Source of the DNA: an uncultured Latescibacterota bacterium
GTDB lineage: Bacteria > Latescibacterota > UBA2968
Direction of reading: 5' to 3'
DNA: 64,000 nt
Assembly: GCA_958295785.1 (NCBI GenBank)
Contig: OY282377.1
Coordinates: forward strand, 3,784,896 to 3,848,895
Part shown: positions 1 to 64,000 of the stretch, piece after piece
Layout of the letters: every line of letters starts with the position of its first letter
How positions within the stretch are numbered: the first letter of the stretch is position 1
The notes under the pieces: generated by a model
Seen by the model: only the letters and a program-made list of their open reading frames with translations
What the model was told of the DNA's origin: nothing
Database searches by the model: none
Translations under genes and position numbers: made by a program

Positions 1-1
1 C

Positions 2-253
2 CGCCGCGTGCAACTCCCGCTGATCGCGCCGGGCGTGATTTCCGGCGCGCTTTTCGCATTTGCAACGTCTTTCGACGAAGTGGTCGTCGTGCTCTTTATG
101 GGCAGCGTGGAGCAACGCACCATCCCGCGCCAAATGTGGGCGGGCATCCGCGAACAAATTAGCCCGGCCATCTTGGCCGTGGCGACTTTCCTGATCGCGT
201 TTGCGGTGTTGCTGTTGCTCGCGGTCGAATGGCTACGACGGCGCGCCACATGA
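2..253 (+). CDS. ABC transporter permease, PotC-like, 3' end only
   Basis: The frame is open from the window edge, so only the last 83 or so codons are seen. The segment reading LPLIAPGVISGALFAFATSF with a following DEVVV resembles the C-terminal part of spermidine/putrescine permeases (PotC/PotB type), which form the inner-membrane channel of a polyamine or related importer. Two hydrophobic stretches are visible, the last being the terminal transmembrane helix followed by a basic tail (LRRRAT). The stop TGA at 251-253 lies ten bases before the ATG of the AAA+ gene. The substrate cannot be told from this fragment. Confidence 0.82.
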   Translation, partial: RRVQLPLIAPGVISGALFAFATSFDEVVVVLFMGSVEQRTIPRQMWAGIREQISPAILAVATFLIAFAVLLLLAVEWLRRRAT

Positions 254-262
254 GTGATAACC

Positions 263-1576
263 ATGGCTGATTTACAGGCGACAGTCCGCGATATCCTCAC
301 CTTTATCCAAGATCGATTGTATTTCAACCGCGCCGATCTGGAAATCAAGGGGCAGAAGCACAATGCCGCTTTGTTGTTCAGCGTGCTGACCGGCTTGCTG
401 GGGGGCAAAATTTTGATCGTGGGCGAACCCGGACTGGGCAAAACCACGTCCGCAGAGTACATCGGCGCGCTGCTGTATCGCCTGCCGCTTGGGGCCGTGT
501 GGGAAGCCGAGGTGAGCGGGCATCCCGAACAGACCGAAGAAAAAATTGTCGGGCGGCCAAACCTGGGCGCGCTCAACCGCGGCGACGAAGAAGTGGTGTG
601 GTCCGCGTTTTCCGTCTTGCCCGTCAAGGTGGTGGATGAAATCAACCGCCTGCCGGAAACCAAGCAGAGCTTGATTTTGAACGGCGTGGATCGCGGCAAT
701 TGGACGTATTTGAACCAGGTGCAGATCAACGAGGAATACTGTTTGTTTGCAACGGCCAATTATCAGGATCGCGGAACAAATACCATCGTCGTCCCCCTGT
801 TGGATCGCTTTGACGTGATGGTGGAATCCAAATACCCGGGCGCGAATTTGTCGTGGATGATCGGCGCGCAATCCTCCCCGGCATCGCTGTTGCGCGACCC
901 GCAGCGCGAGCGGGCCATCCAAGCGCGTTTGGCAAAGCGCGATGCGGATGTGGAAGCGATTTGTACAGACTATGGCAAAGCGATTTCCAAGCGTTTGTCC
1001 GTGCCCACCTTGGGGCGCGCCGAACGCGAGGCCATTCGCAGCGAGATGGGCGCGTTGTCCGTTCGCCCAGACGCCAGTGCCTTTGTGCGAACCTTTTTGG
1101 CCGAGTTGTCTTTTTGTTGCAAATACGGGCAAAAACGCACCCATGAAGTCTGCGGCGAAGGCTGTCACTACACGGGCTATCTGTGTTACGAAGTGCAAAC
1201 CTGTCCGTCCAATCGCCTGCCCATTTCCCTGCGGCGCTACGCTCAGGCCCTCGCATGGTTGCTACGCGATTCACATGTCGATCTCGAACACATCCGCGCG
1301 GTCTTGCCATACACCTGCGCGCACCGCATTCAATGGCGCGATGAACACGAGGCACGAGATCGGCGCGAAGACGCGCTGCCCATCCACAGGGCGCGCGAAG
1401 CGGTTCGGCGCGTTTTTCGCCGCTATACCGAGCAGAGCGACCACATCCAATCCGCGCTGATCGCGGCCAATCGCATGGTCAATGGCGAAGACGTGCAACC
1501 CGTTCAGGGCGAACATCCGATTTACATGGAGATTATGCGCGACTTGGGTCGGGAATGCGCGAATAGACGGATTTGA
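263..1576 (+). CDS. MoxR-like AAA+ ATPase with a cysteine-rich C-terminal part
   Basis: About 437 residues. Walker A is GEPGLGKT near residue 54. The Walker B-like VVDEINR, the sensor stretch LFATANYQDRGTN and LLDRFD follow in the order usual for the MoxR/RavA branch, ATPases that remodel metal-enzyme or membrane complexes and usually work with a VWA-domain partner. ATG 263 is preferred to GTG 254. A region after the AAA core holds a cluster of at least six cysteines (CC, then C, C, C, C over about 35 residues) that is not usual for MoxR and could bind metal. No VWA gene follows; instead the 3' end runs directly into a 5'-truncated toxin gene in another frame, so the C-terminus may have been altered by recombination. 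Confidence 0.82.
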   Translation: MADLQATVRDILTFIQDRLYFNRADLEIKGQKHNAALLFSVLTGLLGGKILIVGEPGLGKTTSAEYIGALLYRLPLGAVWEAEVSGHPEQTEEKIVGRPNLGALNRGDEEVVWSAFSVLPVKVVDEINRLPETKQSLILNGVDRGNWTYLNQVQINEEYCLFATANYQDRGTNTIVVPLLDRFDVMVESKYPGANLSWMIGAQSSPASLLRDPQRERAIQARLAKRDADVEAICTDYGKAISKRLSVPTLGRAEREAIRSEMGALSVRPDASAFVRTFLAELSFCCKYGQKRTHEVCGEGCHYTGYLCYEVQTCPSNRLPISLRRYAQALAWLLRDSHVDLEHIRAVLPYTCAHRIQWRDEHEARDRREDALPIHRAREAVRRVFRRYTEQSDHIQSALIAANRMVNGEDVQPVQGEHPIYMEIMRDLGRECANRRI

Positions 1577-1837
1577 TCAATGGTTTGGTCGTTTGCGAAA
1601 ACGCGATTCTCATGCTTGGAAGCGCGTTGGTGATCGAGTTCGTCGTGCTTCTATGGGCAATCTTGGTGATTTTAAGTCGGTTGGTAGTGGGGGTTTAGAA
1701 TTTCGCATTGATTGCGGACCTGGATATCGCATATATTTTATTTGGCATAAGGGTGTATTATTGTTGCTTTGGGTGGTACAAAGACAACGCAGAGCCGAGA
1801 TATTAAAAAGGCTGAGGATTTGGTTAAAAATTTGTGA
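1569..1837 (+). pseudogene. RelE/HigB-type toxin remnant, unit 1
   Basis: Residues such as FDQWFGRLRKRD, then GNLGDFKSVGSGGLEFRID and GPGYRIYFIW match the small addiction-module killer proteins (RelE/HigB superfamily mRNA interferases). The start codon is missing: the homology begins inside the last codons of the AAA+ gene. The reading frame breaks at the G-run 1771-1773. One extra G there would restore GGTKTTQSRDIKKAEDLVKNL-stop, with the stop at 1835-1837. The AT-rich composition differs from the ATPase gene before it. It should be inactive as it stands. Confidence 0.68.
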
Positions 1838-1847
1838 GGAGGTCAAA

Positions 1848-2144
1848 ATGGCGAAAACGCGAACAATGCCTTGGGACATAGTGGATTATTTGGAGACGCC
1901 ACAATATATTGTAGGGTATTTGGAAGCTGTGATCGAGGGCGATGAAAATGATTCTCAATCTCTATTTGATGTCGCCTTACAAGACGCAGTAAAGGCTGTT
2001 AAGCGATATGATATAGCTTTGGAAGATCTTGTTCGTGGTTTTGATCGCGCTGTGATTGAACGCGGTTTTAGCCGTGAACATGCGGATCGCGTGATTAAGG
2101 CATGCCAGAAATTCAGCAGGACGCCCCGCTTACTGGGGTATTGA
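1848..2144 (+). CDS. Addiction-module antitoxin homologue, unit 1
   Basis: 98 residues from ATG 1848, preceded by GAGGAGG five bases upstream. The N-terminal block (MAKTRTMPWDIVDYLETPQ, then YLEAVIEGD) matches the start of HigA-like antidote proteins that pair with RelE/HigB-type killers, in the usual toxin-first order. The C-terminal part, normally a Cro/C1 helix-turn-helix, is divergent (RGFDRAVIERGFSREHADRV), so DNA binding is uncertain. It ends in a short DNA repeat (GCCCCGCTTACTGGGG) also found in the sister genes. Its partner toxin is broken. Confidence 0.62.
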   Translation: MAKTRTMPWDIVDYLETPQYIVGYLEAVIEGDENDSQSLFDVALQDAVKAVKRYDIALEDLVRGFDRAVIERGFSREHADRVIKACQKFSRTPRLLGY

Positions 2145-2166
2145 GACCTATTAGAAGGGAGCCGTA

Positions 2167-2406
2167 ATGCACAATTTCAGTGTCAAGTGGAAGCCCATGC
2201 AGTTGGGCAAAGCAACCTTTCCCGTGGTGGATAGGGAAAAGCTGTTCTTCACAGTCCGCGAACATATCGACGGGGACTACGAATGGCTGGTTTCCTTTAA
2301 CCGCTACAAACTGTCAGGGCGTGCTAAAACAGAAAAGCTTGCACAAGCCCACTGTGTAGCCAAAGGCTTTGGTCTCTACCTTAACCATCTTCTCCTTACA
2401 GAGTAG
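2167..2406 (+). CDS. Small hypothetical protein, 79 aa
   Basis: ATG 2167 follows a purine-rich AGAAGGGAG stretch. The product is soluble-looking and rich in lysine and aromatic residues (VREHIDGDYEWLVSFNRYKL). I recognise no family. It lies between toxin-antitoxin units 1 and 2 on the same strand. It may be a passenger gene; expression is unproven. Confidence 0.45.
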   Translation: MHNFSVKWKPMQLGKATFPVVDREKLFFTVREHIDGDYEWLVSFNRYKLSGRAKTEKLAQAHCVAKGFGLYLNHLLLTE

Positions 2407-2437
2407 AATGAAAGAGAAAGCCTAAACGCTTGGGTTA

Positions 2438-2532
2438 TTTAGAAGTACTACCCGCCTACTGGGGTATTGAAATTTAAACTTCCTCATTTCTCACCCCTTT
2501 TTTTTTGCCCTCTTGGGCTTTAGAAGTACTAC
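2438..2532 (+). repeat. Short direct repeat TTTAGAAGTACTAC in intergenic DNA
   Basis: The string TTTAGAAGTACTAC appears at about 2437 and again at about 2519, in an AT-rich gap without a gene. The first copy is followed by ACTGGGGTATTGA, the same short string that ends antitoxins 1 and 2 and lies in antitoxin 3. No function is evident. Confidence 0.5.
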
Positions 2533-2583
2533 TTTTTTGGGGTAAATTTTAGTTTTGTTTTTCGCGATTATTATGGTGTTGTT

Positions 2584-2872
2584 ATGTGCAAAATAGGTCG
2601 CACAAGAGAGTATATTCAGTGGCTTAAAAAGTTAAAAGATTTACGCGCACGTAATCATATTGGTATTCGGGTTCGACATTTTTCTTTCGGTAATCTTGGA
2701 GATATAAAATCGGTGGGTGATGGTGTTTTGGAATGTCGTATTCATTATGGGGCCGGGGTATCGTCTGTATTTTACTTGGCGCGAGGAAACATTGATCTTG
2801 CTTTGGGGTGGTACAAAGACAACGCAGAGCCGAGATATTGAAAAGGCGAAAGTTTTGTCGCGCAATTTATAG
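2584..2872 (+). pseudogene. RelE/HigB-type toxin, unit 2, frameshifted
   Basis: From ATG 2584 the frame gives RTREYIQWLKKLKDLRARN, GNLGDIKSVGDG and ECRIHYG, a complete N-terminal half of a RelE/HigB-type killer. A run of four Gs at 2749-2752 throws it out of frame. With three Gs the downstream DNA reads PGYRLYFTW, LILLWGGTKTTQ, SRDIEKAKVLSRNL and the stop TAG at 2870-2872, as in family members. Here the defect is a G insertion, whereas unit 1 has a G deletion. This could be decay, homopolymer slippage or a sequencing error. Confidence 0.68.
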
Positions 2873-2881
2873 GAGGTTAAT

Positions 2882-3169
2882 ATGGCGAAGACGCAAGTGT
2901 TCCAGTGGGATCCTGTGGATGATTTGGAAACGGCAGAAGAAATTGTAGGGTATGTTGAGGTTGCATTTGAGGATGGATCCCCCCGTTTGATTGGGGCTGT
3001 TTTGGAAGATGTTGTTCGGGCTGTTGAAAGATATGATATAGCTTTGGAAGATCTTGTTCGCGGTTTTGATCGCGCAGTTATCGAACGCGGTTTTAGCCGT
3101 GAACATGCGGATCGCGTGATTAAGACATGCCAGAAATTTAGCAGGACGCCCCGCTTACTGGGGCATTGA
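2882..3169 (+). CDS. Addiction-module antitoxin homologue, unit 2
   Basis: 95 residues from ATG 2882 with AGGAGG just upstream, ten bases after the restored toxin stop. It starts MAKTQVFQWDPVDDLETAEE, the typical antidote N-terminus, and shares an almost identical C-terminal half (RYDIALEDLVRGFDRAVIER) with unit 1. It is therefore a recent paralogue or the result of gene conversion. Confidence 0.62.
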   Translation: MAKTQVFQWDPVDDLETAEEIVGYVEVAFEDGSPRLIGAVLEDVVRAVERYDIALEDLVRGFDRAVIERGFSREHADRVIKTCQKFSRTPRLLGH

Positions 3170-3287
3170 AACTCACCAGACCCATAGCACATCCGATTCT
3201 TTTTCGGTGTGTAGAGATTTATGATTTGGATTTTAGATATAGGAGGCAATTATTCAGACTTGATTTTTCTAAATTTTGGAGTTCATG

Positions 3288-3541
3288 ATGAACAAAGTTG
3301 AATTTGCGAATGAATTTGAGCAGTGGTTTGGAAAATTACGGAATAAGCGTGCTAAACAAGGCATTATGAAATGGATTCGTCGTTATATGGAAGATGGTGT
3401 TTTGAGTGGTGTAAAGCCGGTTGGGGGTGGGATTTTTGAATTTAGTTTGGATACTGGGCCTGGGTATCGCGTGTATTATATTTTCAGTAGTCGCAGAGTT
3501 GGGATATTAAGAAAGCCAAAAATTTGGCATCTAAATTGTAA
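3288..3541 (+). pseudogene. RelE/HigB-type toxin, unit 3, with internal deletion
   Basis: ATG 3288 (GGAG six bases upstream) opens a frame with EFANEFEQWFGKLRNKRAKQ and GPGYRVYYIF. After that, the beta-strand that reads LLLxGGxKxT in relatives is missing and the frame changes. The remaining tail SQSWDIKKAKNLASKL ends at TAA 3539-3541. The internal deletion means this copy cannot be explained by a one-base error and is a true pseudogene. Confidence 0.65.
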
Positions 3542-3552
3542 GGGGGGTTATT

Positions 3553-3897
3553 ATGGGAAAAACGCAGACTGTACTTTATGATCCCGTCAAGTATTTGGAT
3601 ACGGCGGAGGATATTGTTACATATATCGATGTTTTGTTGGAAGATGGGGATGTGCGTTTGTTCAAGGCAGCTTTGATGAAAGAGATTGTGCCCGCTATTA
3701 CGCGGTATGGTGTTTCTGTTGATGATATTGAGCATCTTCTTGAAGTTGTTGCGAAACAGAATGATTATGTTCGTGAGCGCGTTGGTCATATTCTCGCTGT
3801 GTGCCGACAGGTGTCAGGTGAAAGAAATTTAGCAGAATGCCCCGCTTATTGGGGTATTGAAAAGGCAAAAAATTTGGCGTCAATTTATGAGGAGTGA
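3553..3897 (+). CDS. Antitoxin homologue, unit 3, fused to a toxin tail
   Basis: 114 residues, about 20 longer than its sisters. The first 90 or so residues are antidote-like (YDPVKYLDTAEDIVTYIDVL, then VSVDDIEHLLEVVAKQNDYV). The extra end reads GIEKAKNLASIYEE, which resembles the end of a toxin (compare DIKKAKNLAS in toxin 3). The simplest reading is that the toxin of unit 4 was deleted, leaving its last codons joined to antitoxin 3. GAGGAG near its stop serves as the ribosome site of the next gene. Confidence 0.6.
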   Translation: MGKTQTVLYDPVKYLDTAEDIVTYIDVLLEDGDVRLFKAALMKEIVPAITRYGVSVDDIEHLLEVVAKQNDYVRERVGHILAVCRQVSGERNLAECPAYWGIEKAKNLASIYEE

Positions 3898-3899
3898 AA

Positions 3900-4178
3900 A
3901 TGGGCAAAAAGAAGATATTGCCGTGGGATCCTATCAAGGGTTTGGACACAGCAGAAGATATTGTTGAATATCTTGATGTTTTGTTAGAGGAAGGCGATAT
4001 GCGTTTGTTCAAGGTTGCTTTGCGAAAACAAATTGTGCTTGCTATCGAGCGATACGGCATTTCTGTGGATGATATTGAGCGCGTTCTTGAACGTGTTGCA
4101 AGACAGCATGATTATGTTCGCGAGCATGTTGATTATATTCTCGCTGTGTGCCGATCTCATGAATTAACTTTGCATTGA
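3900..4178 (+). CDS. Addiction-module antitoxin homologue, unit 4
   Basis: 92 residues from ATG 3900 (GAGGAG five bases upstream; GTG 3894 is an alternative). It begins MGKKKILPWDPIKGLDTAED and closely matches the central and C-terminal parts of antitoxin 3 (ISVDDIERVLERVARQHDYV). It has no toxin of its own upstream; only the tail fused to antitoxin 3 remains. Orphan antitoxins can persist as protection against related toxins; that role is an inference. Confidence 0.6.
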   Translation: MGKKKILPWDPIKGLDTAEDIVEYLDVLLEEGDMRLFKVALRKQIVLAIERYGISVDDIERVLERVARQHDYVREHVDYILAVCRSHELTLH

Positions 4179-4268
4179 GGGGCAGTATAGAGCGTTTGTG
4201 TGTCGTGTTTGCGGTCAGTCGTTGTCAGTTGTTCGTCGTTTTCACAACCAGGAGGGGGTTGTCATGAA

Positions 4269-5460
4269 TACTCTGTAAATTAAATAATTTGTTATTTCCA
4301 TTGTTTCAAGGAGGCGTTCTGATGCTCAAACAACACGTCCAACTCACCCCCACAGACCGAGACACTTTGACCGCCTTGATCACCAAAGGAGACCAAAAAG
4401 CCCGAATCTACAAACGCGCCTTGGGCTTGCTTGAACTTGACCGAGGCAAAACCTACACCCAAGTGGCAAAGACCCTCGGCATGACCGGGCAGACCCTGAG
4501 TCATTGGGCAAAGAAATACCGCACCCTCGGCTTGGACAGCCTCAAAGATGCCCCGCGGCCGGGACGCCCGGTGGAGATGACCGGCAAGCAACGGGCCCAA
4601 ATCACCGCCATGGCCTGTTCAACCCCCCGGCAGGCCATGGCAGATGGACGTTGCGCCTCTTGGCGGATCACTGCGTGGCATTGGGCTCTTGTGAGCATCT
4701 CTCACACACGCATGTTAAAACGATTCTAAAAAAACGAATTGAAGCCCCACTTGAAGAAAACATGGTGCATCCGCAAAGTGGATGCGTCCTTTCTCGCACG
4801 CATGGAAGCCTTGCTTTGGCTGTATGACCAACCTCATGATCCCAATGTTCCTGGGGTCTGCTTTGATGAACGTCCTTGTTTTCTCATCGGACAAGTCCTT
4901 GATCCCTTGCCCCTAACAACAGGCCAAGTGACCAAAGAACATGATGCCTATACCAAACACGGCTCGCGTGCGCTGTTGGCCGCCATTGAGCCTTTAAGCG
5001 GCAAACGGCTTGCCGAAATCTATCCCCGGCGCACGATGAAGGAAGACACCCACTTTTGTCAGGCGCTGACACAGCATTGACCACAAGCGGAGAAAATCCG
5101 CTTGGTGCAAGACAATCTCAACACGCATACTCGCCATGCCTTCTATCGTTCCTTGCCAGCCGATGAGGCGTTTGCCCTCGCGCAGAAGTTTGAGTTCTTC
5201 TTTACCCCCAAGTCGGCGAGTTGGTTAAACATGATCGAGATTGCGTTTTCGGCTCTGGCGCGAGGATGTTTGAATAGGCGCATTGCGACGCAGGCGGAAC
5301 TGCGCCGGGAAGTTTTGGCCTTTTTTCAGGAGCGGGAGGCCAAGGGCATCCCCTTGAATTGGCAGTTCACTTTGCCCAAGGCCAGAGACAAGATGAATGC
5401 CCATTATCAACGCGTTTATCCAGACAATTCAAAACTTAGGATAACTTAATTTACAGAGTA
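4269..5460. mobile_element. Defective IS630-family insertion sequence
   Basis: The inverted ends are perfect over at least 17 bases: AATACTCTGTAAATTAA at 4267-4283 and its complement at 5446-5462. TA dinucleotides at 4269-4270 and 5459-5460 sit where the IS630/Tc1 group duplicates its TA target. The element is about 1.19 kb and holds one disrupted transposase gene. Insertion is beside the toxin-antitoxin array. Confidence 0.8.
4322..5449 (+). pseudogene. IS630-family transposase, multiply disrupted
   Basis: ATG 4322 follows AAGGAGG. The N-terminus is a helix-turn-helix region (TYTQVAKTLGMTGQTLSHWA). The frame is lost at the C-run near 4621-4626, where one C is missing; PAGHGRWTLRLLADHCVALG continues in another frame. 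It returns at the A-run 4728-4734, where one A is extra, into NELKPHLKKTWCI and the catalytic region CFDERP. A TGA at 5078-5080 interrupts it before IRLVQDNLNTHT and the last acidic region (SASWLNMIEIAFSALARGCL). Two compensating homopolymer shifts plus a nonsense codon indicate an inactive copy. Confidence 0.78.
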
Positions 5461-5663
5461 TTAACTTTTGGGATATCAGAGACAACTATCAATTCCAGCC
5501 GCTGTCTCAATTCATGTAGCCGCTGTTTCAAGCAGGTCAGGATCATCTCCCGTCGCAAGGTGCTCATGAGTGCCGCGCTGTTATTTTGCTTTACACGCAG
5601 AACCTTTTTGCATATCATTTTCACGCTTTCGGAAGATGTGTTCCCACAACAGGAGATCGAGCG

Positions 5664-5948
5664 ATGGCCGCCAAAATTTCGACGATATTTACCGACTATG
5701 AAGAAGCGAACAAGGGCTTGGAGCAGACGAGCAGTAAGTTCGATACCGAGCAAGAAATCCCGGTCGAAAAGTATTGCTGTATCACGGGCGAACCGGTAAA
5801 ATCGAATTTCTGCCGTTATCCCGACTCGGAAGAAGGCACGATGATGGTCATGTCGAAAGAGCAGATGCTCCTCCACTCCCGAAATGGCGGTAGTGTTGCC
5901 AAGGTTTTCAAACAAGTCTTGACGCTTCGCAGAAAACGGGAAAAATAA
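5664..5948 (+). CDS. Hypothetical protein, 94 aa
   Basis: ATG 5664 has AGGAG eight bases upstream. The protein is soluble, with CCITGEPVKSNFCRYPDSEE in the middle and a basic end (TLRRKREK). Three cysteines are present, two adjacent. I recognise no family. It stands alone, 200 bases upstream of the ABC importer genes and separated from them by repeat DNA. Confidence 0.5.
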   Translation: MAAKISTIFTDYEEANKGLEQTSSKFDTEQEIPVEKYCCITGEPVKSNFCRYPDSEEGTMMVMSKEQMLLHSRNGGSVAKVFKQVLTLRRKREK

Positions 5949-6024
5949 GCGGGCGTCCACAAATTTCCGGGCAATATCCCCTTAAAGGTGAGATGGAAGT
6001 TTAGCCACAAAAGGCGAGCAGTGT

Positions 6025-6051
6025 GTAGGGGCGATGCCCCTGTGATCGCCC
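6025..6051. repeat. GTAGGGGC-type palindromic intergenic repeat
   Basis: A GC-rich dyad starting GTAGGGGCGATGCCCC followed by a C-rich GATCGCCC end. Related copies, in either orientation, lie near 14908-14936, 17953-17979, 18901-18926, 18978-19005, 19917-19944 (inside a gene), 42075-42101, 48450-48535 and 50778-50806. They are often next to TATCTTCGGGCGAGCAC or GATGCGA strings. Short dispersed palindromes of this kind may form hairpins; no protein is encoded. Confidence 0.7.
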
Positions 6052-6145
6052 CAAGGCTATTGTTCATTTTGCTGACCGCTGACCGCTCGCCTGAGCACCA
6101 AGCTCGTTCAGTAACCTCTCGCCATACCCTCCATCCCTTTCGAGA

Positions 6146-7030
6146 ATGCATGTGAAAGACGGCGTTTTGAAATACGGTTTTGTAGGCCCCGCGCTGATCT
6201 TTCTGATTGCCTTCAACATTTTTCCCCTCCTTTACAATATCTACCTCAGTTTCACCGATGCCGAACTCAGCGGCGGATTGGCGCGGTTTGTGGGCGGGCG
6301 CAACTACGGCGTCATCTTCGACGACACGCGCTACGGTGTGGCCCTTTGCACAACCGGACTGTTCGTGGTTCTGGCAGTTGCGGTTGAACTCGTTTTGGGC
6401 TTTGGCCTCGCCCTTGCTCTTCGCGGCCCCTTTTGGGGCAAATCCGTTGTGACGACCATTCTCCTGGTGCCCATGATGCTTTCCCCCGCGGTGATGGGCT
6501 TGTATTGGAACTTTATTCTGAATGGACACTACGGCGTTGTCAACCAAGCCCTCGCTGTCTTGGGGCTTTTTCAACCGCAATGGCTGACCGACCCGGATTT
6601 GAAACTCCTCTCCATTTTGATGATCGACATCTGGATGTGGACGCCGTTTATGATGCTCATTGCCCTTGCGGGTCTCAACGCCATTCCCCCTCACCTCTAC
6701 GAAGCAGCGGCCCTTGATCGCGCGTCCAACTGGACTGTTTTTCGGCGCGTCACCCTGCCGCTGTGTTCGCCCCTCCTCTTTCTCGCGGTCTTGTTGCGTA
6801 CCACAGATGCCCTCAAGCAATTTGACTTGGTGATGGCTGTGACAGGCCCCAATGATCGCACGACGCAAACCCTGAGTGCCTTGCTCTATCAGGTGATGTT
6901 TCGCGGATATAAAATTGGGCTGGGCAGTGCGTATAGCCTCGTCATTCTTTTGCTCGTCATAGTGCTTGCCAATGTTTTTATCCGATACATCGCCAGCATC
7001 CAAGCAAAACAGGGGAGGGATGTGGCATGA
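6146..7030 (+). CDS. ABC sugar-type transporter permease (MalF/UgpA-like)
   Basis: 294 residues with six hydrophobic segments, beginning near LIFLIAFNIFPLLYNIYLSF. The cytoplasmic EAA loop that contacts the ATPase reads EAAALDRASNWTVFRRVTLP. This is the first of two permeases of an importer of the carbohydrate uptake 1 class. It overlaps the next gene by four bases (ATGA), so translation is probably coupled. The start at 6146 is chosen from the first hydrophobic segment; the ribosome site is weak. Confidence 0.88.
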   Translation: MHVKDGVLKYGFVGPALIFLIAFNIFPLLYNIYLSFTDAELSGGLARFVGGRNYGVIFDDTRYGVALCTTGLFVVLAVAVELVLGFGLALALRGPFWGKSVVTTILLVPMMLSPAVMGLYWNFILNGHYGVVNQALAVLGLFQPQWLTDPDLKLLSILMIDIWMWTPFMMLIALAGLNAIPPHLYEAAALDRASNWTVFRRVTLPLCSPLLFLAVLLRTTDALKQFDLVMAVTGPNDRTTQTLSALLYQVMFRGYKIGLGSAYSLVILLLVIVLANVFIRYIASIQAKQGRDVA

Positions 7031-7890
7031 GGGGTTGGAGATGGCTCGTTATTGTGCCCTATTTCCTTTTGGCAACGTTGCCTTTGTGCTGGCTGTTTCT
7101 CACGTCGCTGAAAACGCAGGAGGCCGCGATCAGTTCCACGGCGTCGCTCATCCCGACCACCGATGAGAATATCGCGCCCGGCGGTCTAAAATTTTCCGCC
7201 ACAGGGGACGCGTACCGCAAGTTGGCAACGCCACATACGGGCAAGGCACACGCATTTTTTCACTACCTTTTCAACAGCGTCATCATTGGTCTACTCAGCG
7301 CGTTGGCATCGGTTGTTCTCGGAACGGGTTGCGCGTATGGCTTTAGCCGATTCCGCATTGCAGGCACGCGAGATTGGCTTTTTTTTATTTTCTCAACCCG
7401 CTTCCTCCCGCCGCTCGCGGTGGTGGTTCCCGTGTTGATGATGTATCGCCTCTTTGACCTGCCCAACACGCACTTGGGCCTCATCCTGCTCTATACGGCG
7501 TTCAACTTGTCGCTCGCGGTCTGGCTGATGAAGGGATTTATAGACGAAATCCCCCGGGCGTATGAAGAAGCCGCGCTCGTGGATGGATACAGCCCGTTTC
7601 AAGCGTTTTACAAAATCATCTTGCCCCATTCGGCAACGGGTATGGCCGTAACGGCTGTTTTCTGCTTGATCTCCGCTTGGAATGAATACGGGTTTGCCCT
7701 CGCGCTCAACAACGCCGAAGCCGTTACTGTGCCGGTGTATTTCGCCGGGCTTCAGGGCAATATCCAGGGCATCCCCTGGCCGCAGATCGCCGCGGGCGTG
7801 CTCATTTTTGTCGTGCCCATTGCTGTTTTCACTGTGCTGGTTCGCAAGCACCTGCTGCGCGGGGTGACGTTTGGGACGATTAAGCAGTAG
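7027..7890 (+). CDS. ABC sugar-type transporter permease (MalG/UgpE-like)
   Basis: 287 residues, the second permease of the importer. The EAA loop reads EEAALVDGYSPFQAFYKIIL, and the family ending LVRKHLLRGVTFGTIKQ is present. An unusually long periplasmic loop lies after the first membrane helix (about residues 30-75, TTDENIAPGGLKF). Overlaps the previous gene by four bases. The pair should form the inner-membrane channel. Confidence 0.88.
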   Translation: MRGWRWLVIVPYFLLATLPLCWLFLTSLKTQEAAISSTASLIPTTDENIAPGGLKFSATGDAYRKLATPHTGKAHAFFHYLFNSVIIGLLSALASVVLGTGCAYGFSRFRIAGTRDWLFFIFSTRFLPPLAVVVPVLMMYRLFDLPNTHLGLILLYTAFNLSLAVWLMKGFIDEIPRAYEEAALVDGYSPFQAFYKIILPHSATGMAVTAVFCLISAWNEYGFALALNNAEAVTVPVYFAGLQGNIQGIPWPQIAAGVLIFVVPIAVFTVLVRKHLLRGVTFGTIKQ

Positions 7891-7944
7891 AGGCAGGGGT
7901 TAGTGGTCAGTCCCCACCGAGCCACCCACAAACGCGAGACGCCC

Positions 7945-9057
7945 ATGCCATTTCTCGAACTTCAAAATCTTCAGAAAACCTATCCCGACGGCACGCGGGC
8001 GGTTCGGGGGATTGATCTGGCGGTCGATGAAGGGGAATTTATCGTTTTGCTCGGGCCTTCGGGATGCGGGAAAACGACCACGCTTCGCATGATCGCTGGG
8101 CTGGAAGACCCTACGGATGGGCAGATTGTACTCGGCAATCGGAATGTCACGCACTTGCCGCCATCCCAGCGCGATGTGGGGTTTGTCTTTCAGTTTTACG
8201 CGCTCTATCCGCACATGACCGCAAAAAAAAATATCGCTTTTCCGCTGGAAAATATCGGCACATCGCCCTCGGATATCGACGCGACGATTGATCGCGTTGC
8301 CCGCGCTTTGGGGATCGAGGCTTTGCTCGACCAATATCCCAGGCAACTTTCGGGCGGGGATCAACAGCGCGTCTCGCTTGCGCGGGCGATGGTACGCACG
8401 CCAGATGTTTATCTGATGGATGAACCCTTGGGCACGCTCGACGCAGAGCATCGGTTGGAATTGCGTGCGTTTATACGCCGCCAGCAGTTGGCACTTTCCA
8501 CAACGGCAATTTACGTCACGCACGACCAAGAAGAGGCGATGAGCTTGGCGGATCGCATGGTGGTCATGGAAGGCGGCAAAATTAAACAGACCGGTTCGCC
8601 TCCAGAAATCTACAATCACCCCGCGGATCTGTTTGTCGCAAATTTTGTCGGCAGCCCGGGCATGAATCTGATCGACGGACAGATCGTACAACACGAGGAT
8701 GGGCTGGCCTTTACGCGGTTGGGGGCAAACGTTCACATTCCCATCCACTTGCGCGTCGCTCCTCCCCGGGCGATTCTCGGCATTCGCCCAGAATTTATCC
8801 GCCCTGCCAATCGCGGGGTGCCGGGCAAAGTTGTCTTGGGCGAATACTTGGGCAGCCACGCTTATGTGCATGTGGATACGCCGTTGGGCGAATTGGTCAT
8901 GCACGCGCCTGACCGATTTGCCATCGGCGAAAGCATCCATTTGCGCTTGGACGAGGGGCGCGTTTGCTTGTTCGATCCAGATACGGGAATGGCCTTGGCG
9001 CGATCCGCGGGTATGAAGGATGTGAAATTGTATGGGCGATCCATTTCTCAAAATTGA
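7945..9057 (+). CDS. ABC importer ATPase (MalK/UgpC-like), first copy
   Basis: 370 residues. Walker A GPSGCGKTT, Q-loop FQFYALYP, signature LSGGDQQRVSLARAM (D where Q is usual), Walker B VYLMDEPLGTLDA and switch histidine IYVTHDQEEAM are all present, followed by the C-terminal OB-type regulatory domain of MalK/UgpC proteins. ATG 7945 begins MPFLELQNLQKTYPDG, the natural domain start. The 3' end overlaps the next ATPase by 26 bases. Confidence 0.88.
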   Translation: MPFLELQNLQKTYPDGTRAVRGIDLAVDEGEFIVLLGPSGCGKTTTLRMIAGLEDPTDGQIVLGNRNVTHLPPSQRDVGFVFQFYALYPHMTAKKNIAFPLENIGTSPSDIDATIDRVARALGIEALLDQYPRQLSGGDQQRVSLARAMVRTPDVYLMDEPLGTLDAEHRLELRAFIRRQQLALSTTAIYVTHDQEEAMSLADRMVVMEGGKIKQTGSPPEIYNHPADLFVANFVGSPGMNLIDGQIVQHEDGLAFTRLGANVHIPIHLRVAPPRAILGIRPEFIRPANRGVPGKVVLGEYLGSHAYVHVDTPLGELVMHAPDRFAIGESIHLRLDEGRVCLFDPDTGMALARSAGMKDVKLYGRSISQN

Positions 9058-10081
9058 CAATCTGTCCAAAGTCTATGGCGAGACACACGCGCTTTCGGAC
9101 ATTTTTCTTTTCCTTCACGCGGGGGAACTTTTGGTCGTCTTGGGGCCAACGGGTGCGGGCAAAACAACGCTTTTGCGGATCATCGCGGGCCTCGAAGTGC
9201 CGGATGCTGGGCGCGTTGTCGTAGAGGGGATGGATATGACCCACTGTTTGCCGGCAGAACGCGATGTCGCCCTGGTCTTTCAAAATTTTTCACTCTATCC
9301 CAACAAGACCGTGCGCCAGAACCTCGAATTTCCGCTGCGAGCACCCGGGCGCAACCTCTCCAAAACAGAAATCGCCAACCGCATTTCCGATACTGCAAAT
9401 CTGCTCCGCATCGCGCCGCTTCTCGACCGGCCCGCCACGCACTTGTCGGGCGGCGAAATGCAGCGCGTTGCCATTGGTCGCGCTATCGTGCGCCAACCCC
9501 GTCTTTTTTTGTTCGACGAGCCCCTCACCAATTTGGATGCCAAGTTGCGCGAAGTGTTGCGGGTCGAGCTCATCCGCCTCCAGCGCGACTTGGGCACGCC
9601 CATGATTTACGTGACCCACGACCGGGTTGAAGCCCTTTCAATGGGGGATCGCATCGCCGTTTTGTCCGAGGGGAAAATTCTGCAAATCGGTTCGCCCGAA
9701 GACATCTATCAACGGCCCAATTCCCCGGTCGTTGCCCGGCAACTGGGCTATCCGCCCATCAATTTGATAGAGGTTCACAAGCGGGCCGATCAGTGGTTCA
9801 CAGCGTCGAATCACGGCATTGTGGCGGCGGATCGCAACGCCCCTCAACGGGCGACCCTCGGCATCCGCCCAGAAAATATTTTTCCACATGGGGGAGAAAT
9901 CCCGGCGACGATCGAAGCCGTTGAAAACCTGGGCGCATCGACCATTTTGCTCGGCACTTGGGCGGATCGACCCATCCACATTTTGATCACCGGCGAGACG
10001 CAATGGCACCCCGGCGATGTGATCTATCCGTCTGTCGATCCAAATCGCGTTGTGGTGTGGGAGAGGAGAAACGAGGAATGA
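9032..10081 (+). CDS. ABC importer ATPase (MalK/UgpC-like), second copy
   Basis: 349 residues. Walker A GPTGAGKTT, signature LSGGEMQRVAIGRAI, Walker B LFLFDEPLTNLDA, switch IYVTHDRVEALSMG, then an OB-like C-terminal domain. It differs clearly from the preceding ATPase, so the two probably form a heterodimer under the two permeases, as in other CUT1-type operons with paired ATPases. No substrate-binding protein gene is adjacent; a MITE-like repeat follows. Confidence 0.87.
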   Translation: MGDPFLKIDNLSKVYGETHALSDIFLFLHAGELLVVLGPTGAGKTTLLRIIAGLEVPDAGRVVVEGMDMTHCLPAERDVALVFQNFSLYPNKTVRQNLEFPLRAPGRNLSKTEIANRISDTANLLRIAPLLDRPATHLSGGEMQRVAIGRAIVRQPRLFLFDEPLTNLDAKLREVLRVELIRLQRDLGTPMIYVTHDRVEALSMGDRIAVLSEGKILQIGSPEDIYQRPNSPVVARQLGYPPINLIEVHKRADQWFTASNHGIVAADRNAPQRATLGIRPENIFPHGGEIPATIEAVENLGASTILLGTWADRPIHILITGETQWHPGDVIYPSVDPNRVVVWERRNEE

Positions 10082-10131
10082 GTATCCGCAGATGAACGCG
10101 GACGAGAGGCGAGGCAGGTGCTGAAGCGGTG

Positions 10132-10597
10132 TTATTAAATTGATTTTCTGTTGCCCTGATGTGATGCGAGATGCGACCCGCAAATGATTCCCTTGACCTT
10201 ACGCAGTCATTCAAAGAAGCCATTGCAACCAGGCCATCCCAAAAGACCATCAGATCATGCCATCACGCACAGCGCGCAAGGCCGTCTCGCAACCAACCTC
10301 CCTCTTGCAACTCTCTTCGCAGGCCGGCGCATGGCGTACTACTACAAAAGCGATTTGCGCTGTGCAAGCCTCTCGGCGCATGAGAGCGGCATTTTTTGCC
10401 TACTTTTTTTGCTGCTGAAAAAAAGTCGGTCGCCGCACGCCGTAGGCACAGGCGTAGCCAACGCATCACAGGCAACAAACGATGCTGTAGGACCAAATGC
10501 TTGAGACAAGCAACCCATGATCCGTACAGAACGTCTGTTCCTCATTCATCCCTGATGGGAGGCAGGATATGAAAAAATAAAAATCAAATTGGTATTA
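10132..10597 (-). repeat. MITE-like dispersed repeat A, copy 1
   Basis: A 466-bp non-coding block whose reverse complement matches 50271-50762, and in part 59658-59898. Its ends are imperfect inverted repeats: TTAAATTGATTTTC on the left and, read inward from the right, ACCAATTTGATTTTT. Internal landmarks are a CAGCGCAAATCGCTTTTGTA stretch and a CTACGCCTGTGCCTACGGCG stretch. Open frames across it are not conserved as protein and have no ribosome sites. Confidence 0.7.
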
Positions 10598-10631
10598 TTC
10601 AGTCATGTCGCGGCCCCGTGTCCGCCCGATA

Positions 10632-11477
10632 TTACGGGCAATGGATCGCGTGTTGTTCGAGCCAGGTTTTGAGGGGCACATCTTCGGGAGTGGGGGAGGT
10701 GTAGCCGCGACCGCCGGAATAACTGACGCCGAGGAGTTGTTTTTGGATGGGCGTGCAACGGTCGAGGTGGTGTTCAACGCGCATGTCATCTCGAGGGCGA
10801 AGCCAGCGGTAGGAATAGCCGTAGAAGAGCACGCGGCGGGGTTCTGTCCAGTAGTTGGTGCTGGCCGAGTGCCACAAGCGGCGGTCGAAAAAGACGGCTG
10901 ATCCGAGGGGCGCGAGCACGGGCGTGGCATTGGGGGGGGGCACTTTGCGGTCGCGGCCGGGAAATGCGTTTTGGGTTTGGCTACCGGGAATGACGTAGAA
11001 ATTGCCGCGACCCGGTTGGGAGGTGTCGGTCAAAAAAAAGGCGACTTTGAGGGAAATCATGGGGCGCGGCTCCATGTCGAAATCCCAATTGATGCGCCCG
11101 CTGTCTTGGTGAAAGCCGAGTCCAAGCCCGTTTTTTTTCGGGGATTTGTGCGGTTCAGCGGGCGGGGTGACGGTCATGTGGGTGTGGTAGAGTTGGATGT
11201 GCCAGCCGAGGATGCCCCACACCTTGGGAAATGTTTTGTACCAGTCGAGCAAAGGCAAAAACCGGTCGTCTTTGCCGATGAAATCGAAGTGGTTGACGCG
11301 CTCTTGGGGGCTTGTGCCCATCCGGGCGCGTTCTTTTTTGTCTGTGCGATCAACCGCAACGATGAGGTCCGCCACCGTATCGGCGGGCAAGACGTCGGGC
11401 ACGATAAAATAGCCATCGCGCTTGAATTGGCGCGCTTCTTCTTCTGTCAGGCAATAATCGAGACATGCGGGATCCAT
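10632..11477 (-). CDS. Phytanoyl-CoA dioxygenase (PhyH) family protein
   Basis: 281 residues from ATG 11477, with GGAGG upstream. It has the Fe(II)/2-oxoglutarate dioxygenase facial triad: the HQD of GFHQDSGRINWD, and a distal histidine in FFDRRLWHSAS, followed by an arginine likely to hold 2-oxoglutarate (RRVLFYG). Such enzymes hydroxylate small lipids or secondary metabolites; the substrate here is unknown. It starts 16 bases after the rel stop on the same strand, so the two are probably co-transcribed. Confidence 0.87.
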   Translation of the reverse strand: MDPACLDYCLTEEEARQFKRDGYFIVPDVLPADTVADLIVAVDRTDKKERARMGTSPQERVNHFDFIGKDDRFLPLLDWYKTFPKVWGILGWHIQLYHTHMTVTPPAEPHKSPKKNGLGLGFHQDSGRINWDFDMEPRPMISLKVAFFLTDTSQPGRGNFYVIPGSQTQNAFPGRDRKVPPPNATPVLAPLGSAVFFDRRLWHSASTNYWTEPRRVLFYGYSYRWLRPRDDMRVEHHLDRCTPIQKQLLGVSYSGGRGYTSPTPEDVPLKTWLEQHAIHCP

Positions 11478-11493
11478 AGGTGTTGGCCTCCGG

Positions 11494-13659
11494 TTAAGAC
11501 GACCCGTCTGAAGGGGTTTCGAGACGATAGACCGATGTGATGTTGGGAATGCCGCGCAGGCGTTGCAAGAGTTCTGCGAGGTGGTCGGCATTTTTGATTT
11601 CGATCTGAAATTGGTTGTCAACCTCTTCGCGGTGGGTTTTGATGTTCGCGCCCACAATGGCAACGCCGAGGTCGGACATGGTTTTTGTTATCTCGGACAA
11701 CAAATTGGCGCGATCTTTGCCAATGACTTGGATGGTCGTGGGAAAGGTTTGCGCGAGATCGGTTTCCCAATCGAGTTCCACAATGCGGCCGGGGTCAGAA
11801 GACAGGTGGGGTAAATTGGAACACCCTCTGCGATGCACAGAGATGCCGCGCCCGCGCGTGACAATGCCAATGGCCGGATCGCCCGCAATGGGATTGCAGC
11901 ATTGTGCATAGTGGATCATCAGGCCGTGCAACCCGTGAATGCGAAGGGCTTCCGGGTTTTTTGTTTTTTTCTCTTTTTGAATATCGCCATAGTCTCTGCT
12001 GGCCTTGGGAAAGAGTTGGTTGAAAAATTTGCCGAGTGAAATCTCGCCGTTGCTAATGGCGGCAAACAGATGATCGACATCGGATTGCTCAAATGCCTTG
12101 GCGGCTGCTTTGAGGGCGTCGTTGCTCGCGCGTTTGCGTCGTTGTCGCAATTCGCGGTCGACCATATCTCGGCCCAAGCGCACGCTTTGCTTGAAGGTCT
12201 CTTCGCGCAGGGCGCGTCGGATGCAACTCCGCGCTCTCGCGCTTTTGACAAAGCCGAGCCAATCGCGATGGGGGCGCTGGTGTGGCGACGTGATAATTTC
12301 TACGGTCTGCCCGGTTTCCAGCGGGGTGGATAGGGACGCCATGCGGTTGTCGATGCGCGCGCCCACGCAGCGGCTGCCGATTTCGGTGTGTACGGCAAAG
12401 GCAAAATCGACGGGCGTGGCCGCTTCGGGCAGGTGGATCAGGTCGCCTTGGGGCGTGAAAACATAGATTTCGTGGGAAAAGAGATCGACTTTGAGTTCTT
12501 CGATAAGGGTCTGCGGATCGGAGGTTTCTTCCTGCCATTCGAGCAGGTCGCGCAGCCAGTAGGTATGCTGATCGACTTCTGTCTGTTTTTTCGCGCCCTC
12601 TTTGTAGAGATGGTGTGCGGCAATGCCCACCTCTGCGGTTTGGTGCATGGCGTGGGTGCGGATTTGCACTTCGATCATCATGTTGCGCGGGCCAATAACC
12701 GTGGTGTGCAGGGATTGATACATGTTGGCCTTGGGCGTTGCGATAAAATCCTTGAAGCGCGGCATAACAGGCGTGCAGAACGAGTGAAGCATGCCCAAGA
12801 CGTGATAGCATTCTTGCACCGTATCCACCAAAATGCGGAGGGCCAACAGATCGTAGATGTCTTCAAAGGCTTTGCCCCGGGTTTGCATCTTGCGGTGAAT
12901 GCTGTAGAAATTTTTGGGACGCCCCGTGATTTCCGTGCGGATATTGGCTTCTTTGAGCATTTTTTCCAAGGGCACGCGCATCTCTTCGATATAGGCTTCG
13001 CGCTCTCGCCTTTTGAGGTGGATTTTTCTTTGAATGGCGCGATAGGCTTCCGGTTCGAGCCACTTGAGGGCGAGGTCTTCGAGCTCCCACCGAATGCGCG
13101 CAATGCCCAAGCGATGGGCCAGGGGCGCGTAAATATCGAGGCATTCCCGCGCCACGCGCTTTCGCAGGCCGGGAGACAGGGAATCCAGCGTCCGCATGTT
13201 GTGCAGGCTATCGCAAAATTTGATGAGCATAACGCGCAAGTCGTGGATCATGGAGAGGAGCATTTTGCGGAAGTTTTCGGCCTGATCGGCTTCGCGCGAA
13301 TAGAAGGATATGTCTTTGATTTTGGTGACGCCCTCGACGAGGTTGGCAATATGGTTGCCAAAGTGACGGGCGATTTGTTCGGTCGTTGCCGCGCCGTGCC
13401 TGATCGTATCGTGCAAAATCCCCGCGACCAAGGTTGCGGTGTCTTGGTTGAGATCTGCGAGGATGCGCCCCACCTCGAGGGCATGCACAATATAGGGTTG
13501 ACCCGACTTGCGGAATTGGTGCCGGTGTGCTTTGTCGGCAAAATGAAACGCACGGGTCAAAAGTTCGACATTGTGATCGGAATGGCTTTGGAGGGCATGC
13601 TGGAGAAATTCGGCAAAGGCGGGATGATCTGCGAGGGGTTGTTTGGGTTGCGTGGGCAC
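11494..13659 (-). CDS. rel: RelA/SpoT-family (p)ppGpp synthetase, hydrolase site altered
   Basis: 721 residues from GTG 13659, with GGAGG five bases upstream. Domains in order: HD region (HQFRKSGQPYIVHALEV; LHDTIRHG), synthetase (GRPKNFYSIHRKM; RFKDFIATPKANMYQSLHTT; EVQIRT), TGS (FSHEIYVFTPQGDLIHLPE), a zinc-finger/CC region (YAQCCNPIAGD; GRGISVHRRGC) and a C-terminal ACT domain. In active hydrolases the HD motif reads HDxxEDT; here the acidic pair is RH, so ppGpp breakdown is probably lost. The RFKD motif typical of bifunctional enzymes is kept, so this looks like a bifunctional Rel that lost hydrolase activity. Role: stringent response. Confidence 0.9.
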   Translation of the reverse strand: MPTQPKQPLADHPAFAEFLQHALQSHSDHNVELLTRAFHFADKAHRHQFRKSGQPYIVHALEVGRILADLNQDTATLVAGILHDTIRHGAATTEQIARHFGNHIANLVEGVTKIKDISFYSREADQAENFRKMLLSMIHDLRVMLIKFCDSLHNMRTLDSLSPGLRKRVARECLDIYAPLAHRLGIARIRWELEDLALKWLEPEAYRAIQRKIHLKRREREAYIEEMRVPLEKMLKEANIRTEITGRPKNFYSIHRKMQTRGKAFEDIYDLLALRILVDTVQECYHVLGMLHSFCTPVMPRFKDFIATPKANMYQSLHTTVIGPRNMMIEVQIRTHAMHQTAEVGIAAHHLYKEGAKKQTEVDQHTYWLRDLLEWQEETSDPQTLIEELKVDLFSHEIYVFTPQGDLIHLPEAATPVDFAFAVHTEIGSRCVGARIDNRMASLSTPLETGQTVEIITSPHQRPHRDWLGFVKSARARSCIRRALREETFKQSVRLGRDMVDRELRQRRKRASNDALKAAAKAFEQSDVDHLFAAISNGEISLGKFFNQLFPKASRDYGDIQKEKKTKNPEALRIHGLHGLMIHYAQCCNPIAGDPAIGIVTRGRGISVHRRGCSNLPHLSSDPGRIVELDWETDLAQTFPTTIQVIGKDRANLLSEITKTMSDLGVAIVGANIKTHREEVDNQFQIEIKNADHLAELLQRLRGIPNITSVYRLETPSDGSS

Positions 13660-13882
13660 TGCGACCTCCCTCCCTGAGGTAGATTGGGTTTTGTAGCCTC
13701 TGTGCCCGCCCAAATGTATGGAACGGGGTACAACTGCGGAGCAGTTCATCAACAGATCGAATCGCCGATAGTTGATGTGCGGTTTTGGCGTGTACTGAGA
13801 AACTGTATTGAGATACATTTGGATACCTCCCCTCTCCGTAGAAAAGGGGGTAGGTCCCGATCATTTTAAAACAGCGTCTTAA

Positions 13883-13994
13883 GAAGCCCTAACATAAAGA
13901 AATCAAGCATCTGAAACAGATGAGTGAACACTCGCAGGAACGCCTCAAAGTCGGCCTCTCACAAATCCAGGTCAACGCTTTTTGTTAGGGACTC
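13883..13994. mobile_element. 112-bp MITE derived from an IS5-family element, copy 1
   Basis: Begins GAAGCCCTAACA, ends TGTTAGGGACTC, flanked by TAA direct repeats (13880-13882 and 13995-13997). Both arms match the two ends of the IS at 51278-52203 (for example AAGAAATCAAGCATCTGAAA), with the transposase deleted. It lies at the 3' end of the Rpn gene, and its last base plus the duplicated TA make the gene's TAG stop. Confidence 0.85.
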
Positions 13995-14800
13995 TAAGCC
14001 TCTGCGTCCAACGCACGCTGAAAAGCATCGAGATTGTTCACTTGCACCGCCTCACGAAGCAACTGCTTGAGCCGTTGCAAATCGGCGATAGCCGCAATGC
14101 GACCAGCGAACTGACCGGGCGCGTCCGCATCAAAGCGAACCTCCAACACATCGAAAATAGCTTCAATGGTGCTTTCTCTGCTCCCGCGCTCCAGACCCTG
14201 TTCAATGCCCTGTTCAATGCCCTGTTCAATGCCGCGGTCAATACCTTGTTGGGTAAGGTATTGGGCAAACGATGATTCACGCATAATCGCATCCATAAAA
14301 CCCTCCTGAGAAATAATACGCCTAACGGTGGACAATTCATACGATATCCCACCTAAAATAGCCATACCCGCCATCATGTCAACCTTGGTTGAGGCGTCCA
14401 AGGGCAAGGCTTCCGTCGCCTGAAGACATTGACGCAACCACGCATCCGCAGACACGCCAGACGGAGGTTTCATCAATGGCGCAAACGGAAGCAAGCCCGG
14501 ATGACCACCCTCGATAATCGCTTGACCATAGCGTTCTATGGCGCGACCAATATAGCCGGCCATGCGACGCGACATCGGAGTGTCCGTGCTATCCGCGGTT
14601 TGAAATTCGCAATGAATCAACGCATCCTCGCCTTCAATACGCACGAGAATCAGGCTATCGGCGCGCCGGGATTCCACAGTGGGTTGCTCGGTCTCGAGCA
14701 CTTCGAGCACCTCAATGTCAGCGCGTCCAAGTGTGAAGCGGATGAAGTCGTCCGGGTAGGTTTGAATCAGGTGTTTGGATATCGTATCGTATTCGGCCAT
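13994..14800 (-). CDS. Rpn family recombination-promoting nuclease / PD-(D/E)XK
   Basis: 268 residues from ATG 14800. The N-terminal part (YDTISKHLIQTYPDDFIRF; RRADSLILVRIEGEDALIHC followed by EFQ) carries the D and E-x-Q catalytic pattern of the Rpn/transposase_31 branch of PD-(D/E)XK nucleases. The repetitive GIEQGIEQGIEQG near residue 195 is typical of the family. The last codons abut a MITE, so the natural C-terminus may have been changed. The gene is bracketed by two direct MITE copies. Confidence 0.78.
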   Translation of the reverse strand: MAEYDTISKHLIQTYPDDFIRFTLGRADIEVLEVLETEQPTVESRRADSLILVRIEGEDALIHCEFQTADSTDTPMSRRMAGYIGRAIERYGQAIIEGGHPGLLPFAPLMKPPSGVSADAWLRQCLQATEALPLDASTKVDMMAGMAILGGISYELSTVRRIISQEGFMDAIMRESSFAQYLTQQGIDRGIEQGIEQGIEQGLERGSRESTIEAIFDVLEVRFDADAPGQFAGRIAAIADLQRLKQLLREAVQVNNLDAFQRALDAEA

Positions 14801-14907
14801 AAACGCCACCTTGAAAAAATTGAGGAAGAAAAATGGGGAAAAAAAAAATGATACAATCACGCCATTTTTGACAAGACTTTGTTGGACAAAGATGCGAAAA
14901 TAAAAAC

Positions 14908-15103
14908 GTAGGGGCGGTGCCCCGTGCCCGCCCGAAAAGGCAACCACAGAGGGACAAACATTGGGGCGTGCAGATAGGACGGCGAATGGAGCAGACAGAG
15001 AGGACAGAGCGGAGGCAGGAGGGTGGGGGGTAATCCGCGACAATCCGCAATCCAGACAGTGGCGTTGCAGAGCCTGTGCCAAAACGCCGTAAGCCAGTGC
15101 TAA
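14908..15103. repeat. Gene-free stretch with palindrome and leader-type repeat
   Basis: Contains a GTAGGGGCGGTGCCCC palindrome (14908-14936) and, at 15031-15059, TAATCCGCGACAATCCGC followed by CAGACA. The latter is the leader string also found before the signal-peptide genes at 28305-28350, 31709-31728, 36381-36425 and 52503-52550. No gene is seen. Confidence 0.6.
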
Positions 15104-15215
15104 GAAGCCCTAAAAAAAAGAAATTAAGCATCTGAAACAGAGGAGTGAACACCCCCAGGAACGCCTCAAAGTCGGCCTCTCACAAATCCAGGTCAACGCT
15201 TTTTGTTAGGGACTC
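15104..15215. mobile_element. 112-bp MITE derived from an IS5-family element, copy 2
   Basis: Same length, orientation and ends as copy 1 (GAAGCCCTAA to GTTAGGGACTC), again with TAA on both sides (15101-15103 and 15216-15218). It sits four bases beyond the stop of the Gfo/Idh gene. The internal CTCAAAGTCGGCCTCTCACA is identical to copy 1. Confidence 0.85.
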
Positions 15216-15221
15216 TAAGTC

Positions 15222-16244
15222 TCAAACTTCATCAACCGCGACGACCGTGTCTGTTTGCCATGATTTTATCGCGGCTTCGATGACCCGTTGTGCTTTGAGG
15301 GCTTCTTCGCCCGATCCTTCGATGTCTTCGGGAGATGCGTTTTCGAGGTTTTGTTCGATCCACCGCCCAATGCGGCTTTGGAAGGTTTCGTTGAAGCCCA
15401 TCATGCCGCCGATGTAGTCGTAGCGTTCCAATTCCATTGAGCGGCGCGGGTGGAAGTACAGGCGTTCGCAGGCTTCTTCAAGGACAAAGCGGGCGTCTGA
15501 TCCCACGACTTCGAGGCGTTCAAGACCGTAAGACCCGCCCGGCCCGGTGGCGTCGTAACTCCCGGTGAGATTGCCCACTGTACCGTCTTTGAAGCGCGTG
15601 TTGAGTTGCATGTTCGACCAGCAGACCCGGCGATTGCCGTCTTTGTCCAGGCCGCGCTTAAAAAAGGCGTGGACTTTTTCAATATCGCCGCAAAAGTAGC
15701 GCATCACGTCGATGGAGTGCGGGTGCAGGGCGCGAATGTGAAACCAAGGCGATGTTTCTCGGGGGTTGTTGATCCACATGGTCATGTTGATGATGTTGAT
15801 TTCGCCCAAACGCCCCTCATCAACCCATGCCTTGGCGCGTGCAGCAGCAGGCGTGAACCGGTGGTTGAGGTCGATGCCGTAGCGCACGTTCTTTTCTTTG
15901 GCTTTGGCGACCATTTCACGGGCTTCGCCGATGTCGTTGGAAATGGGTTTTTCCCCGAGCACATGAATCCCGGCGGCGAGCAATTCCATTGTCGGCTCGT
16001 AGTGGTCGCCGCCGTTTTCATGCCCGGCGGTTGCAACGCTCGCCACGGCGATGTCCAGATCGGCGTCGAGCATGTCTCGAACTGTGTAAAATGCTTTGGC
16101 GCCGTATCTCGACGCCGCGGCGTCTGCGCGTTTGGGATCGATGTCGCAAACCGCGACGAGATTGCACTCTGTGTGGTCGTCGTAGATGGTGGCGTGCCGG
16201 TTGCCAATGCCTCCCAAACCGACTACGGCGATGTTTAACGCCAT
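15222..16244 (-). CDS. Gfo/Idh/MocA family oxidoreductase
   Basis: 340 residues from ATG 16244 (GGAG upstream). The N-terminal Rossmann fold starts ALNIAVVGLGGIGNRHATIY. The EKP motif (GEKPISND), whose lysine is catalytic in the family, is present, followed by the C-terminal beta-sheet substrate domain. Members oxidise or epimerise sugars and inositols with NAD(P); the substrate is unknown. It starts 13 bases after the receiver-domain gene, so the pair is probably one operon. Confidence 0.87.
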   Translation of the reverse strand: MALNIAVVGLGGIGNRHATIYDDHTECNLVAVCDIDPKRADAAASRYGAKAFYTVRDMLDADLDIAVASVATAGHENGGDHYEPTMELLAAGIHVLGEKPISNDIGEAREMVAKAKEKNVRYGIDLNHRFTPAAARAKAWVDEGRLGEINIINMTMWINNPRETSPWFHIRALHPHSIDVMRYFCGDIEKVHAFFKRGLDKDGNRRVCWSNMQLNTRFKDGTVGNLTGSYDATGPGGSYGLERLEVVGSDARFVLEEACERLYFHPRRSMELERYDYIGGMMGFNETFQSRIGRWIEQNLENASPEDIEGSGEEALKAQRVIEAAIKSWQTDTVVAVDEV

Positions 16245-16257
16245 CTGGAACTCCTTT

Positions 16258-16923
16258 CTACCAATACCGAAGCATCCGATCCACAAAGGCCGGCACTTCG
16301 TCTGTGAGATACATCGCGGCGATAAACCCCCCGACGAGCAGATAGATCGCGAGAATGATGATCAGGGCGATCTTCTTGCGCCCGCTCATTTTGGGGCGCG
16401 GAGGGGGGCTGAGATCGCGTGGCTGTTTGAGGGAGGTTTTGTCCGGTGAAGGCTCTGAGGATTTTTCTTTTGCGTCTGTTTCGGGAACTGCCTGCGGCGT
16501 TTCCGTCTGTTGCGCGTCTGTGGGGAGTTTTTCTTTTGCTTCTTTCGTCTCTGATTCCGGTTTGGTTTTGCCGAGCACGCGCTCAATTTCTTCGATGAGC
16601 GGTTTGGCCTCGCACGGTTTTTCGACAATGCCTTGAGCACCTTGGTCGAGAAGTGCTTTGGCTGCGGACACCGCGGCGACCTCCGATACCACGATCACCG
16701 GCATTTCAAAGCCTTCTTCGCGGATAAATTCGAGCAAGGCCGCGCCGCGAATGATGGGCATTTCCAGGTCTAATAACACCAAGTCGGGTTGTCCGTGCGC
16801 GATAGCATCAACGGCTTCGATCCATTTTGTCGCGCTTTGGGCCCGGTAATTGTTGGATTCGAGAATATTGACGATGCGCTCTGCAACGGCTTCTTCATCG
16901 TCAATGGTCAAAATTTTTGTCAT
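16258..16923 (-). CDS. Receiver-domain protein with C-terminal membrane anchor
   Basis: 221 residues from ATG 16923. Residues 1-120 form a CheY-like receiver: acidic pair DDEE, phosphorylation aspartate in LVLLDLEMP, and the conserved lysine in GIVEKPCE. A proline-, glutamate- and lysine-rich linker of about 70 residues follows, then a single hydrophobic helix (KKIALIIILAIYLLVGGFIA) near the C-terminus. A receiver tethered by its tail is uncommon; it may localise phosphotransfer at the membrane. Its kinase is not next to it. Confidence 0.8.
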   Translation of the reverse strand: MTKILTIDDEEAVAERIVNILESNNYRAQSATKWIEAVDAIAHGQPDLVLLDLEMPIIRGAALLEFIREEGFEMPVIVVSEVAAVSAAKALLDQGAQGIVEKPCEAKPLIEEIERVLGKTKPESETKEAKEKLPTDAQQTETPQAVPETDAKEKSSEPSPDKTSLKQPRDLSPPPRPKMSGRKKIALIIILAIYLLVGGFIAAMYLTDEVPAFVDRMLRYW

Positions 16924-17080
16924 TGTGTCTATCCGCGTGTGGAAAAAAAGTCGGCGATTGGAAGTATAAAGCGAAAAAGGGCTTATGACAAGCCTTTTCC
17001 AAATTTCTGCGTTCATCCCTGCTCACGCCCGCAAAGCCCGCCCTTGAATGCCTTAACCGGGAGGCCCTGCCTACAGATAC

Positions 17081-17758
17081 TCATCGGGTTCGCTCTTCAA
17101 TTGTGCCATCTGTTTTGCCGATGATGATGCGGTCGGTTAGGCCAATGAAAAGGCCACATTCGACCACGCCACAAATCGCATTGATTTTGGCTTCGAGCGC
17201 GGGCGGGTCGTCAATGCGACCAAAATCGCAGTCGAGGATGTAATTGCCGTTGTCGGTGAGATAGGGCGCGTGGTCCCGGCTGCGGCGAAGCGCGGGGTGA
17301 CACCCCAGTTCTGCGAGCCGGCGTTGGATGGCTTTCCAGCCAAAGGGGATGACTTCAACCGGCAGTGGAAACGCCCCCAAGTGCGCCACCACCTTGGATT
17401 CGTCGGCGATGATGATTTCCCGGTCAGACAGGGAAGCCGCGATTTTTTCCCGCAACAGCGCGCCGCCGCCGCCTTTGATGAGGTTGAAGTGCGGGTCTAA
17501 TTCGTCTGCGCCATCAATGGTCAAGTCGATGCGCGTAATTTGGTCAAAGCCAATGAGGGGGATGTTTTCCAATTCTGCCTGCCTGCGCGATAGCTCTGAG
17601 GTGGGGACGCCGCAAATGTCGATCCCTTCTAAGACGCGCTGACCCAGCTTTTGAATCGCAAAAAAGGCTGTTGATCCCGTGCCCAATCCCACGACCATGC
17701 CCTTTTCGACGTATTCAGCGGCGCGTTCTCCGGCCAGTTGCTTGGGGTTTACCGTCAT
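17081..17758 (-). CDS. rpiA: Ribose-5-phosphate isomerase A
   Basis: 225 residues from ATG 17758. Family motifs are GLGTGSTA (phosphate loop), TIDGADELD (catalytic aspartate) and KGGGGALLREKI. Interconverts ribose-5-phosphate and ribulose-5-phosphate in the pentose phosphate pathway. Normal length. It is followed by 155 bases before the receiver gene on the same strand. Confidence 0.93.
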   Translation of the reverse strand: MTVNPKQLAGERAAEYVEKGMVVGLGTGSTAFFAIQKLGQRVLEGIDICGVPTSELSRRQAELENIPLIGFDQITRIDLTIDGADELDPHFNLIKGGGGALLREKIAASLSDREIIIADESKVVAHLGAFPLPVEVIPFGWKAIQRRLAELGCHPALRRSRDHAPYLTDNGNYILDCDFGRIDDPPALEAKINAICGVVECGLFIGLTDRIIIGKTDGTIEERTR

Positions 17759-18008
17759 GTTCGTCTCGTTCCTCTCGACAAAAATCCGCGAGAAGATAAA
17801 CCCAAGATGCGCGTTTGGCAATGATTTTGAACCCCCACATGCCCGGCGTTTCCCGGCTTGTTTTCGGGAAAAATTATCGTATTATAGAAAATAGGGGTCA
17901 GGGGTTAGGGGTTGGTCCCTACCAGACCGACCCACCGCAAAGGCGTGAAAATGTAGGGGCGTGGCCCCGTGCCCGCCCATTGTGCTGATTCGTCAAAAGG
18001 AGAAGAAT

Positions 18009-18851
18009 GTGAGCTATCACACGCTGGAAGATTTTTTGGGTGATATTGTGGGAAAAGCGCGGCGGGGGCAGGGGATTTCAGAATTGGAGTTGGCGCGTGC
18101 GACAGGGTTGAACGCACGGGAAATCGGGCAAATCGAATCTTATGCCCTAACGCCCGATGACCGCGTCATTCGCAGGCTCGCAGACGCGCTTCATCTCGAT
18201 GGCGAAAAACTGGCGGGCGTGGCGCACGGGTGGATGCCACAGCGGGGCAATGAGGCGTTTGAAGATCGGGATAGGCGGGTCGAGCGGTTGATTCTCGACG
18301 CGGGGATGACGGTCAATTGCTATCTGCTCAAATGCAGGGCGTCGGGCAAAGGAGCTATCGTCGATCCCGGCGGGCAAGCGCGGGTGATTTTGGACGCCGT
18401 TGCACGCACCGATATGCAGGTGACGCATATCTTGCTCACGCACGGACACAGGGACCACGTCGGCGCGCTCGAAGCGGTTGCCGATGCAACGCGGGCGCGT
18501 GTGTGCGGTTGCCAACGCGATTTTGGGTTGATGGGGTCGCGCAACCAAAGGGTGACAGAGCATGTGGATGAAGGATGGCAAACGAGGATTGGTGAACTCG
18601 GCGTGGATGCTGTGAGTTTGCCCGGGCACACGGCCGGGGGCATTGGGTACTATACGGCCCCTGTGTGTTTTTCTGGCGACGCGCTCTTTGCGGGTTCTTT
18701 GGGCGGGGCGGCGGGCGATGCGTACCACGGGCAAATTCAAGCTGTGCGCGCCAAAGTGCTCTCTCTGCCGGGAGAGACGACCCTTTTCCCCGGTCATGGG
18801 CCAATGACTTCTGTGGCGCAAGAATTGTCGCACAATCCCTATTTTGTTTGA
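18009..18851 (+). CDS. HTH (XRE-like) fused to metallo-beta-lactamase hydrolase
   Basis: 280 residues from GTG 18009, with AAGGAG six bases upstream (the overlapping ATG 18007 runs into a stop). The first 75 residues look like a Cro/C1-type HTH (RGQGISELELARATGLNARE; IRRLADALHL). The rest is a metallo-beta-lactamase fold: HGHRDH near residue 145, LPGHTAGG, SGDALFAGS and a last histidine in FPGHGPMTS, matching glyoxalase II-like hydrolases. This fusion suggests a regulator sensing or processing a small thioester-type metabolite; that is inference. Confidence 0.82.
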   Translation: MSYHTLEDFLGDIVGKARRGQGISELELARATGLNAREIGQIESYALTPDDRVIRRLADALHLDGEKLAGVAHGWMPQRGNEAFEDRDRRVERLILDAGMTVNCYLLKCRASGKGAIVDPGGQARVILDAVARTDMQVTHILLTHGHRDHVGALEAVADATRARVCGCQRDFGLMGSRNQRVTEHVDEGWQTRIGELGVDAVSLPGHTAGGIGYYTAPVCFSGDALFAGSLGGAAGDAYHGQIQAVRAKVLSLPGETTLFPGHGPMTSVAQELSHNPYFV

Positions 18852-19065
18852 ATGATCAACTTATGGCTTTCAGCTATCAGCCCCCTGCCTCCATCACCCG
18901 TAGGGACAGGCCCCCGTGCCTGTCCTTGCACCCAGCGGCGGGACTGATAGCTGAAAGCTGATTGCATCTTGTATCTTCGGGCGAGCACAGGGGCATCGCC
19001 CCTACACGCACGGGCGAGCACAGGGGTAGAGGGGTAAAGTCCCGATAATTTTAAGACAACCTCTA

Positions 19066-19102
19066 AAGCCTGTACCACAACACAATGGTACAGGCTTTTT
19101 TT
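19066..19102 (+). terminator. Rho-independent terminator
   Basis: An 11-bp perfect stem, AAGCCTGTACC (19066-19076) with GGTACAGGCTT (19087-19097), and a seven-T run. It is oriented for the HTH-hydrolase gene 215 bases upstream; it also lies just past the stop of the convergent exporter gene. Confidence 0.85.
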
Positions 19103-19122
19103 AGATTGAACTGGGAATTTGC

Positions 19123-20937
19123 CTATTGATACCACGCGGCTTGCAGGGCGAACATGTCGGCGTATCGCCCGCCCTTTTGCACCAGCGTTTGATGAGATCC
19201 CTCTTCTGTGATTTGTCCGCGTTCCAAAAACACAATGCGGTCCGCGAGTGGGGCACAGCCGAGGCGATGGGAAATTAAAAGCACGGATTTGCCACGCGAC
19301 ATGTCCTGAAACTGACGATAGACTTCGACTTCTGCACGGGCGTCGAGCGCGGCGGTGGGTTCGTCTAAAACGAGCACTTGAGCGTCTCGCAAATAGGCGC
19401 GGGCAAGGGCGAGTTTCTGCCATTGTCCCATCGAGAGGTCATGTCCGCTTTCATCGTATAGGCGCCCGAGAACCGTTTCATACCCCTGCGATAGTCCGGC
19501 GATGACCTCGCTCGCGCCGCTCTTATCGGCGGCGGCTCGTATGGCCGCGTCGTCATAGAGGCGGTGCAGATTGCCAAAGCCGATGTTTTCTCGCGCCGTG
19601 ATTTGGTAGCGCGTATAATCCTGAAAGACCGCGCCGACCATTTTGCGCCAAGCGAAAATATCGAGATCGGCGAGGGATCGTCCGTTGACGGTGATTTGCC
19701 CTTCCTCTGGCAGATAGAGGCCGAGCAGCAATTTTGCCAAGGTGGTTTTTCCCGCGCCATTTTCGCCCACCAAGGCAACGCGCTCGCCCGCATGGAGGGT
19801 CAAGTTGAGCCTGTCGAGCACGGGGGTATCGCTTCCCGGATAGCGAAATGTCACGCCTTCAAAACGGACTTCGGGAACGCGATCACCTTGCACCTTGCAC
19901 TCTGCACTTGTATCTTCGGGCGAGCACGGGGGCATCGCCCCTACGTTTCCTTCCTCTTCCAATTTTAGATAGGCCAGCAAGTCGCCCAAATAATGCAAAT
20001 CGTCTTCCATCGTTCGGATGCCGTTGAAGAGCATCAAGGCGGCGTCTCGAAACAGGACAACGGCATCCATGCAGGCGACATAAGACCCGACAGACAGGCT
20101 GCCTCGGGCGATGAGGGCAACGATGCCAGTGAGCACGAGACTATAGGCGATCTGGTCGCCAATAACGCCTGTGATGATTGCGCGAACGCGCGCAAATGCC
20201 AAGCGCAACCGCTCTTGGCGCATGGCGAAAAACAGGGCTTGCCATCGCTTTTGCAACTCGTTTTCAAGGCCGAACAACCGAATCTCTGCTGCGGCTTCTC
20301 GGCGGATCATCAGGTCGCCCAAATAATCCAAGCGTCTTTGGGATGGCGTGTGTTTTTGGATCAGTTGATAGCGTTTTTGGTCGTATTTTCGCTCGATCAG
20401 ATGCCCGGGAATGAGACCTGCGAGGAGCGCGAGGGGCAACGCATAGCTTATGGTCGCAAGGTATATCAACAGGCCCATACAGGTGATAAAGTGCGCGGGA
20501 ATGGGCATGAGCGATTCCATTGTGGCGAGCAAGCGTTCATCCACGCCGCGATGTGCGCGATGGAGTTGGTCGTAAAACCTCGGCGTTTCACAGACCTGTA
20601 GCGGCAGCCGACTCGCCTTTGCGAGCAGGCGTTCATGTGTGCGTGCTTTGAATCGGGCGAGGATGCCGTAGGCCATCCACTCGCGGATCGGCATGGACGC
20701 CCAAGATAGGTAGCAGGCGATCACCAAGCCACCCAACCACAGCAGGGTCATGTGCAAATTGCCCTGGCCCTGAATGAGGGCAACCGCGTGATCCACCACA
20801 TGGCGCAACGCGATGACCAAGGCGATGGGCATGAGGCCAAATGCGAGGTGAAGCGCGCCGACTATCGCAATATCGCGCGGGGCCAAGGCGTAGAGAACGC
20901 GCAGGAGGTGGGGCAATTTTTGCCACTTATTCGCCAT
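19123..20937 (-). CDS. ABC exporter half-transporter (membrane + ATPase), second gene
   Basis: 604 residues from ATG 20937 (GGAGGG nine bases upstream). An N-terminal six-helix exporter domain is followed by an ATPase: Walker A GENGAGKTT, Walker B VLVLDEPTAALDA and LISHRLG. The signature is LSMGQWQ rather than LSGGQ. The linker between the two domains (GNVGAMPPCSPEDTSAECK) is encoded by an inserted GTAGGGGC-type repeat and is in frame. It overlaps the partner gene by 11 bases, so a heterodimeric exporter is likely; the cargo is unknown. Confidence 0.88.
   Translation of the reverse strand: MANKWQKLPHLLRVLYALAPRDIAIVGALHLAFGLMPIALVIALRHVVDHAVALIQGQGNLHMTLLWLGGLVIACYLSWASMPIREWMAYGILARFKARTHERLLAKASRLPLQVCETPRFYDQLHRAHRGVDERLLATMESLMPIPAHFITCMGLLIYLATISYALPLALLAGLIPGHLIERKYDQKRYQLIQKHTPSQRRLDYLGDLMIRREAAAEIRLFGLENELQKRWQALFFAMRQERLRLAFARVRAIITGVIGDQIAYSLVLTGIVALIARGSLSVGSYVACMDAVVLFRDAALMLFNGIRTMEDDLHYLGDLLAYLKLEEEGNVGAMPPCSPEDTSAECKVQGDRVPEVRFEGVTFRYPGSDTPVLDRLNLTLHAGERVALVGENGAGKTTLAKLLLGLYLPEEGQITVNGRSLADLDIFAWRKMVGAVFQDYTRYQITARENIGFGNLHRLYDDAAIRAAADKSGASEVIAGLSQGYETVLGRLYDESGHDLSMGQWQKLALARAYLRDAQVLVLDEPTAALDARAEVEVYRQFQDMSRGKSVLLISHRLGCAPLADRIVFLERGQITEEGSHQTLVQKGGRYADMFALQAAWYQ
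19917..19944. repeat. GTAGGGGC-type repeat inside the exporter gene
   Basis: The plus strand reads CGGGCGAGCACGGGGGCATC then GCCCCTAC, preceded by TGTATCTTC. The preceding and core bases are almost identical to the intergenic copy at 18978-19005. It occupies the inter-domain linker of the ABC exporter without breaking the frame. Confidence 0.8.
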
Positions 20938-22780
20938 CTCGCGATCCCTCCGTTCGATACCGCGCCGCTTGCATGGCATAGCTCGTGGCATAATCGCTTT
21001 TCGCATCTATGAGTTCGGCGTGTGTGCCCACTTCTGCGACGCGCCCGCGTCTCAAAAAAACAATGCGGTCGGCGAGGCGTGCCGCCCCCAACCGGTGGGA
21101 GATCAAGAGCACGGTTTTGCCTTTTGACAGGTCTGAAAACCGACGGTAAACCGCGACTTCGGCCAAGGCGTCCAAAGCGGATGTGGGTTCGTCCAAGGCG
21201 AGGATTTTGGCGTCTCGCAAATAGGCGCGGGCAAGGGCCAATGCCTGCCATTGTCCGCCGGAGAGGTCTGTGCCGGTTTCAAATTCTCGACCGAGCAGGG
21301 TATCGTATCCGCGCGGCAATGTCGCGATCATCTCGTCGGCAGCACTTTGTCGCGCAGCGCGTTGGATGGCGGCTTCATCGGCGCGTTTGTCGAGATTGCC
21401 AAATGCGATGTTTTCCCGCACGCGAAAGGCGTATCGCCCGTAGTCCTGAAACGCGGCGGCGACCTGTGTTCGCCACGTTTTGGGGTCTATTGCGTCGAGC
21501 GGTCTGCCGTCGATATAGATGCGCCCTTTGGTCGGTTGATAAAGGCCGAGGAGCAATTTGACCAAGGTGGTTTTGCCCGATCCATTTTCGCCCAAAAGCG
21601 CGACGCGCTCGCCCGCCCGAATGCGGAGGTCGATATTTGAAAGCGCGGGTTTTTCTGCGCCGGGATAGGCGAATGAGACCCCTTCAAAGATCACTTCGGG
21701 GACCGCATCAGAGGCGGTTGCGTCTGTTGTGGGGAAAGAGCGAGATGGCGGGGCCTCTTTCTCCATAAAGTCATAGGCATAGCGCAGTTCGGCAAAAAAC
21801 CACTGCATGCGCGTGATGCGGTGGCCGTTGTTGTGCAAAAAGAACAGGTAGTGATGGATGGCGTAGAGCATGGCGACGAACTGCCCGATGCCGAGCGTCC
21901 CACGGGAAGATTGATCGATCAACAACGCGATAGACAGGCCAAATAATCCGGCCATGATAGCGAGGAGGATTAAAAGCGTTTGGGTGAAGGTGCGGCGGGC
22001 ATCTGCGATTTCGCGGATCATGGCATCGTTGAGCACGCGCCATGCCGATAGCATGTAATTGCCCAATCCAAAAAGACGGATTTCCGCAGCATGGGCGCGT
22101 TCTGTGAGCAAGCGTCCCCAATAATCGCGCTGTCGCTGCCGCGCGGTTTGGTCGTAGTGGATATCGATGAATTGCCGCTCGTGTCTCATGCTCCAGCGCA
22201 TCATGTACAGGCCGCCGATCAGGAGGATGAGAACAATGGCGATATTTACTTTTGAAAGCGCGTAGAGAATGGTAATCGCGCCTGTCGTGCAGGAGATGAG
22301 CCGTTGCACCGCGTAGAGTTCTTGCGCCGCGATTTGCGACTGGCCTCGGGGATGAATGCCGTTGATCGCGCGGTATGCGCGGGTCATGGTGTCGTGCTGT
22401 TCGGGATATTCGAATCGTTCGAGGGGAAGGGCGAACACGCGCCAAAAAAAGGTTTTGTTAAACCGTTGAACAACGCGCTCGTTGAGATGCGCGGCCAAAT
22501 AACGCTGAAACGTGTCGTAGTACAGAATCCAGTGCAGGGCCATCATGCCGATCAACAGGCCGAGATAGGGGGCATAGGGCATCAGCAGATCAATCGATGA
22601 GGCATCTGCCCGCGCCCGTTCTGCCATCAGCATGTCGATCAAGTGCGTCGTGGCATAGATGTGCAAGAGGGGAACAGTGCCGCCAATGGCCCCTATGACA
22701 ATCAAAAAGACCGCATAAGGCGGCCAGGGTGCGATGAGGGTGCGGTATGCAAACCGCGCGAAGGGATAGATGGGCTTCAA
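20927..22780 (-). CDS. ABC exporter half-transporter (membrane + ATPase), first gene
   Basis: About 617 residues if it starts at TTG 22780, four bases after the stop of a small upstream gene; the frame stays open further upstream to 22876, so the start is uncertain. The exporter membrane domain is followed by an ATPase with Walker A GENGSGKTT, signature LSGGQWQALALARAY, Walker B ILALDEPTSALDA and LLISHRLG. The intact signature here, against the altered one in the partner, is the usual asymmetry of heterodimeric exporters. Confidence 0.87.
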   Translation of the reverse strand: MKPIYPFARFAYRTLIAPWPPYAVFLIVIGAIGGTVPLLHIYATTHLIDMLMAERARADASSIDLLMPYAPYLGLLIGMMALHWILYYDTFQRYLAAHLNERVVQRFNKTFFWRVFALPLERFEYPEQHDTMTRAYRAINGIHPRGQSQIAAQELYAVQRLISCTTGAITILYALSKVNIAIVLILLIGGLYMMRWSMRHERQFIDIHYDQTARQRQRDYWGRLLTERAHAAEIRLFGLGNYMLSAWRVLNDAMIREIADARRTFTQTLLILLAIMAGLFGLSIALLIDQSSRGTLGIGQFVAMLYAIHHYLFFLHNNGHRITRMQWFFAELRYAYDFMEKEAPPSRSFPTTDATASDAVPEVIFEGVSFAYPGAEKPALSNIDLRIRAGERVALLGENGSGKTTLVKLLLGLYQPTKGRIYIDGRPLDAIDPKTWRTQVAAAFQDYGRYAFRVRENIAFGNLDKRADEAAIQRAARQSAADEMIATLPRGYDTLLGREFETGTDLSGGQWQALALARAYLRDAKILALDEPTSALDALAEVAVYRRFSDLSKGKTVLLISHRLGAARLADRIVFLRRGRVAEVGTHAELIDAKSDYATSYAMQAARYRTEGSRDGE

Positions 22781-22784
22781 GAGA

Positions 22785-23048
22785 CTAGTTGAGGAAAAAC
22801 GCTTTGACGATATGGGCCACAATGCCCAACACGCACGAAGATAAAATTGCAATCGACAAAGTTCGCAGGTCGTCAATCCGTTTGTTCAGATTCGCATTCG
22901 GATCATCAACGCGCTTATTCGCGGTAACAACAGAGACAATACGCCATTGACAACGGTTTTGCAACCTTATGTCAAATATTTTTTTCAGATGAAAATGTCG
23001 CGTCTTGCGTCTTGCGGTTATGTTCATTATACTCATGGAAATTGACAT
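22785..23048 (-). CDS. Small membrane protein upstream of ABC exporter
   Basis: Up to 87 residues; the start could be ATG 23048, 23036 or 23027. The C-terminal half has a charged helix (NLNKRIDDLRTL) and one hydrophobic segment (SIAILSSCVLGIVAHIVKAF). The layout resembles the small protein at 27906: a short coiled-coil then a membrane anchor. Its stop lies four bases from the exporter TTG start, which hints at translational coupling. No family recognised, and the 5' part overlaps the region upstream of pdxH. Confidence 0.4.
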   Translation of the reverse strand: MSISMSIMNITARRKTRHFHLKKIFDIRLQNRCQWRIVSVVTANKRVDDPNANLNKRIDDLRTLSIAILSSCVLGIVAHIVKAFFLN

Positions 23049-23109
23049 TTGCCCACTTACAATGGTCCGAAGCAGGAGTTGCCGTTTATCTGCGGAGAAA
23101 CGCGTCGCT

Positions 23110-23700
23110 ATGGAAACGATGAATCCCGATCCGCTCGTTCAATTTGAAACGTGGTTTGAAGAGGCGAAAGTTTCGGAATTGACCTTGCCCGAAGCCGTGG
23201 CATTGGCAACGGCAACGCGCGACGGGCGGCCTTCGGTGCGGATGGTGCTGGTGAAACGATACGACCGCAATGGGTTTGTGTTTTTTACCAATCGGGAAAG
23301 TCGCAAGGCCGACGAATTGGCGGCAAATCCCCGCGCTGCTTTGGTGTATCACTGGAAGTCGTTGGGGCGTCAGGTTCGCATTGAGGGAAACGTCGAATCC
23401 GTTTCAGATGACGTGTCCAAAGCGTATTTTGATTCCCGGCCGCGCGGCAGTCGCTTGAGTGCGTGGGCATCGCCGCAAAGCGAAAAAATTTCAGCCCGTG
23501 AATTTTTGGAAGGGCGCGTGGCAGAACTGGCGCGGAAATACCCGGGCGACGATGTGCCATTGCCGTCGTTTTGGGGGGGCTATCGGGTGATTCCCGAGCA
23601 ATTTGAATTTTGGATAAGCAGAGAGGATCGGTTGCACGACCGGTTTTTGTACGTGCGGCAAGGCGATGGCAGGTGGAAGCGTTCGCTGCTGGCTCCATAG
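23110..23700 (+). CDS. pdxH: Pyridoxine/pyridoxamine 5'-phosphate oxidase
   Basis: 196 residues from ATG 23110 (ATG 23119 also possible). FMN-dependent PNPOx family: PSVRMVLVKRYDRNGFVFFT, SRKADELAANPRAALVYHW, RLSAWASPQS, PLPSFWGGYRVIPEQFEFW and the ending RLHDRFLYVR. Oxidises PNP or PMP to pyridoxal phosphate. The N-terminal arm is shorter than in E. coli. The next gene, pdxJ, makes its substrate PNP, so the pair forms the end of the de novo vitamin B6 route. Confidence 0.94.
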   Translation: METMNPDPLVQFETWFEEAKVSELTLPEAVALATATRDGRPSVRMVLVKRYDRNGFVFFTNRESRKADELAANPRAALVYHWKSLGRQVRIEGNVESVSDDVSKAYFDSRPRGSRLSAWASPQSEKISAREFLEGRVAELARKYPGDDVPLPSFWGGYRVIPEQFEFWISREDRLHDRFLYVRQGDGRWKRSLLAP

Positions 23701-23720
23701 GATTGTCGAGGAGGATGGCA

Positions 23721-24443
23721 ATGACCAAACTCAGTGTCAATTTGAACCGGGTCGCGCTGTTGCGAAACAGCCGCCCGCTCACCGTGCCCAGCGTCACACA
23801 GGCCGCGCAGGTGTGTATTGATGCGGGCGCGCACGGGATTACTGTGCATCCCCGGCCCGACGAGCGGCATATTCGCAAGGCGGATGTTTATGAACTCAAA
23901 GAGGTGATTGCGGGGGTGGAATACAATATCGAAGGCAATCCCTTTCCCGAGTTTATGGATATGGTGCGCGATGCGCGCCCCGATCAATGCACGCTGGTGC
24001 CCGATGAACCCCATCAGCGCACGTCGGATCACGGTTGGGATTTGCAACGCGATGGCGAGCGGCTCAAACCGATAGTCGCGGAATTGAAAGCCCTGGGCAT
24101 TCGGGTTTCGCTGTTTATGGATCCGGAACCGAAAAATATGGTTCTGGCAAAAGCACTCGATGCGGATCGCGTTGAACTCTACACGGAATCTTATGCGTCT
24201 GCATTTGCCAATGGCGATGTGGGGCGCGTTTTTCGGCAATACGCCGATGCCGCACGCGCGGCGCGGGATGTCGGGTTGGGGGTCAATGCCGGGCACGATC
24301 TCAATCTCGATAATCTGGGCGAGTTTGTGACCATTCCCAATATTCTCGAAGTGTCCATTGGTCACGCGCTGATCGCAGACGCTGTTTTTCTGGGCTTGGA
24401 GAATACGGTGAAGGCGTATTTGGCGGTGCTGGGAAATCGGTAG
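23721..24443 (+). CDS. pdxJ: Pyridoxine 5'-phosphate synthase
   Basis: 240 residues from ATG 23721, GAGGAGG six bases upstream (ATG 23715 is too close to it). Motifs: KLSVNLNRVALLRNSR, GITVHPRPDERHI, YNIEGNPFPEF, LVPDEPHQRTSDHGW and GVNAGHDLNLDNL. The TIM-barrel enzyme joins aminoacetone phosphate (3-amino-2-oxopropyl phosphate) and deoxyxylulose phosphate into PNP. Only 20 bases separate it from pdxH. Confidence 0.95.
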   Translation: MTKLSVNLNRVALLRNSRPLTVPSVTQAAQVCIDAGAHGITVHPRPDERHIRKADVYELKEVIAGVEYNIEGNPFPEFMDMVRDARPDQCTLVPDEPHQRTSDHGWDLQRDGERLKPIVAELKALGIRVSLFMDPEPKNMVLAKALDADRVELYTESYASAFANGDVGRVFRQYADAARAARDVGLGVNAGHDLNLDNLGEFVTIPNILEVSIGHALIADAVFLGLENTVKAYLAVLGNR

Positions 24444-24609
24444 TCAGTATCGGTTTAGCGGTCAGCAAAACGAGTTCAGCGGTGGATCGGCGGGGGCTTA
24501 TAGCCGATAGCTGACTGCCCCAACGCCATTGACAAAGCGATTTTATTTGTTTATTTTGCACACTGTTCAGCGTCCAACGCATCATTATGGGAAAGGATTG
24601 TCCAACGCG

Positions 24610-25929
24610 ATGAATGTGCAGGTAACCGAATCCGGAACATGGCGGCGAACATTGGAAATTGAAGCCCCGGTTGAAGCCGTGAACGAGCGTCTCGATGCCG
24701 CTTATAGAAAGTACAGCAAGACCCTCAGTTTGCCGGGATTTCGCAAGGGCAAAATTCCCTTGAGCGTTGTCAAACAGCACTTTGGGAAGGCCATCCAAGG
24801 AGAGGTTATCCAAGAGATGGTCGGGGAATTTTATCAGGATGCCAGCGAAGCCGAAGGCATTCACCCGGTTTCCCAAGCAGAGATTGAAGACATCGAGTTT
24901 GAAGAGGGCCAGCCGCTGGTGTTCAAGGCATCTGTCGATGTTCGCCCCGAGATCACCGTGGAAGCCTATAAGGGACTGCGCGTGACCCGGCCCGCTTCTA
25001 CCATCGGGGACGATCACGTTGAAAGACAGTTGCAGATGATGCAAGACGCGCACGCCAAAGAGCAAGTCGTGGCACGCGCTGCCGAACTCGAAGACGTGGT
25101 TTTGGCCGATGTAGAAGAGCTCGGGGAAAACGGCGATCCCGTTCCGGATCACGGGTCAGGAGACCAGTCGATTCGGCTGTTCAAGGATGACGAGGGCAAC
25201 CCAGTTGACTTTGCAGAACAGTTGGTCGGCATTTCGGCCGGTGAAACCCGCGAGATTACAATTACCCGGGCCGTTGCGGATGATCACGAGCATTGCGATC
25301 ACGACCACGGCGAAGAAGTCCAAAAAGAAAGCGTGCAGTTTCGCGTGATGGCCAAAGAGATACGCGAGCGCGTGTTGCCGGAATTGACCGATGAATGGGC
25401 GCGTGATGTCGGCAACGCAGAGACCTTAGACGCGCTTAAAACGCAGCTTCGAGATGAAATGCAGGTGCAGTACAATCAGATTGCGCGCCAGCGAGTCGAG
25501 GAAAATTTGATCGACGCGCTGATCGAAGGCAATCCGTTTGAGATTCCCGATAGCATGATCGAAACGCATCTCGACAATATGATCGAATCGTACAAGCAGG
25601 AACACGCGGATCACGACCATGAGATCGACGAAGATGCCATGCGGGAAAACGGGCGCGACCAAGCCGAGTTCAGTATCAGACGCTATCTGTTGCTCAATGC
25701 GGTTGCCGCGCAGGAAAATATCGAAGTGACCGGTGGAGATCTCGACGGGCACCTCGCAGAGATGTCGCAACGGCACAGCATTGAAGGGCCGCGCCTGCGT
25801 CAAATTCTGAGCCGCACCGGGCAACTGGATCAGATTTATGCGGATGTCAAAACGCAGAAGACCTTTGATTTCCTCATCGCCAACGCGAAGGTCGAAGACG
25901 TCGAGGAAGTCGAATCAGATGATGGATGA
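24610..25929 (+). CDS. tig: Trigger factor chaperone
   Basis: 439 residues from ATG 24610. The ribosome-docking signature GFRKGKIP is near residue 45, followed by the peptidyl-prolyl isomerase domain and the C-terminal helical arms. Histidine- and aspartate-rich inserts ([13 protein letters not shown] in the isomerase part, [12 protein letters not shown] in the arms) are unusual and could bind metal. It heads the tig-clpP-clpX order found in many bacteria, linking folding at the ribosome with proteolysis. Confidence 0.94.
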
Positions 25930-25985
25930 AGCACGCGGTCAGCGGATCTTACCACGCAAACCACAAAACGGGATGTGAAATCAAA

Positions 25986-26597
25986 ATGGCTTTGGTTCCT
26001 ACGGTTCTCGAACAAACCGGGCGCGGCGAGCGCGCTTACGACATTTTTTCGCGCCTGTTGCGCGACAATATCATTTTTATCGGCACGCCGATCAACGATA
26101 CGATAGCCAATTTGGTGATCGCCCAGATGTTGTTTTGCACGTCTGAAACGCCAGAGAAACCGATTCGGCTGTACATCAATTCTCCCGGTGGCAATATTAC
26201 CGCGGGTTTGGCGATTTACGATACCATGCAATACGTGCCCAACGACGTGGAAACGGTTTGTGTGGGTCAGGCTTTTTCACTCGGCGCAGTGCTTCTTGCA
26301 GGTGGCACAAAGGGCCAGCGCCGCGCATTGCCAAATTCGCGCATTTTGCTGCATCAGCCCATTGGCGGCGCAGGCGGTCAGGCGTCGGATATCGAGCGGC
26401 ATGCCGAAGAAATTTTGCAATACCGCGACCGCTTGAACGCCATCCTATCCGACTGCACGGGGCAGGCGATAGAGCGGATAGAAAAGGATGCGGACCGGGA
26501 TTTCTTTATGTCGGCCGACGAGGCAAAGGACTACGGCCTGATCGACGATGTGCTCGTTCCCGACCAAGCCCCCAAACCCGATATCGACGAAGTGTAG
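25986..26597 (+). CDS. clpP: ATP-dependent Clp protease proteolytic subunit
   Basis: 203 residues from ATG 25986. Catalytic triad by position: S98 in GQAFSLGA, H123 in LLHQPIGG, D172 in [10 protein letters not shown], matching the usual spacing. Forms the tetradecameric degradation chamber that works with ClpX. It lies 56 bases after tig and six bases before clpX, so it is in one operon. Confidence 0.95.
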
Positions 26598-26603
26598 GGC
26601 ATT

Positions 26604-27851
26604 ATGAAACGACGGACGTCCAGAACGGAAGTGCGCTGTTCTTTTTGCGGCAAAAGTGCCGATCAGGTCGATAAGATCGTCACCGGTCCCAGCGTGAATA
26701 TTTGCAGTGAGTGCATCAAGCTCTGCAATGAGGTTTTGCGAGAAGAAGATCTCAAAAAGCCCGTCACGCTGCACAAGGGCCTGCCCAAGCCCACGGAAAT
26801 TAAAGCGCGTCTCGACGATTATGTGATCGGTCAAGATCCCGCCAAGCGCGTGCTCGCGGTCGCGGTGTACAACCACTACAAGCGCATTCGGAGCACTCCG
26901 TCTTCAGACGATGTCGAGCTCGACAAGAGCAATATTTTGCTCGTGGGGCCCACGGGCACGGGCAAGACCCTGTTGGCGCAAACCCTGGCGCGCACCTTAC
27001 AGGTGCCGTTTTCAATTGCCGACGCCACCATTTTAACCGAAGCGGGATATGTAGGCGAAGATGTCGAGAATATTTTGGTGCGCCTGCTTCAGGCTGCGGA
27101 TTACGACGTGGCGCAGGCCGAGATGGGCATTTTGTACTTGGACGAGGTCGATAAAATTTCGCGCAAATCGGCCAATCCGTCCATTACGCGCGACGTGTCC
27201 GGCGAGGGGGTTCAGCAGGCGTTGTTGAAAATTTTGGAAGGCACTGTGGCGAGCATTCCGCCCAAAGGCGGGCGCAAGCATCCCGAACAACCCCTGATTC
27301 AGCTCAATACGAAAAATATTCTGTTTATCTGTGGCGGCGCGTTTGATGGGCTGGAAAATGTCATCAGCACGCGCATCGGCCAAAAGACCATTGGCTTTGG
27401 GTCGGATTCGACCGAGATGGAAGACCGAAATGCCGGCGAGATTTTCCAGCACGCAGAGCCAGAAGATCTGATCAAATACGGGCTGATTCCCGAAATCGTG
27501 GGGCGCATGCCCGTGATGTGTGCGTTGGGCGATTTGGACGAGACCGCGCTGTTGCGAATTTTGACAGAGCCGCAAAATGCCATTACCAAGCAATACCAAA
27601 AGTTGTTTGAACTCGACGGGGTTTCCCTGACCTTTGAGCCTGACGCGCTGCGCGAGGTCGTTCGCATTACGCAGGAAAAGGGCACGGGCGCCCGCGGGTT
27701 GCGGTCCGTTCTCGAATCCCTGATGACGGATTTGATGTTCGATCTGCCGTCCAATGGGGACATCGCCGAGGTCACTGTGACCCGCGACATGGTTCAAAAC
27801 CGCAACGCGCCGCGCATCGAAGTTCTCGAATCGGAAAAAAAACGCGCTTAG
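26604..27851 (+). CDS. clpX: Clp protease ATP-binding subunit ClpX
   Basis: 415 residues. N-terminal C4 zinc finger at C12, C15, C34, C37. Walker A GPTGTGKT, pore loop GYVGED, the GGRKHPEQ loop and the IGF tripeptide (KTIGFGSD) that docks on ClpP are all present. AAA+ unfoldase that feeds tagged proteins into ClpP. Complete and of normal length. Confidence 0.96.
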
Positions 27852-27905
27852 AACAGATGGGTGAGCAAGCGAGAAACCCTACCCCCTATCCGAAAGGAAA
27901 CCCCC

Positions 27906-28097
27906 ATGCCGATCCCCATCATTGAATCGCAAACCACCAATGAAAGACTGGCAAGGCTTGAAACAATTGCTGAACAGCACACGCGATCCCTTAACAGACT
28001 TGAAGATGACATGCATAAGTCTTTTCGTTGGCTTATTGGCCTCATGTTTATCGCATGGATTTCAACGATTGTCACGATCTTGCTGAAAGTTGATTGA
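27906..28097 (+). CDS. Small membrane protein, 63 aa
   Basis: ATG 27906 follows GAAAGGAAA. The first 35 residues form a charged, heptad-like helix (TNERLARLETIAEQHTRSL), followed by one hydrophobic helix (WLIGLMFIAWISTIVTILL) and a short tail. No family recognised. Its 3' half, together with the downstream terminator and leader, is duplicated at 52205-52560. Confidence 0.6.
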   Translation: MPIPIIESQTTNERLARLETIAEQHTRSLNRLEDDMHKSFRWLIGLMFIAWISTIVTILLKVD

Positions 28098-28127
28098 CCA
28101 CCCGCCAAAAAGCCATTCGCAGATGGG

Positions 28128-28159
28128 AACCGGGGCCGAATTTGACCCCGGTTTTCTTT
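28128..28159 (+). terminator. Rho-independent terminator after small membrane gene
   Basis: Stem AACCGGGG (28128-28135) and CCCCGGTT (28146-28153), ten-base loop, then TTTTCTTTG. A copy with one change in the T-run lies at 52317-52347 in the duplicated segment. Confidence 0.72.
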
Positions 28160-28360
28160 GTGTTAAAAAGGCGGATCGCGGATGAAACAGATTGCGCGGA
28201 TTGCGCGGATGAAAGGCGAAAGGCAAAAGCAACCCCAGAATGGACACGGATTGAGGCTTGCAGGTAGAGCGGAGGATGCAACAGGTGGGAAGGCCGCAGC
28301 GGGGTAATCCGCGCAATCCTTTAATCCGTTTAATCCGCAATTCAGACAAATGAGACAGCC

Positions 28361-28489
28361 ATGAACCGTTTCGCTATCCCAACCAAACTGACCACCTGCA
28401 TTTTCGCGTTGCTCTGCCTCGCGTCTGTCGGGTGGGCTTCGCCGCAACCATCCGCAGAACAAAACGCTCAATGTATCCCGAGTCATTGA
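28361..28489 (+). pseudogene. Signal-peptide end of a lost WD40-dockerin gene
   Basis: Reads MNRFAIPTKLTTCIFALLCL then ASVGWASPQPSAEQ, nearly identical to the first 33 residues of the proteins starting at 31739 and 52561. After PSAE the similarity stops abruptly and a TGA follows within nine codons. The upstream leader is also shared with 52300-52560. It marks the left border of the cassette 28490-31392. Confidence 0.82.
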
Positions 28490-28552
28490 ATACACCAGAC
28501 ACTTGCCACCGCGCCGTACGAAACCGAACTTGTGGCAAATAGGAGGACAATT

Positions 28553-28756
28553 ATGAACAAAACACACGGTACTCGATTTAGTGAATTGGTTGGAGAGAAG
28601 CTGGCGTCTGAAGAACAGGCTCGCCAGCTATGGATACCCATAGCAGAAGCATTTAATAGGGATGGTCCCGATGCCGCCAAGGAATATCTTGCCGCCGAAA
28701 GTCAGCGGCTTGAAGGACGCGTACAGAATCTAATCAACCAATTTAATGGGAGGTAA
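28553..28756 (+). CDS. Small helical protein, first gene of ATPase-nuclease cassette
   Basis: 67 residues from ATG 28553, AGGAGG seven bases upstream. Predicted mostly helical and charged (FSELVGEKLASEEQARQLW; AAKEYLAAESQRLEGRVQNL). No recognised domain. Its stop is six bases before the ATPase start, and the GGAGG of the ATPase overlaps its last codons, so the two are co-translated. It could be a small adaptor or antitoxin-like partner; that is a guess from context. Confidence 0.6.
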   Translation: MNKTHGTRFSELVGEKLASEEQARQLWIPIAEAFNRDGPDAAKEYLAAESQRLEGRVQNLINQFNGR

Positions 28757-28761
28757 AGCTG

Positions 28762-30855
28762 ATGAAAAAGGGATTCCGTATCCAGACCCTTGCAATCGAA
28801 GGATTCAAGGGCTTCACGACACGCAAAGAAATTGACCTTAAAGGGTGTCACACCTTTTTGCTAGGACAAAACGGCAACGGAAAGTCGAGCATCATAGAGG
28901 CCATTCGCTGGGGGCTGTTTGGTTCTGTAGGTAGGCCAAATGAAATTATAGCGAATCGAGACTACTCTAAACGGTGCCGCGTCGATATTACCCTTATGAG
29001 TGAAGGGAAGAAGTTGAATCTTCGACGTACACTGATACAAGGTGCGAGTGGCGGAAGCGACGCTATACTCACCGATGAGCACGGGGAGGAACTCTCTATT
29101 CGAGATATTATGCCCCAACTGGACTCTGTGGATGCAGGCGAGGGAATGCACATCATTTTTTCGCCCCAATCTACTCCGCTCCGCCGCCGACCTGAAGATC
29201 TTACGCCATTTGAAAGAACCGTCTTCAATCACCTCGGGCTCACTCATCCTCAAGCGTTACTGAGTCAACTGGATAGCTTCCTCAATAATCAAGAACATGT
29301 TGAGAAAAACTTGGGTGCAGAGCTCACTGCTACCCGCCAAAAAGTCGATACTCAGATTGGTGAACTCAATAGTCGGAGAGGAAATATTCTCAGTTCACCG
29401 CCTTGGGATGACGATCGTACGCCATCAGTCGCAGATTCCGAAAACAAAGCCCGAGATCTGATCATAGAGATTACCGGTAAACAACCTGACCCGTCTTTGT
29501 CAGGAGCATCACTGAATGCGCTGATTGACAATGGAGAAGACGCTCTAGAAGACAGACGAGATCAAGACCAAGGTGGACTAAAAATAAAAAAAGAAATTTT
29601 TGTTAAACGCAGGAATAGTCTGGAGGAACTCCGAGAAATTGAAAAGGAACTTAAGATACAAAAATCTCAAGTTCAAGACTTGCAATCGCAACTTGACGCC
29701 ATGCTAGAGGGTAAATCTCTCGACGAACTCCGGGACAGTAGCAAAAAAATGCGAGAAGCAACAGACGCCGCAGAGCTAAGGCACCAGATAGTCGAGAGGG
29801 CGATTGAATTGTTAAATCGCGACCAAAAAGATTCCGTGTACTGTCCCGTTTGCGAAGTGGAACACCACCGGCAACCTTTGAGGTCAGCACTCCAGGGTAC
29901 TGCCAGTCGACATTCTGACGATGCAAATTCAAGACTAAACCAACTCGAATCTTGGCTCAAAAAAGCCGAAGAACTTGAACACGGGGCCCAAAGGCTCAGG
30001 AATGAATTAGCTGAGACAGAGCAGAGGGCAAATGATATTAGGGCGGACCTTGATCCAGACGACGTGCAAGAACTCTCTGATCAAGTTAATATGGAACAAC
30101 TAGATGAAATGATAAAACGCTGTTTGAATCGAGAATCTTCGATAAAGGATCAGATTGAACAAAAAGAGAGTTGGTTTGGTGCAATAAAATCCCGGTTATT
30201 CAATCTGAAGGAAGAAGGAAAATTTCATCAAATCCAAGATGAGTTGATTAATCTTCAGCAATCCAGAAACCGATTTAAGGAAGTCGAGAAAGCCTACCAA
30301 GACCTTGTTTCGTTCGGTGAATCAGTTCGGATAATACAGCAGGCAGTGGAAACTTGCCTTAAAGAACGACTTGAGAAAGATATACCGGGGGTATCTGAAA
30401 ATCTCTCACAGGTTTTTGTTGCGTTGACTCGCCATCCATGGTTTGACCGACTGATCATTGCAAGGGATCCACTGCCAAAACTCGAGCTAAGGGTGGCGAG
30501 TAGTCAGGACTCCTCCGGTACTTCACACCCCACTGGAGTACTGAATGGACAAGCTGAAAGTGCGCTGGACCTTGTCCCGTATTTTGCATTTAGTCAGGCG
30601 GACAATGCGCCTACTGAGGTGTATCTGGTCTTACTGGACGATCCTACACGAGCGTTTGATGAAGAACACACTAAGATATTAGTCAAGCGCTTAGCCGATC
30701 TCGGTCATTACGTACAACTCATGGTTGCTTCTCAGGAGACTGCTCGATTTCGAGAACTGTTACCGAAGAATTTCGAGCAAAGTGAATATGTTATCGTTGA
30801 ACCTACCCGCTGGTCGTATCACGATGGCCCAGAACTGGAGATCGAATATGAATAG
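28762..30855 (+). CDS. Rad50/SMC-like ABC ATPase of a putative defence cassette
   Basis: 697 residues. Walker A GQNGNGKSS at residues 35-43, with FKGF upstream as in SMC/RecF-type ATPases. A long central coiled coil (about 190-540) is broken by CPVC (C361, C364), a possible zinc-hook motif though with only one CxxC. C-terminal signature-like LNGQAESALDL is near 594, and Walker B VYLVLLDDPTRAFD has D626-D627 (D-D where D-E is common). No membrane segment. The codon use is AT-rich compared with clpX. ATPases of this kind drive DNA-sensing defence systems such as Lamassu and ABC-three-component loci; membership of any of these is not shown. Confidence 0.82.
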   Translation: MKKGFRIQTLAIEGFKGFTTRKEIDLKGCHTFLLGQNGNGKSSIIEAIRWGLFGSVGRPNEIIANRDYSKRCRVDITLMSEGKKLNLRRTLIQGASGGSDAILTDEHGEELSIRDIMPQLDSVDAGEGMHIIFSPQSTPLRRRPEDLTPFERTVFNHLGLTHPQALLSQLDSFLNNQEHVEKNLGAELTATRQKVDTQIGELNSRRGNILSSPPWDDDRTPSVADSENKARDLIIEITGKQPDPSLSGASLNALIDNGEDALEDRRDQDQGGLKIKKEIFVKRRNSLEELREIEKELKIQKSQVQDLQSQLDAMLEGKSLDELRDSSKKMREATDAAELRHQIVERAIELLNRDQKDSVYCPVCEVEHHRQPLRSALQGTASRHSDDANSRLNQLESWLKKAEELEHGAQRLRNELAETEQRANDIRADLDPDDVQELSDQVNMEQLDEMIKRCLNRESSIKDQIEQKESWFGAIKSRLFNLKEEGKFHQIQDELINLQQSRNRFKEVEKAYQDLVSFGESVRIIQQAVETCLKERLEKDIPGVSENLSQVFVALTRHPWFDRLIIARDPLPKLELRVASSQDSSGTSHPTGVLNGQAESALDLVPYFAFSQADNAPTEVYLVLLDDPTRAFDEEHTKILVKRLADLGHYVQLMVASQETARFRELLPKNFEQSEYVIVEPTRWSYHDGPELEIEYE

Positions 30856-31372
30856 TTACACGCTACCTGGTGCAAGGGAGTGCATTGAACGCATACGCTC
30901 AGACACCTCTCCAGGTGAGTTCGGCTACAAGATTCAAGCTCTTGCTGCACATGTGCTAATACGGCTCGGTTATCAAATAAACGAGTTCAACCGGTCAGGA
31001 CATCCAGATATTGTCGCTATCAAAGACGGGAGAGAATTTCGTTTTGAGGTAGAAGCCGAAGTGATCGGACCTTGCCCTCGTAAGCTGACAGATGCTGACT
31101 TTGCTTCGTTGACGGAATCATCAAACGTAGTTGGCTATTATGCGCTTGCGATTAGCTTCCCAACGCCCTATTGGGTATTGGTGCCCGCCTCTAAACTCAT
31201 CTGTAGAAAATTTTCCAGTTCAAACATGTTACTAGAAGCTCTCAGTGATAAGTCATACTCATCAGAATGGACATGGGAGTATGTGCAGTTGCTTCAATCT
31301 GCTTGCCGACAAATCAAGCTATCATCATTCAGAGATTTAAGTAAAATGGCACTGGCAGGCCGTAGTCTTTAA
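30848..31372 (+). CDS. PD-(D/E)XK / Mrr-like protein, third gene of cassette
   Basis: 174 residues from ATG 30848, overlapping the ATPase stop by eight bases. An N-terminal helix with GEFGYKIQALAAHVLIRLGY is followed by GHPDIVAIKDGREFRFEVEA, the alpha-beta core layout of Mrr-like restriction folds: aspartate of PD, then E-x-E in place of E-x-K. A lysine further on (CPRKLTD) might replace the missing one, or the protein may be a binding rather than a cutting subunit. The tight overlap shows it works with the ATPase. Confidence 0.68.
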   Translation: MNSYTLPGARECIERIRSDTSPGEFGYKIQALAAHVLIRLGYQINEFNRSGHPDIVAIKDGREFRFEVEAEVIGPCPRKLTDADFASLTESSNVVGYYALAISFPTPYWVLVPASKLICRKFSSSNMLLEALSDKSYSSEWTWEYVQLLQSACRQIKLSSFRDLSKMALAGRSL

Positions 31373-31392
31373 GTGGTTGGTGAAACCGAAAC

Positions 31393-31443
31393 TTCGGCGA
31401 TTTCCTGATATTCGGCAGTGCCTTTGATCGGGAAGGGTCATAA
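31393..31443 (+). pseudogene. Dockerin tail of a lost WD40-dockerin gene
   Basis: Encodes FGDFLIFGSAFDREGS-stop, the exact last residues of the proteins ending at 36118 and 59541. The following 180 bases match the trailer after 36118. It marks the right border of the ATPase-nuclease cassette. Confidence 0.85.
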
Positions 31444-31619
31444 CCGCGCCACCGGACACGCGATAGCCTCTACGCCGCACGCGATAAAAAGCGGTTTGTT
31501 GACGCTCTTTTGGCGTTGAATATATTGTTTTGAAGCACTCTGCGCTGGTGGTCAGAAAAAAAATTTGACGACCGCCTCCTTACAGTACGCTGAGGCACGC
31601 TATCCAAAGGAGAAAGCCC
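31444..31619. repeat. Trailer repeat after dockerin tails
   Basis: Also present after 36118 (about 36119-36290) and in shorter form after 56562 and 59541. It contains CGCGATAGCCTCTACGCCGC, which as codons reads RDSLYAAR, a string found at residues 50-57 of the WD40 proteins. It is therefore a remnant of a neighbouring gene copy rather than ordinary spacer DNA. Confidence 0.68.
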
Positions 31620-31742
31620 TTGTTTAATTTAGGCGATGTGCTGGTGCTCGACTTCCCCGATGTGACGGGCGTCAAACGCCGGCCAGTAGCGGGTGCAGAG
31701 GTGCGGGGTAATCCGCGATTCAGACAAAGGAGACAACCATGA
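31620..31742 (+). pseudogene. PemK/MazF toxin N-terminal stub, copy 1
   Basis: From TTG 31620, with AAAGGAGAAA upstream, the frame reads LFNLGDVLVLDFPDVTGVKR then RPVAG, the typical first 25 residues of PemK/MazF-type endoribonucleases. It then runs into the leader repeat and stops at the ATGA overlapping the next start. The catalytic region is absent. Confidence 0.65.
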
Positions 31743-34700
31743 ACCGTTTCGCTATCCCAACCAAACTGACCGCCTGCATTTTCGCGTTGCTCTGCCTCGC
31801 GTCTGTCGGGTGGGCTTCGCCGCAACCATCCGCAGAGGACAATGTGCATTTTTGCCAAGTTCTCGATTACGAAGACATGCGCGCACGCGATAGTCTCTAC
31901 GCCGCACGCAAGCAGGCACTTAACCTGAACGTTGGCGAACCTCGCACGGTGCGGATGATCTACTTCTTGCCCAATGACCGGCCGTTTCGCCAAGAAGTGG
32001 TCGATTCGATGAAAACGACGATCCGTCAGGTTCAGACTTTTTTCCGCGATCAGATGCGCGCAAATGGATACGGGGGCATGACCTTCCGCTTTGAAACCGA
32101 CGCAGGACGCAACCCGACGGTTCATCGCGTAGATGGTCAATACTCCGATAGCCACTATCTTGACGACACAGTTGGCACTGTACGTGACGAGGTTGGACAG
32201 GCGTTTGATCTCTCGGCGAACAACGTCTATCTCATCGTCGTTGACAATAGTATAGATGCAATTGGTTTTAGTGATGGAACTCAGGCGTATGGAATTGCTA
32301 CTGTGGGGGAAAGAAATAGCGGCCGTGCGTATGTTTCAGGCGAATTTGACTTTTTTTTAGCCGCGCATGAACTTGGACATACCTTTGGCTTGGGTCACGA
32401 TTGGAGGAATCGGAGGTATATCATGTCGTATGGCGGTGCAGAACGATCACGGTTATCAGCGTGTGCTGCCGAGTTTTTGGCCGTGCATCCCTACTTCAAT
32501 CCGGATATTCCAGATGAAGAGACACCGCCACCAACCCTCGAGCTCATTTCATCGCTTTCATATCCGCCAGGATCAACAAGTGTCCCTGTCCAACTCAAAG
32601 TCCATGATCCTGATGGGCTTCATCAAGTGTGGTTAGTGGTTAGAGGGGGATTAAAGATGTGCCAGGGATTAAACGGCGAACAAGATGCCATCGTTCAATT
32701 CGATTATGATGGCGTTATTCCATCTGTTGAAGACTTTTATGGCACGGGCACAAGCCTTTCTAATCCTCTTGTGCATAACCTTTATATCCGTGCAGTTGAT
32801 ACTGGCGGAAATGTTAGTTCATGGATGGATGGAAATTTTTCCCTGTGGAACACTGAAAATGAACGCAATGTTATCGCCAAACTCGAGGGGCATTCGTCTG
32901 ATGTCAGTTCAGTTTCGTTTTCGCCCGATGGTAGCACCCTTGCTTCAGCGTCTTATGATAGCACGGTCAAAATGTGGGATGTATCAACGAGACAGAACAT
33001 CGCCACGCTTGAAGGGCATACAGGTTGGGTCGAATCAGTTTCGTTTTCGCCCAATGGTTCAACCCTCGCATCAGGGTCATGGGATGGCACGGTCAAACTG
33101 TGGGATGTGGCAACGAGACAGAACATCGCCACGCTTGAAGGGCATGGGCATTGGGTCAATTTAGTTGCGTTTTCGCCCGATGGTAGCACCCTCGCTTCGG
33201 CGGCAGGTAGAACGATCAAGCTGTGGGATGTATCAACGAGACAAAACATCGCCACGCTTACGGGGTCGGATCGGGTCTTTTCAGTTTCGTTTTCTCCCGA
33301 TGGCAGAACCCTCGCATCAGCGTCTTATGATCACACGGTCAAGCTGTGGGATGTGGCAACGAGACAGAACATCGCCACGCTTGAAGGGCATACGTATTGG
33401 GTCAATTCAGTTTCGTTTTCGCCCGATGGTTCAACGCTCGCTTCAGGGTCAAGTGATCGCACGGTCAAGCTGTGGGATGTGGCAACGAGACAGAACATCG
33501 CCACGCTTGAGGGACATTCGGCAGGGGTCAGATTAGTTTCGTTTTCGCCCGATGGCAGCACCCTCGCATCAGGGTCATGGGATAACACGATCAAGCTGTG
33601 GGATGTGGCAACAAGGCGCAATATTGAGACCCTTTACAGGGGTGAGACTGCGATCACTTCCCTGGCATTTTCACCCGACGGTAAGATTCTCGCATCCGGA
33701 TCAAGGAAAACCACCAATGACAATGCCCAGGTGGTACTGTGGGATATGCAGGCAATCCTGCAATCGCAGCCTCAAGCCTTGGTGAAAATCTCAGGCGATA
33801 ACCAGCAAGGCGTGTCAGGTGAAGCATTGACGAATCCGTTTGTCGTTGAAGTGCAAAATAAAAATGGTGTTGGGCTCGCTGGTTTTCCGGTTAGATTTAC
33901 CGTCACCGCAGGCGATGGAAAACTCAGCGGGCGGTTCAGTGGTGAGAGCGCAACAACCGATGCCAATGGCAGGGCGCAAAGCACGCTGACGCTTGGAGAC
34001 CTTCCGGGCACAAACACTGTTGAGGCATCTATGGCTGACCTTAAGGTGGCCTTCAACGCCGTGGGGGTTGGAATGCCGCCGATTGGGAGCGATTATCAGA
34101 CATGGCATTTACCCGCAGGGGCAATCGCTCGCTTGGGAAAAGGAAGGATTTATGAAGTCGCGTTTTCGCCTGATGGTTCACTCCTCGCTGTGGCAAGTAG
34201 CATTGGCATTTGGCTTTATGACGCGGCGACCTCTCGTGAACTCGCGCTACTCACTGGGCATGGGGGGCGGGTCTTTTCAGTTTCGTTTTCTCCCGATGGC
34301 AACACCCTCGCTTCAGGGGCAAATGATAACACGATCAAGTTGTGGGATGTGGCAACGAGACAAAACATCGCCACGCTTAAGGGACATTCGAGTGGGATCA
34401 CTTCAGTATCGTTTTCGCCCGATGGTAGCACCCTCGCTTCAGGGTCATGGGATGACACGATCAAACTGTGGGATGTGGCAACGAGACGGAACATCGCCAC
34501 GCTTGAGGGACATTCGGGTTTGGTCGAATCAGTATCGTTTTCGCCCGATGGTAGCACCCTCGCTTCAGGGTCTTATGATGGCATAGTTCTGCTGTGGGAT
34601 GTGGCAACGAGACAGAACATCGCCACGCCTGAGGGACATTCGGGTTCGGTCCATTCAGTATCGTTTTCGCCCGATGGTTCAACCCTCGCATCAGGGTCAG

Positions 34701-36118
34701 GGGAAGGGGAAGGGGGAGGGTCAGGGAGGCCTGGCACGGTCAAGTTGTGGGATGTGGCAACGAGACAAAACATCGCCACGCTTGAGGGACATTCGGGTTC
34801 GGTCGAATCAGTATCGTTTTCGCCCGATGGCAGCACCCTCGCTTCAGGGTCATGGGATGACACGATCAAACTGTGGGATGTGGCAACGAGACGGAACATC
34901 GCCACGCTTGAGGGACATTCGGGTTTGGTCCATTCAGTTTCGTTTTCGCCCGATGGCAGAACCCTCGCATCAGGGTCATGGAATGGCATAGTTCTGCTGT
35001 GGGATGTGGCAACGAGAAATGTGGCAACGAGACAGAATATCACCACATTTGAGGGACATTCGGGTTCGGTCCATTCAGTATCGTTTTCGCCCGATGGTAG
35101 CACCCTCGCTTCAGGGTCAGGGGATAACACGGTCAAGTTGTGGGATGTGGCAACGAGACGGAACATCGCCACGCTTGAGGGACATTCGGGTTCGGTCCAT
35201 TCAGTTTCGTTTTCGCCCGATGGCAGCACCCTCGCATCAGGGTCATGGGATAACACGGTCAAGTTGTGGGATGTGGCAACGAGACGGAACATCGCCACGC
35301 TTATAGGGCATTTGAGTGGAGTATCGTTTTCACCCGATGGCAGCACCCTCACTTCGGCGGTAGGTAGAACGATCAAGCTGTGGGATGTGGCAACGAGACA
35401 GAACATCGCCACGCTTGAAAGGCAGAGAGATTGGGTCGAATCAGTATCGTTTTCGCCCGATAGCAGAACCCTCGCTTCAGGGTCTCATGATGGCATGGTC
35501 AAATTGTGGGATGTGGCAACGAGACAGAACATCGCCACGCTTGAGGGACATTCGGGTTCGGTCGAATCAGTATCGTTTTCGCCCGATGGCAGCACCCTCG
35601 CTTCAGGGTCAGATGATCGCACGGTCAAGCTGTGGGATGTGGCAACGAGACAGAACATCGCCACGCTTGAGGTATATTCTTCGGTCGAATCAGTATCGTT
35701 TTCGCCCGATGGCAGAATCCTCGCTTCAGGGTCATGGGGTAACACGGTCAAGTTGTGGGATGTGGCAACGAGACAGAACATCGCCACGCTTACGGGGCAT
35801 TTGGATGGGGTCAAATCAGTATCGTTTTCGCCCGATGGTAGCACCCTCGCATCAGGGTCATGGAATGGCATAATTCTACTGTGGGATATGTCGCTGTATA
35901 TCACGCCGCTCCCCTCCTTACCACCCGCGGTACTGACGCCCGACTTCAATGGCGATGGCAGAGTTGATTTCGCCGACTTTCTGTTGTTCACCGCGCAATT
36001 CGGATTAAGTCAAGGCGCCCCGGGCTATGATGCGCGGTACGATCTGGATGGCGATGGCAAAATTGGCTTCGGCGATTTCCTGATATTCGGCAGTGCCTTT
36101 GATCGGGAAGGGTCATAA
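31739..36118 (+). CDS. Secreted zinc-protease / WD40-propeller / dockerin protein, 21 blades
   Basis: 1459 residues. Signal peptide 1-26. A metzincin-like domain has HELGHTFGLGHD (H210, E211, H214, H220) and a Met-turn M229 (IMSYG). Seven WD40 blades span about 377-672. A bacterial Ig-like (Big_1-type) domain follows, about 680-780 (GVGLAGFPVRFTVTAGDG). Fourteen more blades span about 788-1387. The C-terminal dockerin-like pair of calcium loops is DFNGDGRVDFADF and DLDGDGKIGFGDF. Blade counts of 7 and 14 fit one plus two propellers. Blades are near-identical in DNA (about 126-bp units). The product should be exported and may be anchored through cohesin-like partners; its target is unknown. 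Confidence 0.85.
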   Translation: MNRFAIPTKLTACIFALLCLASVGWASPQPSAEDNVHFCQVLDYEDMRARDSLYAARKQALNLNVGEPRTVRMIYFLPNDRPFRQEVVDSMKTTIRQVQTFFRDQMRANGYGGMTFRFETDAGRNPTVHRVDGQYSDSHYLDDTVGTVRDEVGQAFDLSANNVYLIVVDNSIDAIGFSDGTQAYGIATVGERNSGRAYVSGEFDFFLAAHELGHTFGLGHDWRNRRYIMSYGGAERSRLSACAAEFLAVHPYFNPDIPDEETPPPTLELISSLSYPPGSTSVPVQLKVHDPDGLHQVWLVVRGGLKMCQGLNGEQDAIVQFDYDGVIPSVEDFYGTGTSLSNPLVHNLYIRAVDTGGNVSSWMDGNFSLWNTENERNVIAKLEGHSSDVSSVSFSPDGSTLASASYDSTVKMWDVSTRQNIATLEGHTGWVESVSFSPNGSTLASGSWDGTVKLWDVATRQNIATLEGHGHWVNLVAFSPDGSTLASAAGRTIKLWDVSTRQNIATLTGSDRVFSVSFSPDGRTLASASYDHTVKLWDVATRQNIATLEGHTYWVNSVSFSPDGSTLASGSSDRTVKLWDVATRQNIATLEGHSAGVRLVSFSPDGSTLASGSWDNTIKLWDVATRRNIETLYRGETAITSLAFSPDGKILASGSRKTTNDNAQVVLWDMQAILQSQPQALVKISGDNQQGVSGEALTNPFVVEVQNKNGVGLAGFPVRFTVTAGDGKLSGRFSGESATTDANGRAQSTLTLGDLPGTNTVEASMADLKVAFNAVGVGMPPIGSDYQTWHLPAGAIARLGKGRIYEVAFSPDGSLLAVASSIGIWLYDAATSRELALLTGHGGRVFSVSFSPDGNTLASGANDNTIKLWDVATRQNIATLKGHSSGITSVSFSPDGSTLASGSWDDTIKLWDVATRRNIATLEGHSGLVESVSFSPDGSTLASGSYDGIVLLWDVATRQNIATPEGHSGSVHSVSFSPDGSTLASGSGEGEGGGSGRPGTVKLWDVATRQNIATLEGHSGSVESVSFSPDGSTLASGSWDDTIKLWDVATRRNIATLEGHSGLVHSVSFSPDGRTLASGSWNGIVLLWDVATRNVATRQNITTFEGHSGSVHSVSFSPDGSTLASGSGDNTVKLWDVATRRNIATLEGHSGSVHSVSFSPDGSTLASGSWDNTVKLWDVATRRNIATLIGHLSGVSFSPDGSTLTSAVGRTIKLWDVATRQNIATLERQRDWVESVSFSPDSRTLASGSHDGMVKLWDVATRQNIATLEGHSGSVESVSFSPDGSTLASGSDDRTVKLWDVATRQNIATLEVYSSVESVSFSPDGRILASGSWGNTVKLWDVATRQNIATLTGHLDGVKSVSFSPDGSTLASGSWNGIILLWDMSLYITPLPSLPPAVLTPDFNGDGRVDFADFLLFTAQFGLSQGAPGYDARYDLDGDGKIGFGDFLIFGSAFDREGS

Positions 36119-36290
36119 CCGCGCCACCGGACACGCGATAGCCTCTACGCCGCACGCGATAAAAAGCGGTTTGTTGACGCTCTTTTGGCGTTGAATATAT
36201 TGTTTTGAAGCACTCTGCGCTGGTGGTCAGAAAAAAATGACGACCGCCTCCTTACAGTACGCTGAGGCACGCTATCCAAAGGAGAAAGCC

Positions 36291-36428
36291 CTTGTTTAAT
36301 TCAGGCGATGTGCTGGTGCTCAACTTCCCCGGTGTGACGGGCGTCAAACGCCGGCCAGTAGCGGGTGCAGAGGTGCGGGGTAATCCGCGTCATCCTTTAA
36401 TCCGTTTAATCCGCGATTCAGACAAGTG
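36291..36428 (+). pseudogene. PemK/MazF toxin N-terminal stub, copy 2
   Basis: Same 5' piece as at 31620 (TTG start, FNSGDVLVLNFPGVTGVKRR), again joined at the same point to the TAATCCGCG leader repeat, and ending at TGA 36426-36428. The region 36119-36290 before it is the dockerin-gene trailer. The stub lies directly upstream of engB. Confidence 0.65.
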
Positions 36429-36439
36429 AGAGTTGATCT

Positions 36440-37027
36440 ATGAAATTCCGTTCTGCCGAATTTGCAATGAGCGTTGGTTTTGCGCGGCAATTGCCCCGCG
36501 ATGGGGGGGCTGAAATTGCATTTGCAGGGCGTTCCAATGTGGGCAAGTCGTCGCTGATCAACCGGTTGTTTAACCGCAAAAATCTGGCCAAGACCAGCAA
36601 CGCGCCCGGCAAGACGCGCACCCTGAATTTTTATTCGGTCAATCGCAGGTATTATTTTGTCGATTTGCCCGGCTATGGATACGCAAAGCGAAGCCGAAGC
36701 GAGCGACAGGCGTGGGGGAAGTTGATCGAAAGCTATGTGCGGGATCGCCCTTCGCTCAAGGGATTTGTGCAACTCCTCGACGCGAGGCACGATCCGAGCC
36801 GCGATGATTTGCAGATGATCGACTGGCTGATGAGTGGCGAGAAACCGTTTTTGGTGGTCGCCACCAAGACCGACAAGTTGTCGGGCAACAAACTCAGAAA
36901 CCGATTGGATCAAACCCGGCGCGTGCTCGCGTTATATGGAAATTTTGATCTGCTGCCGTTTTCCGCCACAACGGGTCGCGGTAAGGACGCGGTTTGGCGC
37001 TGGATTGGAGAGGTGTTAGATGCGTAA
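36440..37027 (+). CDS. engB: Ribosome-assembly GTPase EngB (YihA/YsxC)
   Basis: 195 residues. G1 GRSNVGKSS, G2 region KTSNAPGKTRTLNFY, G3 DLPGYGYA, G4 TKTD and G5 FSATTGRG are complete. Essential in many bacteria for 50S subunit assembly and division. The DNA upstream is recombined repeat, so its promoter must lie in or beyond the MazF stub. It overlaps the next gene by eight bases. Confidence 0.93.
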   Translation: MKFRSAEFAMSVGFARQLPRDGGAEIAFAGRSNVGKSSLINRLFNRKNLAKTSNAPGKTRTLNFYSVNRRYYFVDLPGYGYAKRSRSERQAWGKLIESYVRDRPSLKGFVQLLDARHDPSRDDLQMIDWLMSGEKPFLVVATKTDKLSGNKLRNRLDQTRRVLALYGNFDLLPFSATTGRGKDAVWRWIGEVLDA

Positions 37028-38120
37028 ATACCACGTTAAAAACGCCCGCGAGATTCCCACGCCGGCCTTGTTGATCTACAAGGCGGCGGTGGCGCGCAAT
37101 ATTCGGGCGATAGGCGAAATGATGGGCGGATATGCGCGGTTGCGCCCGCATATCAAGACGCACAAGATGTCGCAGATCGCGCGCATGGAACTCGATGCGG
37201 GGATCGATAAGTTTAAGTGTGCAACGCCCAAAGAGGCGGCGATGCTCGCGGCGATAGGCGCGACAGATGTGTTGATTTCCTATCACATGGTGGGGGCAAA
37301 TATCGACCGCGTGGTCGGTTTGAAGCGGCTGTATCCGGATGTCGATCTCAAAATCATCGCCGACGATGCCGACAATATCCGAGCACTATCCGATGCCTGT
37401 GCATCGGCCGAGGTGCGTTTGGGCGCGATGGTGGATGTCAACACCGGGATGAATCGCACGGGCGCGTTGCCCGGCGCGGCGTCATTGGCATTGGCGCGAC
37501 AGATCGCCCTATCGCCAAATTTGCATTTTGCGGGCTTGCATGCGTACGATGGGCACGTGGGCGGAAATGATCCGGATGTTCGCCAAAAAACAGCGGTTGA
37601 GGCCATAGAAAAGGCGGTTGAAACCCGTTGCCTGATCGAGCGGTCCGGCCTCGAGGTGGAGAAATTGGTCGCCTCTGGATCGCCGGGCTTTGTGCATACG
37701 CAAGCGGTGGGTGAGGTGGATGAGGTGTCGCCCGGGACGTGGATTTTTTGGGATACCGGCTACAGCGACCTGATGGAGACGCCCTTTCAGTGGGCCGCCT
37801 TGGTTTTGTCCAGCGTGATCAGCGCGACGCGGGCCGATCTGATCACATTGGACGCGGGCAGCAAGTCCATCGCCCCCGATACGCCAGAACCCCATTTTCG
37901 CGCCTTGGGCTTGCCAGACGAGATTGCGTTTGTGCGGCGCAATGAGGAACACCAGTTGTTGCAACTGCCCAAGGGCACGCCGCGCCCCCGTGTGGGCGAT
38001 CAGTTTTATTTGGTGCCGCGCCATGTGTGTACAACCGTGAATTTGTGGGACGAGGTGTGCGTGATCGATGACAACGGGGTGTTTGTCGAGACATGGGCTG
38101 TAGATGCGAGAGGGCATTGA
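37020..38120 (+). CDS. D-threonine aldolase / D-serine dehydratase-like protein
   Basis: 366 residues. Alanine-racemase-type barrel with the PLP lysine in LRPHIKTHKM, a conserved VDVNTGMNRTG strand, and the C-terminal metal site H-x-C in VPRHVCTTVNLWDE. Such PLP- and metal-dependent enzymes cleave D-threonine or dehydrate D-serine. It overlaps engB and nearly abuts serA, forming a three-gene operon. Confidence 0.87.
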   Translation: MRKYHVKNAREIPTPALLIYKAAVARNIRAIGEMMGGYARLRPHIKTHKMSQIARMELDAGIDKFKCATPKEAAMLAAIGATDVLISYHMVGANIDRVVGLKRLYPDVDLKIIADDADNIRALSDACASAEVRLGAMVDVNTGMNRTGALPGAASLALARQIALSPNLHFAGLHAYDGHVGGNDPDVRQKTAVEAIEKAVETRCLIERSGLEVEKLVASGSPGFVHTQAVGEVDEVSPGTWIFWDTGYSDLMETPFQWAALVLSSVISATRADLITLDAGSKSIAPDTPEPHFRALGLPDEIAFVRRNEEHQLLQLPKGTPRPRVGDQFYLVPRHVCTTVNLWDEVCVIDDNGVFVETWAVDARGH

Positions 38121-38122
38121 AA

Positions 38123-39703
38123 TTGGAAAGAGTTCTGATCGGTGATTCCCTAGCCGATGGCTGGCAGCGTGTTTTCGCTGCGTCAAATATAGCAGTCGAT
38201 GTGAACACGGGCTTGCCCGAAGGCGAATTGTGTCGCGTGATTGGCGATTATGTCGGGTTGATCGTGCGGAGTACAACGCGGGTGACGCAACGGGTGATCG
38301 ATGCGGGTGTGAATCTTCGCGCAATTGGTCGGGCGGGCGCGGGCGTGGATAATATCGACATGGAGGCAGCCACGCAACGGGGTATTGTGGTGATGAATGC
38401 GCCGGGCGGCAATACGATTTCCGCCGCCGAATATGCGATGGCGATGCTGATGGCGCTGTCGCGCAATATTCCCCAGGCGACCGCGGCTACCAAAGCGGGT
38501 GAATGGGCGCGCGGCAAATACACGGGCTTCGAATTATACGGCAAGGTTTTGGGCATTGTGGGCGTGGGGCGCGTGGGTCAACAGGTGGCGCGGCGCGCCC
38601 ATGCGTTTGGGATGAAGTTGTTGGGCGCAGATCCCTTTTTGTCGGACAACCTGGCGCATCAGTTGCACATCCAGCAGGCTTCAAACGATGAAATTTTTGC
38701 CAAAGCAGATTATATTACCCTGCACGCGGCATTGACCGATCAAACCCACCATTTCATTTCCGCGTCCTCGCTTGCAAAGTGCAAAGATGGGGTGCGCCTT
38801 ATCAACTGCGCCCGAGGCGAACTCGTGGATGAGCAAGCCCTCGCCGATGCGATAGAGACGGGCAAGGTCGCAGGCGCGGCGCTGGACGTGTTTGGCGAAG
38901 AACCCCCTGCGGCGGATCATCCGTTGCTCAAAAGGCCCGAGGTGATCGCCACGCCGCATCTGGGGGCTTCGACATTTGAGGCGCAGGAGAAGGTGGCGCG
39001 ACAAATTGCCGTGGATTTGCGCGATGCCCTGCAAGGCAAACCCGTTCAAAGCGGCATCAATTTGCCCCCGATAGATCCGGAATATTTCGATGCGATCAGC
39101 CCGTATTTGTCGCTGGCCGAAAAGGTGGGGGCCCTGCACGCGCAACTGATGGGCGGGCACTTGCACAAGGTTGTGAACCGATACCAGGGCGTGATTCGGG
39201 AATACGCAACTGCGCCGCTTTCGGCTGCGGTTTTGAAAGGCATTTTTGGGCACCAGTCCGAGGAACCCGTGACGCTGGTCAACGCGCCGCTGTGGGCCAA
39301 GTCCCGCGGCATTTTGGTTGAAGAGTCCAAGAGCAGCCACGAAGATTACAACAATTTGATCAGCATAGAGGTCGAGACCTCAGAAGAGCGGACGTCAATT
39401 TCAGCGACGGTTTTTGGGCGGCGCGATTTGCGCTTGGTTCGCATCGACGATATCGAGGTGAAGGCCAAACTCGAGGGCAATATGATCTTTTTGGGCAATC
39501 GGGATGTACCCGGCGTGGTGGGGCACATGGGCAATTTGTTTGCCGCAAATGGGATCAATATCGCCGATATGGCGCTGGGGCGCAGAAGCCCGGGCGGCGA
39601 GGCGATCATGGTGTTTAATATCGACGCGCCAGTGTCCGATGCGGTGCTGACCGATATCGTGTCCCAAGAATTTGTGAACTGGGTGAAGCAGGTGGTGCTG
39701 TGA
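38123..39703 (+). CDS. serA: D-3-phosphoglycerate dehydrogenase
   Basis: 526 residues from TTG 38123 (GAGAGGG eight bases upstream; TTG 38117 is an alternative). NAD loop GIVGVGRVGQQVARRA; catalytic residues in NCARGELVDE (R), FGEEPPAADHP (E) and ATPHLGAST (H). Then the intermediate domain and a C-terminal ACT domain (DVPGVVGHMGNLFAANGINI) for serine feedback, i.e. the long SerA type. First step of serine synthesis, which fits the neighbouring PLP enzyme acting on amino acids. Confidence 0.94.
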   Translation: MERVLIGDSLADGWQRVFAASNIAVDVNTGLPEGELCRVIGDYVGLIVRSTTRVTQRVIDAGVNLRAIGRAGAGVDNIDMEAATQRGIVVMNAPGGNTISAAEYAMAMLMALSRNIPQATAATKAGEWARGKYTGFELYGKVLGIVGVGRVGQQVARRAHAFGMKLLGADPFLSDNLAHQLHIQQASNDEIFAKADYITLHAALTDQTHHFISASSLAKCKDGVRLINCARGELVDEQALADAIETGKVAGAALDVFGEEPPAADHPLLKRPEVIATPHLGASTFEAQEKVARQIAVDLRDALQGKPVQSGINLPPIDPEYFDAISPYLSLAEKVGALHAQLMGGHLHKVVNRYQGVIREYATAPLSAAVLKGIFGHQSEEPVTLVNAPLWAKSRGILVEESKSSHEDYNNLISIEVETSEERTSISATVFGRRDLRLVRIDDIEVKAKLEGNMIFLGNRDVPGVVGHMGNLFAANGINIADMALGRRSPGGEAIMVFNIDAPVSDAVLTDIVSQEFVNWVKQVVL

Positions 39704-39884
39704 GCGATCCACCGGTCAATCTCTACACCTTCAATACTTCGGACAGTTTTGGAGCGATCAAATGGTTAAATTGAGGGACACAAAATAGGCGGCATTTGAT
39801 TTCCCCCTTTGTGATTTCCGTGCCTTTTGTGGCGATCATCAAAAAATGTCCGTGCAACTTGAGACCAAAAAAGGATGTCGAAAT

Positions 39885-41165
39885 ATGCCTGTTTCAGCAA
39901 TTGTAGGCGCGAATTGGGGCGACGAGGGCAAAGGCAAGATGACGGATGTCCTCGCCCGGCACTCGGACTTTGTCATTCGCTATCAGGGCGGCAACAACGC
40001 CGGCCATACCATCATCAACGATTACGGAAAATTTGCCCTTCACCTCTTGCCATCGGGCGTGTTTTACCCGCATACGACCAATATTCTCGGCCCGGGCGTC
40101 GCGTTGAATATCCCCTCATTTTTGGGCGAATTGGACGATCTCATCGCCCGCGGCGTGCCAAAGCCATCTCTTTATATCTCCGAGCGCGCACAGGTGGTGC
40201 TGCCCTATCACCTGCTCTTGGATGAGTACGAGGAAGAGCGGTTGGGGGATCGCAAATACGGCTCGACCAAATCGGGCATCGCGCCGTTTTATTCGGATAA
40301 GTATTTGAAAATTGGGGTTCAGGTGGCCGACCTGTTCCACGAGGGCCGCTTGCGCGACCGCATTGAACGTGCGCTGACCGTGAAAAATTTGCTTTTCGAG
40401 CATTTGTATCAAAAGCCGGTCATGTCTTTGGAACAGATCGCGCCGGCTTTGATGGAGGCGGGGGACCAAATAGCGCAGTATGTTTGCGACACGTCATCGT
40501 TGCTGCACAATGCCCTGAAAGAAGAAAAGAAAATTCTCGTCGAGGGACAACTGGGGGCCTTGCGCGATCCCGACCACGGCATTTATCCCTATCCCACATC
40601 TTCTTCCACGCTGGCCGGTTTTGCATCTATCGGCGCAGGCATTCCGCCCCATTCAATTACGCAGGTCGTCGCCGTTGCAAAAGCGTATTCCTCATGCGTG
40701 GGGGCCGGGCCTTTTGTTTCCGAGATTTTTGACCGAGAAGCCGAGGAACTCCGCGAGAGAGGCGGCGATGCCGGGGAATACGGCGCGACAACGGGCCGTC
40801 CCCGCAGGATGGGTTGGTTTGATGCCGTTGCAACGCGCTATGGGTGCCGCATGCAAGGGGCGACAGCGGTCGCGTTGACCCTGCTCGATGTGTTGGGGTA
40901 TCTCGACGAAATTCCAGTCTGCACGGCTTACGAGATCGATGGCGAAAAAACCCATAAGTTTCCGGTTCCCGCGCTTTTGGACCGCGCGACGCCCGTTTTG
41001 GAAAAATTGCCGGGTTGGCGACGAGATATTTCATCGATTCGGCGGTTCTCGGACTTGCCAGCGAATGCACAAAATTACGTCAAACATATCGAAGACTGGC
41101 TCGAAGTGCCCGTGAAATGGGTCTCCGTCGGGCCGAGACGAGAAGATATTATCGAGTTGCCGTGA
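39885..41165 (+). CDS. purA: Adenylosuccinate synthetase, divergent
   Basis: 426 residues from ATG 39885; ATG 39846 is in frame but lacks family similarity. GTP loop GANWGDEGKGK, then GGNNAGHT and KYGSTKSGIAPFYSDK are typical. The middle motif, usually EGAQG...DxDHG, is EGQLGALRDPDHG here, and the TSS region reads PTSSSTLAGFASIGAGIPP, so the protein is an outlying PurA. It joins IMP and aspartate in AMP synthesis. A terminator follows. Confidence 0.9.
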   Translation: MPVSAIVGANWGDEGKGKMTDVLARHSDFVIRYQGGNNAGHTIINDYGKFALHLLPSGVFYPHTTNILGPGVALNIPSFLGELDDLIARGVPKPSLYISERAQVVLPYHLLLDEYEEERLGDRKYGSTKSGIAPFYSDKYLKIGVQVADLFHEGRLRDRIERALTVKNLLFEHLYQKPVMSLEQIAPALMEAGDQIAQYVCDTSSLLHNALKEEKKILVEGQLGALRDPDHGIYPYPTSSSTLAGFASIGAGIPPHSITQVVAVAKAYSSCVGAGPFVSEIFDREAEELRERGGDAGEYGATTGRPRRMGWFDAVATRYGCRMQGATAVALTLLDVLGYLDEIPVCTAYEIDGEKTHKFPVPALLDRATPVLEKLPGWRRDISSIRRFSDLPANAQNYVKHIEDWLEVPVKWVSVGPRREDIIELP

Positions 41166-41193
41166 TCACCGGCTATAAGCTCATGCCACGCAA

Positions 41194-41228
41194 AAACCCC
41201 AGACGAAAATCGCCTGGGGTTTGGTTTT
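41194..41228 (+). terminator. Rho-independent terminator after purA
   Basis: Stem AAACCCCAG (41194-41202) with CTGGGGTTT (41214-41222), followed by GGTTTT. It lies 28 bases after the stop. Confidence 0.82.
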
Positions 41229-41263
41229 AAGCACAGCATCAATAAAATGCAAAGGAGTCCACC

Positions 41264-42028
41264 ATGCCCCTCGCTGCATGTATATGGGCACTGACCTGCC
41301 CTGAAGAAATCGCCTTGACGCAAATTGCCGATGCGGGATTTACCCACATTGACATTCGCCCGAGTGGGTTGCAAACGCCCGATCTGCAACAACGTGCCAA
41401 AGACCTCGGCCTCGCCATTTCGTGCATGGCCGCCTCTGCCGAGATGCCCGCAGGCGCGTCTCTTGCCGGAGATGACCCACAACCCGCCCGCGATCACGTC
41501 TGTCGCGCATTTGAACACGCCGCTTTGCTCGGTGCCACCACCGCGTATCTCGTGCCCAAGGGCGATGATCCCGACCGCTTTGCCGAATCCCTGATCCCGC
41601 TCGCGGACAGCGCGCAAAATGCGGGTCTCAAACTCGCCATCGAACACTTTCCCGGCACCTTTTTGCCCACCGTGCCGCTCGCGCTCGAATATCTCGAGAA
41701 AATCGGTCACCCCAACCTGTACCTGCTTTTTGACATCGGCCACGCGCAAATGGCAAATGAAAATCCCGCCGATATGATCGCCCTCGCAGGCGGCCGCCTC
41801 GCTTATGTCCATCTCGACGACAACGATGGCGAAAGCGATTTGCACCTAGGCCTCTGCGATGGCGTGCTGACCCCAGATGCGCTGCGATCCACCTTTGCCG
41901 CGCTCCAATCAATTCACTATACCGGCAACATGAGCCTCGAACTCAAATCGGACATTCCCAATCCCCTCGCCGCGCTCAAAAAGAGCCGTCGCATTGTGCT
42001 TGAAAATTTGGGGAGAGGTAAGGGGTAA
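41264..42028 (+). CDS. Sugar phosphate isomerase/epimerase-like TIM barrel
   Basis: 254 residues of the AP-endonuclease-2-like barrel family. Metal ligands are visible as E in LAIEHFPG, D and H in LLFDIGHAQ, H in YVHLDDNDGESDLH and E in SLELKSD. Members isomerise or epimerise keto-sugars or cleave inositol derivatives; the substrate is unknown. It follows a terminator, so it probably has its own promoter, with AAAGGAG before ATG 41264. Confidence 0.84.
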   Translation: MPLAACIWALTCPEEIALTQIADAGFTHIDIRPSGLQTPDLQQRAKDLGLAISCMAASAEMPAGASLAGDDPQPARDHVCRAFEHAALLGATTAYLVPKGDDPDRFAESLIPLADSAQNAGLKLAIEHFPGTFLPTVPLALEYLEKIGHPNLYLLFDIGHAQMANENPADMIALAGGRLAYVHLDDNDGESDLHLGLCDGVLTPDALRSTFAALQSIHYTGNMSLELKSDIPNPLAALKKSRRIVLENLGRGKG

Positions 42029-42237
42029 GATGCTATCGGCAATCCGTTTTCAGCCCCACCGCTGACCGTTGCTTCGGACAGGCACAGGGGCCTGTCCCTA
42101 CGGCTGATGGGGCAGGGACTGATCGCTAACTGCTGATGGCTGACCGCTGACCGCTAAGATACAAGTTGAAGTTTATCGAATCAGACATCGTCGGGCCGCC
42201 TATCGTCAATAACAAATGAAAGCGATCTCAATAACTC

Positions 42238-43128
42238 ATGGCACGAGAATATCTCAATCCCGAAGTCGCCTCCCGGCTCTCGCGTCTCGACCTGATTGCG
42301 CGCATGGTCGTGGAAGGGTTTATCACCGGGTTGCACCAAAGCCCCTATCACGGGTTCTCGGTCGAATTTTCCGAATACCGCCAATACATGCCGGGCGACG
42401 CGCTGCGCGATTTGGACTGGAAGGTGTTTGGCAAAACCGACCGGCTCTACGTCAAACAATACGAAGAAGAAACCAATCTCAAATCTCATCTCCTCATCGA
42501 CGCCAGTGCCTCAATGGCTTATGGCTCGGGTCCGATCACCAAGTTTCAATACGCATCTTATGTCGCGGCGGCCCTTTCCCATCTCATGTTGCGCCAGCGC
42601 GATGCTGTTGGGCTGATCGCTTTTGACGATCAAATTCGCACGTATTTGCCGCCCCGATCTGTCACCAGTCATTTGCACGCCCTGCTGATCGCGCTTCAAA
42701 ATACCCGTCCCGAAGGGGGCGATACCGATCTCGCTGCTGCCTTTCACGATCTGGCCGAACGCATTGTTCGGCGCGGACTCATCGTGGTCATCTCCGATTT
42801 TTTCGACGATCCAGACCGCTTGCTCAATGGCCTCAAACACTTTCGCCATCGCAACCACGAAGTGATCGTTTTCCATGTGATGGACCCTCGGGAACGCGAC
42901 CTCGACTTCAATCGGGAAACGCGCTTTGTCGATCTCGAATCCGGCGTGCAAATCGCCACTGAGCCATGGCATATCGCGCCTGCGTATCGGGATCACATGG
43001 AAGCCCTCATCGCCCGGTTTCGCCGCGAATGCCGCGAGGCCCTCATCGACTACGTGCTCCTCGAAACCTCAGAACCCTTTGACACCGCGCTTTTCAATTA
43101 TCTCGCCAAACGCAAAAAATTGATGTAG
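42238..43128 (+). CDS. DUF58 / VWA-like protein
   Basis: 296 residues. The DUF58 hallmark EYRQYMPGDALRDLDWK is near residue 45, followed by a VWA-like fold with a metal-site DASASM and ISDFFDD. DUF58 proteins usually pair with MoxR-type AAA+ ATPases as substrate-side partners. The MoxR-like gene in this window is 40 kb away, so a link is only possible. A repeat-filled gap of 209 bases lies upstream. Confidence 0.86.
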   Translation: MAREYLNPEVASRLSRLDLIARMVVEGFITGLHQSPYHGFSVEFSEYRQYMPGDALRDLDWKVFGKTDRLYVKQYEEETNLKSHLLIDASASMAYGSGPITKFQYASYVAAALSHLMLRQRDAVGLIAFDDQIRTYLPPRSVTSHLHALLIALQNTRPEGGDTDLAAAFHDLAERIVRRGLIVVISDFFDDPDRLLNGLKHFRHRNHEVIVFHVMDPRERDLDFNRETRFVDLESGVQIATEPWHIAPAYRDHMEALIARFRRECREALIDYVLLETSEPFDTALFNYLAKRKKLM

Positions 43129-43156
43129 CGCGGCGCGCCTGTCGCCAAAACGCAAA

Positions 43157-43183
43157 GCCGATCCCAGTTATCTATGGATCGGC
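43157..43183. terminator. Possible bidirectional hairpin between convergent genes
   Basis: GCCGATCC (43157-43164) and GGATCGGC (43176-43183) with an 11-base loop, between the DUF58 and Rieske stops. It has no T-run, so termination is uncertain. Confidence 0.4.
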
Positions 43184-43205
43184 GAGGAAGCGAGACCTTC
43201 CGATT

Positions 43206-43685
43206 CTAAAACTGAATCGTCAATATCTGCGTCCCTCGGTCATACGCGCTCTCGAATCGCGGCAAGGGGGCTGTTGCCGGGCCTCGCAGAACCGCACCTG
43301 TCGTCCTGTCAAATAACGCGCCGTGACATTCGCACCAGATTTGCGGATCGCCTTCGCCCGGCAAATTCACCTCACAGCGCTGATGGGTACACAGAGAACT
43401 CAAAACCAAAAACGCTTCTTCCGACAGGCGAATGATGATCACGGGCTCGCCGCCGTGTTGCCCCTCAAAAATCTGTTTTACCGCACCGCCCACCTGTGCC
43501 AATGCGGGCGCATCCGCCACATTGAACCGCACGGCCACGTCGGACGATTTTAACACATCGGTCTCACACCCCGCGATCCATCCGGCGCACATGCACCCGC
43601 CCACGAGCGCGAGGGTCTGCGTCAAAAATGCCCTTCTTTCAGCGTCCTGTATCTCTCCCACAGGCTTTTTGCACGTCTGCGCCAT
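43206..43685 (-). CDS. Exported Rieske [2Fe-2S] protein
   Basis: 159 residues. The cluster ligands are CTHQRCEV and CECHGALFD. The N-terminus has a twin-arginine-like ERRAFLTQTLALVGG and a possible lipobox ending WIAGC, so it may be Tat-exported and lipid-anchored, as suits a folded iron-sulphur protein. It overlaps the YceI gene stop by one base, showing co-translation. Probable electron carrier at the periplasmic face of the membrane. Confidence 0.87.
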   Translation of the reverse strand: MAQTCKKPVGEIQDAERRAFLTQTLALVGGCMCAGWIAGCETDVLKSSDVAVRFNVADAPALAQVGGAVKQIFEGQHGGEPVIIIRLSEEAFLVLSSLCTHQRCEVNLPGEGDPQIWCECHGALFDRTTGAVLRGPATAPLPRFESAYDRGTQILTIQF

Positions 43686-44383
43686 TACTCGTTCTCCTCC
43701 GCGATTGTTGAACCAAAAAAGTTCGCTTTTAAGTGGATCTCCGTCCCGACCCGACTGCCTACCAACCCGCGTGTCCCTGCAATATCAAAATCCTTCAATG
43801 CAATCTGAAACGCCCCCTTGACCACGAAAAAATCCCCCGGTGCCCGTTTCTCGGTCTGATCCGACGCCAACAAATACGTGGCTTCAAACGGAATTTCCAT
43901 TTCCTTATCTACGCCGTGCAAAGAAAACGCGCCCATCGCCACCCCTTGAATGGTCGCCTTGGTTTTGTCCGCCTGTACAGATACATCTTTCAGGCCCGCG
44001 ATTTCAAACGCTATCGCCGGAAATTGTTTTGCATCCATCCAGTCCGCGCCGTGCAAATGCTCGTCGCGCCTCTTTATCCCCGTTTCCATGCTCGCAACTT
44101 GCACCTCAATTTTTCCGGTCATCGCTTCCACATGCGCCGGGTTCAGTTTTAATGCGCCCGAAATCTCCGACGCGGTGCCGTGAATCTCTTCCAGCGGTGC
44201 CGTGCTCACAAATTGAATCTGATTCTTGCCGACCCGATTGCTCAACACAACGGTCTGCACGCCTTCAACTGGCAGCCCCAATGCATGTGCTGAAGGGGGT
44301 TCATTCAATGCGGTTTCTGCCCAAACCTGTTGCGTGCCCACACACCCGGCGAATAACAAACCGACCATCCATTGTTTCGTCAC
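43685..44383 (-). CDS. YceI family periplasmic protein
   Basis: 232 residues with a cleavable signal (WMVGLLFAGCVGTQQVWA; the FAGC could also be a lipobox). The YceI lipocalin-like barrel is recognised by VSTAPLEEIHGTASEISGAL, GIKRRDEHLHGADWMDA and FPAIAFEI. Family members bind isoprenoid lipids such as quinones or polyprenols. Coupling to a Rieske protein suggests a quinone- or redox-related role; that is inference. Confidence 0.87.
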   Translation of the reverse strand: MTKQWMVGLLFAGCVGTQQVWAETALNEPPSAHALGLPVEGVQTVVLSNRVGKNQIQFVSTAPLEEIHGTASEISGALKLNPAHVEAMTGKIEVQVASMETGIKRRDEHLHGADWMDAKQFPAIAFEIAGLKDVSVQADKTKATIQGVAMGAFSLHGVDKEMEIPFEATYLLASDQTEKRAPGDFFVVKGAFQIALKDFDIAGTRGLVGSRVGTEIHLKANFFGSTIAEENE

Positions 44384-44460
44384 GCTTTACCTCCTCGGTT
44401 GCAGATTGAGATGAAGAACTGACGTTACGCAGTATTCAGATCGGCTCTCCATATATAAAA

Positions 44461-44494
44461 CAAGGGGTTACGTCAAAATTAACGCAACCCCTTG
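44461..44494 (-). terminator. Rho-independent terminator of tRNA-Pro
   Basis: Read on the minus strand: CAAGGGGTT, a loop, AACCCCTTG, then TTTTATAT. It begins eight bases after the encoded CCA of the tRNA. Confidence 0.85.
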
Positions 44495-44501
44495 CTCTGA
44501 G

Positions 44502-44578
44502 TGGTCGGGGCGAGAGGATTTGAACCTCCGGCCTCCTGCTCCCGAAGCAGGCGCTCTACCGGGCTGAGCCACGCCCCG
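44502..44578 (-). tRNA. tRNA-Pro (anticodon CGG)
   Basis: 77 bases including the encoded CCA. The acceptor CGGGGCG pairs with CGCCCCG, D-arm GGCTCAGCC, anticodon stem-loop CCTGC-TTCGGGA-GCAGG giving anticodon CGG, and T-loop GGTTCAAATCC. No intron or truncation. Confidence 0.95.
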
Positions 44579-44628
44579 TTTGCTATGCTTAAAAATACCA
44601 AAATCTCATTTTGAAGCAAGAAAAACAT

Positions 44629-44959
44629 TTACTCCTGAAATGTCGCAACAGCCTCATCGACCGAATCGTAGAGATCGAAAATTTTGATGAGTTGCGTCTG
44701 GACAAAAATGCTGATCACATGATCGTGGGCATTGGCGAGTTTCAAATCGCCCTCGGCCTTGCGTAAGCGTTGCAACAGCGCGGTCAAAACCCCGAATGCC
44801 ATGCTGTTCAACCACCGCACTTGCCCCAAATCCAAAACCATCTGCATCTCCGCATTTTGGGCGAGAACCTCGGTGACGTACTCCGTCAACTCCGACATCT
44901 CGCGGTCCGTCACCTGACCGTTGAGCTTGATGATGCGAACATTCCCCCGCATTGTTTCT

Positions 44960-44970
<11 letters not shown>
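44629..44970 (-). CDS. STAS-domain (anti-sigma factor antagonist-like) protein
   Basis: 113 residues. The fold runs [20 protein letters not shown] then [19 protein letters not shown]. In SpoIIAA/RsbV the switch region is DSSGLGV with the second serine phosphorylated; here it is NSMAFGV, so the usual phospho-site is methionine and only the preceding serine is kept. It overlaps the hybrid-kinase gene by 11 bases. A partner for the RsbW-like kinase domain at 49416 is plausible. Confidence 0.84.
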
Positions 44971-47539
<2,569 letters not shown>

Positions 47540-47541
47540 GC

Positions 47542-48090
47542 TCAAAATATCTCATTGAGGTTCAAAGTGAAACCGCGCAATGTGGGCGAAGTCAATATTT
47601 CCCCTTCGCGGTAGGTGTTCACGACCTCGAACCCGCGCTCGCCCAGCAACAGCACTGTTGCGGTTTTTGCGATGGCATCCACCATCCAGTACTCTTGCAC
47701 GCCGTGCATCGCATACAGGGTGCGCTTAAACGTCTTGTCGCGTGCAGCCGTAGAAGGAGACAAAATTTCGATCACCAGATCGGGCGCGCCCTGAATATTT
47801 GCATCGGTGATGATGTGGGCACGCGCATGAGAGACAAATATCAAATCGGGTTGCACCACGTCCAGGTCCGACAGCACCACGTCGAAGGGCGCGTGATAGA
47901 CCCGGCCCAAGCGATTTTCAGACGCGAATTGAATGAGTTTCCATCCGAGCAACGCAGACACGCTCTGGTGAAGTTCTCCCGGTGCAGGGACCACAATCAA
48001 TTCTCCGTCCAAAAGTTCGTAGTACTGGTCTTCCGGCGTATGCAGGTAGTCTTCATAGGTGAACTTGACTCTGGGCTTGGCGATGACCAT
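47542..48090 (-). CDS. Uma2 family (DUF820) nuclease-like protein
   Basis: 182 residues. The PD-(D/E)XK core appears as [26 protein letters not shown] and the K in [20 protein letters not shown]. The family is greatly expanded in some bacteria and of uncertain role. Its stop overlaps the alternative TTG start of the kinase, so it may lead the kinase-STAS operon by chance of insertion. Confidence 0.86.
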
Positions 48091-48138
48091 GGTTGCCGTC
48101 CTTTCTCGCGTTTCACCTATCTGCCGCTGAGTTATCCG

Positions 48139-48378
48139 CTATTCATCTTCTGTGCCTTGGGGCATTACCTGCTCTGTAGAGGTCTCGGCAGGGACGGATT
48201 CAAAGAGAAAATTCATCTCTTTCGCGCCGTAAAGCACAATGACCAAAACAATGACCACCACAATCACAATAAGCCCATTCCTCAAGTTTTTTCTTTCGTC
48301 AAAACGGCGCAGAATGTTGCTGAATTTTCGCCGTTCTTCCTGTTCATTGTGGATTCGATCCAAATCCTTGAGATCCAT
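48139..48378 (-). CDS. Small single-pass membrane protein, 79 aa
   Basis: ATG 48378 follows GGAGGTGG. A charged helix of about 33 residues (DLDRIHNEQEERRKFSNIL) precedes a strong membrane helix (GLIVIVVVIVLVIVLYGA) and an acidic tail. No family recognised. It precedes the Uma2-kinase-STAS genes by 48 bases and may be in the same transcript. Confidence 0.55.
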   Translation of the reverse strand: MDLKDLDRIHNEQEERRKFSNILRRFDERKNLRNGLIVIVVVIVLVIVLYGAKEMNFLFESVPAETSTEQVMPQGTEDE

Positions 48379-48695
48379 AAACCACCTCCAAAAAAAGAAA
48401 TTGGGACAGCGATGCTTCGGGCGAAAGGCGAAAAGTGAAAGGGGAGTATCCGCAGATGAAACGCAGGGGCGCGGCCCATGTGCGCCCGAAGATACAAGAT
48501 GCGAGGATAGAACCGTAGCCCCCGTGCCCGCCCAATAAGATTGTACACACAATACCAGAAGTCAACGAAAAATGTACTTCGCCAATTTGTGGTCGCAAAC
48601 CATCTGCTCAAACAATTCTGGTTGACACAACCCCTCAATCCGTTGTACTTATTATCGCGTGCCACAAGGTCGTCCTGCTATGGAGATCAAATACG
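48379..48695. other. Divergent intergenic region with degraded palindromes
   Basis: 317 bases between divergently transcribed signalling genes. Two imperfect GC-rich relatives of the GTAGGGGC repeat lie at about 48460-48535 with a GATACAAGATGCGAGGATAG spacer. Promoters for both directions must lie here, but I see no convincing consensus boxes. Confidence 0.4.
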
Positions 48696-49400
48696 ATGGT
48701 CAACGCCCCAACACGCGATGAATATGACGCGCTCGTTATCGACCGCAACCCCATCCATCGCCACCTGCTCCACGTGTTGCTCAAACAAAAGGGCTATCGG
48801 GTCGCGTCGGCGCGTGAACTGCCCGACCGAGATATATCTTATGGCTTCGCGCTGATCGACATAGATGCGTGTCGAGATGTTGAACAACAACTCGCACAGG
48901 CGCGACCGGGCACCCGCAGTATCGGCCTCGTATCGCGGGAAGAGTACGCCCAACCCTGTCTCGACGCGGGGGCCGCAGCAACGCTGATCCGCCCCGTTCG
49001 CGCAGATCAACTCTTCGCCCTTTTGCAAAACCTGCAATCCCAAAACGCCAGTTCCAAAACGCCGCCGATTGACATAGAGGGCATCATGGCGCGGGTGGGC
49101 GGCAAAATGCAAATCCTCGAAAAGATGGTCGCTATTTTTTTTGAAGAACTGCCCGACCAAATCGCCGCATTGCATCGGGCTATCGACCGGCAGTCGCCCG
49201 AAGACCTGCGCCAAGCCGCCCACGCGCTGAAGGGGGCGGTTGCCAATTTTGACGCCAGCGCGGCCTATCAAACGACCGCCGCACTCGAACAGATGGGCAA
49301 ATCCGGTCACTTGCGCGATGCGCGCACGACCTGCCAGCAACTCGAACGCGAGGTGTCAGCGGTTCAAAACGCGCTTGAAGAACTCATCTCCTCCGCTTAA
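48696..49400 (+). CDS. Degenerate receiver plus intact Hpt protein
   Basis: 234 residues. The N-terminal 115 residues look like a receiver fold without the acidic pocket (DALVIDRNPIHRHLLHVLLK; FALIDIDAC). Residues 120-230 are an Hpt domain with the phospho-acceptor histidine in AAHALKGAVANF. It could take phosphate from the receivers of the hybrid kinase, whose own Hpt has lost the histidine, and pass it to the receiver protein that follows 15 bases downstream. Confidence 0.82.
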   Translation: MVNAPTRDEYDALVIDRNPIHRHLLHVLLKQKGYRVASARELPDRDISYGFALIDIDACRDVEQQLAQARPGTRSIGLVSREEYAQPCLDAGAAATLIRPVRADQLFALLQNLQSQNASSKTPPIDIEGIMARVGGKMQILEKMVAIFFEELPDQIAALHRAIDRQSPEDLRQAAHALKGAVANFDASAAYQTTAALEQMGKSGHLRDARTTCQQLEREVSAVQNALEELISSA

Positions 49401-49415
49401 CCCCGAGTACAAACC

Positions 49416-50267
49416 ATGTCCAAAATACTGATCGCCGAAGACGACGGCCCAACCCGAGTGCTGGTAGAAGCCATACTCAAAGACGCCGGATATACAACAG
49501 AAACGGCGACCGATGGCAAACGGGCTTACGACCGAATCGCCGAGACCCCTTTCGACTTGGTGCTGACCGATATCTGGATGCCCGGGATCAACGGTTTGGA
49601 ACTCTTGTCAAAAATAAAGACCCTGCCCGCGCCGCCGCCCGTCATTGTCATGACCTCTGATGACACGCCAGATACCCTTCTCGAAGCCATCCGCGAACAG
49701 ACATATCACTATATCCCCAAACCCATAGACCCCCAAGAGTTGATTCGCCTCGTCCAAGATGGCCTCAATGCGACCGAGCGGGGAATGGTTATTGAAGTGG
49801 CCTCGGCAACCCCCAACTGGGTCGAAATTTTGGTGCCCTGCGATCAAAAAGCCGCGGCTCGGATGCGAAATTTTGTGATGCAATTGGAAGCCGACCTGCC
49901 CGAAGACCTGCGCGAGACCATCGCCATGTCATTTTACGAACTCCTCGCCAATGCCATTGAATGGGGCGGGCAACTCGACCCGACCAAAAAGGTCCGCATC
50001 GCATTTCTCAGATTTGAACGCATGCTCATGTTTCGCATTGAAGATCCTGGATCGGGCTTTGACATCAACGCGCTTGACCACGCTGCCGTCAACAATCCCA
50101 ACGACCCCATCGCGCACATGAGCATCAGAGAAAACCGCGGGCTGCGCCCGGGAGGATTTGGCTTGTTGATGGTCAAAACGAGCGCGGACGAATTGCTCTA
50201 CAACGAATCGCGCAACGAAGTGGTCTTTGTCAAATACCTCGATAACCCAAAAGACATTTCCGAGTGA
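49416..50267 (+). CDS. Receiver fused to RsbW-like HATPase (anti-sigma kinase type)
   Basis: 283 residues. Receiver domain: EDDGPTR, LVLTDIWMPG with the aspartate, and the lysine in YIPKPIDP. The C-terminal ATPase of the GHKL serine-kinase type has the N-box YELLANAIEWGG, EDPGSGFD and PGGFGLLMVKTSADEL. Such fusions act in partner switching, where phosphorylation of the receiver controls kinase action on a STAS protein. The STAS gene at 44629 is the obvious candidate partner. Confidence 0.86.
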   Translation: MSKILIAEDDGPTRVLVEAILKDAGYTTETATDGKRAYDRIAETPFDLVLTDIWMPGINGLELLSKIKTLPAPPPVIVMTSDDTPDTLLEAIREQTYHYIPKPIDPQELIRLVQDGLNATERGMVIEVASATPNWVEILVPCDQKAAARMRNFVMQLEADLPEDLRETIAMSFYELLANAIEWGGQLDPTKKVRIAFLRFERMLMFRIEDPGSGFDINALDHAAVNNPNDPIAHMSIRENRGLRPGGFGLLMVKTSADELLYNESRNEVVFVKYLDNPKDISE

Positions 50268-50270
50268 CGG

Positions 50271-50762
50271 ATATTATACCAATTTGATTTTTAGTTGTCC
50301 ATATCCTGCCTTCCATCAGGGAGGAATGAGGAACAGACGTTCTGTACGGATCATGGGGTGCTCGTCTCAAGCGTTTGGTTCTGCCTCCATGTGGGTTGCC
50401 TTCGATGCGTTGGCTACGCCTGTGCCTACGGCGTGCGGCGACCGACTTTTTTTCAACAGCAAAAAAAAGGAGGCGAGCGGGGTACAACTGCCTTAGCAGT
50501 TCAAAAATGCCGCTCTCATGCGCCGAGAGGCTGGCACAGCGCAAATCGCTTTTGTAGTAGTACGCCATGCGTTGGCCTGCAAGGTGGGTTGCAAGATGGC
50601 TGTGGGTTGCGAGACGGCCTTGCGCGCTGTGCGCGATGGCATGATCTGATGGTCTTTTGGGATGGCCTTGTTGCCATGGCTTCTTTGAATGATTGGGTAA
50701 GGTCAAGGGAGATCGCTTGCTGGCAACATATCGCATCACATGAGGCCAAGTGAAAATTAAGA
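50271..50762 (+). repeat. MITE-like dispersed repeat A, copy 2
   Basis: 492 bases matching the reverse complement of 10132-10597. The left end reads TTATACCAATTTGATTTTTA; the right end is near GTGAAAATTAAG. It carries an extra stretch of about 40 bases (50462-50510) not in copy 1. It begins four bases after the stop of the receiver-HATPase gene. Confidence 0.7.
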
Positions 50763-50892
50763 TGCGAGTATAGAACCGTAGGGCGATGCCCCTGTGCTCG
50801 CCCGAAGGTGAGAGGCTGACGAGATGAATCGGGCGTTGGTGCCTGATGGGTGCGAACACTTTGCCGTGTATTTGGAAGCAAAAAACAAAGCA

Positions 50893-50931
50893 AAAACGGG
50901 CTGCGAGATTTTTTCACAGCCCGTTTTATTT
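50893..50931 (+). terminator. Strong hairpin with T-run
   Basis: Stem AAAACGGGCTG (50893-50903) and CAGCCCGTTTT (50917-50927), then ATTTTG. It lies about 630 bases after the nearest upstream gene, so it may end a transcript running through the repeat. A GTAGGG-type palindrome is at 50778-50806. I see no convincing gene between 50931 and 51277. Confidence 0.72.
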
Positions 50932-51277
50932 TGCCCACTGGCGCCAGGTGTTTGAAGACAATAGAAAATACAATTACGACCTCTAAAGCCCGTCTTATAT
51001 GGCTTGACGCTTATCCCCCATTGGGTTATTCTATCTGTAACGCTATCAAAGCATGAGCGGCCGTTGTGGCAGTGGGGTGAAGAAGAAGTGAAAAGTTGGA
51101 AAAAATCGGGTGATGACCCCCCCCTTTGGTGTGTGGATCGGTTTGTGAGTGGGTTGTGGGCGTGAGTTGGGAGTAGAAGGGGTCGCTTTGTTGTGGAAGA
51201 AGAGAAACAAGCGCGTGCATGGGCATGGCCTGCGCGCATTGCAGATACGCCTGAGAATAGAGCCAGGGCTGTTCTAA

Positions 51278-52203
51278 GAGTCCCTAACAGAAAGCGTTGC
51301 CATGGCTTTGTGAGAGGCCGCTTTTCTTCTCAGCCCAACCCTTACAACGTCCATGCCCGGCATCTTTACCGGGCGAGGAGGGACAAATGTCCAACCCCCT
51401 CGTGAGCGATGCACTCTGGGAAAAGGCCCCCCCCCTTTTGCCGGTTCCCAAGCCTGGACGGTTCCGCTTTCCTGGCCGTAAGCGCATTGACGACCGCAAG
51501 GCATTGACCGGCATTCTATTCGTCCTGAAGAGCGGCATCCCGTGGGATCAGTTGCCCCAAGAGATGGGGTGGGGTTCCGGGATGACCTGCTGGCGTCGTC
51601 TGAAGGCATGGCATGACGCAGGCGTGTGGGAGCGGCTTCATCATCTGCTGTTGTCCAAACTGCGAGTGGTCGATGGCCTGGCCGGGTCTCGCGCCTGCGT
51701 GGACAGCGCCTCCCTGCGTGCGGTAGGCGCTGGGGGGAAAACCCGGCCCCAATCCCACAGACCGCCGCAAGCCCGGGCGTAAGCATCATGGGATCACCGA
51801 TGCCAACGGGGTGCCTTTGGCCGCGATTGTGCCCGGGGCGAACCGGCCAGATGTGACGCAATGGTTGCCATGGGTGGACGCTGTGCCTGCGGTCAGGGGC
51901 AAACGCGGTCGTCCGCGCCGCAGACCCCAACGGCTGTATGCGGCGCGTGCCTATGACTCGGAGGCGTGCTGGAAGGCCCTGCGTGCGCGCCACATCTGGC
52001 CGGTGATCGCCCGGCGGGGTACAGCGCATGGCAGCGGGTTGGGCGTGTACCGGTGGGTCGTTGAGCGGACGCTGGCCTGGCTCCGGCAGTTTGGCAGCCT
52101 GCGGGTGCGCGACGAACGCAGAGCGGACATCCATGAGGCGTTCCTCTCCATCGGCTGTTCACTCCTCTGTTTCAGATGCTTGATTTCTTTATGTTAGGGC
52201 TTC
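51278..52203. mobile_element. IS5-family (IS1031-like) insertion sequence, 926 bp
   Basis: Ends are GAGTCCCTAACA and, inverted, GAAGCCCTAACA. TAA flanks it on both sides (51275-51277 and 52204-52206), fitting the three-base TNA duplications of the IS1031 subgroup. The terminal 50 to 60 bases at each side match the two arms of the 112-bp MITEs at 13883 and 15104, so this element or a sibling is their parent. Confidence 0.85.
51387..52197 (+). pseudogene. IS5-family transposase with a frame change
   Basis: ATG 51387 follows GAGGAGGG. The N-terminal half (LVSDALWEKAPPLLP; GILFVLKSGIPWDQLPQEMG; CVDSASLRAVGAGGK) is in one frame to TAA 51782. From the run GGGGGGAAAA near 51731-51740 the DDE continuation (GPNPTDRRKPGRKHHGITDA; RRGTAHGSGLGVYRWVVERT; LAWLRQF) is in another frame, ending at TAG 52197. 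One G fewer would join them. Because some IS5 subgroups use programmed shifts to make OrfAB, this copy could still be active. Confidence 0.78.
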
Positions 52204-52204
52204 T

Positions 52205-52285
52205 AAGTCTTTTCGCTGGCTTATTGGCCTCATGTTTATCGCATGGGTTTCAACGATTACCACGATCTTGCTGAATGTCGATTGA
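52205..52285 (+). pseudogene. 3' half of the small membrane protein gene (duplicate)
   Basis: Encodes KSFRWLIGLMFIAWVSTITT and ILLNVD, matching residues 38-63 of the protein at 27906. The 5' half is absent: the IS ends here and the DNA on its other side is unrelated. The following 270 bases, including a terminator at 52317-52347 and the leader repeat at 52503-52550, also match 28098-28360. Confidence 0.75.
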
Positions 52286-52560
52286 CCACCCGCCAAAAAG
52301 CCATCCACAGATGGGAACCGGGGCCGAATTTGACCCCGGTCTTCTTTGTGTTAAAAAGGCGGATCGCGGATGAAACAGATTGCGCGGATTGCACGGATGA
52401 AAGGCGAAAGGCAAAAGCAACCACAGAATGAACGCAGATGAACGCGGATTGAGGCTTGCAGGTAGAGCGGAGGATGCAGCAGGTGGGAAGGCCGTAGCGA
52501 GGTAATCCGCGTCATCCTTTAATCCGCGACAATCCGCGATTCAGACAAATGAGGACAACC

Positions 52561-55500
52561 ATGAACCGTTTCTCTATCCCAACCAAACTGACCGCCTGCG
52601 TTTTCGCGTTGCTCTGCCTCACGTCTGTCGGGTGGGCTTCGCCGCAACCATCCGCAGAGGACAATGTGCATTTTTGCCAAGTTCTCGATTACGAAGACAT
52701 GCGCGCACGCGATAGCCTCTACGCCGCACGCAAGCAGGCGTTTAACCTGAACGTTGGCGAACCTCGCACGGTGCGGATGATCTACTTCTTGCCCAATGAC
52801 CGGCCGTTTCGCGCAGAGGTGGTTGACTCAATGAAAACGACGATCCGTCAGATTCAGACTTTTTTCCGCGATCAGATGCGCGCAAATGGATACGGGGGCA
52901 TGACCTTCCGCTTTGAAACCGACGCAGGGGGCAACCCGATGGTTCATCGCGTAGATGGTCGATACTCCGATAGCCACTATCTTGACAACACATCTAACAC
53001 TGTACTTGACGAGGTTGGACAGGCGTTTGATCGCTCGCTGAACGTCTATCTCATCGTCGTTGACAATAGTATAGATAGAATTGGTCTTGGTGGTGTCAGG
53101 CGGGCGGGAGGAGTGGGCGGTGGCGGTAGAAATGGTGGCTATGGGATGGTTCCAGGCGGATTTGGCTGGCAAACAGTAGCGCATGAACTTGGACATGCAT
53201 TTGGCTTGCGTCACGATTTCCGCAGTGCTGCGTACATTATGGCGTATGGTTCGAGACGGTATCTGTTATCGGCATGTCATGCCGAATTTTTGTCCGTGCA
53301 TCCCTACTTCAATCCCTATATACCAGATGGAGAGACACCGCCGCCAACAGTCGAACTCATTTCATCGCCTCTATATCCAGCAGGCTCAAAAAACGTTTCT
53401 GTCCGATTCAGAGTGAGCGACCCAGATGGACTTCACCAAGTGCTCCTATTGGTTAGAACAAAAGAACCACACTCCGCCGCCGGATTTCTTGAAGTGAAGG
53501 CGTGTCGGGGATTGAATGGCGAAAGAGATGCTGTGGTTCAATTCGATTATGATGGCGTTATTCCGTCTGATGGCAAGACGAGTCTTTTGAATCTCGACGA
53601 TTACAGGATTGTTGCCAAAGCAGTTGACATTTTTGGAAATGTGGAGAGGACTACATTAGAGGTAACTTGCGGGAACTGTCCTATAACGCTGGCAAAAATC
53701 TCAGGCGATAACCAGCAAGGGGCATCAGGGGAAGCACTGACGAACCCGTTTGTCGTTGAAGTGCGGGATAAAAACGGTGTTGGGCTCGCTGGTTTTCCGG
53801 TTAGATTTACCGTCACCGCAGGCGATGGAAGACTCAGCGGGCGGTTCAGTGGTGAGAACGCAACAACCGATGCCAATGGCAGGGCGCAAAGCACATTGAC
53901 GCTTGGAGACTATTCGGGCACAAACACTGTTGAGGCATCTGGCGCTGACCGTAAGGTGGCCTTCAACGCCGTGGGGGTTGGAATGCCTACACCGCCGATT
54001 GGGAGCGATTATCAGACATGGCATTTACCCGTAGGGGCAATCGCTCGCTTGGGAAAAGGAAGAATTGAGGAAGTCGCGTTTTCGCCGGATGGTTCACTTC
54101 TCGCTGTGGCAAGTAGCATTGGCATTTGGCTTTATGACGCGGCGACCTCTCGTGAACTCGCGCTACTCACTGGGCATACGAGTGAGGTCACTTCAGTTTC
54201 GTTTTCGCCCGATGGCAGCACCCTCGCTTCAGGGTCAAATGATCGCTCGGTCAAACTGTGGGATGTGGCAACGAGACGGAATATCGCCACACTTGAGGGG
54301 CATTCGCGTAGTGTCAGATCAGTATCGTTTTCGCCCGATGGTTCAACGCTTGCATCAGGGTCATCGGATAACACGGTCAAGTTGTGGGATGTGGCAACGA
54401 GACGGAACATCGCCACGCTTGAAGGGCATACGGATCGGGTCGGTTCAGTTTCGTTTTCACCCGATGGTTCAACGCTCGCATCTGGGTCATGGGATCGCAC
54501 GGTCAAACTGTGGGATGTGGCAACGAGACAGAACATCGCCACGCTTACAGGGCATACGGATCGGGTCGGTTCAGTTTCGTTTTCACCCGATGGTAGCACC
54601 CTCGCTTCAGGGTCTTATGGCATAGTTCTGCTGTGGGATGTGGCAACGAGACAAAACATCGCCACGCTTACAGGGCATACGCATCGGGTCAGTTCAGTTT
54701 CGTTTTCGCCCGATGGTTCAACGCTCGCTTCAGGGTCATGGGATGACACGATCAAACTGTGGGATGTGGCAACGAGACAAAACATCGCTACGCTTACAGG
54801 GCATACGCATCGGGTCGGTTCAGTTTCGTTTTCACCCGATGGTAGCACCCTCGCTTCAGGGTCTTATGGCATAGTTCTGCTGTGGGATTTGGCAACGAGA
54901 AATGTGGCAACGAGACAGAACATCGGACATTCGAATGAGGTCCTTTCAGTTTCGTTTTCGCCCGATGGCAGAATCCTCGCATCTGGGTCATGGGATCGCA
55001 CGGTCAAACTGTGGGATGTGGCAACGAGACGGAACATCGCCACACTTGAGGGACATTCGAATGAGGTCCTTTCAGTTTCGTTTTCGCCCGATGGCAGAAT
55101 CCTCGCATCTGGGTCATGGGATCGCACGGTCAAACTGTGGGATGTGGCAACGAGACGGAACATCGCCACACTTGAGGGACATTCGAATGGGGTCAATTCC
55201 GTTTCGTTTTCACCCGATGGTAGCACCCTCGCTTCAGGGGCATCTCAAGAGGTCAAACTGTGGGATGTGGCAACGAGACAGAACATCGCCACGCTTACAG
55301 GGCATACGGATCGGGTCGGTTCAGTTTCGTTTTCACCCGATGGTTCAACGCTCGCATCTGGGTCATGGGATCGCACGGTCAAACTGTGGGATGTGGCAAC
55401 GAGACGGAACATCGCCACGCTTACAGGGCATACGGATCTGGTCCTTTCAGTTTCGTTTTCGCCCGATGGTAGCACCCTCGCTTCAGGGTCATATCGAGAG

Positions 55501-56562
55501 GTCAAGCTGTGGGATGTGGCAACGAGACGGAACATCGCCACGCTAGGGCATTGGGGATGGGGTCAATTCAGTTCGAATGGGGTCAATTCCGTTTCGTTTT
55601 CACCCGATGGTAGCACCCTCGCTTCAGAGTCATCTCTAGAGGTCAAGTTGTGGGATGTGGCAACGAGACGGAACATCGCCACGCTTACAGGGCATACGTC
55701 TGATGTCAGTTCAGTTTCGTTTTCGCCCGATGGCAGAATCTTCGCTTCAGGGGCAGATGATGCCACGGCTCTGCTGTGGGATATGCAGGCAATCCTGCAA
55801 TCGCAACCTCAAGCCTTGGTGAAAATCTCAGGCGATAACCAGCAAGGGGCATCAGGGGAAGCACTGACGAACCCGTTTGTCGTTGAAGTGCGGGATAAAA
55901 ACGGTGTTGGGCTCGCTGGTTTTCCGGTTAGATTTACCGTCACCGCAGGCGGTGGGTCGCTCAGTGTCGAGACCTCGACGACCGATTCGAATGGTCACGC
56001 ACAGACGACCTTAACGCTGGGTGCTGTGGGCACGAACACGGTTTCAGCTTCTGTCGAAGGGGTTTCGCAACCCGTGACCTTCACTGCGGTGGTAGATTGG
56101 CTGCCGTCGTTTGGCGATTCGACAGTGATCGCCGCGCAACGCTACATCATCGGGGACAGCATCCGCGTGATCTTGCCGCAGGCAACCGGGGGCGATGGTC
56201 CCTTGGTCTATATCTTGTGGCCATCCCTGCCCAACGGATTGCGGTTCGCCCCGACCACGCGCATCATTTCCGGCACGCCGCGCAAGGTGCAGCCCGAGAC
56301 CAAATACACCTTGTCGGCACTGGACGCAGATGGCGATGTGGTCTCGCTAACCTTCACTCTTAAGGTGCAACAGCAACCGACCCCCGACTTCAACGGCGAT
56401 GGCCGGGTTGATTTTGCCGACTTTCTGTTGCTCACCGCGCAATTCGGATTGGGTCAAGGCGCCCCGGGCTATGACGCGCGGTACGATCTGGATGGCGATG
56501 GCACCATTGGCTTCGGCGATTTCCTGATATTCGGCAGTGCCTTTGGTCGGGAAGGGTCATAA
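52561..56562 (+). CDS. Secreted zinc-protease / WD40-propeller / dockerin protein, 14 blades
   Basis: 1333 residues. The signal peptide and first 130 or so residues are nearly identical to the protein at 31739. Metzincin-like HELGHAFGLRHD (H208, E209, H212, H218) with M227 (IMAYG). The seven-blade block of the relative is missing. An Ig-like domain (about 378-480), fourteen WD40 blades (about 487-1080), a second Ig-like domain, a He_PIG-type Ig domain (GDSIRVILPQ; LPNGLRFAPTTRIISGTP) and the C-terminal dockerin loops follow. Fourteen blades fit two seven-bladed propellers. Residues differ mainly just after the GH and before the WD of each blade. Confidence 0.85.
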   Translation: MNRFSIPTKLTACVFALLCLTSVGWASPQPSAEDNVHFCQVLDYEDMRARDSLYAARKQAFNLNVGEPRTVRMIYFLPNDRPFRAEVVDSMKTTIRQIQTFFRDQMRANGYGGMTFRFETDAGGNPMVHRVDGRYSDSHYLDNTSNTVLDEVGQAFDRSLNVYLIVVDNSIDRIGLGGVRRAGGVGGGGRNGGYGMVPGGFGWQTVAHELGHAFGLRHDFRSAAYIMAYGSRRYLLSACHAEFLSVHPYFNPYIPDGETPPPTVELISSPLYPAGSKNVSVRFRVSDPDGLHQVLLLVRTKEPHSAAGFLEVKACRGLNGERDAVVQFDYDGVIPSDGKTSLLNLDDYRIVAKAVDIFGNVERTTLEVTCGNCPITLAKISGDNQQGASGEALTNPFVVEVRDKNGVGLAGFPVRFTVTAGDGRLSGRFSGENATTDANGRAQSTLTLGDYSGTNTVEASGADRKVAFNAVGVGMPTPPIGSDYQTWHLPVGAIARLGKGRIEEVAFSPDGSLLAVASSIGIWLYDAATSRELALLTGHTSEVTSVSFSPDGSTLASGSNDRSVKLWDVATRRNIATLEGHSRSVRSVSFSPDGSTLASGSSDNTVKLWDVATRRNIATLEGHTDRVGSVSFSPDGSTLASGSWDRTVKLWDVATRQNIATLTGHTDRVGSVSFSPDGSTLASGSYGIVLLWDVATRQNIATLTGHTHRVSSVSFSPDGSTLASGSWDDTIKLWDVATRQNIATLTGHTHRVGSVSFSPDGSTLASGSYGIVLLWDLATRNVATRQNIGHSNEVLSVSFSPDGRILASGSWDRTVKLWDVATRRNIATLEGHSNEVLSVSFSPDGRILASGSWDRTVKLWDVATRRNIATLEGHSNGVNSVSFSPDGSTLASGASQEVKLWDVATRQNIATLTGHTDRVGSVSFSPDGSTLASGSWDRTVKLWDVATRRNIATLTGHTDLVLSVSFSPDGSTLASGSYREVKLWDVATRRNIATLGHWGWGQFSSNGVNSVSFSPDGSTLASESSLEVKLWDVATRRNIATLTGHTSDVSSVSFSPDGRIFASGADDATALLWDMQAILQSQPQALVKISGDNQQGASGEALTNPFVVEVRDKNGVGLAGFPVRFTVTAGGGSLSVETSTTDSNGHAQTTLTLGAVGTNTVSASVEGVSQPVTFTAVVDWLPSFGDSTVIAAQRYIIGDSIRVILPQATGGDGPLVYILWPSLPNGLRFAPTTRIISGTPRKVQPETKYTLSALDADGDVVSLTFTLKVQQQPTPDFNGDGRVDFADFLLLTAQFGLGQGAPGYDARYDLDGDGTIGFGDFLIFGSAFGREGS

Positions 56563-56646
56563 CCACGCCACTGGACACGCGATAGCCTCTACGCCGCACG
56601 CGATAAAAAGCGGTTTGTTGACGCTCTTTTGGAGAAAAAAACAAAA

Positions 56647-57730
56647 TTAGGACTTACGCAATCTCCATTGGAATATGAGGTACTTTGAGTTGTTGTCTCA
56701 AGAAGTCAGCCAGCCCTCGGTATTTGACTTGATAAATGGTTTGTCCTGTTTGATAGGCCACCTGCGCGAGTCGAATCCAAACGAACATCGCACACCCACT
56801 ATGATTTCGTACCATGCGTGCCAACCGACATGGACACTTTTCAAGCCCGGTCACCTGTTTGACTTCGCGGTGAAAGGGCTCAATTTTCCATCGTCTGTGA
56901 CACACCTGTTGTACCCCTGAAGAATCGTTTTGAGCATGGTCGTTGGTCACGACCTACGCCGTGCGTCTATCAGAAGACGCCCCCCGGAATAATTTCACTT
57001 TGTGGTCTTTGGGAAACCCTCTGATTTTAATTGACTTGCCTTGTTTGCGTTGCGCTTGAGTCCAAGTTAAGCTATCTACGCGCTGGTAGGGGGTTGTGCC
57101 TGCCGAATCGTCCACGCGCCGGTTCGTCTTGAGGGGACAATAATAGGTTTTTTGCATCTGCTCTCTGTGTCGCATGACCGTTTTGGTCGCATACCCACTG
57201 TCCATCAAGACCCCGGTAAAAGGGAGGCCCTTCTGATAGACCAACGCAGAGAGCATGTCCTTGAGAGGATCCAATTTGGTTTTGCCATCGTCTTGCGGGT
57301 CATAAATCCGATAGTCAATCAGCCAGAACCGATCCTCTTGCGGATGGACATAGACACATGTGACCCCCCCGATGCCATTGATGACGCCTTGGGCGTTGCC
57401 GCTCTATTGACGACGCACTCACGCGATCTTGCGTGCGTGGCGCTTGTCTAAAACCGGGTCATCAAAGATCACATCGCCTTTGGGCGTCAACGCGATGTGG
57501 TCTTTGACGTGTTCCCACACCAAGCGGGGGGGATACGCTCACCGGCGAGATAGCGGTTGATCCTATCATGACTGAACCCTTCGCTATGGTCGGCGAAAGG
57601 GGTCAGGGTATCGTTGAGGGGACGGCTAAGCAGATACTGACAGTCATCCAAACGCGTCGGGTGGCGCATTGACACCTCCTCAAAGTGATAAATTTTACGG
57701 AATTGCACCCTTTTTTAACGTAAGTCCTAA
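56647..57730. mobile_element. Defective DDE transposon (IS4/IS701-like), about 1.08 kb
   Basis: Terminal inverted repeats TTAGGACTTACG (56647-56658) and CGTAAGTCCTAA (57719-57730). It holds a minus-strand transposase remnant. The right end abuts a 5'-truncated antitoxin-like gene, so the insertion probably broke that gene. No clear target duplication is seen. Confidence 0.75.
56654..57708 (-). pseudogene. IS4/IS701-like transposase, disrupted
   Basis: Reading from 57708: an N-terminal SHDRINRYLAGERIPP, a first aspartate in VIFDDPVLDK and a second in GVLMDSGYATKTVM, then the catalytic glutamate region RWKIEPFHREVKQVTGLEKC and a tail QTIYQVKYRGLADFLRQQLK. The frame changes between 57487 and 57274, and a TAG at about 56951-56953 interrupts it before VVTNDHAQN. 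It cannot make a full enzyme. Confidence 0.75.
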
Positions 57731-57732
57731 AA

Positions 57733-57962
57733 ATGTCTGATCTGTGGCGTGAAACATTCGTCGAGAAGCGCGTTCTGTATAGCCTTGAAGTACAAGGGCG
57801 GCTCGTCACCATTGAAAATGTCCCTACGCGAGTCAATGTTGAGTCGGGGAAAAATTCTTTTTTTTAGAAACTGTCGAGCGTTTGCAACAAGCGGTTTGGG
57901 GCCACTGTCAACCCGTTCGCACCATCGAGACGCCCGTGTATGAGTACGCCGAATTAGCCTAA
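57733..57962 (+). pseudogene. YgiT/MqsA-like antitoxin remnant
   Basis: From ATG 57733 one frame reads LYSLEVQGRLVTIENVPTRV then NVESGK. After a one-base break at GGGGAAAAA (57846-57854) another frame continues ETVERLQQAVWGHCQPVRTI and ends ETPVYEYAELA. This matches the linker and C-terminal part of zinc-finger YgiT-type proteins. The N-terminal CxxC fingers are missing, apparently removed by the transposon to the left. Confidence 0.5.
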
Positions 57963-58059
57963 CAGGACAAGCGAGTAACAGGGAATCGAATCTTCCCTCC
58001 CCGTTCCGCAGATTCGCTGGGATGGGTCAACCCCCAACCCCAACACACTGGAGAAAACG

Positions 58060-59541
58060 ATGAACAAACGAATTGCATTCACAGGTCTGAGGATCCATGC
58101 TTACACCCGGTCAGCACAGGCATTGATGATCGCCCTTACATTGCTGGTCTTTGTGGGGCGGATTTCTGCCGGTCCCCATTTTGAAAACGCGACCTCAAGC
58201 ACTGAAATCGCGCCGACAAACAAGACCACGTTTCAAGGCACGCCCGACTTTGATGGCAGTGGCACGGTTGATTTTGCCGACTTTCTCATTTTTGCCTCTG
58301 TTTTTGGAACAACTGCATCGGATTCCGGTTTTCATGTATCGGCGGATTTGAATGGCGATGGTGCGGTAGGGTTTGCAGATTTTCTAATTTTTGTCCGCTA
58401 CTATGGAGCAATGGTATCTGAAAATAGTCCATCCATACCAGGATTGGTTATTACCTCTGGCCCCAATGTCAATGCTGTTCTGTCTTTGGATATTGATGCC
58501 AGCAATAATAAAATGGATGATGGTAATACATCGGGCACTGTTGCGGGTGCTGGTACCGATATTGTCGTCGAGGTGTTTGTCAATGGGTTAGCAGGTCCAA
58601 TTATCGGTGGCGAGTTATCCTTTGATACGGATATGCTGACAGTCAAAGGTGCGGTGGTTACTACAGGGTTAAATATCTTTGGGACTATCGCCAAAACCAC
58701 CACTCTTGGCGGTTTTCCGCCTGGTGTTTCTCTAACCAATGGCTATTTGGCAACTATTACGTTTACGACTGCTTCTGATGTAACAGGTACCGAGTTCACA
58801 GTTAGTGCCAGTATGAATGTGGCTGATGGTACAAATATTGGTCAGATTAATATGATTGTTGCGTCTGCGCCCTTGACTTTTAACACCACCTCGCCTCCCT
58901 CGCCTCCCTTGCCTCCCTTGCCTCCCTTTTCACTTTCTTTGGATGGAGATGGCGCAGCGGGCGATCAAGCGGTGACAACGCTCGATATTTCACCCGGGTC
59001 GGTTGCGACCATTCAGGTCTTTGGCAGAGGGATTCGGCAGGCCACCGGCATTTCTGCGCGTTTTGAATACGATTCAGTGCAGGTGGCTTACGAGGACTTT
59101 GACGCGGGCGGTGTTCTGCCAAATGCACAGGTGCTTGACGTGCCTTCAACGAATCCAACGGCTGTCGAGATCAATCTCGTATCTTTTGGCGGGCAAGCCA
59201 CCGCCGATAGCGGCATGGTGGGCAATATTCGCTTTCGCACAATGAGCGCGTTTTCCGGTACGACGCTTCGGTTGGTGCATGCGGAGCTCGGCCGAGGAAC
59301 GCAACGCGAGCGCGTGACGTTTGCCGATACCCACATCACCTTACAACCCGCGGCACTGACGCCCGACTTCAACGGCGATGGCCGGGTTGATTTCACCGAC
59401 TTTCTGTTGTTCACCGCGCAATTCGGATTGCGTCAAGGCAACCCGGGCTATGACGCACGGTACGATCTGGATGGCGATGACGCCATTGGCTTCGGCGATT
59501 TCCTGATATTCGGCAGTGCCTTTGATCGGGAAGGATCATAA
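58060..59541 (+). CDS. Secreted protein with dockerin loops at both ends and cohesin-like domains
   Basis: 493 residues with an N-terminal signal (ALMIALTLLVFVGRISAG). A first calcium-loop pair, DFDGSGTVDFADF and DLNGDGAVGFADF, is followed by two beta-rich cohesin-like domains (IVVEVFVNGLAGPIIGGELS; IQVFGRGIRQATGISARFEY) separated by a PPSPPLPPLPP linker. The C-terminal pair DFNGDGRVDFTDF and DLDGDDAIGFGDF is almost the same as in the WD40 giants. A protein with both cohesin- and dockerin-like parts could scaffold the WD40 proteins at the cell surface. Confidence 0.78.
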   Translation: MNKRIAFTGLRIHAYTRSAQALMIALTLLVFVGRISAGPHFENATSSTEIAPTNKTTFQGTPDFDGSGTVDFADFLIFASVFGTTASDSGFHVSADLNGDGAVGFADFLIFVRYYGAMVSENSPSIPGLVITSGPNVNAVLSLDIDASNNKMDDGNTSGTVAGAGTDIVVEVFVNGLAGPIIGGELSFDTDMLTVKGAVVTTGLNIFGTIAKTTTLGGFPPGVSLTNGYLATITFTTASDVTGTEFTVSASMNVADGTNIGQINMIVASAPLTFNTTSPPSPPLPPLPPFSLSLDGDGAAGDQAVTTLDISPGSVATIQVFGRGIRQATGISARFEYDSVQVAYEDFDAGGVLPNAQVLDVPSTNPTAVEINLVSFGGQATADSGMVGNIRFRTMSAFSGTTLRLVHAELGRGTQRERVTFADTHITLQPAALTPDFNGDGRVDFTDFLLFTAQFGLRQGNPGYDARYDLDGDDAIGFGDFLIFGSAFDREGS

Positions 59542-59657
59542 CCGCGCCACCGAACACGCGATAGCCTCTACGCCGCACGCCATAAAAAGCGATTTGTTGA
59601 CGCTCTTTTGGCGTTGAATATATTGTTTTGAAGCACTCTGCGCTGGTGGTCAAAAAA
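59542..59657. repeat. Trailer repeat after dockerin tail, short form
   Basis: Matches 31444-31558 and 36119-36230 up to GCGCTGGTGGTCA, then joins directly to a truncated copy of repeat A. The RDSLYAAR-like codons are again present. Confidence 0.7.
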
Positions 59658-59898
59658 GCTGGCACAGCGCAAATCGCTTTTGTAGTAGTACGCCATGCGT
59701 TGGCCTGCAAGGTGGGTTGCAAGATGGCTGTCGGTTGCGAGACGGCCTTGCGCGCTGTGCGTGATGGTTTTATCGGAGGGTCTTTTGGGATGGCATTTTT
59801 GCAATGGCTTCTCTGAATGACTGAGTAAGGTCAAGGGAGATCGCTTGCTGGCAACATATCGCATCACATGAGGTCAATAGAAAATCAATTTATATTAC
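59658..59898 (+). repeat. MITE-like dispersed repeat A, 5'-truncated copy 3
   Basis: Begins GCTGGCACAGCGCAAATCGC and runs to the end GAAAATCAATTTATATTAC. It corresponds to the right half of copy 2 (50530-50762). The left half is missing at the junction with the dockerin trailer. Confidence 0.72.
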
Positions 59899-59912
59899 AG
59901 TTTCAAAACGCC

Positions 59913-59955
59913 AAAGGACTGCACATCAATCGAGATGTACAGTCCTTTTGTTTTT
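59913..59955 (+). terminator. Rho-independent terminator
   Basis: AAAGGACTG-C-ACATC pairs with GATGT-A-CAGTCCTTT across a six-base loop, one mismatch, then TTTTGTTTTT. It is the first good terminator after the dockerin gene. From 59956 to 60096 only repeat-like GC-rich DNA is seen. Confidence 0.75.
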
Positions 59956-60096
59956 CGAAGATGTTTTAATTTTTTGGACCTACCCTCTACTCCCATTACG
60001 CGCTCCGCTCGTTGTAGGCGACGCCTGTGCCTACGAGGCAGGTAGCCCCTCCCCGTTGCCGTTTTAACAGCTTCTTAGCCTGTTGTCGTCCACACC

Positions 60097-60990
60097 CTAA
60101 TCATCTCGCCCTGGGAAAGTCAACTCGGCAACGCCCGATTTGTCCAAGTCGCCCTTGCCTTTTTCCGTCATCAGATCAAATTGGGCCTTTGTCGCTTTTG
60201 CCAGTGGAAGATTGAGCCCCGCGTCTTCGGCCAATGCGAGGGCGATCCCCGAATCTTTGGCCGCGTGATCTGCGGAGAAATAGCACTCGTGGTCGCGGTT
60301 GAGCATATCCTCGCCATCGGTTTCGAGCACGCGGGAATTTGCCCCGGTTTGTGCAAACACTTCCATGAGCACGTTCAAATCCAGGCCGAGCGCGGCGCCC
60401 AAGCCCAAACCTTCTGCCAGCCCCGCGGTGTTGATATTCATAACCATATTGACGAGGGCTTTGACCTGAGCGGCCCGCCCCGCCTCGCCGATATAGATCA
60501 AATTTGTACTCATAGATTCGAGAATCGGACGCGCCTGCTCAAAGACCGCACGCACGCCGCCGCACATCAAATAGAGCGTGCCTTCCCGCGCTTGGGTAAT
60601 GCTGCTGGCCATGCACCCTTCCAAACTGCTCGCGCCCGCCCGTTCGGCGAGGCGTTCAATATCTACGTGAACCCGCGGCGCGACGGTCGCGCAGTTGATA
60701 AACACCTTGCCCTGAGCACCTTGCAACAAACTGTCGCCGCATTCAGAATAAATGCTCCGCATCGCGTCGTCGTCTGTCACCACCGTGATAATATAGTCTG
60801 CCGAAGCCGTCACTTCGGCGAGTTCTGTGTGCGCCCGGGCACCGACCTCGCTGGCAATTCCCAACGCAGTCTCGAATTGAACGTCATAAACAGCCACAAC
60901 CGAAAACCCATCGTCGTTGAGATGGCGCGCAATATTCGCGCCCATTCGTCCCACACCGACGATGCCGATCTCGCAATCTGAATTTGCCAT
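60097..60990 (-). CDS. 3-hydroxyisobutyrate dehydrogenase-family oxidoreductase
   Basis: 297 residues. NAD(P) loop GIVGVGRMGANIARHL, the substrate-site region INCATVAPRVHVDIERLAE, and the catalytic lysine in GRAAQVKALVNMVMNINTAG. The beta-hydroxyacid dehydrogenase family covers 3-hydroxyisobutyrate, tartronate semialdehyde and related acids; which one is not clear. Full length. Confidence 0.88.
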   Translation of the reverse strand: MANSDCEIGIVGVGRMGANIARHLNDDGFSVVAVYDVQFETALGIASEVGARAHTELAEVTASADYIITVVTDDDAMRSIYSECGDSLLQGAQGKVFINCATVAPRVHVDIERLAERAGASSLEGCMASSITQAREGTLYLMCGGVRAVFEQARPILESMSTNLIYIGEAGRAAQVKALVNMVMNINTAGLAEGLGLGAALGLDLNVLMEVFAQTGANSRVLETDGEDMLNRDHECYFSADHAAKDSGIALALAEDAGLNLPLAKATKAQFDLMTEKGKGDLDKSGVAELTFPGRDD

Positions 60991-61079
60991 ATTTGCCTCA
61001 ATGAGTTAAGGATGAAAAAATTTTGACTGGCAATATAGTTTTCACAACGCCGACCTGTCAAGCGCCATTCAGAATCCGC

Positions 61080-62012
61080 TTACTTGGCCTTGGCCAAACG
61101 CTCGAGCACGAGCACGAGCACCAGCCCGAAAAGCGCGAGGCCCAGCGCACCTATCGCTTCGCCCGTCCACGCCTCTGGCAACGCATTCACCTGAACCAAG
61201 GGCACTTCCTTGCCGCGCCGGTTGACCATCGTTTCTATCATCTCTTTCCACGGCCAAATTTTCCTGAGCGACCCCAGCATCAACCCGGTCAACAGCGCGA
61301 TAGTCAAATCGTGGTAGCGTTGAAGAAACCAGCCCAGAACGCGCGCAAAAGCCATCAGCCCAACCACAGCACCCGCGCCAAAGAGGCCGATGACAAACAG
61401 ATCGCGCGTATTGACCGCGTTCAAGATATAAGCGTATTGCCCGAGCAAGACCAACACAAAGGACCCCGAAATGCCCGGCAAGATCATCGCGCAAATCGCA
61501 ACCACAGCCGAACAAAAAATATACGGCGGACTGTGCGGCATTTCAACCGGCGCCAATCCGACCAGAAAATACGCGCCCAGTGCGGCGCCAACAGCCCCCA
61601 AAAGCGTCCGCCAATGCCATTGCGAAACGCGCCTTCCCACCGTATAAACAGATGCCAACACCAGCCCAAAGAAAAAGGACCACAGGAAAACAGGCTCGTT
61701 TACCAGCAGATAGGTAATCGCACGCGACAGGGAAAAAATCGCCAAGAGAATCCCCATGAGCAGGGCGCACAAAAAAGGCCAGCGCACGTAAGCGAGCAGT
61801 TCTTTGATCCGAAATCCCATCAAAAGCCGCAAAGCCCGTGCATCAAAAGATCGAATTGACAAAATCAGTTCTTCATAGATGCCCGTGATCAGCGCCATCG
61901 TGCCGCCCGACACGCCGGGCACAACATCGGCTGATCCCATGCACACGCCCCTGAGCGCGATGCCGAGATAGCTTTTCAAAGACCGGTTTGGACGGTGTCC
62001 CATATTTTTCAT
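61080..62012 (-). CDS. DUF368 membrane protein (PopT-type undecaprenyl phosphate transporter)
   Basis: 310 residues from ATG 62012, AAGGAGAG upstream. Starts with the family signature GIALRGVCMGSADVVPGVSG GTMA and a matching second half ILPGISGSFVLVLLGQY, typical of the inverted-repeat fold. About eight to nine membrane helices. Members of DUF368 have been shown to recycle undecaprenyl phosphate across the membrane for wall synthesis. It is 89 bases beyond the HIBADH gene start, on the same strand. Confidence 0.88.
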   Translation of the reverse strand: MKNMGHRPNRSLKSYLGIALRGVCMGSADVVPGVSGGTMALITGIYEELILSIRSFDARALRLLMGFRIKELLAYVRWPFLCALLMGILLAIFSLSRAITYLLVNEPVFLWSFFFGLVLASVYTVGRRVSQWHWRTLLGAVGAALGAYFLVGLAPVEMPHSPPYIFCSAVVAICAMILPGISGSFVLVLLGQYAYILNAVNTRDLFVIGLFGAGAVVGLMAFARVLGWFLQRYHDLTIALLTGLMLGSLRKIWPWKEMIETMVNRRGKEVPLVQVNALPEAWTGEAIGALGLALFGLVLVLVLERLAKAK

Positions 62013-62307
62013 TGCAAATGCTCTCCTTGGACGAATCTGCGGAACGGGTACAACTGGTCGTTTCGCCGTTGCGCGTTGTACTGTACAAAATACAAAACGC
62101 CACAGCACGCCAGAATATAGAAAGGGAACCCTCCGGAAACAACAGCGACGTCTAGGCCGCACGCCATCCCCCAATCCCCGTTGCAGTTTTGAGACAACTT
62201 CTCAAATTGGTTTGTTCTTGACAAAGCCAAAATTCCTGTTTTATTCTTCACGACAAGATGTGGTCATTTTGCTTTGCCCGCTATCGACGTTTTGACAGGA
62301 GATTCCT

Positions 62308-62817
62308 ATGGTTCGCACATCTATCACACTCATTTTTTGCGCCTTGCTGATCGGTTGCAGCGACGATACCCAATACCAAGCCGAACTTCGCGGAACCTGG
62401 TTTTTGGAATCGCGCAAAATCGCCCCGGATGAAATCGTCCAGAGTCCCAAAATCAGCGGCCTCATCGAATGGTTTCCAACAGCGCCCAACCAAGCGCAAG
62501 TCCATCTTTCCGTGACGGACAACAGACAGAGCATTCGGGTTATCGACCGCAGGTATGATCTTCAGGACGCGGCATTTACCTATCAATCCAAACTCAGAAT
62601 TGGATCCGTGTCAGAGCAGATCTCCGATGACATGTACGACACGACACCTCAAGAAGGCACCGGGCAAATCACCTCTGACGATGCGCGCGTCACCCTCACC
62701 CACGACAATGGAACGCAGTTTGAATTTATCGGCCCGCAACTCACTGTCACCTATCCAAATGGCGTGGTCGATACGTGGAAACTCAACAAAGACCAGAAAG
62801 GCGTGTTGGCAAAATAA
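62308..62817 (+). CDS. Putative lipoprotein, 169 aa
   Basis: ATG 62308 follows CAGGAGA. Signal with lipobox LLIGC; mature part LRGTWFLESRKIAPDEIV with beta-rich pattern, resembling small lipocalin-like or DUF-type lipoproteins. No firm family. Located 227 bases before the binding-protein gene; the gap holds no convincing gene. Confidence 0.68.
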   Translation: MVRTSITLIFCALLIGCSDDTQYQAELRGTWFLESRKIAPDEIVQSPKISGLIEWFPTAPNQAQVHLSVTDNRQSIRVIDRRYDLQDAAFTYQSKLRIGSVSEQISDDMYDTTPQEGTGQITSDDARVTLTHDNGTQFEFIGPQLTVTYPNGVVDTWKLNKDQKGVLAK

Positions 62818-63048
62818 AACGGGAGATCACTTTCTCAACGCGATTCAAACCGCGCCAGCGCGCATGCCCATGAACCCCTTCAAAAGGAGCAAACAATGGC
62901 AACATTCTCGACGCCGTCAATCTGAACAACCTCGATGACTGGACGGCGTTTCGCGCCCAACTGAAAAGCCAAACAGTCGTCTATTTCGATCAAAATCTCA
63001 GAATGCACATTCTCTATTCTGGGATTTTTTTAAGCAAAGGAGATTGTA

Positions 63049-64000
63049 ATGTTGCAAAATATTCGCAGTATCTTCGTTCTCACCCTCGCCGCGGGCCTGA
63101 TGTGGCATTGCGGCGGCGAGCGCGTGACCCAATCGCAGACCGAGACGACAGGCCCCCCGCTGGGCAAATTGACCGCACGCGGCGCATCCCAAGCCGCGGT
63201 CGTGGTCAACCTGTCGCAAGATGGCGCGCCCGTGAGCGGTGCGACAGTAGCGTTCTCGCGCTCCATTGCCGGTCAGACCGCGTCGTATCAGTGGTCTGGA
63301 ACGACGGATGAAATGGGGCGTGCGCGTGTGGAAATCGCGTCGGCCAATGTGACGGGCTACTATCTCGCCCGCGCCATGCAAGCCGGGAGCGAGATCGGTT
63401 CGTGGTCGAGCATCCCGATCAACAGCGGCTACGAGGTGATGCTCAATTTGCCTATCGGCGGAAAGGCGCGCGTGACCGCATCATCAAAAATCACGAGCGA
63501 GACCCCCATTGGCCTCGTGGTGCCGCTGACGGGCAGCCTGGCTTCGACGGGCATGACAGTAAAAAACGGCTTTGAACTCGCACGCGAGGAAATCAACCGT
63601 TCACCCCTGCTCAACGGGACAACCCTCAAATTTATCATCGAGGACGACCAGAGCACCGCAGCGGGGGCCGTTGCCGCTTACACAAAGTTGATCGATCAAG
63701 ATGGCGTGTCTGCCATCCTCGGCCCTTTTACCTCGAGCATGACCCGAGCGGCCTTTCCCATCGCCCAAGAAAACGAGGTCGTGGCGATCAGTCCCACCTC
63801 TGCCGCGCGTGGCCTCAGCGCGATAGGCGCTTACGTCTTCCGCGCCAGCCTCACTGTAGATAGGCTCATCCCCAGCGGCGTCAAAACGACCCAAGCGGCC
63901 TTGGGCTATCGGCGCGTGGCAACCATATACGACAGTGACGACGTCTTTTCCCAAAGCAGCGATGCGGTGCTCAAGGAAGCATTTATGGACAATGGCGTGG
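63049..64000 (+). CDS. Branched-chain amino-acid type ABC binding protein, 5' part
   Basis: Open from ATG 63049 (AAAGGAG upstream) to the window edge, 317 codons seen. The signal region (FVLTLAAGLMWHC) ends with a cysteine that only loosely fits a lipobox. Residues 30-150 form an Ig/carboxypeptidase-regulatory-like domain (LSQDGAPVSGATVAFS). From about 160 a type I periplasmic binding fold begins (PIGLVVPLTGSLASTGMTVK; ILGPFTSSMTRAAFPIAQEN). The extra N-terminal domain is unusual for LivJ-type proteins. Confidence 0.82.
   Translation, partial: MLQNIRSIFVLTLAAGLMWHCGGERVTQSQTETTGPPLGKLTARGASQAAVVVNLSQDGAPVSGATVAFSRSIAGQTASYQWSGTTDEMGRARVEIASANVTGYYLARAMQAGSEIGSWSSIPINSGYEVMLNLPIGGKARVTASSKITSETPIGLVVPLTGSLASTGMTVKNGFELAREEINRSPLLNGTTLKFIIEDDQSTAAGAVAAYTKLIDQDGVSAILGPFTSSMTRAAFPIAQENEVVAISPTSAARGLSAIGAYVFRASLTVDRLIPSGVKTTQAALGYRRVATIYDSDDVFSQSSDAVLKEAFMDNGV

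Follow-up and report, generated by a model that had tools for sequence, protein, structure and literature searches.

The window, a stretch of 64,000 nucleotides (3784896–3848895) of a genome assembled as a single contig of 5.66 Mb, contains a cassette of three tightly packed genes on the plus strand, as are the other features of the clpX–engB region given below. The first gene encodes a 67-aa protein (P0001; 28553–28756), the second a 697-aa Rad50/SMC-like ABC ATPase (P0003; 28762–30855), and the third, which overlaps the second by 8 bp, a probable PD-(D/E)XK-like nuclease of 174 aa (P0002; 30848–31372). The GC content of the cassette is 46%, compared with 54% for the window. Gene by gene, GC is 0.45–0.48 and GC3 0.41–0.42, against 0.53–0.59 and 0.54–0.70 in the larger neighbouring genes that were measured.

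P0003 has a Walker A motif (GQNGNGKSS), a CPVC hook at residues 361–364, a signature-like NGQAE and a Walker B motif (LLDDP). It matches the profiles of SMC_N (Pfam, 1.4e-14), Rad50 (1.3e-16) and LmuB (PADLOC, 3.4e-22), the last at family level only, with the N-terminal 109 residues as the best stretch. Among solved structures, its sequence relatives are Rad50 and SMC only. The CPVC is predicted to lie at the break between two long coiled-coil arms and, like the Walker B stretch LLDDPTRAFD, is kept in both ATPase homologs. In P0002 the motif residues are E24, GHPD54 and FRFE67-V-E69, and a glutamate occupies the position of the usual catalytic lysine (E67-V-E69). The alpha-beta-beta-beta-alpha-beta order of its predicted model (mean pLDDT 45) fits the PD-(D/E)XK core, with P53-D54 present. 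Based on the motif and this low-confidence model, P0002 is fairly likely to be a PD-(D/E)XK-like nuclease in which a catalytic position is altered. It has no Pfam match and no PADLOC match at E values up to 1, and a Foldseek search with the model returned noise only. P0001 has no PADLOC match, and none of the defence families matches cassette genes 1 or 3.

Remnants at the borders of the cassette

The first-pass annotation had placed the head of a WD40-dockerin gene to the left of the cassette, nearly identical to those at 31739 and 52561. The start codon and signal peptide (28361–28458) are indeed 99% identical to the intact neighbour at 31739 and 96% identical to 52561. The leader that precedes them (28172–28360) is 85–90% identical at paralogs and includes a repeat that is dispersed through the genome. 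Nine further loci carry leader and signal peptide with 86–98% identity, and all nine heads open WD40 ORFs of 964–1629 aa. At the cassette, homology extends up to 28458 only, and the remnant (28361–28489) now reads as a 42-codon leader ORF, MNRFAIPTKLTTCIFALLCLASVGWASPQPSAEQNAQCIPSH-stop, which is a dead remnant of the head. The 94 bp between the left breakpoint and the cassette (28459–28552) end in an AGGAGG ribosome-binding site. They show no similarity to WD40 genes, nor, upstream of that site, to the related gammaproteobacterial locus described below.

On the right, a 19-bp spacer (31373–31391) is followed by the last 16 codons and stop of a WD40-dockerin gene (31392–31443) and by a trailer common to the intact genes of the family (31444–31577). 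This tail (31392–31577) is 96% identical to 36067–36252 of the intact neighbour, in agreement with the earlier description of this border, although its start is refined to 31392. The last 16 codons, FGDFLIFGSAFDREGS-stop, are the same in the remnant and in the neighbour. The tail recurs at 11 other loci of the genome, where it is in frame with long ORFs. Chance likeness of the gene ends is excluded by E values of 4e-56 for the head and, at best, 1e-77 to 1e-121 for the tail copies. Two tails lack a matching head; these belong to a 254-aa WD40 fragment and to a secreted dockerin protein of 493 aa (58060–59541). The latter has no WD40 matches yet ends in the tail of the WD40 genes, and therefore the tail has been combined with differing bodies.

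The homology breakpoints thus lie at 28458/28459 and 31391/31392. Between them (28459–31391) no WD40 interior is detectable (best blastn E of 0.38 against three intact genes), consistent with the proposal that the interior was replaced by three tightly packed, AT-richer genes. The borders share leader, signal peptide and dockerin end with intact WD40-dockerin family members and, judged from sequence comparison, the site is likely to be a gutted WD40-dockerin gene.

The sequence of the intact tandem gene (31739–36118; 1459 aa) suggests that its product is a secreted metalloprotease-WD40-dockerin protein; an HExxHxxGLGH motif lies near its N-terminus (AAHELGHTFGLGH). The trailer of the gutted unit also carries a relic of a PemK/MazF-type toxin–antitoxin pair, consisting of an antitoxin end and a toxin start (31578–31700). 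The relic is common to both tandem units (31578–31700 and 36250–36370), and shorter versions are found at two other WD40 loci (L067 and L071). An intact PemK/MazF-like toxin gene is present in one same-genus genome (L116).

The clpX–engB junction and its dispersed copies

In ten out of ten same-genus genomes, the clpX terminator and then engB come next after clpX, with engB 78–164 bp from the clpX stop. In the window genome the two anchors of this ancestral junction, clpX on the left (26604–27851; 89–91% aa identity in 10/10 of these genomes) and engB on the right (36440–37027; 81–85% in 10/10), are separated by 8.6 kb (27852–36439), and none of the ten has such an insert. It comprises a 78-aa ORF, the terminator, the gutted WD40 unit and the intact WD40 unit. 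Comparison with these genomes makes it almost certain that the whole 8.6 kb was inserted between the two genes. Documentation of the swap is unusually good, since the site survives in ten sister genomes without WD40 gene or cassette. The 78-aa ORF (27861–28097), which is missing from the relatives' clpX–engB gap, sits between clpX and the clpX terminator. It has no Pfam match, and a tandem cluster near 5.256 Mb contains diverged copies of it.

The clpX terminator region (28120–28171) is kept in relatives: it was found once in each of six same-genus genomes searched, and four more show it at clpX. The window genome has six occurrences, at clpX and at five dispersed WD40 genes, to which it was copied with the WD40 head. 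All five copies match window positions 28016–28458 unbroken, across terminator, leader and head. Each of them ends at 28458 and continues as a WD40 ORF, which argues that the copy at clpX began as an ordinary WD40 gene whose gutting came later. Most simply read, a WD40 gene still followed the head at clpX when that head was copied out, and the idea that a secreted WD40-dockerin gene served as the landing site is strengthened accordingly by the five paralogs. An IS5-family end lies directly upstream of the five copies, and the transposase gene is still readable upstream of the 52561 copy; these ends may explain the spread.

That transposase gene (51387–52206) is split into two ORFs, and the end with GTTAGGGCTTCTAA abuts the copied terminator and head. 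Related ends are found beside the other copies, and the WD40 units L067 and L071 are bordered by short elements whose ends are similar. A second transposase element (DDE_Tnp_1; 56648–57719) lies between two dockerin tails, with near-identical copies at L067 and near 4050121. A short dispersed repeat (28167–28230; GCGGATCGCGGATGAAACAGATTGCGCGGATT...) has about 50 copies genome-wide, which are clustered in places, for example at 3.959 Mb.

Could the former occupant have been a secreted dockerin protein without WD40 repeats, with only its ends shared? We regard this as improbable. The tail does occur on the non-WD40 protein at 58060–59541, and 28459–28552 is not recognisable as WD40-gene sequence, but every one of the nine other genes with the head is a WD40 gene, and WD40 genes also follow the head in the five copies that stem from the clpX locus. 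It is highly improbable that a short signal-peptide gene and a dockerin end never enclosed a longer gene and that the cassette landed between independent fragments. The head does have a stop of its own today, as a 42-codon ORF, but heads continue into long ORFs at nine loci, tails are in frame with long ORFs at 11, and the fragments are joined directly, with no intervening gene, in none of the genomes examined. Relatives with the two short ends but no WD40 gene between, which the first-pass annotation had set against its own reading, were not found: head and tail are absent from the clpX–engB site in ten out of ten same-genus genomes. An assembly or binning artefact that joined a contaminant cassette to repeated gene ends was rejected as scarcely credible because a repeat-driven misjoin needs common sequence at the join and the cassette edges share none with WD40 genes; repeats do form the borders and the genome, with 3.1% contamination, probably comes from metagenome assembly, but it is a single contig of 5.66 Mb, and the clpX and engB on the outside are unique.

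Origin of the module and route of replacement

All three genes were found, with their order kept, in the chromosome of an uncultured gammaproteobacterial MAG (L087). The first, second and third genes are 58%, 59% and 70% identical, respectively, and DNA similarity is confined to the operon, starting at the first ribosome-binding site and stopping where the third gene ends. The neighbourhood of the module there includes an Xre-RES pair, an IrrE-PIN (DUF4411) pair and a methyltransferase-HNH protein, which is a defence/toxin–antitoxin context. None of 60 relatives of the window genome has the cassette. Carriers represent 1 out of 369 gammaproteobacterial genomes and 1 out of 53 genomes of the same order, and the two instances of the module that were found are in distantly related genomes. 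Plasmid and phage records contain no full-length relatives of any cassette gene. Among viral contigs, only short matches of 50–140 residues were obtained for the ATPase, and none for the small protein or the nuclease. We consider the cassette foreign because of its low GC and its absence from the 60 relatives, and horizontal acquisition of the three-gene module is very probable on this sequence evidence.

The cassette had initially been described as a mobile or defence module. A foreign unit that travels as three genes is supported by the 60 relatives that lack it and by L087, which has all three. The mobile part of the description fared less well: there is no recombinase in the three genes, no target duplication, no terminal inverted repeat (none of at least 40 bp) and no repeat at the aligned junctions.

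We propose that a WD40-dockerin gene entered the clpX–engB gap in the window lineage, as indicated by the genome comparison, and that the WD40 unit was then duplicated in tandem, as the tandem arrangement and the shared trailers suggest. From there, as the matches show, clpX terminator, leader and head were copied together to five other loci. The horizontally acquired three-gene module would subsequently have replaced the interior of the first tandem copy, from 28458 to 31392; the end state is observed and the route inferred. This last step was probably illegitimate recombination with deletion, which would have reduced the former signal peptide and dockerin end to dead borders. Such a route fits breakpoints at which neither homology nor a target duplication nor a recombinase is seen; shared sequence and a diagnostic scar are likewise missing there. 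Recombination between repeated gene ends had been suggested earlier. No second cassette with such ends is present in the genome or in the 60 relatives and the breakpoints lack homology, observations that leave this route neither favoured nor contradicted.

At this locus, foreign cargo has entered a chromosome by taking the place of an amplified gene's interior, and the case is well bracketed: the empty site, the copies of the intact ancestor and the gutted copy are all readable. It suggests that large secreted-repeat families can act as disposable landing sites. At variable loci, duplicated host genes can have their interior replaced by defence and cargo genes. As at such loci, a dispensable repeated gene is the cargo site here, but there is no integrase, attachment site or phage.

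Proposed function and comparison with known systems

Lamassu (LmuA/LmuC/LmuB), an anti-plasmid and anti-phage system, also has three genes including a small protein and an enzymatic partner, which is a nuclease in many members (PMC10586767). LmuB (about 650 aa) and P0003 (697 aa) are both compact Rad50-like ATPases of near 650–700 aa, and the CPxC hook of many, but not all, Lamassu members is found in P0003 as CPVC. In contrast, the order is effector-small-ATPase in Lamassu and small-ATPase-nuclease here. LmuA combines an N-terminal enzyme with a C-terminal docking domain, whereas P0002 is a stand-alone protein of 174 aa with no LmuA match. LmuC is the small middle component, whereas P0001 is encoded by the first gene and has no LmuC match. 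An E-to-Q form of Walker B is described for LmuB, compared with DDP here. Because effector, small subunit, order and Walker B all differ, we file the cassette as a variant rather than as a Lamassu member, and its mode of action most likely resembles that of Lamassu or Rad50-nuclease defence.

Rad50–Mre11/SbcCD likewise pair a nuclease with ABC ATPase halves that are split by a zinc-hook coiled coil, but the cassette ATPase is much shorter, there is an extra small gene, and here the ATPase does not belong to the conserved housekeeping genes. Menshen, Septu, Gabija, Pbe and other ATPase–nuclease defence systems have the same ATPase plus nuclease architecture, and the N-terminal ATPase motif of P0003 matches NsnB, PtuA, GajA and PbeC. 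However, these matches are mostly confined to the Walker A region (PbeC also includes the coiled coil) and the partner genes are unmatched.

By analogy with Lamassu and Rad50 complexes (PMC10586767), the Rad50/LmuB-like coiled-coil ATPase would dimerise via its CxxC zinc hook and sense DNA ends or abnormal DNA. The nuclease, tethered or restrained by the small first protein (P0001), would cut DNA once licensed by the ATPase, making the module a DNA-directed defence unit. We lean slightly towards a defence role. A DNA-repair or genome-maintenance module (an SbcCD-like ATPase plus nuclease), for which landing in a dispensable duplicated gene was neutral, appears unlikely. The ATPase scores with Rad50 models, and Rad50 and SMC are its only solved relatives, but Mre11/SbcD was not found as the partner (profile searches with the adjoining protein gave no match). 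Moreover, the composition is foreign, the spread is patchy, with absence from the 60 relatives and from 368 other gammaproteobacterial genomes, and toxin–antitoxin genes adjoin the module in the other host.

The whole scenario of WD40 entry, duplication, spread and replacement by a DNA-directed defence unit is moderately likely. The three-gene ATPase–nuclease module is absent from the defence catalogues searched and is so far found in two distantly related genomes only. Tentatively, the three genes might represent a new and rare ATPase–nuclease defence family with a nuclease active site of its own (E-V-E for E-x-K) and its own small regulator, which moves between distant lineages and exploits amplified genes for secreted repeat proteins as disposable places to land. 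No promoter-like site was detected ahead of the cassette operon, whose transcription may now be driven from the leader of the gutted gene.
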